From Candidatus Nitrosopumilus sp. (lineage in GTDB: Archaea > Thermoproteota > Nitrososphaeria > Nitrososphaerales > Nitrosopumilaceae), in contig JAOMJV010000001.1 in assembly GCA_028351415.1 (NCBI GenBank), forward strand, positions 104,898 to 153,173: DNA of 48,276 nucleotides. Direction: 5' to 3'. Under the pieces are notes generated by a model. The model was not told where the DNA came from, searched no databases, and saw only the letters and a program-made list of their open reading frames with translations. The translations under genes and the position numbers were made by a program. Positions 1 through 48,276 of this stretch are shown piece by piece (within the stretch, counting starts at the first letter, position 1; every line of letters starts with the position of its first letter).

Positions 1-353
1 ACATCATCTATTTTCATATTTTTAATGATCTCTTCAACATAATTTTCAGGTAAAATATGATCCGCACCTAAAATTATAAAATGTGAATTATTTCTATTAA
101 AAAAATTCATACCAAATGAAAATAAAATTCCCAATTCGCCGCTAATTACCCAGTTTTCATGATCATATGGAAAATTTATGACTTTTGCACCGTGGGAAAT
201 TGCGATTCTTTCTGTTTCATCTTTTGAATTGTCATTTACAACAATTATGGAATTAGGTTTTACTGTTTGATTCCTAATAGATTCTAATGTTTTTTTAATA
301 TTATTTTCTTCATCCCTTGCAGGAATTAACACGTCATAATTTATTTTGTCCAT
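1..353 (-). CDS. GT2-family glycosyltransferase, N-terminal part (runs off window)
   Basis: The leftward reading frame starts at ATG 353-351 and stays open to the window edge, giving about 117 residues. It begins MDKINYDVLIPARDEENN and continues with TLESIRNQT and IIVVNDNSKDET, the nucleotide-sugar-binding pattern of GT-A fold family 2 transferases. A later IILGADHILPENYVEEI segment is where these enzymes carry the metal-binding acidic motif. Family members move an activated sugar onto a lipid carrier, glycan or protein at the cytoplasmic membrane face. The start lies inside the end of the upstream small membrane-protein gene (20-base overlap), so the two are probably co-transcribed. The acceptor and sugar cannot be told, and the C-terminal half is outside the window. 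Confidence 0.8.
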   Translation of the reverse strand, partial: MDKINYDVLIPARDEENNIKKTLESIRNQTVKPNSIIVVNDNSKDETERIAISHGAKVINFPYDHENWVISGELGILFSFGMNFFNRNNSHFIILGADHILPENYVEEIIKNMKIDD

Positions 354-687
354 GTTCCATTTTTTCTAATTCTTTTATCCATGCTTTTGTTTCTGATGTT
401 TTATTTGGTTGTGATTCAAGCATTAATCTTATTGATTTGATTAAACTTGTTTGTTTACTAAAGTTCATGTTGAAATCAGTTGATTGCTGTTTATTATGAA
501 AGATATTTCCAATTATCATTAGAATTGAAATTAAAATTATTGCAAAAATTGGAATGTAAACATAAATTGGAATAATATCTTTTATTGTCGTTAATGAGTA
601 TGATATAATTAGAAAATTTATCATTGACAATACAGGAAAAATGACTGATTGACCTAATCGTATTTTATGATATAGTTGTTTTAACAT
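334..687 (-). CDS. small two-helix membrane protein of unknown function
   Basis: This 117-residue protein has two strongly hydrophobic stretches, at about residues 13-33 and 42-63, separated by a short polar turn. A charged cytoplasmic-looking tail follows (about 64-117) that includes SLIKSIRLMLESQPN and an acidic/basic helix. I recognise no enzymatic motif. Its 3' end overlaps the start of the neighbouring glycosyltransferase by 20 bases, so it may be a membrane partner or anchor for that enzyme; this is inference from context only. It could equally be a lineage-specific protein unrelated to glycosylation. Confidence 0.65.
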   Translation of the reverse strand: MLKQLYHKIRLGQSVIFPVLSMINFLIISYSLTTIKDIIPIYVYIPIFAIILISILMIIGNIFHNKQQSTDFNMNFSKQTSLIKSIRLMLESQPNKTSETKAWIKELEKMEHGQNKL

Positions 688-895
688 TATTTCTTCTATA
701 TTCTATTCTAAATTTATCAATAAAACTATTGTTTGAATTACATGCCTATTTTTGATTTAAATTGACTTTTTTTGTCTTAAATTTCTCTATTAAGATGATT
801 TGTTGATTAATACTAAAAATTATATTTTTAATGATATAATGGTTCACTTTGATAATAATTAATTATTTTAAATATGGAAGAATTTTTTTTATTTT

Positions 896-1954
896 ATGGG
901 AGAAAATATTGTCATTGACTCTTCATTAAGAACAGTAGAATGGAAAAATAATAAAGTGATAATGATTGAACAAACAAAACTTCCTAATGAATTAATTTTT
1001 GTAGAATATGATGATTTTAATCAAGTTGCAAATGCTATCAAAACTTTGATAGTTAGAGGTGCACCTGCAATTGGAGTATCTGGTGCATTTGGATTGGGAT
1101 TGGCTGCTTTACAAAGTAAAGCGACAATAAAAGAAGAATTACTCTCTGACTTGGAAGATGCAAGAAAAATTCTTTTTGCAACAAGACCTACTGCTGTAAA
1201 TTTAGGTTGGGGATTAGAAAAAATTATGAATGTTGCAAAGACTGGAGACACTGCTGAACAAATCCGAGAACTAGTAATTTCTACTGCTAAAAAAATGGCA
1301 GATGAAGATATTGAAATTAACAAAGCTATGGGTAAGAATGGTTCAGTTCTTTTTGATGATAATGATACAATAATGACTCACTGTAATGCAGGTGCTTTAG
1401 CTACTGTAGCATATGGAACTGCATTAGGTGTAATTAGAGCAACTAGAGAAAGTGGAAAAAATGTTAAAGTAATTGCTACTGAAACAAGACCAATTCAACA
1501 AGGTTCTAGATTAACTGCTTTTGAATTGAAACACGATGGATTTGATGTTAGTTTAGTCCCTGACACTGCAGTTGGATATTCAATGGCAAATGGATTGGTA
1601 AATAAAGTTGTAGTTGGTGCTGATAGAATTGTAAAAACTGGTCATGTTTTTAACAAAATTGGAACTTATCAAGTTGCAACAATGGCAAAACAACATGGAA
1701 TCCCATTTTATGTTGCAGCACCCCTATCTACTATTGATATGCAAACAAATGCAGAAGATGTGATTATTGAAATGAGAGCCGGATCTGAGGTTACAGGTAT
1801 TGGTGATAAAAAGACCGCACCTGATGGTATTGGTGTTATCAATCCTGCATTTGATATGACTCCTCCTGAATTAATTGCAGGAATTATTACTGAAAAAGGC
1901 GTGGCTACAGCTCCGTTTGAAGAATCTATCAAAAAATTATTCCAAGCTAATTAA
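896..1954 (+). CDS. mtnA: S-methyl-5-thioribose-1-phosphate isomerase (MtnA / eIF2B-like)
   Basis: The 352-residue protein has the usual MtnA length and the family hallmarks in order: RGAPAIGVSGAFGL (about 54-67), MTHCNAGALATVAYGTALG (about 161-178, catalytic-type Cys163), ETRPIQQGSRLTAFEL, and GADRIVKTGHVFNKIGTYQ with Asp243. MtnA converts 5-methylthioribose-1-phosphate to methylthioribulose-1-phosphate in methionine salvage. The paralogous ribose-1,5-bisphosphate isomerase of archaeal nucleotide salvage has the same fold and is usually shorter, so substrate is not certain. The gene stands alone at its 5' end with an AT-only TATA-like stretch (about 868-878) just upstream, consistent with a leaderless or nearly leaderless transcript. 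Confidence 0.85.
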   Translation: MGENIVIDSSLRTVEWKNNKVIMIEQTKLPNELIFVEYDDFNQVANAIKTLIVRGAPAIGVSGAFGLGLAALQSKATIKEELLSDLEDARKILFATRPTAVNLGWGLEKIMNVAKTGDTAEQIRELVISTAKKMADEDIEINKAMGKNGSVLFDDNDTIMTHCNAGALATVAYGTALGVIRATRESGKNVKVIATETRPIQQGSRLTAFELKHDGFDVSLVPDTAVGYSMANGLVNKVVVGADRIVKTGHVFNKIGTYQVATMAKQHGIPFYVAAPLSTIDMQTNAEDVIIEMRAGSEVTGIGDKKTAPDGIGVINPAFDMTPPELIAGIITEKGVATAPFEESIKKLFQAN

Positions 1955-1993
1955 TACAAAGTTTTTATTGTTTTTCAATCTGCATTATAAAAT

Positions 1994-2641
1994 ATGAGTA
2001 CTGTTTCTCCACAAGCAATTGAAGATTCACTTAAACTATGCATGGATCCTGAAGTTCCTCTGAATATTGTAGAAATGGGATTAATCTACGGAATTGACGT
2101 TAAAGAAAATAATGATGTTGATATTAAAATGACAATGACCACACAAGGTTGTCCTTTACATGAAACTTTAGTTGCAGATGCAACAAGATTTGCTAAAAAA
2201 GTCCCTGGAGTAAATAATGTTAATATTGAAATCGTTTGGGAACCCGCATGGTCAATGGACAAAATGACTGAAGAAGGAAAACTCAAAATTAAAGAAATGG
2301 GTGCTGCTGGTTTAAACACTCCTGCACCAATTAATTATGAAACTGCACTACCTCAAGGAGTTGGAAAATTAGTACAACAAGAGGACGGTTCTATGGTATT
2401 AGCTAATGAACATGAACAAGGATTTATGGTAAATCAAGCAATTGTAGACTTTTGGAAATCTTGTAATGGAGAACGTAAAGTTACAGATCTTGTAGAAGTA
2501 TTTGCACAACAAACAGGATTACAACGAAATCAAGTTGAAAAAGAAGTTATGCAGTTGTTACAACAATTACGCGATGGCGGATTAATTGCTATTGCAGGTC
2601 ATCCAGATACGCCGAATGTTGAATTTAAAAAATTGAATTAG
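1994..2641 (+). CDS. DUF59 (MIP18-like) iron-sulfur assembly domain fused to a PqqD-like domain
   Basis: Residues 5-100 are a DUF59/MIP18 domain: DPEVPLNIVEMGLIYGIDV (18-36) is followed by TMTTQGCPLHETL with the conserved Cys53, and WEPAWSMDKMTEEGK closes the domain. DUF59 proteins take part in loading iron-sulfur clusters or in related metal-cofactor assembly. After a linker, residues 140-200 (GFMVNQAIVDFWKSCNGERK through LLQQLRDGGLIAI) look like a PqqD/RRE peptide-binding winged-helix fold. The pairing is unusual, because PqqD-like domains normally present peptides to radical SAM or related modifying enzymes. A TATA-like element at about 1963-1969 precedes the ATG. The 3' end overlaps the convergent SDR gene by 17 bases. 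Confidence 0.75.
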   Translation: MSTVSPQAIEDSLKLCMDPEVPLNIVEMGLIYGIDVKENNDVDIKMTMTTQGCPLHETLVADATRFAKKVPGVNNVNIEIVWEPAWSMDKMTEEGKLKIKEMGAAGLNTPAPINYETALPQGVGKLVQQEDGSMVLANEHEQGFMVNQAIVDFWKSCNGERKVTDLVEVFAQQTGLQRNQVEKEVMQLLQQLRDGGLIAIAGHPDTPNVEFKKLN

Positions 2642-3272
2642 AATTTGCACCATCAAAGTTTATTGTAACGCCTGATAGATATTTTATTTTATTTTCTACT
2701 ATTGATTTTACAAAATTTCCAATCTCTTCTGGTTCCCCAAGTCTTTTCATAGGTAATGTTTTTTCAAATTGTTTTATATTCTCAATTAATTCTTGAGTTC
2801 TATCTGTGTTGATTGGCCCTGGTGCAATGTTAACACAACTAATATTTTTCTCAGCATATTCTTTACTCAATACTTTAAAAATTTCAGCAAATGCAGCACG
2901 ATATGCTGACGATATGATCAATTTTGCATTTGGCTCTTTAATTAGACTAGAACTTATTAAAAAAATATACCCGCCATCATTTATTTTGATATTTTGTAGT
3001 ATGGTGACAAATCCTAGAAATAATTGATTGTGATATAGATTCCAATCCTCTTCTGTAATGGTTATGAATGGTTTTGGAGCTGGGCCTCCTGTATTTAAAA
3101 TAAGAATATCTGTTTGCGTATTTTTTTCTAAAAATTTTTTAACACTGTTCAAATCTGATGTATCAATATCTTTTTTGGAGGCAGCAAAAACATCAATTTC
3201 TATTGATTTTAATGAATCTGAAATTGCTTTACCTATTCCCCGCGAACCGCCCAAAACTATCGCTTTAGTCAT
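2625..3272 (-). CDS. SDR-family oxidoreductase, atypical active site
   Basis: The 215-residue Rossmann protein has the N-terminal nucleotide motif GGSRGIGK (8-15), the NTGGPAP segment (60-66, in place of NNAG), and PGPINTDRT after strand six. These mark a short-chain dehydrogenase/reductase using NAD(P)H. The catalytic YxxxK motif is not intact: Tyr124 is present but the lysine position is Phe128, within SSAYRAAFAEIF. A GGP motif combined with an RAA helix is known from an atypical SDR subgroup often annotated as 3-oxoacyl-ACP reductase. The substrate cannot be inferred. The gene is convergent with the DUF59-PqqD gene. Confidence 0.8.
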   Translation of the reverse strand: MTKAIVLGGSRGIGKAISDSLKSIEIDVFAASKKDIDTSDLNSVKKFLEKNTQTDILILNTGGPAPKPFITITEEDWNLYHNQLFLGFVTILQNIKINDGGYIFLISSSLIKEPNAKLIISSAYRAAFAEIFKVLSKEYAEKNISCVNIAPGPINTDRTQELIENIKQFEKTLPMKRLGEPEEIGNFVKSIVENKIKYLSGVTINFDGANSNSIF

Positions 3273-3323
3273 ATTTTTCTAAATGATTGTTCATAATTAA
3301 ATTAATTTATTTTTAAAAATATC

Positions 3324-3479
3324 TTAAATTTTTGATGCTTTAGAAAAAGTTGGAGCATGATTTTCATCCTTATTTTTAAATAATTTATAATGATTTTTAC
3401 ATAAATTTCTGGTTTCTTTAAAACTAATTTGTACAGTTTGTATTGCTTTTTCTTTACATTCTGAAATACTACATTGCAA
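3324..3479 (-). CDS. small Cys/His (zinc-finger-like) protein, TTG start
   Basis: An open frame of 51 codons runs leftward and ends in TAA at 3326-3324. It contains Cys3, Cys8, Cys27 and His30 (pattern C-x4-C-x18-C-x2-H, with RNLCKNHYKLF around the second pair), which looks like one zinc site. The frame has no ATG. TTG at 3479-3477 is the only usual start codon before the first cysteine, and a TATA-like TTTATTAA lies about 26 bases upstream, fitting a leaderless TTG start. It fills a 299-base gap that would otherwise be empty. The lysine-rich composition and the paired metal ligands argue for a real gene. The function is unknown. Confidence 0.5.
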   Translation of the reverse strand: MQCSISECKEKAIQTVQISFKETRNLCKNHYKLFKNKDENHAPTFSKASKI

Positions 3480-3571
3480 TATGATACATATTTGATATTT
3501 CTTAATAAAACTTTGAAATTATATAATTACCAGTACCTAACTTTTTTATCATTGTAATTTATTGCACAATT

Positions 3572-3781
3572 ATGGATGATGATGAAAAAGGAAAAGAATT
3601 TTTAAAATTAATTGATGATCAAAATACTGTTCAATGGAATATTGTTGCTAAGTTATCTTCTTTAATTAAATCTGAATGGAATTCTACTGAATTAAAAACT
3701 GAACTTGAAACTTTAGTTAAGGATCATTACCGAATTACAAAAGACCTTAACAGTTTAGATGATAATACTAGTATTTTATAA
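3572..3781 (+). CDS. small acidic hypothetical protein
   Basis: This 69-residue, charged, probably helical protein begins MDDDEKGKEFLKLIDDQN and has no cysteines, signal peptide or membrane segment. I do not recognise the family. A T-rich TATA-like box (about 3543-3550) sits roughly 25 bases before the ATG, in the usual place for a leaderless archaeal gene, which supports expression. Its end overlaps the end of the convergent ctaB gene by six bases. Confidence 0.55.
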   Translation: MDDDEKGKEFLKLIDDQNTVQWNIVAKLSSLIKSEWNSTELKTELETLVKDHYRITKDLNSLDDNTSIL

Positions 3782-4714
3782 TCCAGAATATCCAGAATCT
3801 ACCATCAATGCAATAAACAATACTGCCAAATAAGGACTGGAAAATTTAAACAATGTCCATGCAGCTTTCTCCATAGGTTTTATTGCAACCCAAACTGATA
3901 ATCCTAACATTAATGCACCTGATGCAATTGCAGTCCACAAATATACATCGCTTACCATGTCTTCACCACTTTCATTTGTAATGAAAAATGGTGCAATTGA
4001 AAATAATACCATCACAACCGTAGATAATGCAATAACTCTTGCTGATGTTTTTTCAGATTGTACTGCAGTTAACATTGGAACATTCACTTTGTTATAATCA
4101 TCTTTGAAATGCAATGTTAAAGCCCAAATGTGCATTGGAATCCAAATAAACACTAGTCCTCCCATTGCTAATCCCATTGTCCATAAATCTGACATAGTTA
4201 CAACTACCCAACCAATCATTGGTGGTGCTCCACCGCATAATCCGCCTAAAATAATATTAGTTCTAGAATTTCGTTTTAGCATGTATGAGTAAACAATAAC
4301 ATTGTTTGCTAATGCGAATCCAATGAATATTGTTGCCCATAGTCCTTGTTCCAATGTCGTAGTAAATGAAATTGCAAAAGCTAACACTAATGATATTCCA
4401 GCTAATGCTAATCCAAAATTTCTTGCTTTAACTGCAGGATAAATTCTCTTTGAAGGAAGAGGTCTGTCTTTAGTTCTCTCCATAATTGCATCAATATCCC
4501 TGTCATGGTAATTTGTCAAAGTATTAGCTGCTGCAGAACCTGATGCTACTGAAAATAACATCAAAGCCCAAGTTTCTATGGAAATTGGAATGTTGTAAAT
4601 ATTTGATGCTGTTAATGCCGCTCCAAATGCGGTAAATACAAGTAAATACCAAATTTTTGGCTTTGTTAATTCATAATAAACTGCAATTCTTGAACCGGTT
4701 GTTTGTTTTTGCAA
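3776..4714 (-). CDS. ctaB: protoheme IX farnesyltransferase (heme O synthase)
   Basis: The 312-residue integral membrane protein belongs to the UbiA prenyltransferase superfamily, with eight or nine hydrophobic segments. The first acidic motif, NYHDRDIDAIMERTKDRPLP, and the second, LHFKDDYNKVNVPML, are those of CtaB/CyoE, which attaches a farnesyl group to heme b to form heme O for heme-copper oxidases. This suits an aerobic ammonia oxidiser. The gene is last in a leftward asd-lrp-ctaB set and starts only two bases after the lrp stop, so translational coupling is likely. A different UbiA-family substrate is possible but unlikely given the motif match. Confidence 0.9.
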   Translation of the reverse strand: MQKQTTGSRIAVYYELTKPKIWYLLVFTAFGAALTASNIYNIPISIETWALMLFSVASGSAAANTLTNYHDRDIDAIMERTKDRPLPSKRIYPAVKARNFGLALAGISLVLAFAISFTTTLEQGLWATIFIGFALANNVIVYSYMLKRNSRTNIILGGLCGGAPPMIGWVVVTMSDLWTMGLAMGGLVFIWIPMHIWALTLHFKDDYNKVNVPMLTAVQSEKTSARVIALSTVVMVLFSIAPFFITNESGEDMVSDVYLWTAIASGALMLGLSVWVAIKPMEKAAWTLFKFSSPYLAVLFIALMVDSGYSGL

Positions 4715-4716
4715 TA

Positions 4717-5184
4717 CTAGTCACCACTATTTGATGGCATATATGGCATTGCTTTAGTTCGTGATTTCATTTCAATAAATGACTCTGAAGACTGAATTCC
4801 TTCCACACTTCCTATTTTTTCTGAAACCATTTTATGCATTTGATCCAATGATTTTGCATACATTGTTACAAGTATGTCAAATCTGCCTGTAACTTCTGCA
4901 ACTTCTCTCACTCCATCAATTTTGAATAATTGTTCAATGACATTATCGCGTTGCTTTGTATCTATGTTAATTCCTGTTAATGCTTTTACTTCATATCCCA
5001 GTTCAGCATCATTAACCACTATTGTAAAGCGTTCAATTAATTTTCTCTTGACTAATCTCTTGATTCTTGAATAAACTACTGAAGAGTTGACGTCTATTTT
5101 TTTTGATAATCTTGGAACTGAAATTGAGGCATCAGTTGATAATTCTGATAAAATTTGTAAATCTAAATCGTCTACTTTTGTCGT
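4717..5184 (-). CDS. Lrp/AsnC-family transcriptional regulator, apparent ACG start
   Basis: Read from 5184 the protein has 155 residues. An N-terminal winged helix-turn-helix contains DDLDLQILSELSTDASISV and SSVVYSRIKRLVKRKLIERF. A C-terminal RAM/ACT-like ligand domain contains ALTGINIDTKQRD and VAEVTGRFDILVTMYAKS. The first ATG/GTG-type start in frame is the GTG at 5019, which would delete the whole DNA-binding domain. In the full frame, a TAG at 5187-5185 is followed at once by ACG-ACA-AAA-GTA-GAC. An AGGTG Shine-Dalgarno match lies six bases before the ACG. I therefore place the start at ACG. Feast/famine regulators usually sense amino acids, and the gene lies between asd and ctaB. Confidence 0.8.
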   Translation of the reverse strand, partial: TTKVDDLDLQILSELSTDASISVPRLSKKIDVNSSVVYSRIKRLVKRKLIERFTIVVNDAELGYEVKALTGINIDTKQRDNVIEQLFKIDGVREVAEVTGRFDILVTMYAKSLDQMHKMVSEKIGSVEGIQSSESFIEMKSRTKAMPYMPSNSGD

Positions 5185-5217
5185 CTAAAACACCTAATTC
5201 GATCAAGATTTCAGGTT

Positions 5218-5226
5218 CTTATAAAG
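5218..5226 (-). promoter_or_regulatory. TATA box of the lrp gene
   Basis: On the minus strand the sequence reads CTTTATAAG, a close match to an archaeal TATA box. A start of transcription about 25 bases downstream would leave a leader of roughly 15 bases that carries the AGGTG ribosome-binding site. The call rests on sequence match and spacing only. Confidence 0.5.
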
Positions 5227-5232
5227 TTATTA

Positions 5233-5247
5233 TTGTAAAAATTACAA
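5233..5247. promoter_or_regulatory. perfect dyad TTGTAA-N3-TTACAA upstream of lrp TATA
   Basis: Six-base arms are separated by a three-base AT spacer. The dyad lies six bases upstream of the lrp TATA box in its direction of transcription. Short dyads with an A/T spacer are the form of site bound by archaeal feast/famine regulators, so autoregulation is a reasonable guess. The same half-sites recur before the gene at 40673. Confidence 0.45.
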
Positions 5248-5256
5248 AAAACTTCT

Positions 5257-6333
5257 CTAAATCTTATCTTTTTTGTATAACATCTCTGCAAGTAATACTG
5301 CACCTTTTGCTGATCCCATTTTTTTGTTATGTGAAAATAACATGTATTTCAATCCGTGATCAAACAATTCTTCAGTTTCTACTCTTCCAATTGTCGTAGT
5401 CATTCCATCACCTACAGTTCTTTCCATTCTTGGTTGTGGTCTGGTAGGATCTTCATGGAATGCATAGTAGTCTTTTGGAGCAGATGGTAATCCTAATACT
5501 GAAATATCTTTATTGCTTTGATTGTACATTTCCTTTGCTTTTTGTGGATCAATTTCTTTTGTAGTTTCAACAAAAACTGATTCAGTATGTCCATCTATTA
5601 CTGGAACCCTTGTACATGTACAGCTAATTCTGATATCTGCATCTATAATTTTTCCATCTTTTAGTTTTCCCAAAATTTTCCTTGTTTCTAATCTCACTTT
5701 TCCTTCTTCTTTTGGAATATATGGAATTATGTTATCTGTGATTCCCATTGCAGAAACACCTGATTTTCCTCCTCCTGATATTGCCTGCATTGAAGTCATC
5801 ATAACTTTTTTTGCTCCATATTTGTCAAGTAGTGGTTTTAGTGTAATTGCTAATCCTGTGGTTGTACAGTTTGGTAGTGGTGCTACAAACCCTTTCCAGT
5901 TACGGTTTTTCTTTTGAGTTTCTAATAATTCAGTTTGTTCATCATTTATTCCTGGAATGAGAATTGGAACATCATCCTCATATCTGTAAGCTGAACTAGT
6001 TGAGATAACTGGTAAATCTGCAGCCATTTTAGTTTCTATGTCTCTTGCAGCTTCAGATTCCACTGCAGAAAATATCAAGTCTAATTGAGAAACATCTAAC
6101 TCATTTACTGATTTTACTGTCATTTTTTTAATATATTCTGGGATTTCACCTGCTACATCCCATGCCATAATTCCATTAGCATCTTTTATTGCATCAAGAT
6201 AATTTTTCCCTGCTGATCGCTCTGATGCTGCAATCTGAGTAACTTCAAACCATGGGTGATTATCCAATGATTGTACAAATTCTTGCCCTACTGAGCCTGT
6301 AACGCCAATTATTGCAACTCTTTTCTTTCCCAT
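5257..6333 (-). CDS. asd: aspartate-semialdehyde dehydrogenase
   Basis: Starting at the internal ATG 6333 (MGKKRVAIIGVTGSVGQEF), the protein has 358 residues, typical of the archaeal/fungal-type enzyme. It shows the NADP-binding GVTGSVGQ, the catalytic PNCTTTGLAITLKPL with Cys156, SGGGKSG, and a RVPVIDGHTESVF segment with the catalytic-type histidine. The enzyme reduces aspartyl-4-phosphate to aspartate semialdehyde, the precursor of threonine, methionine and lysine. A further eight codons upstream are open, but a TATA-like stretch there fits a start at 6333. Malonyl-CoA reductases of some archaea are paralogues of Asd, so dual or alternative use in carbon fixation cannot be excluded from sequence alone. 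It heads the group with lrp and ctaB. Confidence 0.88.
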   Translation of the reverse strand: MGKKRVAIIGVTGSVGQEFVQSLDNHPWFEVTQIAASERSAGKNYLDAIKDANGIMAWDVAGEIPEYIKKMTVKSVNELDVSQLDLIFSAVESEAARDIETKMAADLPVISTSSAYRYEDDVPILIPGINDEQTELLETQKKNRNWKGFVAPLPNCTTTGLAITLKPLLDKYGAKKVMMTSMQAISGGGKSGVSAMGITDNIIPYIPKEEGKVRLETRKILGKLKDGKIIDADIRISCTCTRVPVIDGHTESVFVETTKEIDPQKAKEMYNQSNKDISVLGLPSAPKDYYAFHEDPTRPQPRMERTVGDGMTTTIGRVETEELFDHGLKYMLFSHNKKMGSAKGAVLLAEMLYKKDKI

Positions 6334-6415
6334 AATGTAATGATAGATCGGTTTCAATTAATAATCGTTTTCAGATTACCACAAGATACTAAATTAGCCA
6401 AGTCTTTTTCTAACT

Positions 6416-7498
6416 GTGAAAATAACCGTAAAATCGTCTATTCGTCAACATGCTCCTGTTATCCATGGTGGAAAATTCCCTTTAAAAAATCGCGATCAAG
6501 ATATTATTGATTTTAGTTCTAATATCACTCCGCTTGGAATCCCTCGTTCTGCCAAATTAATAATTAAAAAAAATTTAGATAAAGTTCAATTTTATCCTGA
6601 TCCAAATTCAGAGACTGTAATTTCAAGTTTAGAAAAATATGCGCATCTATCTAAATCAAACATTATTGTTGGAAACGGTGCAATTGAAATTCTTTATAAT
6701 TTTTGTTTTGCATTTTTATCCAAATCAACTAAAGTGTTAATTCATGTACCTACATTTCAAGAATATGAAACTGCAGTAAAATTAAGCAATTCTAAAATTT
6801 CATATTTTAAATCACTAAATTTATCTACAGATATTGATCCATTTATTTCAAAAATACCGAAAAATGGATGTATTTTTCTTTGTAACCCTAATAATCCTAC
6901 GGGAGAATTATTGTCAAAAAAAGAATTACTGTCTATAATTATTGCAGCAAAAAAATTAGAAACTATTGTATTCATTGATGAGTGCTTTATAGAATTGGTC
7001 CCAAAATCCAATGAATCTGTCATGTCTTATGTAAAAAAATATGATAATCTTTTTATTTTAAGATCTTTGACAAAATCATTTGGATTACCTGGATTGAGAA
7101 TTGGATATGCTTGTGGTTCTCAACAAATAATTCAAATTTTACAAAAAATAAAAATTCCGTGGAGTGTAAATTCATTAGCACAGGATGCAGCAAATGCTGT
7201 TATTAAAAATTTAAAACATCTTAAAAAATCTAATATAATAATTAAAAAAGAATTAAAATACTTAGAAAATAATATTTCTAATTTAGACGGATTTCAATGT
7301 ATGCCTTCATCTACTAATTTTATTTTAATTAAAACAAAACATGACTCTACAAAATTACAAACAAAATTATTAAAATATAATATACTAATTCGTGATTGTA
7401 AAAATTTTAGAGGCTTAGATAATAGTTATATTCGAATTGCAGTAAAATCACATAAAGATAATATCAAATTAGTACGTGCGCTGGAGAAAATTAAATGA
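6416..7498 (+). CDS. cobD: threonine-phosphate decarboxylase-like PLP enzyme (CobD/CobC type)
   Basis: The 360-residue class II aminotransferase-fold protein begins with RQHAPVIHGGKFPLKNRDQD and DIIDFSSNITPLGIP, the N-terminal signature that separates CobD/CobC decarboxylases from histidinol-phosphate aminotransferases. NPNNPTGELLSKKEL and the PLP-lysine motif RSLTKSFGLPGLRIGYA follow. CobD decarboxylates L-threonine-3-phosphate to (R)-1-aminopropan-2-ol phosphate, the linker of the cobalamin nucleotide loop. The start is GTG, with a CTAAATTA TATA-like box about 25 bases upstream. The stop overlaps the next gene's ATG, which begins the cobalamin operon. A separate, true hisC lies in the his operon at 32217. 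Confidence 0.82.
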   Translation: MKITVKSSIRQHAPVIHGGKFPLKNRDQDIIDFSSNITPLGIPRSAKLIIKKNLDKVQFYPDPNSETVISSLEKYAHLSKSNIIVGNGAIEILYNFCFAFLSKSTKVLIHVPTFQEYETAVKLSNSKISYFKSLNLSTDIDPFISKIPKNGCIFLCNPNNPTGELLSKKELLSIIIAAKKLETIVFIDECFIELVPKSNESVMSYVKKYDNLFILRSLTKSFGLPGLRIGYACGSQQIIQILQKIKIPWSVNSLAQDAANAVIKNLKHLKKSNIIIKKELKYLENNISNLDGFQCMPSSTNFILIKTKHDSTKLQTKLLKYNILIRDCKNFRGLDNSYIRIAVKSHKDNIKLVRALEKIK

Positions 7499-8334
7499 AA
7501 TCATTAATGATTCAAGGAACATCTTCTGGTGCTGGTAAAACAACATTAGTTGCAGCCTTGTGCAGAATTTTTTCTGATAAGGGTTACAGTGTTGCTCCGT
7601 TTAAATCTCAAAATATGTCTAATTTTGCCTATATCACGCCTGATTTTGAAATTTCTCGTGCTCAAGCAATTCAAGCTTTTGGCGCACGTTGTAATATCAC
7701 GCCTGATTTGAATCCTATTTTATTAAAACCAGTTGGAAATTATTCTAGTATTGTATATTTGAACGGTAAGCGTTTCAAAAAAATGCATGCCAAGGAATAC
7801 TATGAAAAATTTGTAAATACTGAAGGGATGAAAATAGCCTCAAAATCTCTAAAAACTTTACAGAAAAACTTTGATCTGGTAATTATGGAGGGTGCAGGTT
7901 CTCCTGCAGAAATTAATTTACAAAAATATGATATTGCAAATATGAAAATTGCTAAAAAAGCAAACGCAGATGTTTTACTGGTAACTGACATTGATAAAGG
8001 AGGATCTTTTGCAAGTTTAGTCGGAACAATGCATTTGATTGATGAAAAATATCAAAAACTTGTCAAGGGATTTATTTTCAATAAATTTCGTGGTGATATT
8101 GATGTATTAAAGCCTGGATTTAAAAAATTAAAAAATATTACAAAAATCCCTACTTTCGGAACTATCCCCTTAATACCATTAAATTTACCTGAAGAGGATT
8201 CTCTTAATGCAAAACCTAAACATATTACTTGGAGTAAAAAAAATATTTCAAAAATTGACGATGAATTAAATAAATTATCTAAAATCGTTGAATCAAATAT
8301 TGATATTAATTCAATTGAGAAAATGTTACAATGA
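7495..8334 (+). CDS. cobQ: cobyric acid synthase synthetase domain only (short CobQ/CbiP)
   Basis: The 279 residues match the ATP-dependent half of CobQ: P-loop GTSSGAGKTTLVAALCRIF, FKSQNMSNFAYIT, SRAQAIQAFGA, and EGAGSPAEINL. The next segments are DIDKGGSFASLVGT, GFIFNKFRGD and IPTFGTIPL. CobQ amidates four carboxyl side chains of adenosylcobyrinate diamide. Family members normally have about 480-500 residues, the second half being a class I glutamine amidotransferase with a Cys-His-Glu triad. Here the protein ends about 40 residues after the first domain and no such domain follows. The stop codon overlaps the ATG of cbiB, so this is an orderly gene end rather than a frameshift. Ammonia may be used directly or a separate glutaminase may partner with it. 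Confidence 0.8.
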   Translation: MKSLMIQGTSSGAGKTTLVAALCRIFSDKGYSVAPFKSQNMSNFAYITPDFEISRAQAIQAFGARCNITPDLNPILLKPVGNYSSIVYLNGKRFKKMHAKEYYEKFVNTEGMKIASKSLKTLQKNFDLVIMEGAGSPAEINLQKYDIANMKIAKKANADVLLVTDIDKGGSFASLVGTMHLIDEKYQKLVKGFIFNKFRGDIDVLKPGFKKLKNITKIPTFGTIPLIPLNLPEEDSLNAKPKHITWSKKNISKIDDELNKLSKIVESNIDINSIEKMLQ

Positions 8335-9302
8335 TTCTTGAATCTATATCTATTATTGGTTTTGCAATTTTAATTGATTTGATGTTTGGAGATCCAAAAA
8401 ATCGCTATCATCCAACAGCTTGGATAGGAACATTGATTGCAAAATTTACCCCTATTTCAAAACATCAAAATCCCATATTTGAAAAAATTGGAGGTACTTT
8501 AATTATATTAATTACTTCTAGTATTGTTGTTTTATTATTATCAAGTCTTAATTTTGGAATATCCTTAATTTCTATTGATTATGTTTCACTGATTGTTTCT
8601 GTAATTGTTGGCGCATTACTGCTTAAAACAACTATTGCTATTCGTGGAATGGAAAAACATGCAACTAGCGTATTGGAATCTTTGGAGAGTAATGATCTAG
8701 ATATGGCGAGAAATTACTTGTCCATGATTGTAAAGAGAAATACCACAAATTTGGATAAAAACCATGTAATTTCAGGCGTATTAGAAAGCATTAGTGAGAA
8801 CACTGTTGATGGTGTTACTGGTCCGATGTTTTACTATGCTTTTTTTGGTTTATGGGGAGCATTTGTGTATCGAGTAATCAATACAGCAGATTCGATGATT
8901 GGATACAAAAATGATATTTTTAGAAATTTAGGGTGGTTTACTGCTACTTGTGACACAATCTTAAATTATATTCCATCACGACTTACAGGATTAATGATGA
9001 TTGTTTCAGCAGCTATTTTACAAAATAATTGGAGAAATTCTTACAAAGTAATGGTCAGGGATGGTAAAACAACTGAAAGTCCTAATGCTGGATACCCAAT
9101 GGCAGCACTAGCTGGTGCTTTAGAAACTAAATTTGAAAAAATTAATCATTACAAATTAGGTGACGGTGAAATTACTCTTACAAAATACCATGTCTTATCT
9201 GCAATTAAGATTATGAAACTAACATCAATTCTTTTCTTTGGAATCATCACAGTTCCAATAATTTTGATTTTATCTTTTACTGGATGGTGGCTCTATGTTT
9301 AA
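8331..9302 (+). CDS. cbiB: adenosylcobinamide-phosphate synthase (CbiB)
   Basis: The 323-residue membrane protein begins with a hydrophobic helix and DLMFGDPKNRYHPTAWIG, the CbiB/CobD signature. The family segments SISENTVDGVTGPMFYYAFF, YRVINTADSMIGYK and PNAGYPMAALAGAL follow. The enzyme joins aminopropanol phosphate (made by the decarboxylase two genes upstream) to cobyric acid. At least five transmembrane segments are visible. Its start overlaps the cobQ stop (ATGA) and its end overlaps cobS by eight bases, which indicates one operon. Confidence 0.92.
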   Translation: MILESISIIGFAILIDLMFGDPKNRYHPTAWIGTLIAKFTPISKHQNPIFEKIGGTLIILITSSIVVLLLSSLNFGISLISIDYVSLIVSVIVGALLLKTTIAIRGMEKHATSVLESLESNDLDMARNYLSMIVKRNTTNLDKNHVISGVLESISENTVDGVTGPMFYYAFFGLWGAFVYRVINTADSMIGYKNDIFRNLGWFTATCDTILNYIPSRLTGLMMIVSAAILQNNWRNSYKVMVRDGKTTESPNAGYPMAALAGALETKFEKINHYKLGDGEITLTKYHVLSAIKIMKLTSILFFGIITVPIILILSFTGWWLYV

Positions 9303-10023
9303 AGAAATTGGATCTATTTTTTCTTTTTTAACAATCTTACCATCATCATCAAATTCTACATTGAATGAAACTGCAAAATACATGTATCTATTTCCTATTG
9401 TTGGAATTGTTATTGGAATTTTAGTTGGTTCATTTGGTTTTGGGTTATCTTTTCTTTTGGATCCAATCATAGTTAGTTTTCTTGTTGTCACATCACTTGT
9501 AATTATAACTGGAATTCATCATGCAGATGGTTTAGCTGATTTTGCTGATGGTCTTATGGTAAAAGGTAGTAAAGAGAAGAAACTTAATGCTATGAAGGAT
9601 CTTTCCACAGGATCTGCTGGAGTAGTTGCAATTGTTTTGTATCTTATTGGATTAGTAGTTGCAATTTCACTTACAACAGGATTTGATTTGTTTAAGGCAA
9701 TTTTAATTAGTGAAATTTTGGCAAAATTCTCAATGGTTCTGTTGGCAAGTTTAGGAAATTCAGCATCCATAGGCTCAAACTCTCCTTTTATGAAAATTAT
9801 GAAAGACAAGAAAAAATTAATTATTGCATTGATAATCGTGATTATTCCTATTACATTACTTGGTGAAACTACTGGACTTGTAATGCTTGGTGTGACTATT
9901 GTTGTAACATTGGTAATCTTGGTAATGTCTAATCGTAGTTTTGGTGGAATTACTGGTGATGTTCTTGGCTCAACTAATGAATTAACTCGTTTAGCATCAT
10001 TGATGGTATTTGTATCACTATGA
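9295..10023 (+). CDS. cobS: adenosylcobinamide-GDP ribazoletransferase (cobalamin synthase)
   Basis: The 242-residue polytopic protein carries the CobS acidic signature ITGIHHADGLADFADGLM, then MKDLSTGSAGVVAIV and a C-terminal GGITGDVLGSTNELTRL. CobS joins alpha-ribazole (or its phosphate) to adenosylcobinamide-GDP in the membrane and completes the lower ligand. It overlaps cbiB at the 5' end and shares an ATGA with cobY at the 3' end. Length and motif order are normal for the family. Confidence 0.92.
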   Translation: MFKEIGSIFSFLTILPSSSNSTLNETAKYMYLFPIVGIVIGILVGSFGFGLSFLLDPIIVSFLVVTSLVIITGIHHADGLADFADGLMVKGSKEKKLNAMKDLSTGSAGVVAIVLYLIGLVVAISLTTGFDLFKAILISEILAKFSMVLLASLGNSASIGSNSPFMKIMKDKKKLIIALIIVIIPITLLGETTGLVMLGVTIVVTLVILVMSNRSFGGITGDVLGSTNELTRLASLMVFVSL

Positions 10024-10604
10024 TTGGTTTGGTGATGGCTGGTGGTAAAGGGACTCGTATGAATTTAGATGATGAAAAATTATTACTCAAATACAAAAAA
10101 CCAATAATTCTTCATGTAGTTGATTCTTTAAACGATTCAAAATGTTTTTCAAAAATCCTGGCACTGACTAGTTCTAATTCTCCTATGACAAAAAAATTGT
10201 TAGAACAAAATAAAATTGATATTTTTGATACTGATGGAATTGGTTATGTTGAAGATTTGAGTTTAGTACTTCAATCTAGTACTGATTCTGTTTTAGTTAC
10301 TTCTGGTGATTTACCATTATTAGATAAAGAAATTATACAACAAATTGTTAATTGTTATGATCCTGAAAAAACTTGGACAAGTATACTTGTAACTAATAAT
10401 TTTTTAGCAGAACTTGGGTTAGAGTCAAATTATTCTATACATTATGATGATCAAAAATGTAATTACACCGGAATTTCTTTAGTTAATGCAAATAAAATTT
10501 CTTCATCTGAAAATATCGACGAAAATTATATTATAATTGATGATAAGCGTGTTGCATTTAATTTAAACACAAAGCAGGATTATGAATTACTCGGCACTAC
10601 CTGA
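10020..10604 (+). CDS. cobY: GTP:adenosylcobinamide-phosphate guanylyltransferase (archaeal CobY)
   Basis: The 194-residue nucleotidyltransferase-fold protein begins MIGLVMAGGKGTRMN, the NTP-binding loop, with a downstream basic KLLLKYKKPIILHVVD. VTSGDLPLLDKEII provides the Asp that usually binds metal. Archaea use CobY in place of the bacterial kinase/transferase CobU to activate cobinamide phosphate with GMP. Being last in the cbiB-cobS-cobY series makes this assignment strong. Its 3' end overlaps the convergent S27e gene by 18 bases. Confidence 0.85.
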   Translation: MIGLVMAGGKGTRMNLDDEKLLLKYKKPIILHVVDSLNDSKCFSKILALTSSNSPMTKKLLEQNKIDIFDTDGIGYVEDLSLVLQSSTDSVLVTSGDLPLLDKEIIQQIVNCYDPEKTWTSILVTNNFLAELGLESNYSIHYDDQKCNYTGISLVNANKISSSENIDENYIIIDDKRVAFNLNTKQDYELLGTT

Positions 10605-10784
10605 AATTTTGCCATTTATTTTAGCTTTAGAACCTGTTGGTTCTGAAATTGTATTTCCACAAGAATTACATGAAACTACTGTTGACGCATGAGAATATAC
10701 CACCTGTAATTCACCGCATTCTTCACAATTAACTTTCTGAAACTTACTTGATGGTTTTGGAATTTCTATGTGTCCTTTCTTCAT
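10587..10784 (-). CDS. rps27e: ribosomal protein S27e
   Basis: The 65-residue small-subunit protein has a C4 zinc ribbon (Cys20, Cys23, Cys39, Cys42) with the family sequence VNCEECGELQVVYSHAS and VVSCNSCG. It starts within the stop of the L44e gene (four-base overlap), the usual archaeal pairing. In many archaea this pair is followed by translation factor aIF2-alpha and Nop10; here the next gene is the convergent cobY, so the larger cluster is broken. Confidence 0.95.
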   Translation of the reverse strand: MKKGHIEIPKPSSKFQKVNCEECGELQVVYSHASTVVSCNSCGNTISEPTGSKAKINGKISGSAE

Positions 10785-11062
10785 GCTGCTACCAACTCAA
10801 ATTTCTTAATTCTAACTCCTTTTTTATTGTATTTCTTTTTACATACAGTACATGTCATAATAGGCGTAACTTTCTTTGTAACTTTTGCTGGTTTTGCAAG
10901 TTTTGGGAATTTTTGTCCACCATATCCTTTTTTGCGTATAGCGTGACGACGTTCACCTGCTGCCATACCTCGTCTTTTTCCAGCCTTGTAAATTCCAACT
11001 TTTTGTTCAGTATGCGTATTACATTTTGCACAAAATTTCCTGATCACCTTTGGAATGTTCAT
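10781..11062 (-). CDS. rpl44e: ribosomal protein L44e
   Basis: The 93-residue large-subunit protein has zinc ligands at Cys11, Cys14, Cys71 and Cys74 and the typical RKFCAKCNTHTEQKVGIYK and GYGGQKFPK segments. A purine-rich GAGAAGG lies about ten bases before the ATG and could act as a ribosome-binding site. It is transcribed divergently from the adenine deaminase homologue across about 69 bases. Confidence 0.95.
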   Translation of the reverse strand: MNIPKVIRKFCAKCNTHTEQKVGIYKAGKRRGMAAGERRHAIRKKGYGGQKFPKLAKPAKVTKKVTPIMTCTVCKKKYNKKGVRIKKFELVAA

Positions 11063-11104
11063 ATCATCAAAACCTTCTCAACCGTAATTTAAGCATTGAA
11101 CCTA

Positions 11105-11128
11105 TAATAATCATAAAATTGATTATTA
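11105..11128. promoter_or_regulatory. inverted repeat over the ade promoter (TAATAATC / GATTATTA)
   Basis: Perfect eight-base arms at 11105-11112 and 11121-11128 are separated by eight bases. They overlap a TATA-like CTATAATAAT (about 11102-11111) and end three bases before the ATG at 11132. A protein bound here would block a leaderless transcript. The low complexity of AT-rich DNA lowers confidence. Confidence 0.35.
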
Positions 11129-11131
11129 ATT

Positions 11132-12895
11132 ATGGATTCAAGCCTAGCACACTCAATTAATTCACTAAATTCAGTAGCACTTGGTGAAAAAAAATCTGAT
11201 ATTATACTAAAGAATTGTAATTTACTTTCAGTTTACACTAGAGAAATTATCCCAAAAATTCAGATCGCAATAATTAATGATCGTATTGCATATGTTGGTC
11301 TTGATGCTAGTCATACGATAGGCTCAAAAACAAAAGTTATTGATATTGAAGATAAATTTGTGAGTCCCGGATTTGCAGATCCTCATTTACACATTGATCA
11401 ATTTGTGTTACCTTCTGAATTTGCAAAACAAGCCCTTCTTTGTGGTGTAACCTCGCTCTTTTCTGATCCTATTGATGTTGTTAGTATTGGAGGTTACAAG
11501 GGTTTTCAAGAATTTCTTAAACTGGGAGAAAATCTACCCATTAGAATATTCCAAGTAGTTCCTGGAGGACTTCCAGTAGATGCAAAATTTAGCAATACTA
11601 AATCTTTAACTCCTTTTCAAGAAAAATCTGCAATTAAACATCCACATGTAATTGGAATGGGCGAAGTTTTTTCATGGACTAAAGTAATTTTACGTGAACC
11701 TAAAACAATGAAATCACTTTCAACAATGTTAGAATGTGATTGCATAATTAATGGACATACTGCTGGAGCAAGTGATAAAAAACTTAACGCATATGTTTCA
11801 TCTGGAATACTTTCTTGTCATGAACCCATTAATTTTGATCAAGTGTTAGAACGATTACGTCTTGGAATGTGGATAATGATTAGAGAAGGTTCTATACGTC
11901 GTGATTTAAAAGAAATTATTCCACGTGTATTGTCACATGGAACATATCTTAATCGATTAATGTTTTGTTCTGACGGTCTTGATCCGTTAGACATTTCTAA
12001 ATTTGGTCATATTGATTATTGTATACGTGAATCCATTAAACTTGGTTTAGACCCTATAGACGCCGTTACAATGGCATCTAAGAATAATTTTGATTATTAT
12101 AATATGGGAAAAGATCTTGGTGGGATTGCGCCTGGAAAATTAGCTGACATTTTAGTTTTTGATAATTTAAAATCATTCAAACCAAAACATGTTTTTGTTG
12201 GAGGTAAACTTGTAGTTTCTAATGGTATTTTTATTGCCCCTATGAAGAAAAATATTATTTCTCCATGGATTAAGAAAACTGTTAAATTAAAAAAATTCTC
12301 TAAAAATGATTTTCTAATTAAATCTAAAAAAAATAATGTCGTTGCAAATACAATTTTTATGCAAAATGAAATAATTACTAAATTAGGCTCATCCGAACTT
12401 TATTCCAAAGATGGCCATATTTCTGCATCTCTTGATTCAGATGTTTGGAAAGTTGCAGCATTTGATAGAATTCATGGAACAAATAAACATTCTATTGGGT
12501 TTCTTGAAAATTTTGGTGCTGATATTGGAGCATTTGCTTCAACATGGAGTTTTCATGAAAATAATTTGATTGTACTTGGTTCAAATGATTCTGATATGGC
12601 CGTAGCATCTAATCATTTAATTAAAAATCAAGGTGGATTAGTTGTAGTAAAATCTGGAAAAATACTTGCTTCACTTCCTTTACAGTTTGGAGGAATTATC
12701 TCAACAGATTCTTTTGAAACTGTTTCATCTAATTTTGAAAAGATCAATAATGCCATTATAGATTTAGGATGTAAATTCACTAGACCCCACTTGATCCCTT
12801 TATTCTTACCCTTCTTAGCTTTACCGTCTGTTAGAATCCTTGCAAGTGGAATTGTTGATGTTAAAAAGCGATCTTATATCTCTCCAATTAATTAG
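11132..12895 (+). CDS. ade: adenine deaminase homologue, divergent active site
   Basis: The 587-residue amidohydrolase matches adenine deaminase in length and layout. The metal motif PGFADPHLHID (His85, His87) is followed by GMGEVF (Glu178), INGHTAGASDKKLNAYVSSG (His209), SCHEP (His230-Glu231) and CSDGLDP (Asp281). The C-terminal beta domain contains FGADIGAFASTWSFHENN and NDSDMAVASNHLI. Adenine deaminase converts adenine to hypoxanthine and ammonia. Two family motifs are altered: the usual HIES reads HIDQ, and the DPHE after GVTS reads DPID (112-115). The substrate may therefore differ from adenine. It is divergent from the ribosomal pair. Confidence 0.75.
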   Translation: MDSSLAHSINSLNSVALGEKKSDIILKNCNLLSVYTREIIPKIQIAIINDRIAYVGLDASHTIGSKTKVIDIEDKFVSPGFADPHLHIDQFVLPSEFAKQALLCGVTSLFSDPIDVVSIGGYKGFQEFLKLGENLPIRIFQVVPGGLPVDAKFSNTKSLTPFQEKSAIKHPHVIGMGEVFSWTKVILREPKTMKSLSTMLECDCIINGHTAGASDKKLNAYVSSGILSCHEPINFDQVLERLRLGMWIMIREGSIRRDLKEIIPRVLSHGTYLNRLMFCSDGLDPLDISKFGHIDYCIRESIKLGLDPIDAVTMASKNNFDYYNMGKDLGGIAPGKLADILVFDNLKSFKPKHVFVGGKLVVSNGIFIAPMKKNIISPWIKKTVKLKKFSKNDFLIKSKKNNVVANTIFMQNEIITKLGSSELYSKDGHISASLDSDVWKVAAFDRIHGTNKHSIGFLENFGADIGAFASTWSFHENNLIVLGSNDSDMAVASNHLIKNQGGLVVVKSGKILASLPLQFGGIISTDSFETVSSNFEKINNAIIDLGCKFTRPHLIPLFLPFLALPSVRILASGIVDVKKRSYISPIN

Positions 12896-12939
12896 GCAAT
12901 GTTAAAAAGGGGGATTTTGATATTCGAAAATGAATCAAA

Positions 12940-14556
12940 ATGGCATCAATTCAACAAGGACCTAACGGACCAGTTTTAGTTCTCAAAGAGAGCGCATTAC
13001 AGACAAAAGGTAAAGATGCACAACAAAATAATATTGCAGCCGCAAAATTGGTTGCTCAATTAGTAAAAAGTAGTCTTGGACCCAGGGGTTTAGATAAAAT
13101 GCTAGTTGATTCCTTAGGCGACGTTACAATTACAAATGATGGTGCTACTATTCTTAAAGAAATTGATGTTCAACACCCAGCAGCAAAAATGATCGTTGAA
13201 ATTTCTAAAACTGTAGATAATGAGGTGGGTGATGGAACAACTTCTTCTGTTGTATTTGGCGGTGCATTATTGGCTAGAGCAGAAGATCTTTTGAAAAAAG
13301 ATGTCCATTCTTCAACTATCATTGAAGGTTTCCAAGCAGCATCTGAAAAAACTTTAGAAATTTATTCACAATTATCTAAAAAAATTCAACCTGATGATAA
13401 AGCATCCCTTCTTAAAATTGCTTCAACTAGTATGCAATCTAAATTAATTTCTGAAGATAGTACTAATTTATCAAAAATTGTGGTTGATGCAATTCTTAGT
13501 ATTGCAACAAAAAAAGGTGACAAGTATTCTGTTGATCTTGAAAATATTAAAGTTGAAAAAAAACCAGGTGGTTCAATTGACGATACACAAATTATACAAG
13601 GCATTGTTTTAGATAAAGAAATTGTTCATAGTGGAATGCCTACTAGAATAGAAACCGCAAAAATTGCACTAATTAACTCTGCATTAGAAATTGAAAAAAC
13701 AGAGATGAGTGCAGAAATTAGAATTACTGATCCAACTCAAATGCAGATGTTCTTAGAAGAAGAAAATAGAATGCTAAAAACAATGGTTGATAAATTACAT
13801 GATGTTGGTGCCAATGTTTTGATTTGTCAAAAAGGAATTGATGATATTGCACAACATTATCTTTCTAAGCATGGTATTATGGCAATTCGTCGTGTTAAAG
13901 AAAGTGATATGATAAAACTTTCTAAAGCTACAGACGGTCGTGTTATTAGTAATTTAGATGATTTATCTGAAAATGATCTTGGTCATGCTAATTTGGCTCA
14001 TCAAAAGAAAGTTGAATCTGATAAATGGGTTTTCATTGAAGGATGTAAACATCCTCAATCTGTTACACTGTTAATTCGTGGAGGAACTCAAAGAGTAATT
14101 GATGAAGTGGATCGTTCTATTCATGATTCTCTAATGGTAGTAAAAGATGTAATTGAAAAACCTGAAATTGTTGCCGGTGGTGGTGCCCCTGAAGCATTTG
14201 CAGCATCACAACTTAAAACTTGGGCTGATAACTTTGATGGAAGAGAACAACTTGCAATTAAAAAATATGCTGAAGCATTAGAGGTAATACCATTAACTAT
14301 TGCAGAAAATGCAGGAATGGATCCAATTGATACAATGGCTACTTTAAGATCAAAACAAAGTCAAGGTCAAAAATGGACTGGAATTGATGCTAAAAATACA
14401 AAAATTGCTGATATGATGGCAATTAATGTTTTAGAGCCAATTGTAGTTAAAGAACAAATTATAAAATCTGCAACTGAAGCAGCATGCATGATTCTTAGAA
14501 TAGATGATGTAATCGCTATATCTGGTGGTCCAGGTGGCGGCGGCCCAATGGGATAA
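12940..14556 (+). CDS. thsA: thermosome subunit (group II chaperonin)
   Basis: The 538-residue protein has the complete chaperonin pattern: [20 protein letters not shown] and [12 protein letters not shown] near the N-terminus, then the nucleotide motif [21 protein letters not shown] and a Gly/Met-rich tail [10 protein letters not shown]. It assembles into double rings that refold proteins with ATP. A TATA-like TTAAAAAG (about 12902-12909) would start transcription a few bases before the ATG. I cannot tell which of several paralogous subunits it is, so the gene letter is nominal. Confidence 0.95.
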
Positions 14557-14595
14557 ATTTAGTTAAAACTTAATCATACTAGTTTTTATAAATTA

Positions 14596-15465
14596 TTGTT
14601 GTACAAAATTGGTGTAGATTTAGGTGGTACTAAAACAGAAATTATTGTTCTTGATGAAAACCTAAATGTTTTAGAACGAAAAAGAGTACCTACTCCTCAA
14701 AATAATTACGATGAAATTCTCAACACTGTTGCAACTTTAGTTTTTGATGTGTCTCAAAATATTTCTGATTTTTCTTTAGGCATTTGCTGTCCTGGTACAA
14801 TTTCGAAACAAACTGGACTAATTAAAAATAGTAATACGCAGTGCTTAATTGGTAAATCTCTAAAAATAGATTTAGAAAATAAATTGAAAAAAAGTATTTC
14901 CATCGAAAATGATGCTAATTGTTTTACGATGGCTGAATCTAAAATTGGTGCTGGCATTGGGTTTGATTTAGTTTTTGGTGTAATAATGGGAACTGGTGTG
15001 GGAGGAGGAATTGTAATTAATGATATTCTCCATTCTGGTAAAAACAATATTGCAGGTGAATGGGGCCACCATACTTTACATCATAATGGAAATCCTTGCT
15101 ATTGTGGCAAATCTGGATGTGTAGAAACGTACATCAGTGGACCTTCTTTGGAAAAACACTGGAACCACTTAACTGGATTGACTCAATCTATGCCTGAAAT
15201 TATTGATAATTTTGATATTCGTATAGGGAAAAAATGGAAAGATGAATTTTTAGAAAATTTGGGTTATGGTCTTGCAAATGTAATTGATATTTTAGATCCT
15301 GATGTAATAATACTTGGTGGCGGTTTATCTAATATTGATTTTTTATACACTGAAGGTAGGGACTCAATTTATTCAAAAGTATTTTCAGATATCATTGAGA
15401 CACCTATATTGAAAAATAATCTTGGTGATTCTTCAGGTGTATTTGGTGCTGCACTACTAGATTAA
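14596..15465 (+). CDS. ROK-family sugar kinase
   Basis: The 289-residue protein starts at TTG and has the ATP motif KIGVDLGGTKTEIIV, the catalytic IENDANCF (Asp106), the second phosphate loop GTGVGGG (132-138), and the ROK signature GEWGHHTLHHNGNPCYCGK. His158, Cys168, Cys170 and Cys175 form the structural zinc site. ROK kinases phosphorylate glucose, N-acetylglucosamine, N-acetylmannosamine or fructose. The zinc site and GEWGHH sequence are shared by glucokinases and GlcNAc kinases, so the sugar is uncertain. It begins 39 bases after the thermosome gene and its stop abuts the convergent DUF2024 gene in a shared TAATTA. Confidence 0.85.
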   Translation: MLYKIGVDLGGTKTEIIVLDENLNVLERKRVPTPQNNYDEILNTVATLVFDVSQNISDFSLGICCPGTISKQTGLIKNSNTQCLIGKSLKIDLENKLKKSISIENDANCFTMAESKIGAGIGFDLVFGVIMGTGVGGGIVINDILHSGKNNIAGEWGHHTLHHNGNPCYCGKSGCVETYISGPSLEKHWNHLTGLTQSMPEIIDNFDIRIGKKWKDEFLENLGYGLANVIDILDPDVIILGGGLSNIDFLYTEGRDSIYSKVFSDIIETPILKNNLGDSSGVFGAALLD

Positions 15466-15735
15466 TTATTTTGGACATCCTTCCATTTTTACAATAAAAT
15501 ATCCATTTGTCATGATTTCTATTTCTATATCTTCTGTAACTGATTCTGAATGACAGAATTTACATTCTTCTGTACTTACTTTTGCATTTTTTTCACCAAT
15601 TGATTTTAACCATTCTTTTGCAAAAGAAACTGCAATCGTAGAATCGTTCTTGTCTGTAATTACATCAAAATGCATTGTATGACCGTTGTTTGATTTAACA
15701 TACGTATCAAAAACATGAAAATTCATATCAATCAT
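15466..15735 (-). CDS. DUF2024-family small protein
   Basis: The 89-residue protein reads FHVFDTYVKSNNGHTMHFDV near its start, ECKFCHSE in the middle and GYFIVKMEGC at the end. I recognise this as the DUF2024 family, whose role is unknown. A C-x2-C pair (ECKFCHSE) plus the C-terminal Cys could bind metal. The first ATG overlaps the stop of the upstream gene (ATGA); a second ATG three codons on gives MNFHVFD and could be the true start. It is the last gene of the leftward guaA group. Confidence 0.7.
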   Translation of the reverse strand: MIDMNFHVFDTYVKSNNGHTMHFDVITDKNDSTIAVSFAKEWLKSIGEKNAKVSTEECKFCHSESVTEDIEIEIMTNGYFIVKMEGCPK

Positions 15736-16094
15736 AAATTTTTAACATGCTCGTCTCTAATTTCAAGACATTTATCTACAATTTTGTTAACATCTGCATC
15801 TAATTCTGTAGTTATCAAAATTAACCCTGCACCTCCAATAGGTATTGTAATTCTATAGATTTTTTCATATTTTGCTAGTGCATAAAGTGGAGTTCCGATT
15901 TTATCGGCAGTTTTTTTCCTTGTTGACCATCTGTAGATTGCTTGTGATAGCGATGCTTCCGTTTCTTCTCTAGTTAGATGAGATGTTATTCCTGGTCTGA
16001 TTTTGTCAACAAGTTCTCCATAATCATAAACAGCTGCATATCTAATTTTGTCATCAGATTCTAATATTTGATCACAGATTTTTTCATAATTCAT
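15732..16094 (-). CDS. conserved small protein (DUF6659-like)
   Basis: The 120-residue soluble protein has IRYAAVYDYGELVDKIRPG, EASLSQAIYRWSTRKKTADK and LILITTELDADVNKIVDKCL. The pattern resembles proteins I recall from ammonia-oxidising archaea as DUF6659; the family number is from memory and should be checked. The arrangement of strands and helices suggests a small roadblock- or profilin-like fold, but this is only an impression. It lies ten bases after guaA and is coupled to the DUF2024 gene. Confidence 0.6.
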   Translation of the reverse strand: MNYEKICDQILESDDKIRYAAVYDYGELVDKIRPGITSHLTREETEASLSQAIYRWSTRKKTADKIGTPLYALAKYEKIYRITIPIGGAGLILITTELDADVNKIVDKCLEIRDEHVKNL

Positions 16095-16103
16095 AATTTT
16101 TCA

Positions 16104-17627
16104 CTATTGTGGCTCAATGGTTGCAGGAGGTTTACTTGAAATTGTATATGTCACCCAAGTCACATCTTCAATTTCATTTGTAATTCTATTACTCATTTTT
16201 TCTAATACCTCGTGTGGGAGTCTTGTCCAATCTGCAGTCATTGCGTCAATAGAATCTACAACTCTAATCATAACTATGTTTCCATATCTTCTCTCATCCC
16301 CTACTACTCCTACTGCTTTATCATCGCCTACTGCTGCATAGGCTTGCCAAACTTTTGTGTAAAATCCAGACTCCATTAACTCTTCTTCAACAATTTTACT
16401 TGCTACTTTTGAAATTTCTAATTTTGTTGGGGTTATTTCACCAATTATTCTAACTGATAATCCTGGACCTGGAAATGGATGTCTCATGAACAGTTTTTCA
16501 GGAACACCTAAAATTTTAGCAATTTCTCTAACTTCGTCTTTGTATAGCTCTCTTAACGGTTCTAAAATTTCTAAATTAAGCCAATCTGGTAATCCTCCTA
16601 CATTATGGTGAGATTTTATCATAGCTGCTGGACCTTTTGAAACCCCACTTTCAATTACATCTGGATACAATGTTCCTTGTGCTAACCATTTGAAAGGGCC
16701 TTCTTTTTCAGCAAACTTAGTAAAAACATGAATAAATTCTTCACCAACAATTTTTCTTTTTGCTTCTGGATCTTCTACTCCTTTTAATTTTCCAAGAAAT
16801 TGCTCTCCGGCATTAACTGCTGTAAAATTAACTTTAAAATTTTCTTTAAACATCTCTTCTACTTCTTTTTCTTCGTTTAATCGTAACAAACCATTATCTA
16901 CAAAAACACACTTTAGTCTATCTCCAATTGCTTTATCAATAAGTAATGCTACAACTGTAGAATCTATTCCTCCACTAACTCCACAGAGAACATTCCCTTC
17001 AATTTTTGAAATTTTTTCTACTGCTGTATCAATAAAACCTTTCATTGTCCAATCTTGTTTTGCACCACATACTTTTAGTACAAAATTTTTGAGAATTTGT
17101 GTACCTTGTTCTGTGTGCACTACTTCTGGATGAAATTGAATTCCATAAACTAATTTTTCATTTGATGCAATTGCTGCAGCTTTTGCACCCTCTGTATGGC
17201 CTATTATTTCAAATCCTGATGGAATTTCTTCAGCCTCATCACCGTGACTCATCCATGCTCTAACTGATTCACCTACTCCGTTTAGTAAATCATTATCGTT
17301 ATCTATTGTTAAAATTGATGAACCGTATTCTTTGTTTGCTCTTTTTACTTTCCCTCCAAATTTTTCTACAATTAATTGATGTCCATAACAAATTCCCAAT
17401 AATGGTAAATCCATATCAAAAATTTTATTTTCTGGAACTGGGGCTTCTGAATTATACACACTAGATGGACCTCCAGAAAAAATTATTCCTTTTGGATTAT
17501 GTTTTTGTATTTCTTCATAACTAATATCATATGGTACTAGTTCTGCAAAAACAGAGAATTCTCTAATTCTTCTACAAATTAAATGACTGTATTGAGAACC
17601 AAAGTCTAAAACTAAAATTTTATCCAT
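16104..17627 (-). CDS. guaA: GMP synthase (glutamine-hydrolysing), single chain
   Basis: The 507-residue protein joins a class I glutamine amidotransferase (1-185: FSGGPSSVY, LLGICYGHQLIVEKFGG with Cys80, GIQFHPEVVHTE) to an N-type ATP pyrophosphatase (GVSGGIDSTVVALL) and the GuaA C-terminal dimerisation domain ending in SSKPPATIEPQ. It aminates XMP to GMP. Many archaea encode the two halves separately, whereas here they are one chain of full bacterial length. It begins four bases after the coiled-coil gene and is followed by two small conserved genes. guaB lies at 19944. Confidence 0.95.
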   Translation of the reverse strand: MDKILVLDFGSQYSHLICRRIREFSVFAELVPYDISYEEIQKHNPKGIIFSGGPSSVYNSEAPVPENKIFDMDLPLLGICYGHQLIVEKFGGKVKRANKEYGSSILTIDNDNDLLNGVGESVRAWMSHGDEAEEIPSGFEIIGHTEGAKAAAIASNEKLVYGIQFHPEVVHTEQGTQILKNFVLKVCGAKQDWTMKGFIDTAVEKISKIEGNVLCGVSGGIDSTVVALLIDKAIGDRLKCVFVDNGLLRLNEEKEVEEMFKENFKVNFTAVNAGEQFLGKLKGVEDPEAKRKIVGEEFIHVFTKFAEKEGPFKWLAQGTLYPDVIESGVSKGPAAMIKSHHNVGGLPDWLNLEILEPLRELYKDEVREIAKILGVPEKLFMRHPFPGPGLSVRIIGEITPTKLEISKVASKIVEEELMESGFYTKVWQAYAAVGDDKAVGVVGDERRYGNIVMIRVVDSIDAMTADWTRLPHEVLEKMSNRITNEIEDVTWVTYTISSKPPATIEPQ

Positions 17628-17631
17628 ACAA

Positions 17632-18240
17632 TCACTTACTAATATTTTCCAACATTCTTGTTAATGACCATCCTGCTGTATTGATTAATTCTGTCACTCT
17701 CTCTTTTTGTCTATAATTCTTAATTATAATCTCTCTGATGTCTACTCCGTTTTTATTTATAATATAATCAATTATTGATTCTTTTTGGATTTTTCCATTT
17801 TGTGCTTCAGCAGAATCTTTCTTCTTCATTTCCCCAATAATTCTATCCAAAAAGAATGATTTGAAAGGTGGAGTGTCTGCATTAATCATAACTTGTTCAT
17901 CTAAGATTATTGAAACTTGATCTGGTGTAACATATGCATTAGCAATTATTTTGCCGTCACTCCCTCTTTTGATGGGAATTGACTCTTCTACAGGGTTTGA
18001 CTCTTCTACAGGGTTTGACTCTTCTACAGGGTTTGACTCTTCTACATTTTTTATGATCTCAGGCTCAATTTCTGTTTTTAATTGAGATGCTTTTGTGAAA
18101 CTAGATCCTTTTAGAAATTCATCTAATACCAGTATGTTTTTTTCCAACATTTCTATGCTTTCCTGATCTTTATCTATTTGTCGAAGCATATTTTCTCTCA
18201 AAGCAACTATTTTTTTTACTTGCTCTTCTGAAAATTTCAT
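17632..18240 (-). CDS. coiled-coil protein with tandem-repeat linker, unknown function
   Basis: The 202 residues divide into an N-terminal helix with coiled-coil character (1-50, EEQVKKIVALRENMLRQIDK), an acidic six-residue repeat linker (VEESNP repeated three to four times), and a C-terminal globular part. The C-terminal part includes NAYVTPDQVSIILDEQVMI, FKSFFLDRIIGEMKKK and ITKNYRQ-like basic helices. No membrane or secretion signal is present and I recognise no family. The linker is encoded by an 18-base DNA repeat. It lies four bases before guaA in the same operon, so it may be co-expressed with GMP synthesis without sharing its chemistry. Confidence 0.6.
   Translation of the reverse strand: MKFSEEQVKKIVALRENMLRQIDKDQESIEMLEKNILVLDEFLKGSSFTKASQLKTEIEPEIIKNVEESNPVEESNPVEESNPVEESIPIKRGSDGKIIANAYVTPDQVSIILDEQVMINADTPPFKSFFLDRIIGEMKKKDSAEAQNGKIQKESIIDYIINKNGVDIREIIIKNYRQKERVTELINTAGWSLTRMLENISK
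17981..18046. repeat. 18-bp tandem repeat, about 3.7 copies, in frame
   Basis: The unit GACTCTTCTACAGGGTTT is repeated exactly at 17981-17998, 17999-18016 and 18017-18034, then a 12-base partial copy follows. It encodes the VEESNP hexapeptide repeat of the overlapping gene on the minus strand. Copies are identical at the DNA level, which points to recent slippage or expansion. Confidence 0.95.
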
Positions 18241-18275
18241 AATTTAATAAATCAGTGATGGGTATTAAATGCATT

Positions 18276-19013
18276 CTAGGTAATTATGTTATCTACTTCT
18301 TTGTATGATATTTTTCTAAATCCTTCAATTGGTTTTGATGTGGTAAATAATTCTGATTTAGTAATTGTTGATAGCCAAATTAAAAGATCTCTTCCTATTT
18401 GTAATTTTTTTAATTTAGTCTCTCTATCTGATTTTTTTGTATTAGAAAATTTACCAATTTGATTTCCAAAATCCATCCCAAACAAAATAATTTTTTTGGC
18501 ATCAAAATGACTTGCTAAAAAAACTCCTCTATCCCCATCAGTAAAACCTCCAAAATTTTGAATTTTATTGAATGGATTTGTTTGAGTTGTTCCAATACAA
18601 TTCTTTATTTTTTTTACCATCTGCAACTTTTCAATATTATCTCCATGTGCATGTACTACGAATATTGATTTTGTCTTTGATATTTTTTTAATTGTATCTT
18701 CATCTCCATCTAAATCTGTCACAATTATGTCTGGAAAAATTCCATTGTCTATTAGTGGTTTTAATGAACTGTCAGCTGCAATTTTTATGGATTTTTTTAA
18801 CTTTTTTAATTTTGGAATGGCATTTGCTAACGATGGTCCAGAACCTATTACAAAAACTGTTTTACCGTGAATTTTTTTTTTTAACTTTTCAATAGTATCT
18901 GTTTTTTTTAAAATTGAATCTAAAATTAAAGCTGATTCCTTATCTTTTTGTTGACTATAATTTAATTTCTTTAAAATAGAAGAATATCTTTCCCTCCAAC
19001 CTACCATCATCAT
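18276..19013 (-). CDS. mptE: 6-hydroxymethyl-7,8-dihydropterin pyrophosphokinase, archaeal MptE type
   Basis: From the first ATG (19013) the protein has 245 residues of the DUF115 family: VFVIGSGPSLANAIPKLK, PDIIVTDLDGDEDTI, FVVHAHGDNI, NFGGFTDGDRGVFLASHF and ILFGMDFGNQIG. MptE transfers diphosphate from ATP to 6-hydroxymethyl-dihydropterin and replaces the unrelated bacterial FolK. Two more ATGs lie immediately downstream (19010, 19007) and a TTG at 19022 extends the frame. A TATA-like TAGTTTATC (19038-19046, minus strand) fits a start near 19013. It faces the folP-like gene head to head, the enzyme expected to use its product. Confidence 0.85.
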   Translation of the reverse strand: MMMVGWRERYSSILKKLNYSQQKDKESALILDSILKKTDTIEKLKKKIHGKTVFVIGSGPSLANAIPKLKKLKKSIKIAADSSLKPLIDNGIFPDIIVTDLDGDEDTIKKISKTKSIFVVHAHGDNIEKLQMVKKIKNCIGTTQTNPFNKIQNFGGFTDGDRGVFLASHFDAKKIILFGMDFGNQIGKFSNTKKSDRETKLKKLQIGRDLLIWLSTITKSELFTTSKPIEGFRKISYKEVDNIIT

Positions 19014-19047
19014 ATGACTCAAATTGTATGAGGTTTTGATAAACTAT

Positions 19048-19899
19048 ATGGCAAAAATTGCAAATATTTCTGTTGGTGGACGGAATCCTGTCCGAATTGT
19101 AGGCATTTTGAATACTAGTCCAGAATCATTTTACAAAAAATCAATCAATACCACTCGTATGAAAATCAAAAACACAGTAATCCAAATGGAAAATGAAGGT
19201 GCCGACTTTATTGATGTAGGGGGAATGTCTACTGCACCTTATTTGTCTACTAGTGTGTCTGAAAAAGTAGAATCAAAAAGAATTCTTAATGCTGTAAAAA
19301 TTATTCAAGATAATACTAATCTTCCAATATCTGTTGACACATGTAGATCTAGTGTAGCTAAAAATGCTTTAGAGCATGATGTTGAAATAATTAATGATAT
19401 TTCAGGATTAAAATATGATCCAAAAATGAAAGATGTAATATCTAAATTTCAACCTTCATTAATTTTATGTGCATATGATTCCAAAATCATATCTGGGAGT
19501 ACAATAAATTCTACAAAAAGACTTCTTACAGATAGCTTAAAGATTATTAAAAAATCTAATATTTCTGATAAAAAAATTGTACTAGATCCTGCAATTGGAT
19601 TTTTTAGAAAAACAGGAAAAGGTAAATTTTTTACAAAAATTAAAACTGATTGGGTTGAAAGAGATCTATCTGTCATTAAAAATTTAAATTCTATTAAAAT
19701 GAATTATCCTATTTTAATATCCGTTTCAAATAAATCCATTATTGGTAATCTTTTGGAAAAAGAGAATCCTTCTGATCGATTGTTTGGATCTATTACTGCT
19801 GAAGCAATATGTGTTTTAAATGGAGCCGATCTTATTCGTACCCATAACGTGATGGCTACTAGAGATGCTATTACGATTGCCTCAAAATTATCAAAATAA
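19048..19899 (+). CDS. folP: dihydropteroate synthase-like protein
   Basis: From ATG 19048 (MAKIANISVGGRNPV) the TIM-barrel protein has 283 residues. It shows VGILNTSPESFY (in place of NVTPDSF), GADFIDVGGMSTAPY, ISVDTCRSSVAKNAL, INDISGLKYDP and a C-terminal IRTHNVMATRDAI; these are the pterin and diphosphate binding segments of DHPS. DHPS joins the pterin diphosphate to p-aminobenzoate. Archaeal versions may use a different acceptor on the way to methanopterin-type cofactors. A TTG eight codons upstream is also open, but it would place the start inside the mptE control region. Confidence 0.82.
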   Translation: MAKIANISVGGRNPVRIVGILNTSPESFYKKSINTTRMKIKNTVIQMENEGADFIDVGGMSTAPYLSTSVSEKVESKRILNAVKIIQDNTNLPISVDTCRSSVAKNALEHDVEIINDISGLKYDPKMKDVISKFQPSLILCAYDSKIISGSTINSTKRLLTDSLKIIKKSNISDKKIVLDPAIGFFRKTGKGKFFTKIKTDWVERDLSVIKNLNSIKMNYPILISVSNKSIIGNLLEKENPSDRLFGSITAEAICVLNGADLIRTHNVMATRDAITIASKLSK

Positions 19900-19907
19900 C
19901 ACAAGGC

Positions 19908-19916
19908 TTATAATCA
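19908..19916 (+). promoter_or_regulatory. TATA box of guaB
   Basis: CTTATAATC lies about 30 bases before the TTG start of guaB. The spacing would give a very short leader. The call is based on position and match only. Confidence 0.45.
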
Positions 19917-19943
19917 ATATTTTACTTTTACAACAAGGTTTCA

Positions 19944-21371
19944 TTGGAATTTAAAGAAGGATTAACATTTGACGACGTTCTTCTTGTACCCAAATATTCT
20001 GATATAACCAGTAGAAGCCAAACTAATCTAACAACTCAATTATCTAGAAATATTTCTCTGAACATCCCTTTTGTTAGTGCTAATATGGACACTGTTACTG
20101 AATCATCTATGGCTGTAGCCATTGCACGTGCAGGAGGAATTGGAATAATTCATAGATTTTTAACAATTCAAGAACAAGCAAATCAAGTTCTTAAAGTAAA
20201 ACGATCTGGAAGTGTAATGATTGAAAATCCTTATTCTATAACTTCTGATAAAACAATTGAAACTGCATTAGATTATGCTGACGATAAAGATATTTCTGGA
20301 TTATTGGTAGTTGATTCTACTTCAAAGTTAATTGGAATTGTTACTGAGAGAGATTTGTTATTTGCAAATTCTAAAAATCTTATTCAAGATGTAATGACTA
20401 AAGATGTTGTTACTGCAAAATATGGTATCTCTATTGATGAGGCAAAAGATCTCCTACATAAACATAGAATTGAAAAATTACCTTTAGTTGATGAATCTGG
20501 ATTTGTAAAAGGTTTGATTACAAGTAAGGATATCACAAATAATGCTGCTTATCCAAATGCATCCAAAGATGGTAAAGGTCGCCCTCTTGTTGGAGCTGCA
20601 GTCGGGGTTAAAGGTGACTTTTTAGAAAGAAGTGAATCTCTTTTAGAAGCAGGTGCTGATACTCTAGTTGTTGATATTGCTCATGGTCATAGTGAAAATG
20701 CAATTAGTACTGTAAAACACATCAAAAAAGCATTTCCTAATTGTGAATTAATTGCAGGAAATATTGCAACTGCTAAAGGTGCTGAAGATTTAATGAAAGC
20801 AGGAGTTGATGCGGTAAAAGTTGGTGTCGGTTCAGGTTCAATTTGTATAACTAGAGTAATTACTGGTTCGGGAGTTCCTCAACTAACCGCAGTAATGGAT
20901 TGTGCAAAAGTAGGACGTGATTATGGTATTCCAGTTATTTCTGATGGTGGAACTAGAAATTCAGGCGATGCTACAAAAGCACTAGCAGCTGGTGCCTCAA
21001 CTGTTATGGTTGGAAGTATGTTGGGAGGAACTGATGAATCTCCTGGAACCGTATTAACAAAGAATGGGAAGCGTTTTAAAATATATCGTGGAATGGCCTC
21101 TCTTGGAGCCTCTATTGGAAGAAAATCTAAAGAAAATGCTTCTACATCTTTTGATGATCTTAATGATTATGTTGCAGAGGGTGTTGAAGCAATGGTTCCA
21201 TACAAAGGATCTGTTGTAGATATTCTAAAGCAACTTACAGGTGGTGTTCGTTCTGGTTTAAGTTATTGTGGTGCACATACAATTCCCCAAATGCAAACAA
21301 ATGCTGAATTTATAAAAATGTCAAGAGCTGGATTTGCAGAAAGTCAGCCTCATGATGTTTCTTTGATGTAG
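19944..21371 (+). CDS. guaB: IMP dehydrogenase
   Basis: The 475-residue protein starts at TTG ([19 protein letters not shown]), normal for the family start. A TIM barrel is interrupted by a pair of CBS domains (about 95-205: [20 protein letters not shown] and [14 protein letters not shown]). The catalytic loop [17 protein letters not shown] contains Cys301, and [18 protein letters not shown] and YRGMASLGA bind phosphate. It oxidises IMP to XMP, the substrate of GuaA encoded about 2 kb away on the other strand. The CBS pair usually senses adenine or guanine nucleotides. Confidence 0.96.
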
Positions 21372-21406
21372 ATAATTTTTTAAGCAGTATCTAAAGTCAT
21401 TTTATT

Positions 21407-21877
21407 ATGTTAGCTGTAAGAACTATTATTGGCTTAGTTGTTGGTAGTCTTGTTATCGGTCTAGGTGCTTTTGCATTAGTTAATTCTTTAGCACCAACAA
21501 TTTCTATGAATGAAAATTTTATTATATCTCCTGGTGCTTCTGAATTCTTTACAATTCCTGCACCTAAAGATGCACCACAATATATGATGATTGTTGGAGA
21601 TTCTTTTGATCTTAAACTTACAAGTCCTGGTGATGGCTTAAGCATACCTAATACTTCTTACAAAAAAGAATTAGTTTTAGATTGGAGTCATGCTGAAGAT
21701 GGTCAAACAATAATTGTAATTCAAAATACAGGTGCTAGTGAATTAGAAATTGTAGCTAATACCAATCAAACACCTGATCCTTTTGGAATTACATTTGATT
21801 TTATGGTGATTACATCGGGAGTAGTTATCTTGGGATTTAGTTTAGGTTTTACTTTACGAAAACCAAAAGGCTTTTAG
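21407..21877 (+). CDS. membrane-anchored extracytoplasmic protein, unknown
   Basis: The 156-residue protein has an N-terminal hydrophobic helix (about 5-26, IIGLVVGSLVIGLGAFALV) and a second one near the C-terminus (about 130-150) ending in LRKPKGF. The roughly 100 residues between them are beta-rich with SPGASEFFTIPAPKDAPQY and WSHAEDGQTIIVIQNTG, and probably face outside. This two-anchor plan with a small beta domain is common among archaeal envelope proteins of unknown role. It ends convergent with pheA, overlapping by four bases. Confidence 0.65.
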   Translation: MLAVRTIIGLVVGSLVIGLGAFALVNSLAPTISMNENFIISPGASEFFTIPAPKDAPQYMMIVGDSFDLKLTSPGDGLSIPNTSYKKELVLDWSHAEDGQTIIVIQNTGASELEIVANTNQTPDPFGITFDFMVITSGVVILGFSLGFTLRKPKGF

Positions 21878-22689
21878 CTTAATTTTGCAGACGGATAAGA
21901 ACCCAGAATTTTCATGAAAAGTGTATTTTTCTTTATTTTATTTAGCATTTCTGAAATACTGTTATTTTTTTGATGACCTTCAAAATCCACATGGAAATTA
22001 TATTCCCATATGTTAGATTTTGTAGGCCTTGACTCTATTTTTGTTAAATTAACATTATTTTTATTAAAATTTTCTATGATTCTATACAGTGAACCTGGTT
22101 CATGCTTTATTGAAAAAATAATTGAAGTTTTATCATTTTCAGTTTCTAACGATTCATCTTTAGATAATATTAGAAATCTAGTATAGTTGTTGAGATTATT
22201 TGCAATATTTTCAGCAATAATAGGCATATTGTAAATTGATGCAGCTTCTTTACTTGCAATACATGCACAATTATTTTTATTTAATTCTTGAATAATTTTT
22301 ACACTGCCTGCTGTATCGTATGTGGGAATTGTTTTCATACTATTTTCTTCAATAAATTTTCTACATTGACCTAAAGCCTGTGGATGTGAATACACTGTAT
22401 CTACGTCTTCAATTTTACCAACCCCAATTAAACAATGTTCAATTTTATGATATGTTTCTCCAGTTGCATTTAGATCTGTCGAATATAATAAATCATAACT
22501 TTCTCCTACACTTCCTTCCAATGAATTTTCTACAGGTAAAATTGAATATTCTGTTATGCTTTTAGATGTATTTTGTAAAATCTCTGCAAATGTGTGAAAT
22601 GGAATTGTTTTGATATCCTTATCGAAAAAAGATTTTGCTGCAGCTTCACTATATGCTCCTCGTTCACCTTGGAACGAAACACTTGTCAT
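21874..22689 (-). CDS. pheA: prephenate dehydratase
   Basis: The 271-residue protein starts SVSFQGERGAYSEAAAKSFF, has the catalytic NNYTRFLILSKDE (Thr-Arg-Phe), and ends with an ACT regulatory domain containing EPGSLYRIIENFNKNNVNL and the phenylalanine-sensing TKIESRPTKSNIWEY. It converts prephenate to phenylpyruvate, and feedback inhibition by phenylalanine is expected from the intact ESRP motif. It follows csl4 by four bases, so the two share a transcript. Confidence 0.95.
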   Translation of the reverse strand: MTSVSFQGERGAYSEAAAKSFFDKDIKTIPFHTFAEILQNTSKSITEYSILPVENSLEGSVGESYDLLYSTDLNATGETYHKIEHCLIGVGKIEDVDTVYSHPQALGQCRKFIEENSMKTIPTYDTAGSVKIIQELNKNNCACIASKEAASIYNMPIIAENIANNLNNYTRFLILSKDESLETENDKTSIIFSIKHEPGSLYRIIENFNKNNVNLTKIESRPTKSNIWEYNFHVDFEGHQKNNSISEMLNKIKKNTLFMKILGSYPSAKLS

Positions 22690-22693
22690 TTCT

Positions 22694-23245
22694 TTATTCT
22701 GTTAAATGTACGAAATCAGTTTTACCAAAATTTGAAGAAAGTTTTCTTTCATCAATCCATGAACAATCTGTACATTTAATGGCATCACGCATTGTGACAA
22801 CTTTTCCTCCACATTTTCTACATTTTGTAAACATAATTCCTAATTCTTTTTCATCCATAACCCCATGAATTGTTCCATTAAGATGTGCAACAACTTTTAA
22901 TGTTGCTATATCGTTAACTAGTGCTACATTTCTTATTCTCATATTTCGTGTACCGCAAATACATTCTACTTTTGAAGTAGTTGGCTTTCCATTAATGTAA
23001 TCAACTGTAACTGCAATCATTGATGACATTACTGCTGCCACTGTCCCAATTATGATATCTCCTACTTTTGGAATTGATAGAAGTTTTGGGTGATTGACAT
23101 TTGCTATTCTTGTTTCTTTATCCACATCTTTTTCCCCCATTGTAGCTGCTCTGACCATATCTCCATCATCAAAAGTATTGTGGCCTGCCTCATATTCCTC
23201 AATTGATGCTATTTTATCTCCTGGAAATACTGAATTATCTGACAT
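22694..23245 (-). CDS. csl4: exosome RNA-binding subunit Csl4
   Basis: The 183-residue protein has an N-terminal domain (FPGDKIASIEEYEAGHNTF), an S1-type barrel (PKVGDIIIGTVAAVMSSMIA), and a C-terminal zinc ribbon (KCRKCGGKVV and IKCTDCSW). Csl4 caps the archaeal exosome and guides RNA into the Rrp41/Rrp42 ring. Its partners are not in this window. It is the first gene of a csl4-pheA pair and is divergent from the MDR oxidoreductase. Confidence 0.93.
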   Translation of the reverse strand: MSDNSVFPGDKIASIEEYEAGHNTFDDGDMVRAATMGEKDVDKETRIANVNHPKLLSIPKVGDIIIGTVAAVMSSMIAVTVDYINGKPTTSKVECICGTRNMRIRNVALVNDIATLKVVAHLNGTIHGVMDEKELGIMFTKCRKCGGKVVTMRDAIKCTDCSWIDERKLSSNFGKTDFVHLTE

Positions 23246-23332
23246 AATCTGATTTTTGTTGTTATGATTATAATTGTTTATGGTCTAAAATATTCTGATA
23301 AATCATATATCTCTAAAAACTAGAAAGAAATC

Positions 23333-24412
23333 ATGAGGGCATTAGTATATGATGAATACACGACAGACGATGATTTTTCTAAAATTTTAAAAATCAAAAA
23401 TCTACCTAAACCTGAACCACGTTCTAATGAAGTCGTTTTCAAAGTAATATCTGCCGCATTAAACTATGATGATATTTGGGGCATGCGAGGCAAACCTCTG
23501 GCAATACCTTTGCCTCATATTTCTGGAACAGATGCTGCAGGTGAAGTTGTTGCAATAGGTTCTGATGTCAAAAATATCAAGGTTGGAGATAGAGTTGTTT
23601 CTCATGGAAATATGTCGTGCAGAGTTTGTAAATCTTGTACTAGTGGACGAGAATTTGATTGTAAAAAAAGAACGATTTGGGGTTTTGAAACAGGACCTCT
23701 TTGGGGAGGTTATTGTCAATTCACACATTTGCCTGAAGTTAATGTGCATAAAATCCCAGAAGGTGTATCGTATGATCAAGCAGCAGCTGCATCAATGACC
23801 TTGTTGACATCTTGGCACATGCTAGTTGGTAGAGCTAAAATTCAACCTGGACAATTAGTGTTGATAATGGGTGGTAGCTCAGGTATTGGTACTTTTGGAA
23901 TTCAAATTGCAAAATTATTTGGTTGTACAGTTATTGCAACAGCAAGCCCTGATAAACTAGACAAATTACTTTCATTGGGAGCTGACTTTGCAGTTGATCA
24001 TAGAAAAGAAGATTGGCACAAAGAAGTTAGAGCAATTGCAAAAAAAATCCCTAAACCTAATGGTGATGTTTCTGGTGTAGATGTAATTTTTGAACACATT
24101 GGTGGTTCACATTGGAATAAAGAATTGACTTTGTTAAATTATGGTGGAACTATTGTCACAACCGGTGCTACTACTGGATATGATGCTAAAACTGATTTAC
24201 GACATATTTTCTTTAAAGGAATTAATATTTTAGGCTCCACTCAAGGTACTCGAGCTGAATTAGAAGAGGGTTTCTATTGGATGTCAAAAGGTAAAATTAA
24301 ATCTATTATTGATTCTGCATATTCATTAGATCATGCAGTTAAGGCTCATAATAAAATGCTAAACGGTAAAGGTCTTTTTGGTAAAATTTTGATTAAACCT
24401 AATTCTGATTAG
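23333..24412 (+). CDS. zinc-type MDR alcohol dehydrogenase/quinone reductase-like protein
   Basis: The 359-residue protein has a GroES-like N-terminal domain (FKVISAALNYDDIWGMRG, PLPHISGTDAAGEVVAIG), a complete structural zinc motif with C-x2-C-x2-C-x7-C (SCRVCKSCTSGREFDC), and a Rossmann domain (LIMGGSSGIGTFGIQIAKLF). The catalytic zinc cysteine of classical alcohol dehydrogenases is replaced (NYDD), as in quinone-oxidoreductase-like members, so catalysis may be metal-free or use other ligands. Substrate is unknown; crotonyl-CoA or acrylyl-CoA type reductases belong to the same superfamily. It is followed after two bases by a TPR gene. Confidence 0.82.
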   Translation: MRALVYDEYTTDDDFSKILKIKNLPKPEPRSNEVVFKVISAALNYDDIWGMRGKPLAIPLPHISGTDAAGEVVAIGSDVKNIKVGDRVVSHGNMSCRVCKSCTSGREFDCKKRTIWGFETGPLWGGYCQFTHLPEVNVHKIPEGVSYDQAAAASMTLLTSWHMLVGRAKIQPGQLVLIMGGSSGIGTFGIQIAKLFGCTVIATASPDKLDKLLSLGADFAVDHRKEDWHKEVRAIAKKIPKPNGDVSGVDVIFEHIGGSHWNKELTLLNYGGTIVTTGATTGYDAKTDLRHIFFKGINILGSTQGTRAELEEGFYWMSKGKIKSIIDSAYSLDHAVKAHNKMLNGKGLFGKILIKPNSD

Positions 24413-24414
24413 TT

Positions 24415-25014
24415 ATGATTGATCCTAAAGTAAATTCAATTTTAGATGAAGGTAATCGCTTATTTTTACAAGGGAAATTTCAGCAAGCAATTGCATATTA
24501 TGATAAAATACTAGATGAGGATCCAAAAAATATCAGTTCTCTTAACAATAAAGGATATGCTCTAAGTAAACTCAAAGATTTTACCCGTGCAATGAAATAT
24601 TATGATCTTGCTTTAGAATTATGCCCTGATGACTTATCTGTATTAATTAACAAAATATCTTCTTTTCGAAAACAAGGAAATTTACTTGAAGCCTTATCCC
24701 TTTGTGATAATATTTTAAAAAATAATTCAAATTATAATGTTGTACTATATCATAAGGAGCGTATTTTATTTTCTATGCATAAATTTGATGAATCCATTTC
24801 TTGTTGTAATGGTATACTGAAAGATTATCCTGATAATGGTGATGTTCTTTTTGATAAAGCATCTAATTTTGCAATGCTTTCTAATTTTGATGATGCATTA
24901 GATTTACTTGAACGTGCTATTTCTCAAGGAATTGAATACAAAATTAAAGCAAAAAAATCAAAATCTTTTGAAAATTTATCTGATAATGTTAGATTTCAGA
25001 ATTTAATATCTTAA
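24415..25014 (+). CDS. tetratricopeptide-repeat protein
   Basis: The 199-residue soluble protein is made almost wholly of TPR units of about 34 residues. They include GNRLFLQGKFQQAIAYYDKI, GYALSKLKDFTRAMKYYDLA, SFRKQGNLLEALSLCDNIL, FSMHKFDESISCCNGIL and FAMLSNFDDALDLLERA. Such proteins serve as protein-interaction scaffolds. It begins two bases after the MDR gene and is probably co-transcribed with it. Its stop abuts the stop of dph2 in a shared TAATTA. The binding partner is unknown. Confidence 0.85.
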   Translation: MIDPKVNSILDEGNRLFLQGKFQQAIAYYDKILDEDPKNISSLNNKGYALSKLKDFTRAMKYYDLALELCPDDLSVLINKISSFRKQGNLLEALSLCDNILKNNSNYNVVLYHKERILFSMHKFDESISCCNGILKDYPDNGDVLFDKASNFAMLSNFDDALDLLERAISQGIEYKIKAKKSKSFENLSDNVRFQNLIS

Positions 25015-26010
25015 TTATAACCAATGTGGAATTTCTAAATATTCATCAATGTTCTCTTTTCGTAAAACTTTGAGAAGTGCATTTGCTTGAGGTGTTGATA
25101 AAACTGGTTTATCAAATTGATTATCTGTAGAAATTCTTGGACATGCAACTTGAATAAATGCATCAATTCCTCTTAGATTATTTAATCTGTCATTTGTGAT
25201 GTCTGTCAGGGCAAATAATTGAACTTTTTTACCCTCTTTTTCTAATTCTTTTTTAAATTTTAAACCAAATACTTTTGATAATTGTCCTTCCTTTAATCCA
25301 ATAATTATTCCAAATGAATCTGCTTCTGCGGCTTTGTATATTGCCATTGTTGCTTTCTTTTTTAGAGTACGTGCAAATTCTGTTACTTCTCTTACTTCAT
25401 TAAAGTAAGGATCTAAAACAAATGTTGGTAAATTTGTTGATAATGCAATTCCTGCTGCATGAAAATTACTTTGTCCTAAAAATACGTAAGCGTCTACTTC
25501 TTTTTTTAACTCTGTTGCAGGGTAAAATTCACAACCAAACACCTGTCCGTCATTTAATTGCCCTTTACCTTTTCCAATTTTTACTTTAATTCCATTTTTT
25601 GTTAAAATTTTCTCAACTGTATCCATCTGGTGTAAATGTTGACTATCAGTAACGAGTGAAATCAATTTTCCTTTTAAAAGATCTGTACATTTTTCTGCAA
25701 CTCCCTCAAATCCAACATCATCAAAAGCATCGATTAAAACTAAATTTTTTTCTAACGATTCTGTATTGATTGTATGGCCAATATTAAATTGAATTTCTGC
25801 TCCTAATATTTTTGAACCAGTTGTATTCAAATCACAAGTTCCCCACGTGGTATCTGCCAAAACATATGCTGGTATGTCGTATTTTGTTGAAATTTTAACT
25901 GCCATATCTTGAACTTGTGGCAACATGCCGTCTGGACCATTTAATGAAACTGATGCTGGGTTCTTTTCATCTATTTCTTTAAAAATTCTTGCTTCATCAA
26001 TTATTATCAA
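25015..26010 (-). CDS. dph2: diphthamide synthase subunit Dph2 (archaeal)
   Basis: The 331-residue protein has the three widely spaced cysteines that hold the 4Fe-4S cluster of archaeal Dph2, at Cys59 (DTTWGTCDL), Cys160 (VFGCEFYP) and Cys290 (IQVACPRIS). This differs from the CxxxCxxC of ordinary radical SAM enzymes. Dph2 transfers 3-amino-3-carboxypropyl from S-adenosylmethionine to a histidine of elongation factor 2, the first step of diphthamide formation. It is divergent from tiaS across about 80 bases, placing two translation-modification genes head to head. Confidence 0.92.
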   Translation of the reverse strand: MIIIDEARIFKEIDEKNPASVSLNGPDGMLPQVQDMAVKISTKYDIPAYVLADTTWGTCDLNTTGSKILGAEIQFNIGHTINTESLEKNLVLIDAFDDVGFEGVAEKCTDLLKGKLISLVTDSQHLHQMDTVEKILTKNGIKVKIGKGKGQLNDGQVFGCEFYPATELKKEVDAYVFLGQSNFHAAGIALSTNLPTFVLDPYFNEVREVTEFARTLKKKATMAIYKAAEADSFGIIIGLKEGQLSKVFGLKFKKELEKEGKKVQLFALTDITNDRLNNLRGIDAFIQVACPRISTDNQFDKPVLSTPQANALLKVLRKENIDEYLEIPHWL

Positions 26011-26092
26011 TTTAGCTTAGAATGGAATGTTATTAATTTAAACCAACTGTAATTTACAACAACTAAAAATGTCTGAACTACTTGGATAAGTT

Positions 26093-27421
26093 ATGATTAA
26101 AGAATCTGTTTTAAATATTGGATTTGATGATACTGATTCACCTACTGGAATGTGTACAACATTTCTAGCCTACAAAATTGTTGATTTACTCCAAAAACAA
26201 AAAACTGAATTCCTTGATTTTCCAAAATTAATTCGATTTAATCCTAACATTCCATGGAAAACACGAGGAAATGGAGCTGTTTCATTGAAAATCAAGACTA
26301 GAAATCCTTCTAAAATAAAAAATCAAATTAAAAATTTAGTCTCAAAATATTCTGATATTAAAAATGGAGCAAATCCTGGACTTGTTTTTTTTGAAAGTGA
26401 TGCTATTCCTTCTGAATTTACAAAATTTAGTAATTTAGCTTTATGGCAATTAATTAATAGAAATGATGCTAAAAAATTAGTAAAAAAATTTAATCTTGAT
26501 TTCTTTTATGAAGGAAATGGTCAAGGTTTAGTTGGAGCAATTAGTGCAATTGGATATGATTTTCATGATCATACATTGGAGTTGTTAAGTTATCGAAAAA
26601 AAACAAAATTTGGAACTAAGAGAAAAATTTCAGTAAACAGTGTTAAGGAAATGCAAGAAAAAACTTTTCCATACACATTCAATAGTTTTGATGTAAAAAA
26701 AGATCGAGTTTTAATTACTCCTCATGGACCTGATCCAGTTTTTTATGGAATACGTGGAGAAAATGTAAATTCATTAGTTGATGCTACTAAGATTCTAAAA
26801 AGTAATGAAAAATTAGATGGATATATGATTTTTAAATCTAATCAAGGAACTGGTGATCATTTAAAAAATGAATTAAATTTTGAAACAATGAAACCATATG
26901 CTTCTGGAACACTAAATGGAATTGTATCTAGTATTCCAAAAATAGTCAAAGGCGGTCATGTTTTTTTTACTATTATTTCCAAAAATCATGAATTTTGGTG
27001 TGCTGTGTATAAAGAAACAGGACTTTCTACTATTGCTTCAAATTTAATTATTGGTGATGATATTTCAATTGGTGGAGGGGTTAGGAAAGCTTCCAAAAAT
27101 TTTCCACGAATTATTAATCTTGAATTTATTAAAATTCTTAACCTTAAAAAAAATCTAATCTCATCTAACCCCCTTTGTAAAAAATGTAATAAAAAAATGA
27201 AATCTAAAGGTCAAAATCAAGGATTTCAGTGTGTAATTTGTGGAAAAAAGAACTCTAAAAAAATAATCGTGGAAATTCCAAGACAACTCAAAAAACAACT
27301 GTATATTCCTAAAATTTCGGCTCACCGACATCTAACACGACCTCTTCAGCGAACTGGATTAATTAACAAGGATTCAAAATTTGATAAAACACTTTCTTGG
27401 TTTTGTGTTTATAGAACATAA
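26093..27421 (+). CDS. tiaS: tRNA(Ile2) 2-agmatinylcytidine synthetase TiaS
   Basis: The 442-residue archaeal enzyme begins with NIGFDDTDSPTGMCTTFLAY, the DDTDS kinase-like motif that defines the family. IRFNPNIPWKTRGNGAVSLK and VGAISAIGYDFHDHTLELL follow, then an OB-fold region (GTLNGIVSSIPKIVKGGHVF), and a C-terminal zinc ribbon with CKKCNKKM and CVICGKK (about 363-388). TiaS conjugates agmatine to C34 of the CAU anticodon so that the tRNA reads AUA as isoleucine. It ends one base before the 3' end of a convergent CAU initiator tRNA. Confidence 0.93.
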   Translation: MIKESVLNIGFDDTDSPTGMCTTFLAYKIVDLLQKQKTEFLDFPKLIRFNPNIPWKTRGNGAVSLKIKTRNPSKIKNQIKNLVSKYSDIKNGANPGLVFFESDAIPSEFTKFSNLALWQLINRNDAKKLVKKFNLDFFYEGNGQGLVGAISAIGYDFHDHTLELLSYRKKTKFGTKRKISVNSVKEMQEKTFPYTFNSFDVKKDRVLITPHGPDPVFYGIRGENVNSLVDATKILKSNEKLDGYMIFKSNQGTGDHLKNELNFETMKPYASGTLNGIVSSIPKIVKGGHVFFTIISKNHEFWCAVYKETGLSTIASNLIIGDDISIGGGVRKASKNFPRIINLEFIKILNLKKNLISSNPLCKKCNKKMKSKGQNQGFQCVICGKKNSKKIIVEIPRQLKKQLYIPKISAHRHLTRPLQRTGLINKDSKFDKTLSWFCVYRT

Positions 27422-27422
27422 G

Positions 27423-27497
27423 TAGCGGGGAGTAGATTTGAACTACTGGACTGCGGGTTATGAGCCCGCCGGGATGACCTGGCTTCCCCACCCCGCT
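27423..27497 (-). tRNA. initiator tRNA-Met (CAT)
   Basis: On the minus strand the 75 bases fold with a perfect seven-pair acceptor stem (AGCGGGG/CCCCGCT), a D arm, an anticodon arm GCGGG-CTCATAA-CCCGC, a five-base variable loop and T arm AGTAG-TTCAAAT-CTACT. The final base is discriminator A. The A1-U72 end pair and three consecutive G-C pairs next to the anticodon loop identify the initiator rather than elongator Met or Ile2. CCA is not encoded and no intron is present. A TATA element lies at the right distance upstream. Confidence 0.95.
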
Positions 27498-27518
27498 GAA
27501 AATAAATAAAGTTCAACG

Positions 27519-27526
27519 GTATATAC
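27519..27526 (-). promoter_or_regulatory. TATA box of the initiator tRNA gene
   Basis: GTATATAC lies 22-29 bases upstream of the tRNA 5' end on the minus strand. This is the expected distance for archaeal stable-RNA promoters whose transcript begins at or near the mature 5' end. Confidence 0.6.
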
Positions 27527-27579
27527 GCTTTATCAAATCTTTGAAAGTAATTAATAGCATTTGATAAGATTATTTTTTG

Positions 27580-28674
27580 ATGGATAAAAAAATTCAAATT
27601 ATTGCAATTGCATGTGCTATAGCATTTTCAATATTTATTTTGACTTCTCCTGACAAAACATCAATTCCATTACCTCAACCAAATTCATATTCTGAAAATG
27701 ATTCTGTACTTATTTTAGCTGAAAATCTTGATAAACCTCGTGGGATTGCTGTTTCTGATAATAGAATTTTTGTTACAGAAAAAGATGGCTACATTAGAGT
27801 TATTGAAAATAATATTTTATTGGAATCTCCATTAGCTACATTTCGTACTGTAAATGTATTTGATGGGGGATTATTGGGAATTACACTTCATCCAAATTTT
27901 TCAAATAATCATCTTTTGTATGTTTTTTTAACTTATGAAGAAAATGGAAATTTATGGAATAAAATTTTACAAATTACTGAAGAAAATAATAAATTAAAAA
28001 ATATTGAAATAATTTTAGATAAAATCCCCGGTTCCTCTTTTACTAACGGTGGTTTTCTGAAATTTGGACCTGATGGAAAATTATATGTCGGTACTGGCAC
28101 TGTTTCTGAGGAATCTCATTTACCTCAAGATATCAATTCTCTATCTGGAAAAATTTTAAGATTAAATGATGATGGTACAATACCTGATGATAATCCATTT
28201 CCAAATTCACCTGTTTACTCATTAGGGCATAGACACACACAAGGGATGACTTGGGATGATGATGATAATTTGTTTGTTGCAGAATTTGGACCTGAAAAAA
28301 ATGATGAAATTAATTTAATCAAAGCTGGAAAAAATTATGGATGGCCTGAACAGCAATGTTTTGGAAATCTTGATTTTGAAGATCCAATTATTTGTTATGA
28401 TCCAAGTATAGAGCCTGGAGGAATTTTATTTTATTCTGGAGATAGAATTAATTTTGAATCTAAATTCATAATGGCTTCAATGCGAGCTTCTAATCTGTAT
28501 CAAGTTGATTTTGAAGATGGATTAAGCTCACAAAAATCAATTCTTAGTGGAAATGGTAGAATTCGTGATGTGGTGGAGGGATCTGATGGCAGTCTATACG
28601 TAATTACTTCAAATACTGATGGAAAAGGTTTTCCAGATAGATTGGATGATAGATTATTGAGGATAATGAAATAG
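27580..28674 (+). CDS. membrane-anchored PQQ-type sugar (aldose) dehydrogenase
   Basis: From ATG 27580 the protein has 364 residues: an N-terminal hydrophobic signal or anchor (about 5-23), then a six-bladed beta-propeller of the soluble glucose/sorbosone dehydrogenase family. Typical segments are LDKPRGIAVSDNRIFVTEKD, GGLLGITLHPNFSNN, FLKFGPDGKLYVGTG, LGHRHTQGMTWDDDDNLFVA and EIGP-like AEFGPEKNDEINLI, ending in IRDVVEGSDGSLYVIT. These enzymes use PQQ and calcium to oxidise sugars outside the membrane. I see no PQQ synthesis gene nearby, so an apoenzyme scavenging PQQ or another role is possible. The stop is one base before hmgA. Confidence 0.85.
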   Translation: MDKKIQIIAIACAIAFSIFILTSPDKTSIPLPQPNSYSENDSVLILAENLDKPRGIAVSDNRIFVTEKDGYIRVIENNILLESPLATFRTVNVFDGGLLGITLHPNFSNNHLLYVFLTYEENGNLWNKILQITEENNKLKNIEIILDKIPGSSFTNGGFLKFGPDGKLYVGTGTVSEESHLPQDINSLSGKILRLNDDGTIPDDNPFPNSPVYSLGHRHTQGMTWDDDDNLFVAEFGPEKNDEINLIKAGKNYGWPEQQCFGNLDFEDPIICYDPSIEPGGILFYSGDRINFESKFIMASMRASNLYQVDFEDGLSSQKSILSGNGRIRDVVEGSDGSLYVITSNTDGKGFPDRLDDRLLRIMK

Positions 28675-28675
28675 A

Positions 28676-29932
28676 ATGCCTGATTCATCCATTTCTAAAT
28701 TTTTTGAAAAATCCCGAAAAGAAAGATTGAATACAATTGCAACATTTGCAAATCTTTCTAAAGATGAATTAGATATTTTAGAAAATACTGATGGTGGAAT
28801 TTCTTTTGATAAAGCAGATAAAATGATAGAAAATGCAATTGGAACTTTTTCACTACCTCTAGGTGTTGCAACAAATTTTAAAATTAATGGCAAAGATTAC
28901 GTGGTTCCAATGGTTATTGAAGAGCCTTCTGTAATTGCAGCTGCATCAAAGGGTGCTAAAATTGCAAGAATTAAAGGCGGGTTTGAAGTCACTGCTGATG
29001 AATCATACAGTATTGGTCAGATTCAAATTTTAAACGTTGATGCAAATTTAGCTATTAAAAAAATTCAGGATTTTACTTCTAAAATTTTAGAATTAGCAAA
29101 TTCCAAAAGTAACACTCTTTCTAAAATGAATAGGGGAGCTAAAGAAATTTCATGTAAGATTATTGATACGCCTTCTGGTAATATGCTGATAGTAGAATTA
29201 TTGATTGACGTTGGTGATGCAATGGGTGCAAACATTACAAATACTATGTGTGAGGCAGTATCGCCATTTATAGAACAAATTACTGGTGGTAGAGCACTAC
29301 TTAGAATTTTATCAAATTACTCTACAAGACGTATGGTAAAAGCAAAAGCTATCTTTGAAAAAGAATCTGTTGGTGGAGAAGATGTAGTTGATAATATTAT
29401 CTTAGCATTTGAGTTTGCAGATAATGATGTTTATCGTGCAGTTACTCATAACAAAGGAATTATGAATGGAATCATATCTGTTGCCAATGCTGTGGGACAA
29501 GATAGTAGAGCTATTGAGGCTGCTGCAAATGCATATGCTGCAATTTCAGGAAAATACAGATCATTAAGTAAATGGAGTAAGGATGGTGATGGAAATTTAG
29601 TTGGAATTTTAGAAATCCCTCTTTCAGTTGGAATTGTTGGAGGAATTGTCAATGTACATCCTGTAGCTAAGGTTTGTGCAAAAATACTCAATGTTGAATC
29701 TGCACAAGAACTTGCTTGTGTGATGACTGCTACGGGATTAGCTCAAAATTATAGTGCGATTAGAGCCCTTTCTACTGAAGGGATTCAAAAAGGACATATG
29801 CGATTACATGCACGTAACCTTGCAGCAGCAGCAGGGGCAACTCCTGCACAAATTGATCAAATTGTTGAACAAATGATTCAAACAAAATCAATTTCACTTG
29901 ATAACGCTAAAAAATTACTTCAGCAAATTTAA
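28676..29932 (+). CDS. hmgA: 3-hydroxy-3-methylglutaryl-CoA reductase, class I
   Basis: The 418-residue protein has MIENAIGTFSLPLGVATNF (substrate loop), EEPSVIAAASKGAKIA, DVGDAMGANITNTM (NADPH motif), HNKGIMNGIISVANAVGQD, VNVHPVAKVC and the C-terminal catalytic histidine in KGHMRLHARNLA. It makes mevalonate for the isoprenoid chains of archaeal membrane lipids. It begins one base after the sugar dehydrogenase stop and is likely co-transcribed with it. Confidence 0.96.
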   Translation: MPDSSISKFFEKSRKERLNTIATFANLSKDELDILENTDGGISFDKADKMIENAIGTFSLPLGVATNFKINGKDYVVPMVIEEPSVIAAASKGAKIARIKGGFEVTADESYSIGQIQILNVDANLAIKKIQDFTSKILELANSKSNTLSKMNRGAKEISCKIIDTPSGNMLIVELLIDVGDAMGANITNTMCEAVSPFIEQITGGRALLRILSNYSTRRMVKAKAIFEKESVGGEDVVDNIILAFEFADNDVYRAVTHNKGIMNGIISVANAVGQDSRAIEAAANAYAAISGKYRSLSKWSKDGDGNLVGILEIPLSVGIVGGIVNVHPVAKVCAKILNVESAQELACVMTATGLAQNYSAIRALSTEGIQKGHMRLHARNLAAAAGATPAQIDQIVEQMIQTKSISLDNAKKLLQQI

Positions 29933-29940
29933 ACATCCTA

Positions 29941-29948
29941 TTATATAG
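29941..29948 (+). promoter_or_regulatory. TATA box of the histidine operon
   Basis: TTATATAG is centred about 26 bases before 29971, so transcription would begin at about 29970-29972. That supports a leaderless hisG starting at the second ATG (29972) rather than the first (29966). It is the only clear promoter before the nine tightly packed his genes. Confidence 0.5.
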
Positions 29949-29971
29949 CTAAAAAGTGAAAACTAATGAAA

Positions 29972-30949
29972 ATGTCTGATGTTAAATTTGCCATACCTAA
30001 AGGAAGTTTAGAGGATGCTACATTCAAACTACTTGAAAAATCATGGACTAAAGTTAATAGAAAAAGTAGAACATATCGTGTTTATCTTGATGATCCAAGC
30101 ATTATAGTCAAAATGCTACGTCCACAAGAAATTCCTACTCTTGTATCTGAAGGACTGTATGATGTTGGTATTACTGGTAAAGATTGGGTTGGAGAAACTA
30201 ATTCTGATGTTGAATCAATCCTTGATTTAGAATATGGAAAAATTAGACTTGTAATTGCATTTCCTGATAAATATACTTACAAGAATCTTGATGCAATGAT
30301 TGCTGATTATGGAAAAAAGAAAAAAACACTTCGTATTTCTTCTGAATATTTAAGGACTGCATCCAAATTTATCAAAAGTTTAAAATCATATCAAAAGTAT
30401 TATGGTAAAAAAGATCCACTAATTGTAACTCCTTGGATGCGCTTAGGAAATAACAAAGATGTTCAAATTCATTTATCTTTTGGAGCAACTGAAGCAAAAC
30501 CTCCAGAGGATGTTGATGCAATAATGGATGTTACTGAAACTGGAACAACTTTAAAACAAAATAAATTAAAAATTGTCGATGAAGTTCTAACTTCAACTGC
30601 GCATTTAATTATTAATAAAAAATCATTAAAGGATCCTAAAAAACGTGAAAAGATTTTTGACATGATTACATTAATTCGAGGTGCAGTTAATGGAAGAAAG
30701 TATTTACACATTTATCTTAATGTCGAAGAAAAAAATCTGAAAAAACTTTTATCACAAATGCCTTCTTTAAAGAGACCTACAATTAGTCCCCTTAGTGAGG
30801 ACGGTTGGTTTGGTGTAAACACTGTGATCAAAAAAGAAGAATTTCACAAACTTATTCCTAAATTAAGAAAAATTGCACAAGGACTCGTAGTTCATGAACC
30901 ACGTCAAATATTGGAACTAGAAGAGATTAAACGCGACGAAGAAAATTGA
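29972..30949 (+). CDS. hisG: ATP phosphoribosyltransferase, long form
   Basis: From ATG 29972 the protein has 325 residues (MSDVKFAIPKGSLEDATF). It contains the periplasmic-binding-like catalytic domains (LVSEGLYDVGITGKDWVGE, EYLRTASKFI, DAIMDVTETGTTLKQNKL) and a C-terminal regulatory domain (about 235-320). Long HisG acts as a hexamer without HisZ, is inhibited by histidine, and performs the first step of histidine synthesis. The ATG at 29966 is two codons upstream. The stop overlaps hisD. Confidence 0.95.
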   Translation: MSDVKFAIPKGSLEDATFKLLEKSWTKVNRKSRTYRVYLDDPSIIVKMLRPQEIPTLVSEGLYDVGITGKDWVGETNSDVESILDLEYGKIRLVIAFPDKYTYKNLDAMIADYGKKKKTLRISSEYLRTASKFIKSLKSYQKYYGKKDPLIVTPWMRLGNNKDVQIHLSFGATEAKPPEDVDAIMDVTETGTTLKQNKLKIVDEVLTSTAHLIINKKSLKDPKKREKIFDMITLIRGAVNGRKYLHIYLNVEEKNLKKLLSQMPSLKRPTISPLSEDGWFGVNTVIKKEEFHKLIPKLRKIAQGLVVHEPRQILELEEIKRDEEN

Positions 30950-32220
30950 TGAAAATCCATAAAGTAAGCAATATTGAACAATTTGTTGCAAAAATTATTC
31001 CAAAACAGGCTCAAAAAAACAAGTCTATTGTTGAATCTATTTTAAAAAATGTTCAAAAAAATGGTGATTCTGCAGTAAAAAAATATGAAAAAAAATTTAC
31101 TGGTGCTAGCATTTCCACTTTACGTATTTCTAAAGTAGAAATTAAAAATGCATATTCTAAAGTTTCAAAAAATGAGATTACTGCATTACGTTTAGCAAAA
31201 AGTAGAGTTGAAAAAACTGAATCTTCAATTAAATCTATTTTTAATGATAAAAAAATTAACCATGATGGTATACAGATAACAAAAAAATTCATACCAATTC
31301 AAAGTACTGGATGCTATATTCCTGGTGGCTTGGCAAAATATCCAAGTTCTGTTATTATGTCTGTAATTCCTGCAAAAGTTGCTGGAGTAAAACGAATAGT
31401 AGTAGTATCTCCTCCAAACCCTAATGGAAAAATTGATCCGTTAACAATTGTTGCTGCTGATATTTGTGGTGCAACTGAAATTTATAAAACTGGAGGTGCA
31501 CAGGCAATAGCTGCATTATCTTATGGAACTAAATCCATATCAAAAGTTGATAAAATTGTTGGACCTGGAGGTGCATTTGTTACTTTAGCTAAATCAATAG
31601 TCAATGATAACACTGGAATTGATATGCTGGCTGGACCTACTGAATTAGGAATTATTGCAGATAATTCTGTTGATCCTGAATTTATAGCTCTTGATTTAAT
31701 TTCCCAAGCAGAACATAGCAGTGATACTTTTTGCTATTTAATTACAAATTCAGAAAAAATTGCAAAACTTGTTAATCAAATAATATCAAAATTATTGCCC
31801 ACAATTCAAAGAAGAGAGTTAGTTAAATCAAGTTTATCTAAAAATGGATTTATTGCAGTATGTAAAAATAATTCTGATATGGTAAATTTAGCAAATTCTC
31901 TAGCTCCTGAACACCTGCAAATTATGACAAAAAATCCAAAATTAATTTCATCAAAAATAACTACCGCCGGACTAGTTTTACTAGGAAATTATTCTCCATC
32001 ATCTGCTAGTGACTACATTTTAGGCTCAAATCATATTCTTCCTACTAATGGATTTGGCAAAATTCGAGGTTCTCTTTCAGTAATGGATTTCATTAAGATA
32101 AACACTGAAGTTACAACCTCAAAATTGTCTTTATCAAAAATTGCAAAACATCTTGATACATTAACTACTTCTGAGGGATTACCCAATCACTATGGGGCAG
32201 TTAGGGGTAGATTGCAATGA
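30949..32220 (+). CDS. hisD: histidinol dehydrogenase
   Basis: From ATG 30949 the protein has 423 residues. Typical segments are STGCYIPGGLAKYPSSVIMS, AGVKRIVVVSPPNP, KTGGAQAIAALSYGTKSI, KIVGPGGAFVTLAKSIV and the zinc/catalytic QAEHSSDTF and GSNHILPTNG. HisD oxidises histidinol to histidine in two NAD-dependent steps. The first base of its ATG is the last base of the hisG stop, and a TTG one codon earlier is also open. Confidence 0.96.
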   Translation: MKIHKVSNIEQFVAKIIPKQAQKNKSIVESILKNVQKNGDSAVKKYEKKFTGASISTLRISKVEIKNAYSKVSKNEITALRLAKSRVEKTESSIKSIFNDKKINHDGIQITKKFIPIQSTGCYIPGGLAKYPSSVIMSVIPAKVAGVKRIVVVSPPNPNGKIDPLTIVAADICGATEIYKTGGAQAIAALSYGTKSISKVDKIVGPGGAFVTLAKSIVNDNTGIDMLAGPTELGIIADNSVDPEFIALDLISQAEHSSDTFCYLITNSEKIAKLVNQIISKLLPTIQRRELVKSSLSKNGFIAVCKNNSDMVNLANSLAPEHLQIMTKNPKLISSKITTAGLVLLGNYSPSSASDYILGSNHILPTNGFGKIRGSLSVMDFIKINTEVTTSKLSLSKIAKHLDTLTTSEGLPNHYGAVRGRLQ

Positions 32221-33287
32221 AAAAAAATTGGTTTGATTCAAAGGTTAAAGAATTTTCTTTAATTGGTGGATATCAAAAACCCCCATTAAATGAAAATTCT
32301 GTTAAATTGGATTCAAATGAAAATTATGTTCTTTCTAAACAATTTCAAAATGATATTGTATCTGAAGCTAGAAAAAATTCTGATGTTAGAGAATATCCTC
32401 TTGGTGGAGTTGAAAGATTAATTGAAATGATTTCAAAATTTCTTAAAGTCCCTACATCAATGATTGGTATTGGAAATGGCTCTGATCAAATTTTAGATTT
32501 AATTTTATCTAATTTTGCATCAAAACAAACTAAAGTTCTTACATCAAATCCTACTTTTAGTTTTTTTGAAGAGAGATGTAAATTATATTCAATTCCATTA
32601 ATTGCAATTCCATTTTCAGATGACATGAAATTAGATGTTACTAAATTTCATAAGGAATCAAAAAATGCAGACATTTTATATCTTGATTCTCCAAATAATC
32701 CTACTGGCTTTCAATTTTCAAAAATAGAATTACAAAAATTAATCAAATCATTTGATGGCTTAATAATTATCGATGAAGCTTATGGTGAATTTTCTGATTA
32801 TTCTCTTTCCAGTCTTGTAAAAACACAAAGTAACCTCATTGTAGTTAGAACTCTATCAAAATCATTTGGAATGGCAGGTATTCGATTAGGTTATTTTGTT
32901 GCAAATAAAAAATTTACAGATACATTTCTTAATGTTTTACAATATCCATATCCTCTAAGCACCATTACCATTGAATCTGGAATTTTAGCCTTGGAAAAAG
33001 TGAATTTGATGGATAATGCAACAAAAATAATTAAAAATGAGAGGCAAAGAATTATTGAAACATTACAAAAATTTGATACCTTTGAAGTCTTTGATTCCAA
33101 GGCTAATTTTATATTATTTGACGCACATAGTTCCTACAAACGAGTTTATTCAGCACTTGCAGAACAAGGAATTTCCATTAGAAAATTAGGTAAAATAGGA
33201 AATCATGAAGGGTGTCTTCGAGTAACAATTGGAACAAAAGAAATGAATTCAAAATTCTTATTGGCTATTCGTGATTTATTGCAATGA
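32217..33287 (+). CDS. hisC: histidinol-phosphate aminotransferase
   Basis: The 356-residue PLP enzyme has LDSNENYVLS, GIGNGSDQILDLIL, YLDSPNNPTGFQFS, IIDEAYGEF and the PLP-lysine motif RTLSKSFGMAGIRLGYF. It transaminates imidazole acetol-phosphate. It overlaps hisD by four bases (ATGA) and shares an ATGA with the next gene. The related enzyme at 6416 has the CobD-type N-terminus instead, so the two paralogues divide the roles. Confidence 0.94.
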   Translation: MKKNWFDSKVKEFSLIGGYQKPPLNENSVKLDSNENYVLSKQFQNDIVSEARKNSDVREYPLGGVERLIEMISKFLKVPTSMIGIGNGSDQILDLILSNFASKQTKVLTSNPTFSFFEERCKLYSIPLIAIPFSDDMKLDVTKFHKESKNADILYLDSPNNPTGFQFSKIELQKLIKSFDGLIIIDEAYGEFSDYSLSSLVKTQSNLIVVRTLSKSFGMAGIRLGYFVANKKFTDTFLNVLQYPYPLSTITIESGILALEKVNLMDNATKIIKNERQRIIETLQKFDTFEVFDSKANFILFDAHSSYKRVYSALAEQGISIRKLGKIGNHEGCLRVTIGTKEMNSKFLLAIRDLLQ

Positions 33288-34252
33288 CTCTGAAACAAAA
33301 ATTTGAAGGAATCTATGTTGATGATTCATTTAATCATATTGACATTGATAGTTTGATTTTTGATTGTGATGGTGTATTAATTGATATTACAAAATCATAT
33401 GATCAAACAATTATTACTACCGCAAAATATGTTTTAGAAACTTTAGCAAACATTAAAGATTCAATTGATATAGATTTTAAAATTATTGATGGATTCAAAT
33501 CTACCGGAGGATTTAATGATGAAGTTGATTTAACTTATGCTGCAATTCTTTCAATTATTGCTGCAAAAAAATTAAAAAAAAATCAAAATGAGTTTATTTT
33601 TACTGTTATAAAAAATTCTGATTCAACTGGTATAAAATCGGTTGAAAATTTTTTAAAAAACCAAGTTGATATTTCTAAAATTATTAATCAACTATCTTAT
33701 CCTGGTTCTCATAAAGAAAATATTTTGTATCAGATATTTGATCAATTATTTTATGGACCTGAACTTTATTTAAAATTATTTAAAACTAATTCAAAATTTT
33801 CTAGTTCTGGTTTAATTGAAAATGATGATGTGATTCTTAAAAGTGAATTATGCATAAAATTGCAAAAAAAATTTGGTAAACAAATTTCTATGGTTACTGG
33901 GAGAGGTAAAGAATCTGTCAGTTATTCTTTAAAAAATTTATTACAAAAATTTGATATACCAAATTCAGTATTTTTAGAAGATGAATCCAGAGATCTTGCA
34001 AAACCAAATCCTCAGGCACTTGTAAATTCTATTAATGGCATGAATAGTGAATCATGTTTGTATGTAGGTGATTCAATGGAGGATTTCATTATGGCTAAAA
34101 AGGCAACAATTTTAGGCAATAAAACTACTTTTTGTGGAATAATTGGAACTAGTAAAAATCCCCAGGAAAAATTGAAATTATTTGAAGAAAACGGAGCAAT
34201 TCTTGTTTTAGACTCTATTACTTTGCTACCAAAGGTATTAAATTTAGAATAA
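33284..34252 (+). CDS. HAD-superfamily phosphatase, candidate histidinol-phosphatase
   Basis: The 322-residue protein has all four HAD motifs: DSLIFDCDGVLID (nucleophile Asp27, Asp29), MVTGRG (Thr205), KPNPQA (Lys240) and YVGDSMEDFIMAKKA (Asp263, Asp267). About 150 residues form an unusually large cap. It lies between hisC and hisB and overlaps hisC by an ATGA, exactly where a histidinol-phosphate phosphatase would fit. No HisN, PHP-type HisJ or HisB-N domain is seen elsewhere in the operon. The role is inferred from position; the family is related to HAD subfamily IA proteins of unknown substrate. Confidence 0.75.
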   Translation: MTLKQKFEGIYVDDSFNHIDIDSLIFDCDGVLIDITKSYDQTIITTAKYVLETLANIKDSIDIDFKIIDGFKSTGGFNDEVDLTYAAILSIIAAKKLKKNQNEFIFTVIKNSDSTGIKSVENFLKNQVDISKIINQLSYPGSHKENILYQIFDQLFYGPELYLKLFKTNSKFSSSGLIENDDVILKSELCIKLQKKFGKQISMVTGRGKESVSYSLKNLLQKFDIPNSVFLEDESRDLAKPNPQALVNSINGMNSESCLYVGDSMEDFIMAKKATILGNKTTFCGIIGTSKNPQEKLKLFEENGAILVLDSITLLPKVLNLE

Positions 34253-34278
34253 ATAATATTAGATAATCTGTAAAGAAT

Positions 34279-34866
34279 ATGACTCCAAGAAAAACATCCA
34301 TTAATCGAAGTACCAAAGAAACTACAATTTTTGTATCTGTGAATCTTGACGGATCTGGAAATACTAGTGTTAAGACTGGAATTAATTTTATTGATCACTT
34401 GATCACATCTTTTGGCAAACATGGAATGATGGATCTAAAAGTCAATGCAAAATCAAATGACGGTATTGAGCATCACTTGATTGAAGATACTGCAATTACT
34501 ATTGGTCAGGCAATTGACAAAGCATTAAGCTCAAGAAGTGGAATAACTAGATTTAGCTATGCTTCAGTACCTATGGATGAATGTTTATCTGAAGCATCCA
34601 TTGATTTAGTAAAACGCCCATTTTCAAAATTAACTTTATTATTAAAACGAAATAAAACAGAAAATGTTTCCAAAGAAGATCTTGAGCACTTTTTTCAATC
34701 TCTACTTCAAAATCTGAACAGCTGCATTCACCTCACTGTAAAGTATGGCGATAATGATCACCACAAGGTTGAATCCGCAATTAAATCACTTGCTGTTGCA
34801 TTTAGAACTGCATCGTCATACGATAAAAAACAAAAAGGAATTCCAAGTACCAAAGGTTCAATGTAA
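34279..34866 (+). CDS. hisB: imidazoleglycerol-phosphate dehydratase
   Basis: The 195-residue single-domain HisB carries [20 protein letters not shown] and [18 protein letters not shown], the paired histidine/glutamate motifs that bind two Mn ions, plus [19 protein letters not shown] near the end. It dehydrates imidazoleglycerol phosphate. There is no fused phosphatase domain. It begins 26 bases after the HAD gene, the widest gap of the operon core, and its stop shares one base with the hisH ATG. Confidence 0.96.
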
Positions 34867-35474
34867 TGGTTAGTGTAGCAATTTTTGACTATGGTGCTGG
34901 AAACATTTTCAGTCTCAAAAATTCCCTTGAGCAGGCAGGTGCTTCAGTAGATGTTATCACTTCTTTTGATAAACCTAATGTTTATTCTGGATTATTATTG
35001 CCTGGAGTGGGTAATTTTGATCCTGCAATAAAAAGTATAAATGAAAATTCAAAAACTAAATTTCAAGATTTTGTAAAGCAAAATACTCCTGTTTTAGGCA
35101 TCTGTCTTGGCATGGAAATGTTTTTTGAAAAAAGTGAAGAGGGTATTGAAAAAGGATTCAATGTAATTGATGGCGAGATAGTGGTTTTACCATCTACTGT
35201 AAAAGTGCCTCATATGGGGTGGAATAATTTAGAAATCAAAAGACCTGGAGTTATTTTAGAGGGGGTCAAAGATGATTCCTGGGTTTATTTTGTTCACTCT
35301 TATCGTGCACAACCAAAATTTAATGATGTAATAACTGCTGAATCCGATTACGGCGTTAAAATTCCTGCAGTTGTTGAGAAAAATAACTTCTTTGGAACTC
35401 AATTTCACCCTGAAAAGTCTGGAGATGTTGGAAAAATCATGATACAAAATTTTCTAAGCGTGTGTAAAAAATGA
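34866..35474 (+). CDS. hisH: imidazole glycerol phosphate synthase, glutaminase subunit
   Basis: The 202-residue class I amidotransferase has IFDYGAGNIFSLKNSLEQ, LLPGVGNFDPA, VLGICLGMEMFFEKSEEG with nucleophile Cys80, and GTQFHPEKSGDVG with the His-Glu pair. It supplies ammonia to HisF. It follows hisB directly and overlaps hisA by an ATGA. Confidence 0.96.
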   Translation: MVSVAIFDYGAGNIFSLKNSLEQAGASVDVITSFDKPNVYSGLLLPGVGNFDPAIKSINENSKTKFQDFVKQNTPVLGICLGMEMFFEKSEEGIEKGFNVIDGEIVVLPSTVKVPHMGWNNLEIKRPGVILEGVKDDSWVYFVHSYRAQPKFNDVITAESDYGVKIPAVVEKNNFFGTQFHPEKSGDVGKIMIQNFLSVCKK

Positions 35475-36178
35475 AAGTAATTCCTGCAATTGATCTTATG
35501 AACGGGCAAGTAGTTAGATTGTATAAAGGTGATCCCAACCAAAAAACAGTATACAGTGATGATCCAATCAGTATTATAAAAAAATGGGAAGATGCTGGCG
35601 CTGACATGATTCATCTTGTAGATTTAGATGCAACCTTGGGCCTGGGCTCTAATTTTGAATTAATTAAAAAAATTGTTTCCTCAGTCTCAGTACCTGTTGA
35701 AATTGCTGGCGGATTGCGCTCTGAATCATTAATACTTGAAGCTCTAAAAATTGTTGACAGAGTTGTAATTGGAACTTTTGCTTTCAAAGAACCAGAACTA
35801 TTACAAACATTACTAACCAAACTAGGCCCTGAAAAAATTGTTATTTCCGTTGATCATAAAGACGGAATTATTGTAACGCATGGCTGGCAGGATACTACTG
35901 ATATTTCCTTAATTGACTCGATGAAGGAATTTTTGCATGTTGGATTTACAGAATTTCTTTTAACCAATGTTAATCGTGACGGAACCTTGGAAGGACCAGA
36001 TTTAGAATTTCTTAAAGATGCATGTGATTTAAAAAATGCAAATGTAATTGCTAGTGGTGGAATTTCTAATGTTGACGATATTCCTAAAGTAAAACAAAGA
36101 AATGCATGGGGTGTTATTTTAGGCAAAGCACTTTATGAGAATAAAATTACAATTCAGGAGACCAAGAAATTAGCATGA
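35471..36178 (+). CDS. hisA: ProFAR isomerase (HisA)
   Basis: The 235-residue half-barrel-duplicated TIM barrel has [19 protein letters not shown] with catalytic Asp8, [10 protein letters not shown], and [20 protein letters not shown] with the second catalytic Asp (about 127). It isomerises the N-ribosyl aminoimidazole intermediate. It overlaps both hisH and hisF by four bases. The second barrel half reads [15 protein letters not shown], and length is normal. Confidence 0.95.
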
Positions 36179-36978
36179 CCCTAACTAAAAGAATTATTCC
36201 TTGTTTAGATGTAAAAAATGGCAGAGTAGTTAAGGGCTTGAATTTTGAATCCATTAAGGACGCTGGAGATCCAGTTGAATTAGCTGCTAAATACAGCAAT
36301 GAGGGTGCTGATGAACTTGTATTTCTTGACATTACAGCTTCTGATGAACAACGAGAAACAATTAAGGAATTGGTTCGTAAGGTTGCATCTGTGATTAACA
36401 TTCCGTTTACTGTTGGCGGCGGCGTAAGATCAATTGACGATGCTCGAAACATTTTACTTAATGGCGCTGATAAAGTCGGGGTCAATACTGCGGCAATAAA
36501 AAATCCAGCACTGATTACCGAACTGATGACATTGTTTGGCAGGCAATGCGTTGTAGTTGCAATTGACGCAAAAAGAAATTATGACATCAAAGAAAATGTA
36601 AATATCTTTTCAGAAGATGACAAAAAATTCTGGTTTGAAGTTTTTATTTTTGGTGGAAAACAAGGAACTGGAATTGATGTAATTACGTGGGCAAAAGAAG
36701 CTGAAAAATCAGGTGCTGGAGAAATTCTACTTACTAGTATTGACGCTGATGGTACTAAAAATGGATATGATGTTTTACTTACAAAATCCATTGTTGACAA
36801 TGCATCTATACCCGTAATTGCATCTGGTGGATGCGGAAAACCCGAAGACATGGTGGATATTTTTGAAAAGTCAAATGTTGATGCTGCACTTGCAGCCTCA
36901 ATTTTTCACTATGAATCCCACGGAGTTACAGGTGTGAAATCTTTTCTTAAAGAGAAAAAAATCCCTGTAAGATTATAA
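36175..36978 (+). CDS. hisF: imidazole glycerol phosphate synthase, cyclase subunit
   Basis: The 267-residue TIM barrel has [19 protein letters not shown] (catalytic Asp11), [29 protein letters not shown] (second Asp), [17 protein letters not shown] and [14 protein letters not shown]. With HisH it forms imidazoleglycerol phosphate and AICAR. Its ATG overlaps the hisA stop. Confidence 0.96.
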
Positions 36979-37001
36979 TATCTAGGCTGTATGCAGTGAT
37001 T

Positions 37002-37328
37002 ATGAAAAAGTCTGTTGATGAAATTGATTTTAAAAAAGGTGATGGTCTTGTGCCTGTAATTGTCCAGGATGCAAACACAAAAGATGTTCTTACTCTTGCT
37101 TATGCAAACAAGGAGTCTTTGGAACTGGCAAAAAAAACTGGTAATTCTTGGTTTTGGAGTCGCTCAAGAAATAAGCTTTGGATGAAGGGTGAAGAGTCTG
37201 GTAACACTCAGAAAATTAGAGAAATACTAGTTGACTGTGATTCCGATGCAATAATTTATCTTGTTGAACCATTAGGTCCTGCATGTCACACTGGTGAAAA
37301 AGTTTGTTTTCATCATGAATTAAAATAA
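37002..37328 (+). CDS. hisI: phosphoribosyl-AMP cyclohydrolase
   Basis: From ATG 37002 the protein has 108 residues with [50 protein letters not shown], the metal motif [13 protein letters not shown], and [12 protein letters not shown]. It opens the purine ring of PR-AMP. An in-frame GTG two codons earlier is possible. It is the last his gene, and the pyrophosphatase HisE, often fused to or next to HisI, is not present here. Confidence 0.94.
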
Positions 37329-37329
37329 T

Positions 37330-37845
37330 TTAGCAGACTGGTTCAAATGTTCTTTTATCCCATGAATTGGTTTGATTTAGTAATTCAAAATTTATATCTG
37401 CAAACTCTGTTCCAACAAATTTTACCATCCATGGACCTACAATTTCATTTGTCGAGCATATATTTTTTATTTCTGAAAGTTGTGGTTCAAAGTATAAATT
37501 AAATTGATTTTTTTGTTGTCCGTCATAATTAATTGTAAGATACTCTTTCCACATTGTACTATCTACTTGTCTAAAAAATATCATCTGTCCTTTTTGATTT
37601 TCAGATATATCTGATACACTTATGAAAATTTTGTCTCCTAAATTATATTGACTTTTATCTATTGAAAAAGGCCCTGATGTTACTCGTTCTCTTTCCCATC
37701 TTTCTTCTACTGTTTCTTCTACTGTTTCTTCTACTGTTTCTGTCACTTCTTCTTCTACCCCTTGATTTGAATTAACTAATATGACTGAACCAATTATTAC
37801 GATCCCAATAATTATAGAAATTATTATAATTTTTTTCATGTTCAT
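37330..37845 (-). CDS. membrane-anchored extracellular protein with acidic repeat stalk
   Basis: The 171-residue protein has an N-terminal hydrophobic anchor (about 5-24, IIIISIIIGIVIIGSVILV), an acidic repeated stalk (EETVEETVEETVEE, about 31-47), and a beta-rich domain (50-171) with DKSQYNLGDKIFISVSD. Two cysteines near the end could form a disulfide. The SxYxLGDxIxISV pattern is common in exported proteins of this archaeal group, probably an Ig-like fold. The function is unknown. It is divergent from thrC and convergent with hisI, with one base between their stops. Confidence 0.65.
   Translation of the reverse strand: MNMKKIIIISIIIGIVIIGSVILVNSNQGVEEEVTETVEETVEETVEERWERERVTSGPFSIDKSQYNLGDKIFISVSDISENQKGQMIFFRQVDSTMWKEYLTINYDGQQKNQFNLYFEPQLSEIKNICSTNEIVGPWMVKFVGTEFADINFELLNQTNSWDKRTFEPVC
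37705..37740. repeat. 12-bp tandem repeat, three exact copies
   Basis: The unit TTCTACTGTTTC is repeated exactly at 37705-37716, 37717-37728 and 37729-37740, in frame within the minus-strand gene. It encodes the VEET-type stalk repeat. Identical copies suggest replication slippage. Confidence 0.95.
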
Positions 37846-37885
37846 TGACTCTAAAAAAATGTCTAAAAAGTTTGCTATTGTTCAA

Positions 37886-37938
37886 TTTTATTATATTTTC
37901 ATGATCTGATTCATTCTCAAGTTTTATTATATTTTCAT
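37886..37938. repeat. 17-bp direct repeat in the thrC divergent intergenic region
   Basis: TTTTATTATATTTTCAT occurs at 37886-37902 and again at 37922-37938, a 36-base period. Each copy is preceded by TCAA, with one extra G in the second. The pair lies between the start of the anchored-protein gene and thrC and may carry promoter or operator sites. Confidence 0.75.
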
Positions 37939-37946
37939 AGACTAAA

Positions 37947-37974
37947 ATTAAGTATTACTTAATCTAATATTAGA
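37947..37974. promoter_or_regulatory. two adjoining dyads upstream of thrC
   Basis: ATTAAGT-ATT-ACTTAAT (37947-37963) is a perfect inverted repeat with a three-base A/T spacer. It is followed directly by the 12-base palindrome TCTAATATTAGA (37963-37974). A T-rich TATA-like element (about 37976-37984) comes next, which puts both dyads just upstream of the likely TATA box. They are candidate operators for an amino-acid-responsive regulator. Confidence 0.45.
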
Positions 37975-38008
37975 ATTTTTTATGTATCTTAGCAGGTAAT
38001 TATTGATC

Positions 38009-39220
38009 TTGGCTAGAACTTCATTACAATGTAGGGAGTGTAAAAAAGAATTTGAAACCGGTTTCAAGTATGTCTGTGATGACTGCTTTGGTCCATTAGA
38101 CGTCAAATATGACTTTCCAACTTTGAGAAAAGATACATTTTCTAATCGCGAACAGACCTACTGGCGATATTTTGAATTGCTTCCAATAGAGAATAAATCA
38201 AATATTGTTAATATTGGAGCTGGAATGACCCCACTTACTAAAGCTGATAATCTTGGAAAAAAATTAGGACTAAACAATCTTTACATAAAAAATGATTCTG
38301 TAAACCCTACATTCTCATTTAAAGATAGACCCGCTGGGGTTGCAATTTCAAAAGCAAAGGAACTTGGATTAACTGCAGTTGGTTGTGCATCAACTGGTAA
38401 TTTAGCATCTGCAACTGCAGCACATGCAGCTAAAGCCGGACTACCGTGCCATGTATTTGCACCAAGTAATATTGAGATGCCAAAAATTGCTCAAGCATTA
38501 TCTTATGGTGCAAATTACATTGCAGTTGATGGAACTTATGATGATGCAAATAGAATTGCAGCACAAATCGGTGATAGTAAGGGAATTGGTATAGTAAACA
38601 TTAACCTACGTTCACATTACGTTGAAGGCTCTAAAACATTTTCTTATGAAGTTGCAGAGCAGCTTGGTTGGGAAGTGCCTGATCAATTAATAGTTCCTGT
38701 TGGAAGTGGCGCAATGCTTAATGCAATTTGTAAGGGATTTGAAGAATTACAAACTGTTTCATTGTTAAATGATGTCTCCAATATGCATATGGTTGCAGCA
38801 CAACCGCATGGATGTGCACCTATAGTTGATGCTTTTAAGAAAAATTCTAAACAAGTAATTCCAGTCGAAAATCCGGATACAGTTGCTAAGAGTTTGGCAA
38901 TAGGTGATCCTGGAGATGGAAGATATGTTTTGAAAAGATTACAACAGTATAATGGATTTGCAGAAGAATGTAACAATAAAGAAATTTTAGATGCTATACT
39001 TCTTTTGGCTAAAACTGAGGGCATATTCACAGAACCTGCTGGGGGTGTAGCTATTTCTGTATTGCAAAAAATGGTTGAACAAGGCAAGATTGATAAAAAT
39101 GATAAAGTTGTATGCTATGTTACTGGTAACGGTCTGAAAGCAACCGAATCTATTATGCAAGTATTGCCGCAACCAACTGTATACAAACCAAACATTAATG
39201 AAATCTCCGAGGCGGTTTAA
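38009..39220 (+). CDS. thrC: threonine synthase
   Basis: From TTG 38009 the protein has 403 residues and begins MARTSLQCRECKKEF, a small C-x2-C...C-x2-C metal-binding-type head (with YVCDDCFGPLD). The PLP domain follows, with SFKDRPAGVAISKAKELG holding the PLP lysine, ASTGNLASATAAHAAKAGL and VGSGAMLNAICKGF. ThrC converts O-phosphohomoserine to threonine. A TTG two codons upstream (38003) is also open and lies five bases after an AGGT. The TATA position favours 38009. The threonine produced also feeds cobalamin side-chain synthesis. Confidence 0.92.
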   Translation: MARTSLQCRECKKEFETGFKYVCDDCFGPLDVKYDFPTLRKDTFSNREQTYWRYFELLPIENKSNIVNIGAGMTPLTKADNLGKKLGLNNLYIKNDSVNPTFSFKDRPAGVAISKAKELGLTAVGCASTGNLASATAAHAAKAGLPCHVFAPSNIEMPKIAQALSYGANYIAVDGTYDDANRIAAQIGDSKGIGIVNINLRSHYVEGSKTFSYEVAEQLGWEVPDQLIVPVGSGAMLNAICKGFEELQTVSLLNDVSNMHMVAAQPHGCAPIVDAFKKNSKQVIPVENPDTVAKSLAIGDPGDGRYVLKRLQQYNGFAEECNNKEILDAILLLAKTEGIFTEPAGGVAISVLQKMVEQGKIDKNDKVVCYVTGNGLKATESIMQVLPQPTVYKPNINEISEAV

Positions 39221-39224
39221 TAAT

Positions 39225-40547
39225 ATGGCAAATATTACATTTACAATTCCTTCCGTACTAAATGCAGGCGGTGGGGAGAAAAAAATTGAAATCTCTGCTA
39301 ATTCTCTACAGGATTCATTTGTAAAAATATCTGAACTTTTAGGTGATGACTTTAAGCGTCGAGTCTTAGAGGCTGATAACACGCCTCGTTCTTTGATTAA
39401 TATTTACATTAATGGTAAAAATGCCAAATTTTCCAGTGGCATGGAAACACCTCTAAAAGATGGTGATGACGTCTATATCTTACCTGCAGTTGCTGGAGGC
39501 TCTGAAGATTTATCCTCAAAAGAACTTGATAGATATTCCCGTCAAGTAATGCTTGAAGAAATTGGATACAACGGACAATTAAAATTAAAAAATTCCAAGG
39601 TTTGTGTTGTTGGAACTGGTGGATTGGGACACCCAATTATTACAAGATTAACTGCAATGGGTGTTGGTACATTAAGAATTATTGATAGGGATGTAATTGA
39701 ACTATCTAACTTGCATAGACAAACATTATTTGATGAAGATGATGTTGGACAAGTAAAAGTTGAGGTAGCCGCAAAAAAATTAAAAAAATTAAATTCTGAA
39801 TGTAACATTGAAGCTTTAACTGTTTCTGTTAATGATTATACTGCACTTGAAGTTGTAGAAGGATGCGATGTTGTAATTGATGCACTTGATTCAGTTAATG
39901 CAAGATATGCATTAAACAAAGCATGTGTTAAGTTTGGAATTCCATTTGTTACAGGTGCTGCAGTTGGAACATCAGGACAAGCATTTACAATTTTACCAAA
40001 AGAAAGTGCATGTTATTATTGCATGTTTCCAGAACTTGATGAAGATACAATGCCAACTTGTAGCATTGAAGGAGTACATCCATCAATTCTTTCTATCATG
40101 GGTGGAATAGAAGTTGCAGAAGCTGTAAAAATAATCACTGGAAAGAAACCAAATCTTTCAAATAGAATTTTACATATTGATTTAGAAAATTTAGATTTTA
40201 ACAGTACAAGAACATTTAGAGCTGATGAATGTCCTATTTGTGGAACTGGAAAATTAGAAGTTGTAGAAAAACAAGAATTAATTTTAGAAGAATTATGTGG
40301 GAGAAATAGAGGAAAGAGAACATACTCTATTACTCCAACTGATACTTTTGAACTTGATTCTGTAAGCGTTTCTGCAGTTGCAAAAGAAAAAGGATTTTTA
40401 GTTGAAAATTTAGGTGATTTGGGATTATCTATGAGAACAAATGATCTTTCTGTTAATTTTATGAAACGTGGTTCCGCTGTAGTTGTTGGATCAAAAGATG
40501 AGTCTGATGCTGTAATACTTTACAAAACTCTTCTATCTAGAATTTAG
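39225..40547 (+). CDS. ubiquitin-like (MoaD/ThiS) domain fused to E1-like ThiF/MoeB adenylyltransferase
   Basis: From ATG 39225 the protein has 440 residues in three parts. Residues 1-92 are a MoaD/ThiS beta-grasp domain ending in VYILPAVAGG, the diglycine of sulfur-carrier proteins. Residues 98-330 are an E1-like adenylyltransferase: RYSRQVMLEEIGYNGQ, GTGGLGHPI, IDRDVIELSNLHRQTLF, VIDALDSVNARY. CYYC (263-266) and CPIC (336-339) form a zinc site, and TCSIEG has the likely catalytic Cys279. Residues 355-440 form the extra C-terminal domain seen in several archaeal homologues. Such enzymes activate sulfur carriers for thiamine, molybdopterin or tRNA thiolation. The diglycine here is internal, so it needs cleavage or acts in cis. 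The start follows thrC by four bases. Confidence 0.85.
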   Translation: MANITFTIPSVLNAGGGEKKIEISANSLQDSFVKISELLGDDFKRRVLEADNTPRSLINIYINGKNAKFSSGMETPLKDGDDVYILPAVAGGSEDLSSKELDRYSRQVMLEEIGYNGQLKLKNSKVCVVGTGGLGHPIITRLTAMGVGTLRIIDRDVIELSNLHRQTLFDEDDVGQVKVEVAAKKLKKLNSECNIEALTVSVNDYTALEVVEGCDVVIDALDSVNARYALNKACVKFGIPFVTGAAVGTSGQAFTILPKESACYYCMFPELDEDTMPTCSIEGVHPSILSIMGGIEVAEAVKIITGKKPNLSNRILHIDLENLDFNSTRTFRADECPICGTGKLEVVEKQELILEELCGRNRGKRTYSITPTDTFELDSVSVSAVAKEKGFLVENLGDLGLSMRTNDLSVNFMKRGSAVVVGSKDESDAVILYKTLLSRI

Positions 40548-40625
40548 CCACAACATTTTTGAAAATTATATTAAAATCTAGCTATATTTGCAAAGATGTA
40601 AATTCATATTCTAATTTGTTTAAAG

Positions 40626-40643
40626 ATTTGTAAATTTACAAAT
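40626..40643. promoter_or_regulatory. 18-bp perfect palindrome upstream of the phosphosugar isomerase
   Basis: ATTTGTAAATTTACAAAT is a perfect palindrome ending one base before a TATA-like TTATATTG (40645-40652), which is placed for transcription starting at the TTG 40673. It contains TTGTAA and TTACAA with a two-base spacer, the same half-sites as the dyad before lrp at 5233. Confidence 0.55.
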
Positions 40644-40672
40644 TGTTATATTGTTTTTGAATATCTAAAATC

Positions 40673-41686
40673 TTGTTGTTAGATATTGAAAAAATGAATA
40701 AGATTGATAGTAAAGGTATGTACAAAATTTATGATAGGTGGCCTGAAATTGCAAAGGAGGCATTTGAATCTAATTTAGAGTCAGTAGATTTTAAAAATAT
40801 TGATCACATAGTTTTTGTTGGAATGGGAGGTTCTGGTGCAATAGGCGATTTATTTGCATCAATTTTATCAAAAACTAATATTCATGTATCACTAGTGAAA
40901 GGTTATCTTTTACCAAATACTGTTGATAAAAACACTTTGATAGTTACAACAAGTGTTTCTGGTAATACAATAGAAACTTTGACAGTACTTGATTCAGCTA
41001 AAAAACTTGATTGTAACATAATTGCATTTTCTTCAGGTGGAAAAATGGAAGAATATTGTAATAAACATCAAATAAATTTTAAAAAAATTGATTTAATTCA
41101 TTCACCTAGAACATCCTTTCTAAAATTTTCTTTGTCTATAATGAATATATTAAATTCAATTTTACCAATTGAAAAAAGTCATGTAATTGAAACAATAAAT
41201 GAATTAACGAAAATTCGAAATTTAATAAATTCCCAAAATATTTCAGATTCAAATCTTGCACTTAATTTAGCAAATTTTATTTCAGGAATTCCTCTAATTT
41301 ATTATCCCTATGGTTTACAATCATCTGCAACTAGATTCAAATCATCCATTCAAGAGAATGCAAAAACTCATGCTATCATTGAAGATGTAGTTGAGGCATG
41401 TCATAATGGAATAGTTGCATGGGAAAAATCATCATCAATTCAACCTATTTTATTGAGAGGATATGACGATTATACAAAAACTAAAGAAAGATTTGAAATT
41501 ATTAAAGAATTTTTTGGTCAGAATAATATTCAATACAAAGAGATTAACTCAGTATCAGGAAATATCCTGACTAAACTAATGACGTTAACTTATCTCCTTG
41601 ACTATTCATCAATATATCGTGCAGTTTTATCTGGAATTGATCCCTCCCCTGTTTCTTCTATAAATTTTATAAAAAGCAAGATCTGA
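40673..41686 (+). CDS. bifunctional phosphoglucose/phosphomannose isomerase (SIS domain)
   Basis: The 337-residue protein has two SIS subdomains. The first shows FVGMGGSGAIGDLFASIL and VTTSVSGNTIETLTVLDSA. The second shows LIYYPYGLQSSATRFKSSIQ followed by ENAKTHAI and DVVEACHNGIVAWE, with the Glu and His used in proton transfer by the archaeal PGI/PMI family. It interconverts glucose-6-, fructose-6- and mannose-6-phosphate. The start is TTG (two in a row, 40673 and 40676), consistent with a leaderless transcript from the TATA at 40645. It could supply mannose-6-phosphate for the glycan genes that follow. Confidence 0.85.
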   Translation: MLLDIEKMNKIDSKGMYKIYDRWPEIAKEAFESNLESVDFKNIDHIVFVGMGGSGAIGDLFASILSKTNIHVSLVKGYLLPNTVDKNTLIVTTSVSGNTIETLTVLDSAKKLDCNIIAFSSGGKMEEYCNKHQINFKKIDLIHSPRTSFLKFSLSIMNILNSILPIEKSHVIETINELTKIRNLINSQNISDSNLALNLANFISGIPLIYYPYGLQSSATRFKSSIQENAKTHAIIEDVVEACHNGIVAWEKSSSIQPILLRGYDDYTKTKERFEIIKEFFGQNNIQYKEINSVSGNILTKLMTLTYLLDYSSIYRAVLSGIDPSPVSSINFIKSKI

Positions 41687-41720
41687 AGATTTTTGTTCTT
41701 GATATTTTATCATTAATGAT

Positions 41721-42593
41721 ATGTCTGAATTGGTTTCTGTAATCATTCCCGTGTATAATGCTTCACCGTTTCTAAAAGATTCAATAGAATCTGTAATTAC
41801 TCAAACATATTCAAATATTGAGATCATTTGCATAAATGATGGTTCAACTGATAACTCATTACAAATTTTAAAATCATTTTCTGATAAAATTACTATTATA
41901 TCTCAAGAAAATCAGGGACTAGCTTTTTCATTAAATGTTGGAATTAAAAAAATGAAAGGTAAATGGTTCAAATGGTTCTCACCTGACGATGTAATGTTTG
42001 CTAATACTATAGAGACATTAGTTAACAGTGGAGAAAAATTACATAATACAATTATTTATTCTGATTGGGAATTAATTGATGAAAAAAATAACCAATTACG
42101 TAGTTTTGAAGAATCAAACTATAATGACTTATCTAATTTTGAATATAATGTTAGATTATTAGATAGACAATTAATTAATGTCAATACCACATTAATTCCA
42201 TCATCATTACTTCAAAAATGTAGTATTAGAGACCTTGATGATCCTGTGGCAATTGATTATGATTTATTTCTTAATGCTGCTTTATTATTTAATACTAAAT
42301 TTCATCTAATTCAAAAATCACTTATAAAATATCGAATTCATAATAAACAACTTTCACATCAAAGTATAACAAAAACTTTAGACTATATTTCAAAAATTAA
42401 AAATGAAATATTACAAAATCTTGATGAATCATCTAGAAATGAATACATTAGTAAATTAGAGAAATACCAAAAAACAAAATCTGTTAAAACAAAAACAATG
42501 GAATTTGGCATGAAATTATTTTCATTTATGCCTTCATGGGCTTCTGATAGAATTCTTATTTTTTATTTGAATAAAATACGTCAAAATCGATAA
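41721..42593 (+). CDS. GT2-family glycosyltransferase
   Basis: The 290-residue protein begins with VSVIIPVYNASPFLKDSIES and IEIICINDGSTDNSLQIL, the family 2 GT-A nucleotide-sugar site. WFSPDDVMFANT is the DxD-like metal motif and DDPVAIDYDLFLNAALL is the acceptor region. There is no membrane segment, so the enzyme is probably cytoplasmic or peripheral. It lies 34 bases after the isomerase. The sugar and acceptor are unknown; its neighbours suggest a surface glycan. Confidence 0.85.
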   Translation: MSELVSVIIPVYNASPFLKDSIESVITQTYSNIEIICINDGSTDNSLQILKSFSDKITIISQENQGLAFSLNVGIKKMKGKWFKWFSPDDVMFANTIETLVNSGEKLHNTIIYSDWELIDEKNNQLRSFEESNYNDLSNFEYNVRLLDRQLINVNTTLIPSSLLQKCSIRDLDDPVAIDYDLFLNAALLFNTKFHLIQKSLIKYRIHNKQLSHQSITKTLDYISKIKNEILQNLDESSRNEYISKLEKYQKTKSVKTKTMEFGMKLFSFMPSWASDRILIFYLNKIRQNR

Positions 42594-42638
42594 ATTAATT
42601 TAAAAATACTTTTAATATTATAAAAAAATTTGAAATAC

Positions 42639-43637
42639 ATGAACTTTCCAAAAGTTTCAGTAATTATAGTTAATTATAATGGACAACCATTATTAGAAAA
42701 ATGTTTAGAATCTTTGTTTAAAGTAAATTATGATAATTTTGAGGTAATTTTAGTTGATAATAATTCAATTGATAAAAGTATAGAGTTTGTTAGAACAAAT
42801 TATCCATCTGTAATCATAATCAAATTAGATTCAAATAAAGGATTTGCAGAACCAAATAATACTGCTGTTAAAGTTGCTAAAGGTGAATTTGTTTTATTTT
42901 TAAATAATGATACAATTGTTACCACAAATTTTATAACAGAATTACTTTCAGTTTTTACAAATTCTTCCAATGTAGCTATTTGCCAAAGTCTTCTGTTAAA
43001 ACTTGACGGAAAAATAGATTCTAGTGGAGATTTCATTGATCCTATTGGTGTTGTTTATAATTCAACGAAAGCCGTGGATAATGTTAGACAAATTTCTAGT
43101 GCAAGAGGTGCATCAATGATTATTAGGAAAAAAATATTTTCTGATTTAGGTGGATTTGATGAAAAATTTTTTGTTTCTTTTGAAGATGTTGATTTAGGTT
43201 GGAGAACTTGGATTAATGGCTATAAAGTTGTAATTAATCCAAAATCTATTGTGTATCATTATGGTGGGAAAAGTCATAATGCTATCAAAAATGAAATTGC
43301 ATTTCATGGGTTTAAAAATCAATTAGCTATGAAAATTACTAATTTTGAAACAAAATATAGATTTTATAAAATGCTAAAATTTATCATCATCATTGGTTTT
43401 CGTGAATTAAAGATTCTACTAGATTATCAATTTACTGGCAAAACTTTGATGACTTCTACAAAATATGTAGATACAATTGCTCCAAAACCTAGTATTAAAA
43501 CGATAATTAGAGCATTTTTTTGGATAGCTTCTAACACTAAATATATTTCTGAAAAAAGTAAAAAAATTAGTAAATCTAGAAAGTTTTCTACAAGTGAACT
43601 TGAAAAAATGGGTGTTCTAAGTGACATTCAACAGTAG
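42639..43637 (+). CDS. GT2-family glycosyltransferase, rhamnosyltransferase-like
   Basis: From ATG 42639 the protein has 332 residues: VSVIIVNYNGQPLLEKCLES, FEVILVDNNSIDKSIEFV, FVLFLNNDTIVT (metal motif), SARGASMIIRKKIF, and GGFDEKFFVSFEDVDLGWR, the pattern of WbbL-like rhamnosyl and related transferases. A TTG three codons upstream is open, but a TATA-like TTTAAAAATAC about 30-40 bases before the ATG favours 42639. The specific sugar is not determinable. It belongs to the surface-glycan cluster. Confidence 0.87.
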   Translation: MNFPKVSVIIVNYNGQPLLEKCLESLFKVNYDNFEVILVDNNSIDKSIEFVRTNYPSVIIIKLDSNKGFAEPNNTAVKVAKGEFVLFLNNDTIVTTNFITELLSVFTNSSNVAICQSLLLKLDGKIDSSGDFIDPIGVVYNSTKAVDNVRQISSARGASMIIRKKIFSDLGGFDEKFFVSFEDVDLGWRTWINGYKVVINPKSIVYHYGGKSHNAIKNEIAFHGFKNQLAMKITNFETKYRFYKMLKFIIIIGFRELKILLDYQFTGKTLMTSTKYVDTIAPKPSIKTIIRAFFWIASNTKYISEKSKKISKSRKFSTSELEKMGVLSDIQQ

Positions 43638-43692
43638 TTTTCTAATCAACTTAATCGATGATTTAAAAATACAATTAAAATTATATTAGTAT

Positions 43693-44667
43693 ATGAAAAG
43701 ATCTGATAAAATAATTATAATATTTTATATTATTCTTGGTGCATCTTTAATATCTGTATATTCTCATTTTGATTCCTTATACGAACGCCCAGAAATAGAT
43801 ATACTTATTCCAACTGAACCAATAAAAAAAATTAACTTTCAAAGTATTGTAAATAGTATATCACAAGAAATTATGTATGATGTACTTACTAGTGTGGATG
43901 AATATCCAAAAATTCTCCCAAAAAATATCTTACATGTAGAAATTCTGAATAAAACAGACAATACAATACTTGCAAAAATGACATTTATTGAGAATATAAT
44001 AAGAGTTGATCTTACTACTCTTCATACATTCGAACCTATGAAAAAACATACTATTGAAATTCTCGATGGTGATGCTAAAGGTACTATTATTACTCAAACT
44101 TTTGAAAAAATTGATGATGGATCAGCCGATGGATATACTCTTCCAGGATTCAAAATAGATACTAGTGTTGATTTTAATCTTAAAGGAGTTTTGTCTCCTA
44201 TTGGATTTATACCTAAATCTAATTTAGAACATGCTCTACATACTGTTATTACTGAATTTGCAATTTATGGAGACACAAAATACTTTCATTCTGAAAATGA
44301 AAAAATTATAGATTCGTTATACCGTGAAATTTTACTTAGACCTGCAGATAATGGGGGCCTCAAAAATTATGTTACAATGCTTGAAGATGAGGAAATGACA
44401 TATGATGATATAAAAAAATCATTGATTGACTCAGATGAATATCAAGAATTAGAAATAATAAAAAAATTTAAAGCTCTTGAAAACGTATCCCCAAATATCA
44501 AACATTCAATTAACGAATTATATTTAGAAATACTACTTAGACCTGCAGATGATGAAGGATTAATTTATTATTCTTCAATGCTTGAGAGTAATGTTTTATC
44601 TATAGATGAGATTAGAGATATATTGTTAAACTCTGAAGAAGCAAAAATTATTCAAGGTCAAAATTAA
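43693..44667 (+). CDS. membrane-anchored SRPBCC-like domain with two DUF4214 repeats
   Basis: The 324-residue protein has an N-terminal anchor (about 6-23, IIIIFYIILGASLISVY). Next comes a START/polyketide-cyclase-like (SRPBCC) domain (about 47-195) containing VLTSVDEYPKILPKNI and HTIEILDGDAKGTIITQTFE. Two DUF4214 units follow: SLYREILLRPADNGGLKNY (about 212) and ELYLEILLRPADDEGLIYY (about 276). DUF4214 repeats are typical of cell-surface and glycan-associated proteins. A TATA-like TTTAAAAATAC (about 43661-43671) precedes it, similar to the upstream gene's promoter. The combination is not one I know, and its function is unknown. The SRPBCC call is by pattern and less certain than the repeats. 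Confidence 0.7.
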   Translation: MKRSDKIIIIFYIILGASLISVYSHFDSLYERPEIDILIPTEPIKKINFQSIVNSISQEIMYDVLTSVDEYPKILPKNILHVEILNKTDNTILAKMTFIENIIRVDLTTLHTFEPMKKHTIEILDGDAKGTIITQTFEKIDDGSADGYTLPGFKIDTSVDFNLKGVLSPIGFIPKSNLEHALHTVITEFAIYGDTKYFHSENEKIIDSLYREILLRPADNGGLKNYVTMLEDEEMTYDDIKKSLIDSDEYQELEIIKKFKALENVSPNIKHSINELYLEILLRPADDEGLIYYSSMLESNVLSIDEIRDILLNSEEAKIIQGQN

Positions 44668-44670
44668 TTT

Positions 44671-46152
44671 TTATTTTAATTCCTTGATTATTCCTTTTAC
44701 TATATTCCTTGTTTTATTATCTACTAATAATGTTATACTGAAGTATAATATCATAGCAAAAAATACATAGATAATCATATTGGGTAAAAATTCAAATATA
44801 TTTTCTGTAAATATCAAATATTCTTCAACAAGATAATTTGTTAAACCAAAAACACCTAGTGCAATGACTAAATAAATTAAAATTTTTCGATCTAATTCGA
44901 ATTTTATCTGTTGTTTCATAACAAAATATAAATAAATTGTAAGAGGAATTTGTACAATTACACTAATGATACTCCAAAATATTATTAATTCAAATTCTGA
45001 ATAGATATCTTTTCCAAATTGAAAAAGTATTATCAATGTAATTAAATAAATTGAAAATTGTAATACACGAAGATTTGGCATGAAAAATAATTTACTTTTA
45101 GTATAGTCTCTAAATGATGCTTTTTCATTTAAGTCCACTTTATCATCTCCTATCATAATTTGTGAAAAAATATTGGTTAATGTATGAAAGAAAAATCTAA
45201 AAGTAATAAAAATTGCAATTGGTACTGCAATTGCATATGTAGGATTTAGAGTATAAAGTCCTGCTTTAGAAAATACAATTGCTGTCATTAATAATGGAAT
45301 GGAAAAATAAAATACTAATCTTAATGTTTCACTAACTTGTTTTTGTTTACCTTCTAAGAGTTTTGGATATAGTCCTGTGGCAATAGTTCCACCTGAAATA
45401 ACTACTCCAGCAATCAATGTAGCAGCAGCAAAATATGATAAACTCTCCATAGAATTAATAATTACAGCAAAAATTATGATATCTGTTTTAAAAACTAAAT
45501 TGGTAAAACCCGCAAAATATCCTGGTACCCAACTTAGTTTTATCCATTTTAAAAATAAATCTCGTTTAATTTTATGCACTAATTTTTTCCTTACAAAATA
45601 GAGTAAAATCACATTACTTATCAATGTAGAAATTGCATAACTTACAATGACCCCGTATATTCCAATTTCTAATACTTGCAAAAAGAATAATGCAGATAAT
45701 ATTTTTGAAATTTCTAAAGTAATTAGTCCATAATTCATCAAATGTGGTTTAAAACCTAAATTTACTGAAACTAGTACTCTATTGACAAAAATAGTAGGTA
45801 TCCATACTATTCCAAATAGTAGAATCTCTAATTTTATTTCTGTTTGGTAACTTAAAACAAAAATTGTAATTAAATAAACTACTACTCCTAATATTGATAA
45901 AATCATACTTCCGATAATTGCAGTTTTAGTTGACTCTATACCTCTAGCAATCTCTCTTGTATTCCAGAATGAAATTACTGGTGCTAAAATTACACCGTAC
46001 AAAATTAAACTTGAAATTACTGTCCATGTACCATATTCCTCAGGAGTTAATGTTCTCGTAATTATTAACATAAAAGCTAAACCAGTAAAAAGAGTAGAGA
46101 TGGATGTGATGAATGAAATTAATCCTGAATATGTTACTCTAATTTCAGACAA
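44671..46152 (-). CDS. polysaccharide flippase (Wzx/MATE-like, MOP superfamily)
   Basis: The 493-residue protein has about 12-14 hydrophobic helices and the polysaccharide-export N-terminus: GLISFITSISTLFTGLAFML, followed by TLTPEEYGTWTVISSLILYG. These transporters flip lipid-linked oligosaccharides across the membrane. The start is TTG, with GGAG about ten bases upstream as a plausible ribosome-binding site and no ATG available in frame. It is the only gene in this cluster facing left, so it has its own promoter in the 202-base gap to its right. Confidence 0.85.
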   Translation of the reverse strand: MSEIRVTYSGLISFITSISTLFTGLAFMLIITRTLTPEEYGTWTVISSLILYGVILAPVISFWNTREIARGIESTKTAIIGSMILSILGVVVYLITIFVLSYQTEIKLEILLFGIVWIPTIFVNRVLVSVNLGFKPHLMNYGLITLEISKILSALFFLQVLEIGIYGVIVSYAISTLISNVILLYFVRKKLVHKIKRDLFLKWIKLSWVPGYFAGFTNLVFKTDIIIFAVIINSMESLSYFAAATLIAGVVISGGTIATGLYPKLLEGKQKQVSETLRLVFYFSIPLLMTAIVFSKAGLYTLNPTYAIAVPIAIFITFRFFFHTLTNIFSQIMIGDDKVDLNEKASFRDYTKSKLFFMPNLRVLQFSIYLITLIILFQFGKDIYSEFELIIFWSIISVIVQIPLTIYLYFVMKQQIKFELDRKILIYLVIALGVFGLTNYLVEEYLIFTENIFEFLPNMIIYVFFAMILYFSITLLVDNKTRNIVKGIIKELK

Positions 46153-46354
46153 TATGTGTAATCTCCAATAAAATATTTTTTAAATATATAGAAAAATACT
46201 TCATATCTAATCTGTTATAAAATGCCAAATAACTTTAATGGTTGATTAAAGACATTTTTCTTCAAAAATTGAAAACTGGAAGATTTTATTTTATAATTAT
46301 TCTTTATTGAGAATTTTCAATTAGTTTAATAGTATTTTATTTGCTAAATAGTTA

Positions 46355-47860
46355 TTGAAAAATAAAATCTTATTTTGGATTGATGCTTCTTTAGTTGAAT
46401 TTGGTGTTGCTAAATATATGCAATTCAATTCAAATTATGAATTCTATGGAATTTTTGATTTAAATTATAAATTAAAAAATAATTTCATTAATCAATCAAT
46501 AGTTTCTTTTAAAAAAGAATGGTTTTTTTGGGATCATGTAGATTCTAAACCTACAGAAGTTGATATGGAATATCTTAAACACTTTGAGGATAAATTTCAT
46601 ATCAATTTATGGAATTTAGCTTATTCTGAAAGAGTTTTTTCAAAATTTAACCCATTTCATGTTTTTTCTTCAAATGAAATTTTATCAATTTTAGAACAAG
46701 AATGTAAATTTCTTGAGCATGTATTATCTGAAATTAATCCTGATTTTCTAATAATCAAGGTTACTGATTTTCATAGAAATCATCTATTATCATTAATGTG
46801 TCAAAGTTTAGGAATAAAAGTTCTATCTATAATTCCTACTAGATTAGGATCACGTACATGTATATCTTCAGATGTAAATAAAATTGAATCATGGTGGACT
46901 GAAAATATTGAAGAAACAAAACAATTTGATTTTAATCATTTCTTAAAAAATAATGGAAGATATAGACAGACTACTAAAATTATATCATCTGGTACCTCTC
47001 TAAGTTTTCTAACAAAAATAAAACTTGGACTAAATTGGGCATTAACGGATATTACAAAGGATTTTCATAAAACATATGATCATATTGGCATTACTCGTTT
47101 TAAAGTACTGATTTTTTTTATTAAATCAATTTTTAAAAAATATTTTCGAAAATTATTCATAGATAAGCATTTTTCAAAAGAAATTATTGATGAAAAATTT
47201 ATTTTTTTTACATTACAAGTAGAACCTGAACGAAATTTATCATTAGATGCACCATTTTATACAAATCAATTATCTATAATTGAAAATATTGCTAAATCTT
47301 TACCCATAGATTGTACCTTGTATGTTAAAGAACACTATAATATGATAAATAGAAATTGGAGACCTATTTCTGAATATAAAAAATTACTTAAAATGTCCAA
47401 TGTTAAATTAATTCATCCTTCTGTTCCACCTAATATTTTATTTGAAAAATGTTTAGCTGTTTCTACTATTTCAGGAACTGCTGGATTAGAAGGATCATAT
47501 TATGGTAAACCTTCAATTATTTTTGCAGATACTATTTATTCCAACTTATCTTTTGTTACACGAATTACAAATTTTGATGAATTATCTAAAAAAATATCAA
47601 ATTCACTAAATCAAAAAATTGACATGATTGAATTAGAAAAATTTCTTAAATTAATTTATTCAGCTTCATTTGAACTTGATGCTTTTAATTTATCTGGTGA
47701 AATTTCTAAAAAATTCCATCATTCTGGTTTTATAATATCTTCCAGTATAAATTTAGAAAATTTAAATCAATTTTTTGAAAAAAATATAGATACATATCAA
47801 AAATTAGCTAAAGAATTTTCTAATTCAATTACAAAATATCTGAATTTTAAAGTAAATTAA
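46355..47860 (+). CDS. capsule/surface polysaccharide biosynthesis protein (KpsC/KpsS-like)
   Basis: The 501-residue soluble protein starts at TTG (MKNKILFWIDASLVEFG). Its second half carries the capsule-synthesis pattern: DAPFYTNQLSIIENIAKSLP, CTLYVKEHYNMINRNWRPIS, VKLIHPSVPPNILFEKC, and VSTISGTAGLEGSYYGKPSI. The last is the SGTxGxEA-type motif near the nucleotide-sugar site of KpsC/KpsS-type and related transferases. The first half (NPDFLIIKVTDFHRNHLLS) looks like the matching Rossmann-type domain. The substrate is unknown. Its end overlaps the convergent partial gene by three bases. Transfer from another lineage is possible, as for many capsule genes, but base composition does not stand out. 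Confidence 0.65.
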   Translation: MKNKILFWIDASLVEFGVAKYMQFNSNYEFYGIFDLNYKLKNNFINQSIVSFKKEWFFWDHVDSKPTEVDMEYLKHFEDKFHINLWNLAYSERVFSKFNPFHVFSSNEILSILEQECKFLEHVLSEINPDFLIIKVTDFHRNHLLSLMCQSLGIKVLSIIPTRLGSRTCISSDVNKIESWWTENIEETKQFDFNHFLKNNGRYRQTTKIISSGTSLSFLTKIKLGLNWALTDITKDFHKTYDHIGITRFKVLIFFIKSIFKKYFRKLFIDKHFSKEIIDEKFIFFTLQVEPERNLSLDAPFYTNQLSIIENIAKSLPIDCTLYVKEHYNMINRNWRPISEYKKLLKMSNVKLIHPSVPPNILFEKCLAVSTISGTAGLEGSYYGKPSIIFADTIYSNLSFVTRITNFDELSKKISNSLNQKIDMIELEKFLKLIYSASFELDAFNLSGEISKKFHHSGFIISSSINLENLNQFFEKNIDTYQKLAKEFSNSITKYLNFKVN

Positions 47861-48276
47861 TTACTGTTTAGAAATTCTTTGTCATCCATAATTGATTTCT
47901 TATATCCTTCGTCTATGACATGTTCTTTGTTTATTTGAATTAAATGTGGTTCTTCTTTACATATTCTTGTTAATTCTTCTAAATTTACTGGAATTTTTTT
48001 AATTTTTTTTACAATTTCTTTTATAAATATTAAATCTGATTCTCTATCTATTGTAAATCTTAAATTAGAAATATTTTTTCCAAATTCTAAATTTAAAATT
48101 TTAAATATATTCTGGTTTTTTTCAATATACGGTGATACATGTTCTCTTTCTGAAGGGAGTTGAGCATCATTCCAAGTTTTTTCTAATGTTTCAATAGAAT
48201 ATACCTGTCCAAATATTCCTTGTGGAAAACTTCTCTTTAATTCATTTGTGCCATAATCATATTTTTCACCAAGAAA
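47857..48276 (-). CDS. SpsF/NeuA-like cytidylyltransferase-family protein, C-terminal part
   Basis: A leftward frame open from the window edge ends in TAA at 47859-47857, giving about 139 residues. It reads VYSIETLEKTWNDAQLPSER, EHVSPYIEKNQNIFKILNLE, ISNLRFTIDRESDLIFIKEI. The SEREHVSPY and LRFTIDRESDLIFI segments are typical of the end of SpsF-like nucleotidyltransferases that make CMP-activated sugars or polyols. The catalytic N-terminal half is outside the window. The position beside the capsule-type gene suits supply of an activated surface sugar. Confidence 0.7.
   Translation of the reverse strand, partial: FLGEKYDYGTNELKRSFPQGIFGQVYSIETLEKTWNDAQLPSEREHVSPYIEKNQNIFKILNLEFGKNISNLRFTIDRESDLIFIKEIVKKIKKIPVNLEELTRICKEEPHLIQINKEHVIDEGYKKSIMDDKEFLNSN

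Follow-up and report, generated by a model that had tools for sequence, protein, structure and literature searches.

How can a sulfur carrier work if the diglycine at its end lies in the middle of a longer polypeptide? The question is raised by a single open frame at positions 39225–40547 (+ strand) of the window, i.e., the entire 48,276-nucleotide stretch of DNA that was analyzed, which belongs to a 78%-complete assembly of an ammonia-oxidizing archaeon in the class Nitrososphaeria. The frame encodes 440 amino acids followed by a stop codon and joins a ubiquitin-like (Ubl) carrier domain to an activating enzyme (E1). The reading that we favor, with a probability of roughly 0.5, is drawn from sequence comparisons: the product would be a CysO-type carrier–E1 polyprotein that is cut after Gly92, loaded with sulfur, and used by a PLP enzyme encoded immediately upstream, with cysteine as the favored product. 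Ammonia-oxidizing archaea are among the most abundant marine cells, and a module of carrier, activator, PLP enzyme, and protease is a concrete candidate for the entry of sulfur into their amino acids.

Architecture of the fusion protein

A preliminary description had interpreted the gene as a carrier ending in VAGG that runs directly into an E1-like enzyme with zinc and catalytic cysteines. This fusion is real, with coordinates and Gly92 exactly as described. It is documented by Pfam matches to ThiS (residues 49–92; 33.7 bits vs. a cut-off of 22.5) and ThiF (residues 104–337; 250.9 bits vs. 28.1) and by 47 fused orthologs, which rule out chance, a frameshift, or an assembly artifact as its source. 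Full-length or near full-length fusions occur in its own family and in two to three other families of the order (of the families labeled here, f1 is inferred to be Nitrosopumilaceae and f3 Nitrososphaeraceae).

The N-terminal part (residues 1–92; 39225–39500, + strand) is a beta-grasp sulfur-carrier domain of the CysO/MoaD type, as indicated by the ThiS match, matches in the PDB, and the beta-grasp elements of the AlphaFold model. Its tail, LPAVAGG, has Gly91-Gly92 as its last residues; the Val-Ala-Gly-Gly of residues 89–92 (39489–39500, +) marks the end of the carrier, and cleavage is expected after Gly92. A linker that varies in sequence and length among orthologs (residues 93–103; 39501–39533, +) leads to an adenylation domain of the ThiF/MoeB family (residues 104–337; 39534–40235, +), which is identified by Pfam, Foldseek, and its invariant residues. 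Residues R106, R165, K178, and D222 align with ThiF/MoeB and are invariant in the 47 fused orthologs, as are a first zinc pair, C263-YY-C266 (40011–40022, +), which aligns with the CYRC of ThiF/MoeB, Cys279 (TGT; 40059–40061, +) in the cysteine column of ThiF/MoeB, and a second zinc pair, C336-PI-C339 (40230–40241, +), placed by the same alignment. The protein thus has the Arg/Asn/Lys/Asp nucleotide-site residues and the two CXXC zinc pairs of sulfur-carrier E1s (ThiF/MoeB/UbaA). The E1 part matches ThiF of E. coli at 1e-46 and also MoeB, and the best Foldseek matches of the predicted structure are 1zud, 1zfn, and 1jw9 (ThiF and MoeB). By analogy, it is a putative ATP-dependent enzyme that would adenylate and thiocarboxylate the carrier.

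The C-terminal alpha/beta domain (residues 338–440; 40236–40544, +) has a confident fold in the AlphaFold model. It is not a rhodanese, and no rhodanese domain is detected by Pfam anywhere in the fusion protein, unlike in MoeZ, MOCS3, and Uba4, where the E1 carries a C-terminal rhodanese. With Ubl, ThiF-type E1, and C-terminal domain on one chain, the protein belongs to the Ubl-E1 (MoaD-MoeB) family of Thaumarchaeota. This architecture is already published and not new: Makarova and Koonin listed it in 2010 as “Ubl-E1-TBP in Thaumarchaeota”, which names the C-terminal domain TBP-like (PMC2948915), and a fusion/fission survey of 2024 reports MoaD-MoeB fusions in 61 of 98 Thaumarchaeota and in a few Rokubacteria and NC10 (PMC11237513). 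The sections of both papers that concern this family do not discuss how the embedded diglycine works, nor do they mention a PLP partner, an ancestor ending in GG-stop, tails of secondary origin, or processing of the fusion by JAMM. The coupling to an altered threonine-synthase-like enzyme and the evolutionary case for cleavage appear to be undescribed in the open-access literature searched.

The embedded diglycine and the origin of the fusion

If a carrier needs a free diglycine, the domain must either be cleaved or, as the preliminary description also considered, serve to regulate or dock other carriers. Residues L86–V89, G91, and G92 show zero variation across the 47 fused orthologs, with a mean column entropy of 0.02 bits for LPAVAGG vs. 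1.2 bits for the linker, which is among the most variable regions of the protein and ranges in length from 10 to about 41 amino acids. A degenerate diglycine, which had been named as grounds for rejecting the interpretation, is not found: none of the 58 carrier loci has a residue other than Gly at either position. All four Gly codons are used at both positions (27/21/8/2 at one, 28/15/11/4 at the other), and so many silent changes without a single replacement indicate that the diglycine is under purifying selection. The AlphaFold model of the fusion has an overall pLDDT of 86, with values below 50 at residues 89–93, which predicts a flexible joint at the junction that would be accessible to a protease. 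The longest linker, with about 41 residues in a Ser/Asn-rich repeat, is found in G080, a member of family f2 (L159:1495–2943, – strand), and illustrates the freedom of variation at the junction; the gene is marked as split in the E1 tree but is actually still fused, with a stretched linker.

The distribution of fused and unfused genes is informative about the ancestral state. Families f7 and f14, which branch more deeply, have a carrier that terminates in LPAV(A/S)GG-stop, with the E1 starting a few codons downstream in the same frame; in families f9, f11, f15, f17, and f20, the carrier is a separate gene that likewise terminates at GG-stop. When the E1 parts are placed in a tree, those from fused genes (f1, f2, f3, and f5) fall into one clade together with three later re-splits (support 100/100). 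Since carriers ending in GG-stop occur in the deeper lineages and the fused E1s form a single clade, the free carrier is ancestral, and, judging from these sequences, it probably became fused through the loss of a stop codon. The re-splits concern three species of family f2, in which residues are retained after the diglycine: NSKGYGYG in G067 (8 residues), SRSSINITSSTGVWI in G099 (15 residues), and NSSIKKGYG in G360 (9 residues). A cut would therefore be needed in those species too; if the diglycine is used, cleavage after it would be required whatever sequence comes next. The lineage represents a natural experiment in which a Ubl carrier was fused to its own E1 by the loss of one stop codon and kept its diglycine tail.

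An uncut Ubl domain might instead dock in the active site of its own or a partner E1, regulate it, or position another carrier, as argued by Iyer et al. (2006) for bacterial ThiF with an N-terminal Ub-like domain. These proteins (Campylobacter type) resemble the archaeal fusion in having the Ubl in front of a ThiF-type E1 but usually co-occur with free ThiS and thiamine genes, which the archaeal fusion does not. A search for separate carriers, as proposed in the preliminary description, detects no free ThiS/MoaD gene in the genome; the only ThiS-type domains found are that of the fusion and one fused to a Cgi121-like protein. The absence of a free carrier, the invariance of the diglycine next to a drifting linker, the free GG-ended ancestor, the tails of the three re-split forms, and the predicted flexibility of the junction all argue against a docking or regulatory domain, which we consider improbable. 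Of the two alternatives, it is cleavage that agrees with the retained diglycine, and a cut after Gly92 is very probably needed for function.

The Ubl domain at the N terminus of the Cgi121-like (KEOPS) protein is encoded on another contig of the same genome (G000:C5, L002:982–1755, – strand), and its internal IIPVIHGG is also conserved. This fusion is already listed among known architectures (PMC2948915). A second Ubl was observed in a genome of family f3 (G070), in a short frame of 95 amino acids.

A PLP partner in the place of CysM

The gene directly upstream of the carrier (38003–39220, + strand) encodes a threonine-synthase-like PLP enzyme of fold type II (Pfam PALP, 248 bits). It ends four bases ahead of the carrier start, and both genes are probably co-transcribed. 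Each of the 58 loci that were checked, whether fused or unfused, has the PLP enzyme immediately before the carrier, usually with a gap of a few bases. Histidine genes of the hisA, hisF, and hisI type are located just upstream of the unit (window positions 35471–37328), and likewise in G042.

The scores of the PLP enzyme exceed the NCBIfam cut-offs for threonine synthase (NF006050, 310.1 vs. 303; TIGR00260, 293.5 vs. 167.1), which counts against the polyprotein reading. Its residues suggest a different enzyme. The PLP lysine (Lys61, Thermus thermophilus numbering) is kept in all 71 partner orthologs. Among the signature columns, defined as residues identical in four solved threonine synthases, T88, S155, N157, R160, Q164, N188, T239, W249, and others are altered in all 71, with a fixed set of replacements (L, N or T, R, Y, S, S, K, and G, in the same order). 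The same is true of G58, G64, M65, and N191, which together with T88, S155, N157, R160, and Q164 served as test columns for threonine synthase. Some of the altered columns are those expected to contact the phosphate group of the substrate in threonine synthase. Because the signature residues are replaced in 71 of 71 orthologs and mostly kept in a second ThrC of the same genomes, the partner is probably not an ordinary threonine synthase but a paralog that has lost the residues specific to that enzyme. This suggests that a group of archaeal and actinobacterial genes with the annotation “threonine synthase” may be something else.

The best PDB matches of residues 1–92 are CysO-type carriers (4n6e_B, 3e-12; CysO of Mycobacterium tuberculosis, 3dwg_C, 1e-11), which share the ILPAVAGG tail with the archaeal carrier. 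By its closest relatives and its LPAVAGG tail, the latter is of the CysO type; the free C-terminal diglycine of that type is internal in the fused gene product and present in the unfused lineages. The CysO pathway itself is established (PMC3227635). In actinobacteria, a CysM-type gene adjoins CysO in 80 of 80 loci and a JAMM gene is nearby in 77; the neighborhoods of these 80 CysO genes contain only CysM and no ThrC-like/CysO pairs. Since CysO adjoins CysM in all of these loci, the archaeal PLP enzyme occupies the place of CysM in the known pathway. The archaeal system resembles the CysO-MoeZ-CysM-Mec+ system of Mycobacterium and other actinobacteria in its ILPAVAGG carrier, its MoeB-type E1, its neighbor of PLP fold type II, and a JAMM protein encoded in the genome. 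It differs in that the carrier is fused to an E1 that lacks a rhodanese, that the PLP partner derives from threonine synthase and not from CysM, and that the JAMM gene is unlinked; a CysM-like gene is located elsewhere and is sometimes absent.

A counterpart of the archaeal pair is present in the actinobacterium Nonomuraea gerenzanensis, where it was located via a plasmid collection. Its PLP enzyme is 45% identical to the archaeal partner, with the same altered residues, and is followed after 28 nucleotides by a free carrier that ends in IIPAVAGG-stop. With the altered enzyme beside a carrier in both groups, the PLP–carrier pair crosses domains; no description of such a pair was found in the open-access literature. 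The Nonomuraea genes (L268:6001–7509) are unannotated, and a GroEL gene comes after them.

Alternatively, the cleaved Ubl might be a general-purpose carrier that serves tRNA 2-thiolation or the synthesis of molybdopterin or thiamine, like MoaD, ThiS, Urm1, or TtuB, with the PLP neighbor being incidental or required for threonine. The E1 of the fusion is the only one of the ThiF type found in its genome, so that it would have to cover any further functions of sulfur carriers, and profile models of MoaD_arch and SAMP1 also match the carrier. By contrast, the pairing with the PLP enzyme is kept in 58 of 58 loci and recurs in an actinobacterium, the closest solved carriers are of the CysO type, and one viable lineage (G068) has lost carrier, E1, and PLP enzyme together, which makes a general-purpose role unlikely. 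That the carrier serves its PLP partner seems rather probable. Whether archaea and actinobacteria share a new branch of sulfur assimilation via protein thiocarboxylates, in which a PLP enzyme derived from threonine synthase and a CysO-like carrier yield cysteine (or homocysteine) and which in ammonia-oxidizing archaea involves a JAMM-matured carrier–E1 polyprotein, is a more tentative proposition, whose chances we put at somewhat below even.

The “threonine synthases” of Aliarcobacter and Chlorohelix represent a third class. In Aliarcobacter cibarius, this enzyme is encoded in a sulfur-assimilation cluster on plasmid pACIB (L271:7060–16760), together with a cysteine synthase, an M67 JAMM protease, a MoaD/ThiS protein, and an E1 match; a cysteine desulfurase encapsulin cargo is encoded further on.

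Maturation, gene loss, and the possible product

There are several precedents for a cut after an internal diglycine. In vivo, HvJAMM1 cleaves the linear fusion SAMP1-MoaE precisely behind the Gly, a cut on which activity depends (PMC4443979), MoaX is cleaved between Gly82 and Ser83 (PMC4326299), and the pro-ubiquitin of the archaeon Caldiarchaeum is matured by Rpn11 (PMC5654768). For the present fusion, these cases may serve as analogies. MoaX, SAMP1-MoaE, and DrMoaD-MoaE also have an N-terminal carrier and an internal diglycine that needs a cut (MoaX has the same GG|Ser junction), but their carrier is fused to the sulfur-using MoaE and not to its activating enzyme. In the Caldiarchaeum case, residues that follow the diglycine of an archaeal Ubl are removed by a JAMM protease before activation by E1; there, however, the Ubl belongs to a ubiquitin cascade with E2 and E3 and carries a short propeptide, whereas in the fusion the diglycine is followed by the E1.

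The JAMM protease that the preliminary description had proposed to look for is present and encoded elsewhere in the genome. A Prok-JAB protein occurs in all 20 genomes scanned, and all 18 of the scanned genomes in the fused lineages (f1, f2, and f3) have a JAMM1-like gene with an intact H[ST]HP..S..D motif (HxH...S..D). The homolog in the present genome has JAMM1 (5lda) as its closest solved structure in the PDB and matches the NCBIfam model of haloarchaeal desampylase with 58 bits, which is below the cut-off of 130; its gene is unlinked to the carrier–E1 operon. JAMM1 is the probable main protease acting on the fusion. The suggestion of a “minimal, self-contained” system is not supported, with the protease encoded elsewhere, no rhodanese attached, and the fusion being part of a two-gene unit with the PLP enzyme, to which the preliminary description did not link it. 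A second JAMM-type protein without an NCBIfam match is encoded on contig C7 of the same genome (L150:3811–4209, + strand) and also in the related genomes scanned.

The proximity of JAMM1 to archaeal desampylases would also agree with a role of the cleaved Ubl as a protein modifier, conjugated by the E1 in the manner of SAMPylation, perhaps in control of the PLP enzyme, and removed again by JAMM1; archaeal SAMPs are listed as both modifiers and sulfur carriers (PMC2948915). That the Ubl is strictly paired with a single metabolic enzyme and has a CysO-type tail favors sulfur transfer, and no gene resembling an E2 or E3 was noted among the open reading frames of the window around the fusion. A modifier function is therefore quite improbable.

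According to the polyprotein reading, the first step would be a proteolytic cut after Gly92 that frees the diglycine, most likely by the JAMM1/desampylase-like enzyme encoded elsewhere in the genome. From the chemistry of the family, the E1 part would then use ATP to adenylate Gly92, and another protein would supply the sulfur that turns the adenylated residue into a thiocarboxylate. The PLP partner would transfer the sulfur from the carrier onto an activated amino acid, most likely yielding cysteine, in analogy to CysM and CysO of actinobacteria, and JAMM1 would finally set the amino acid free, like Mec+. We infer all steps beyond the precursor.

The gain and loss of genes in related genomes bear on this scheme. 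In the majority of genomes that have the unit, a CysM-like gene is present as well, so a role in cysteine synthesis would in many cases be redundant; G066, G046, and G089, all of them complete genomes, have kept the unit and lack the CysM-like gene. Conversely, PLP partner, carrier, and E1 are all absent from G068 (99% complete; 1.16 Mb read), which keeps the CysM-like enzyme, a true ThrC, IlvA, TrpB, both JAMM genes, and Ubl-Cgi121. This pattern of loss fits a single functional unit that overlaps with the CysM-like enzyme, i.e., functions in cysteine synthesis, but concerns very few genomes; a second genome without the operon, G084, of which about 41% was read, is left out of the comparison. 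Since JAMM1 is retained in G068 without a carrier–E1 unit, it must have another role, and because the diglycine of Ubl-Cgi121 is intact there although no E1 was found, retention of the diglycine alone is no proof of E1 use; neither JAMM1 nor an intact diglycine is tied to the proposed pathway alone. In G068 (L289:5000–9500), the neighborhood of the his operon, which borders the unit in other genomes, has a seemingly shortened hisI and no unit, as if the unit had been deleted.

The product might also be homocysteine formed from O-phosphohomoserine, the substrate of threonine synthase, from which the PLP enzyme derives. None of the 18 genomes scanned in the fused lineages has a convincing match to PF01053 (MetB/MetC/MetY type) or any match to PF01837 (HcyBio), and it is this gap, together with the absence of a CysM-like gene from three complete genomes, that makes the unit of interest as a candidate route. 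Homologs of PF01053 are, however, also not found in G068, which lacks the unit, so that the unit does not explain the gap unless G068 is auxotrophic; homocysteine synthase, initially the first choice, was downgraded for this reason. Moreover, the presumed phosphate-binding residues of threonine synthase are altered in the PLP enzyme. MetE (PF01717) was not found in the genomes of f1 and f3; this is uninformative, given that they might use a B12-dependent enzyme. As for the identity of the product, the chances of cysteine are appreciable but below even, those of homocysteine are slim, and some other product has close to an even chance. Most of the archaeal genomes scanned also encode a long PLP protein of about 525 amino acids with weak similarity to CysK/CysM (L145:364–1938, – strand), which could be another cysteine-related enzyme.
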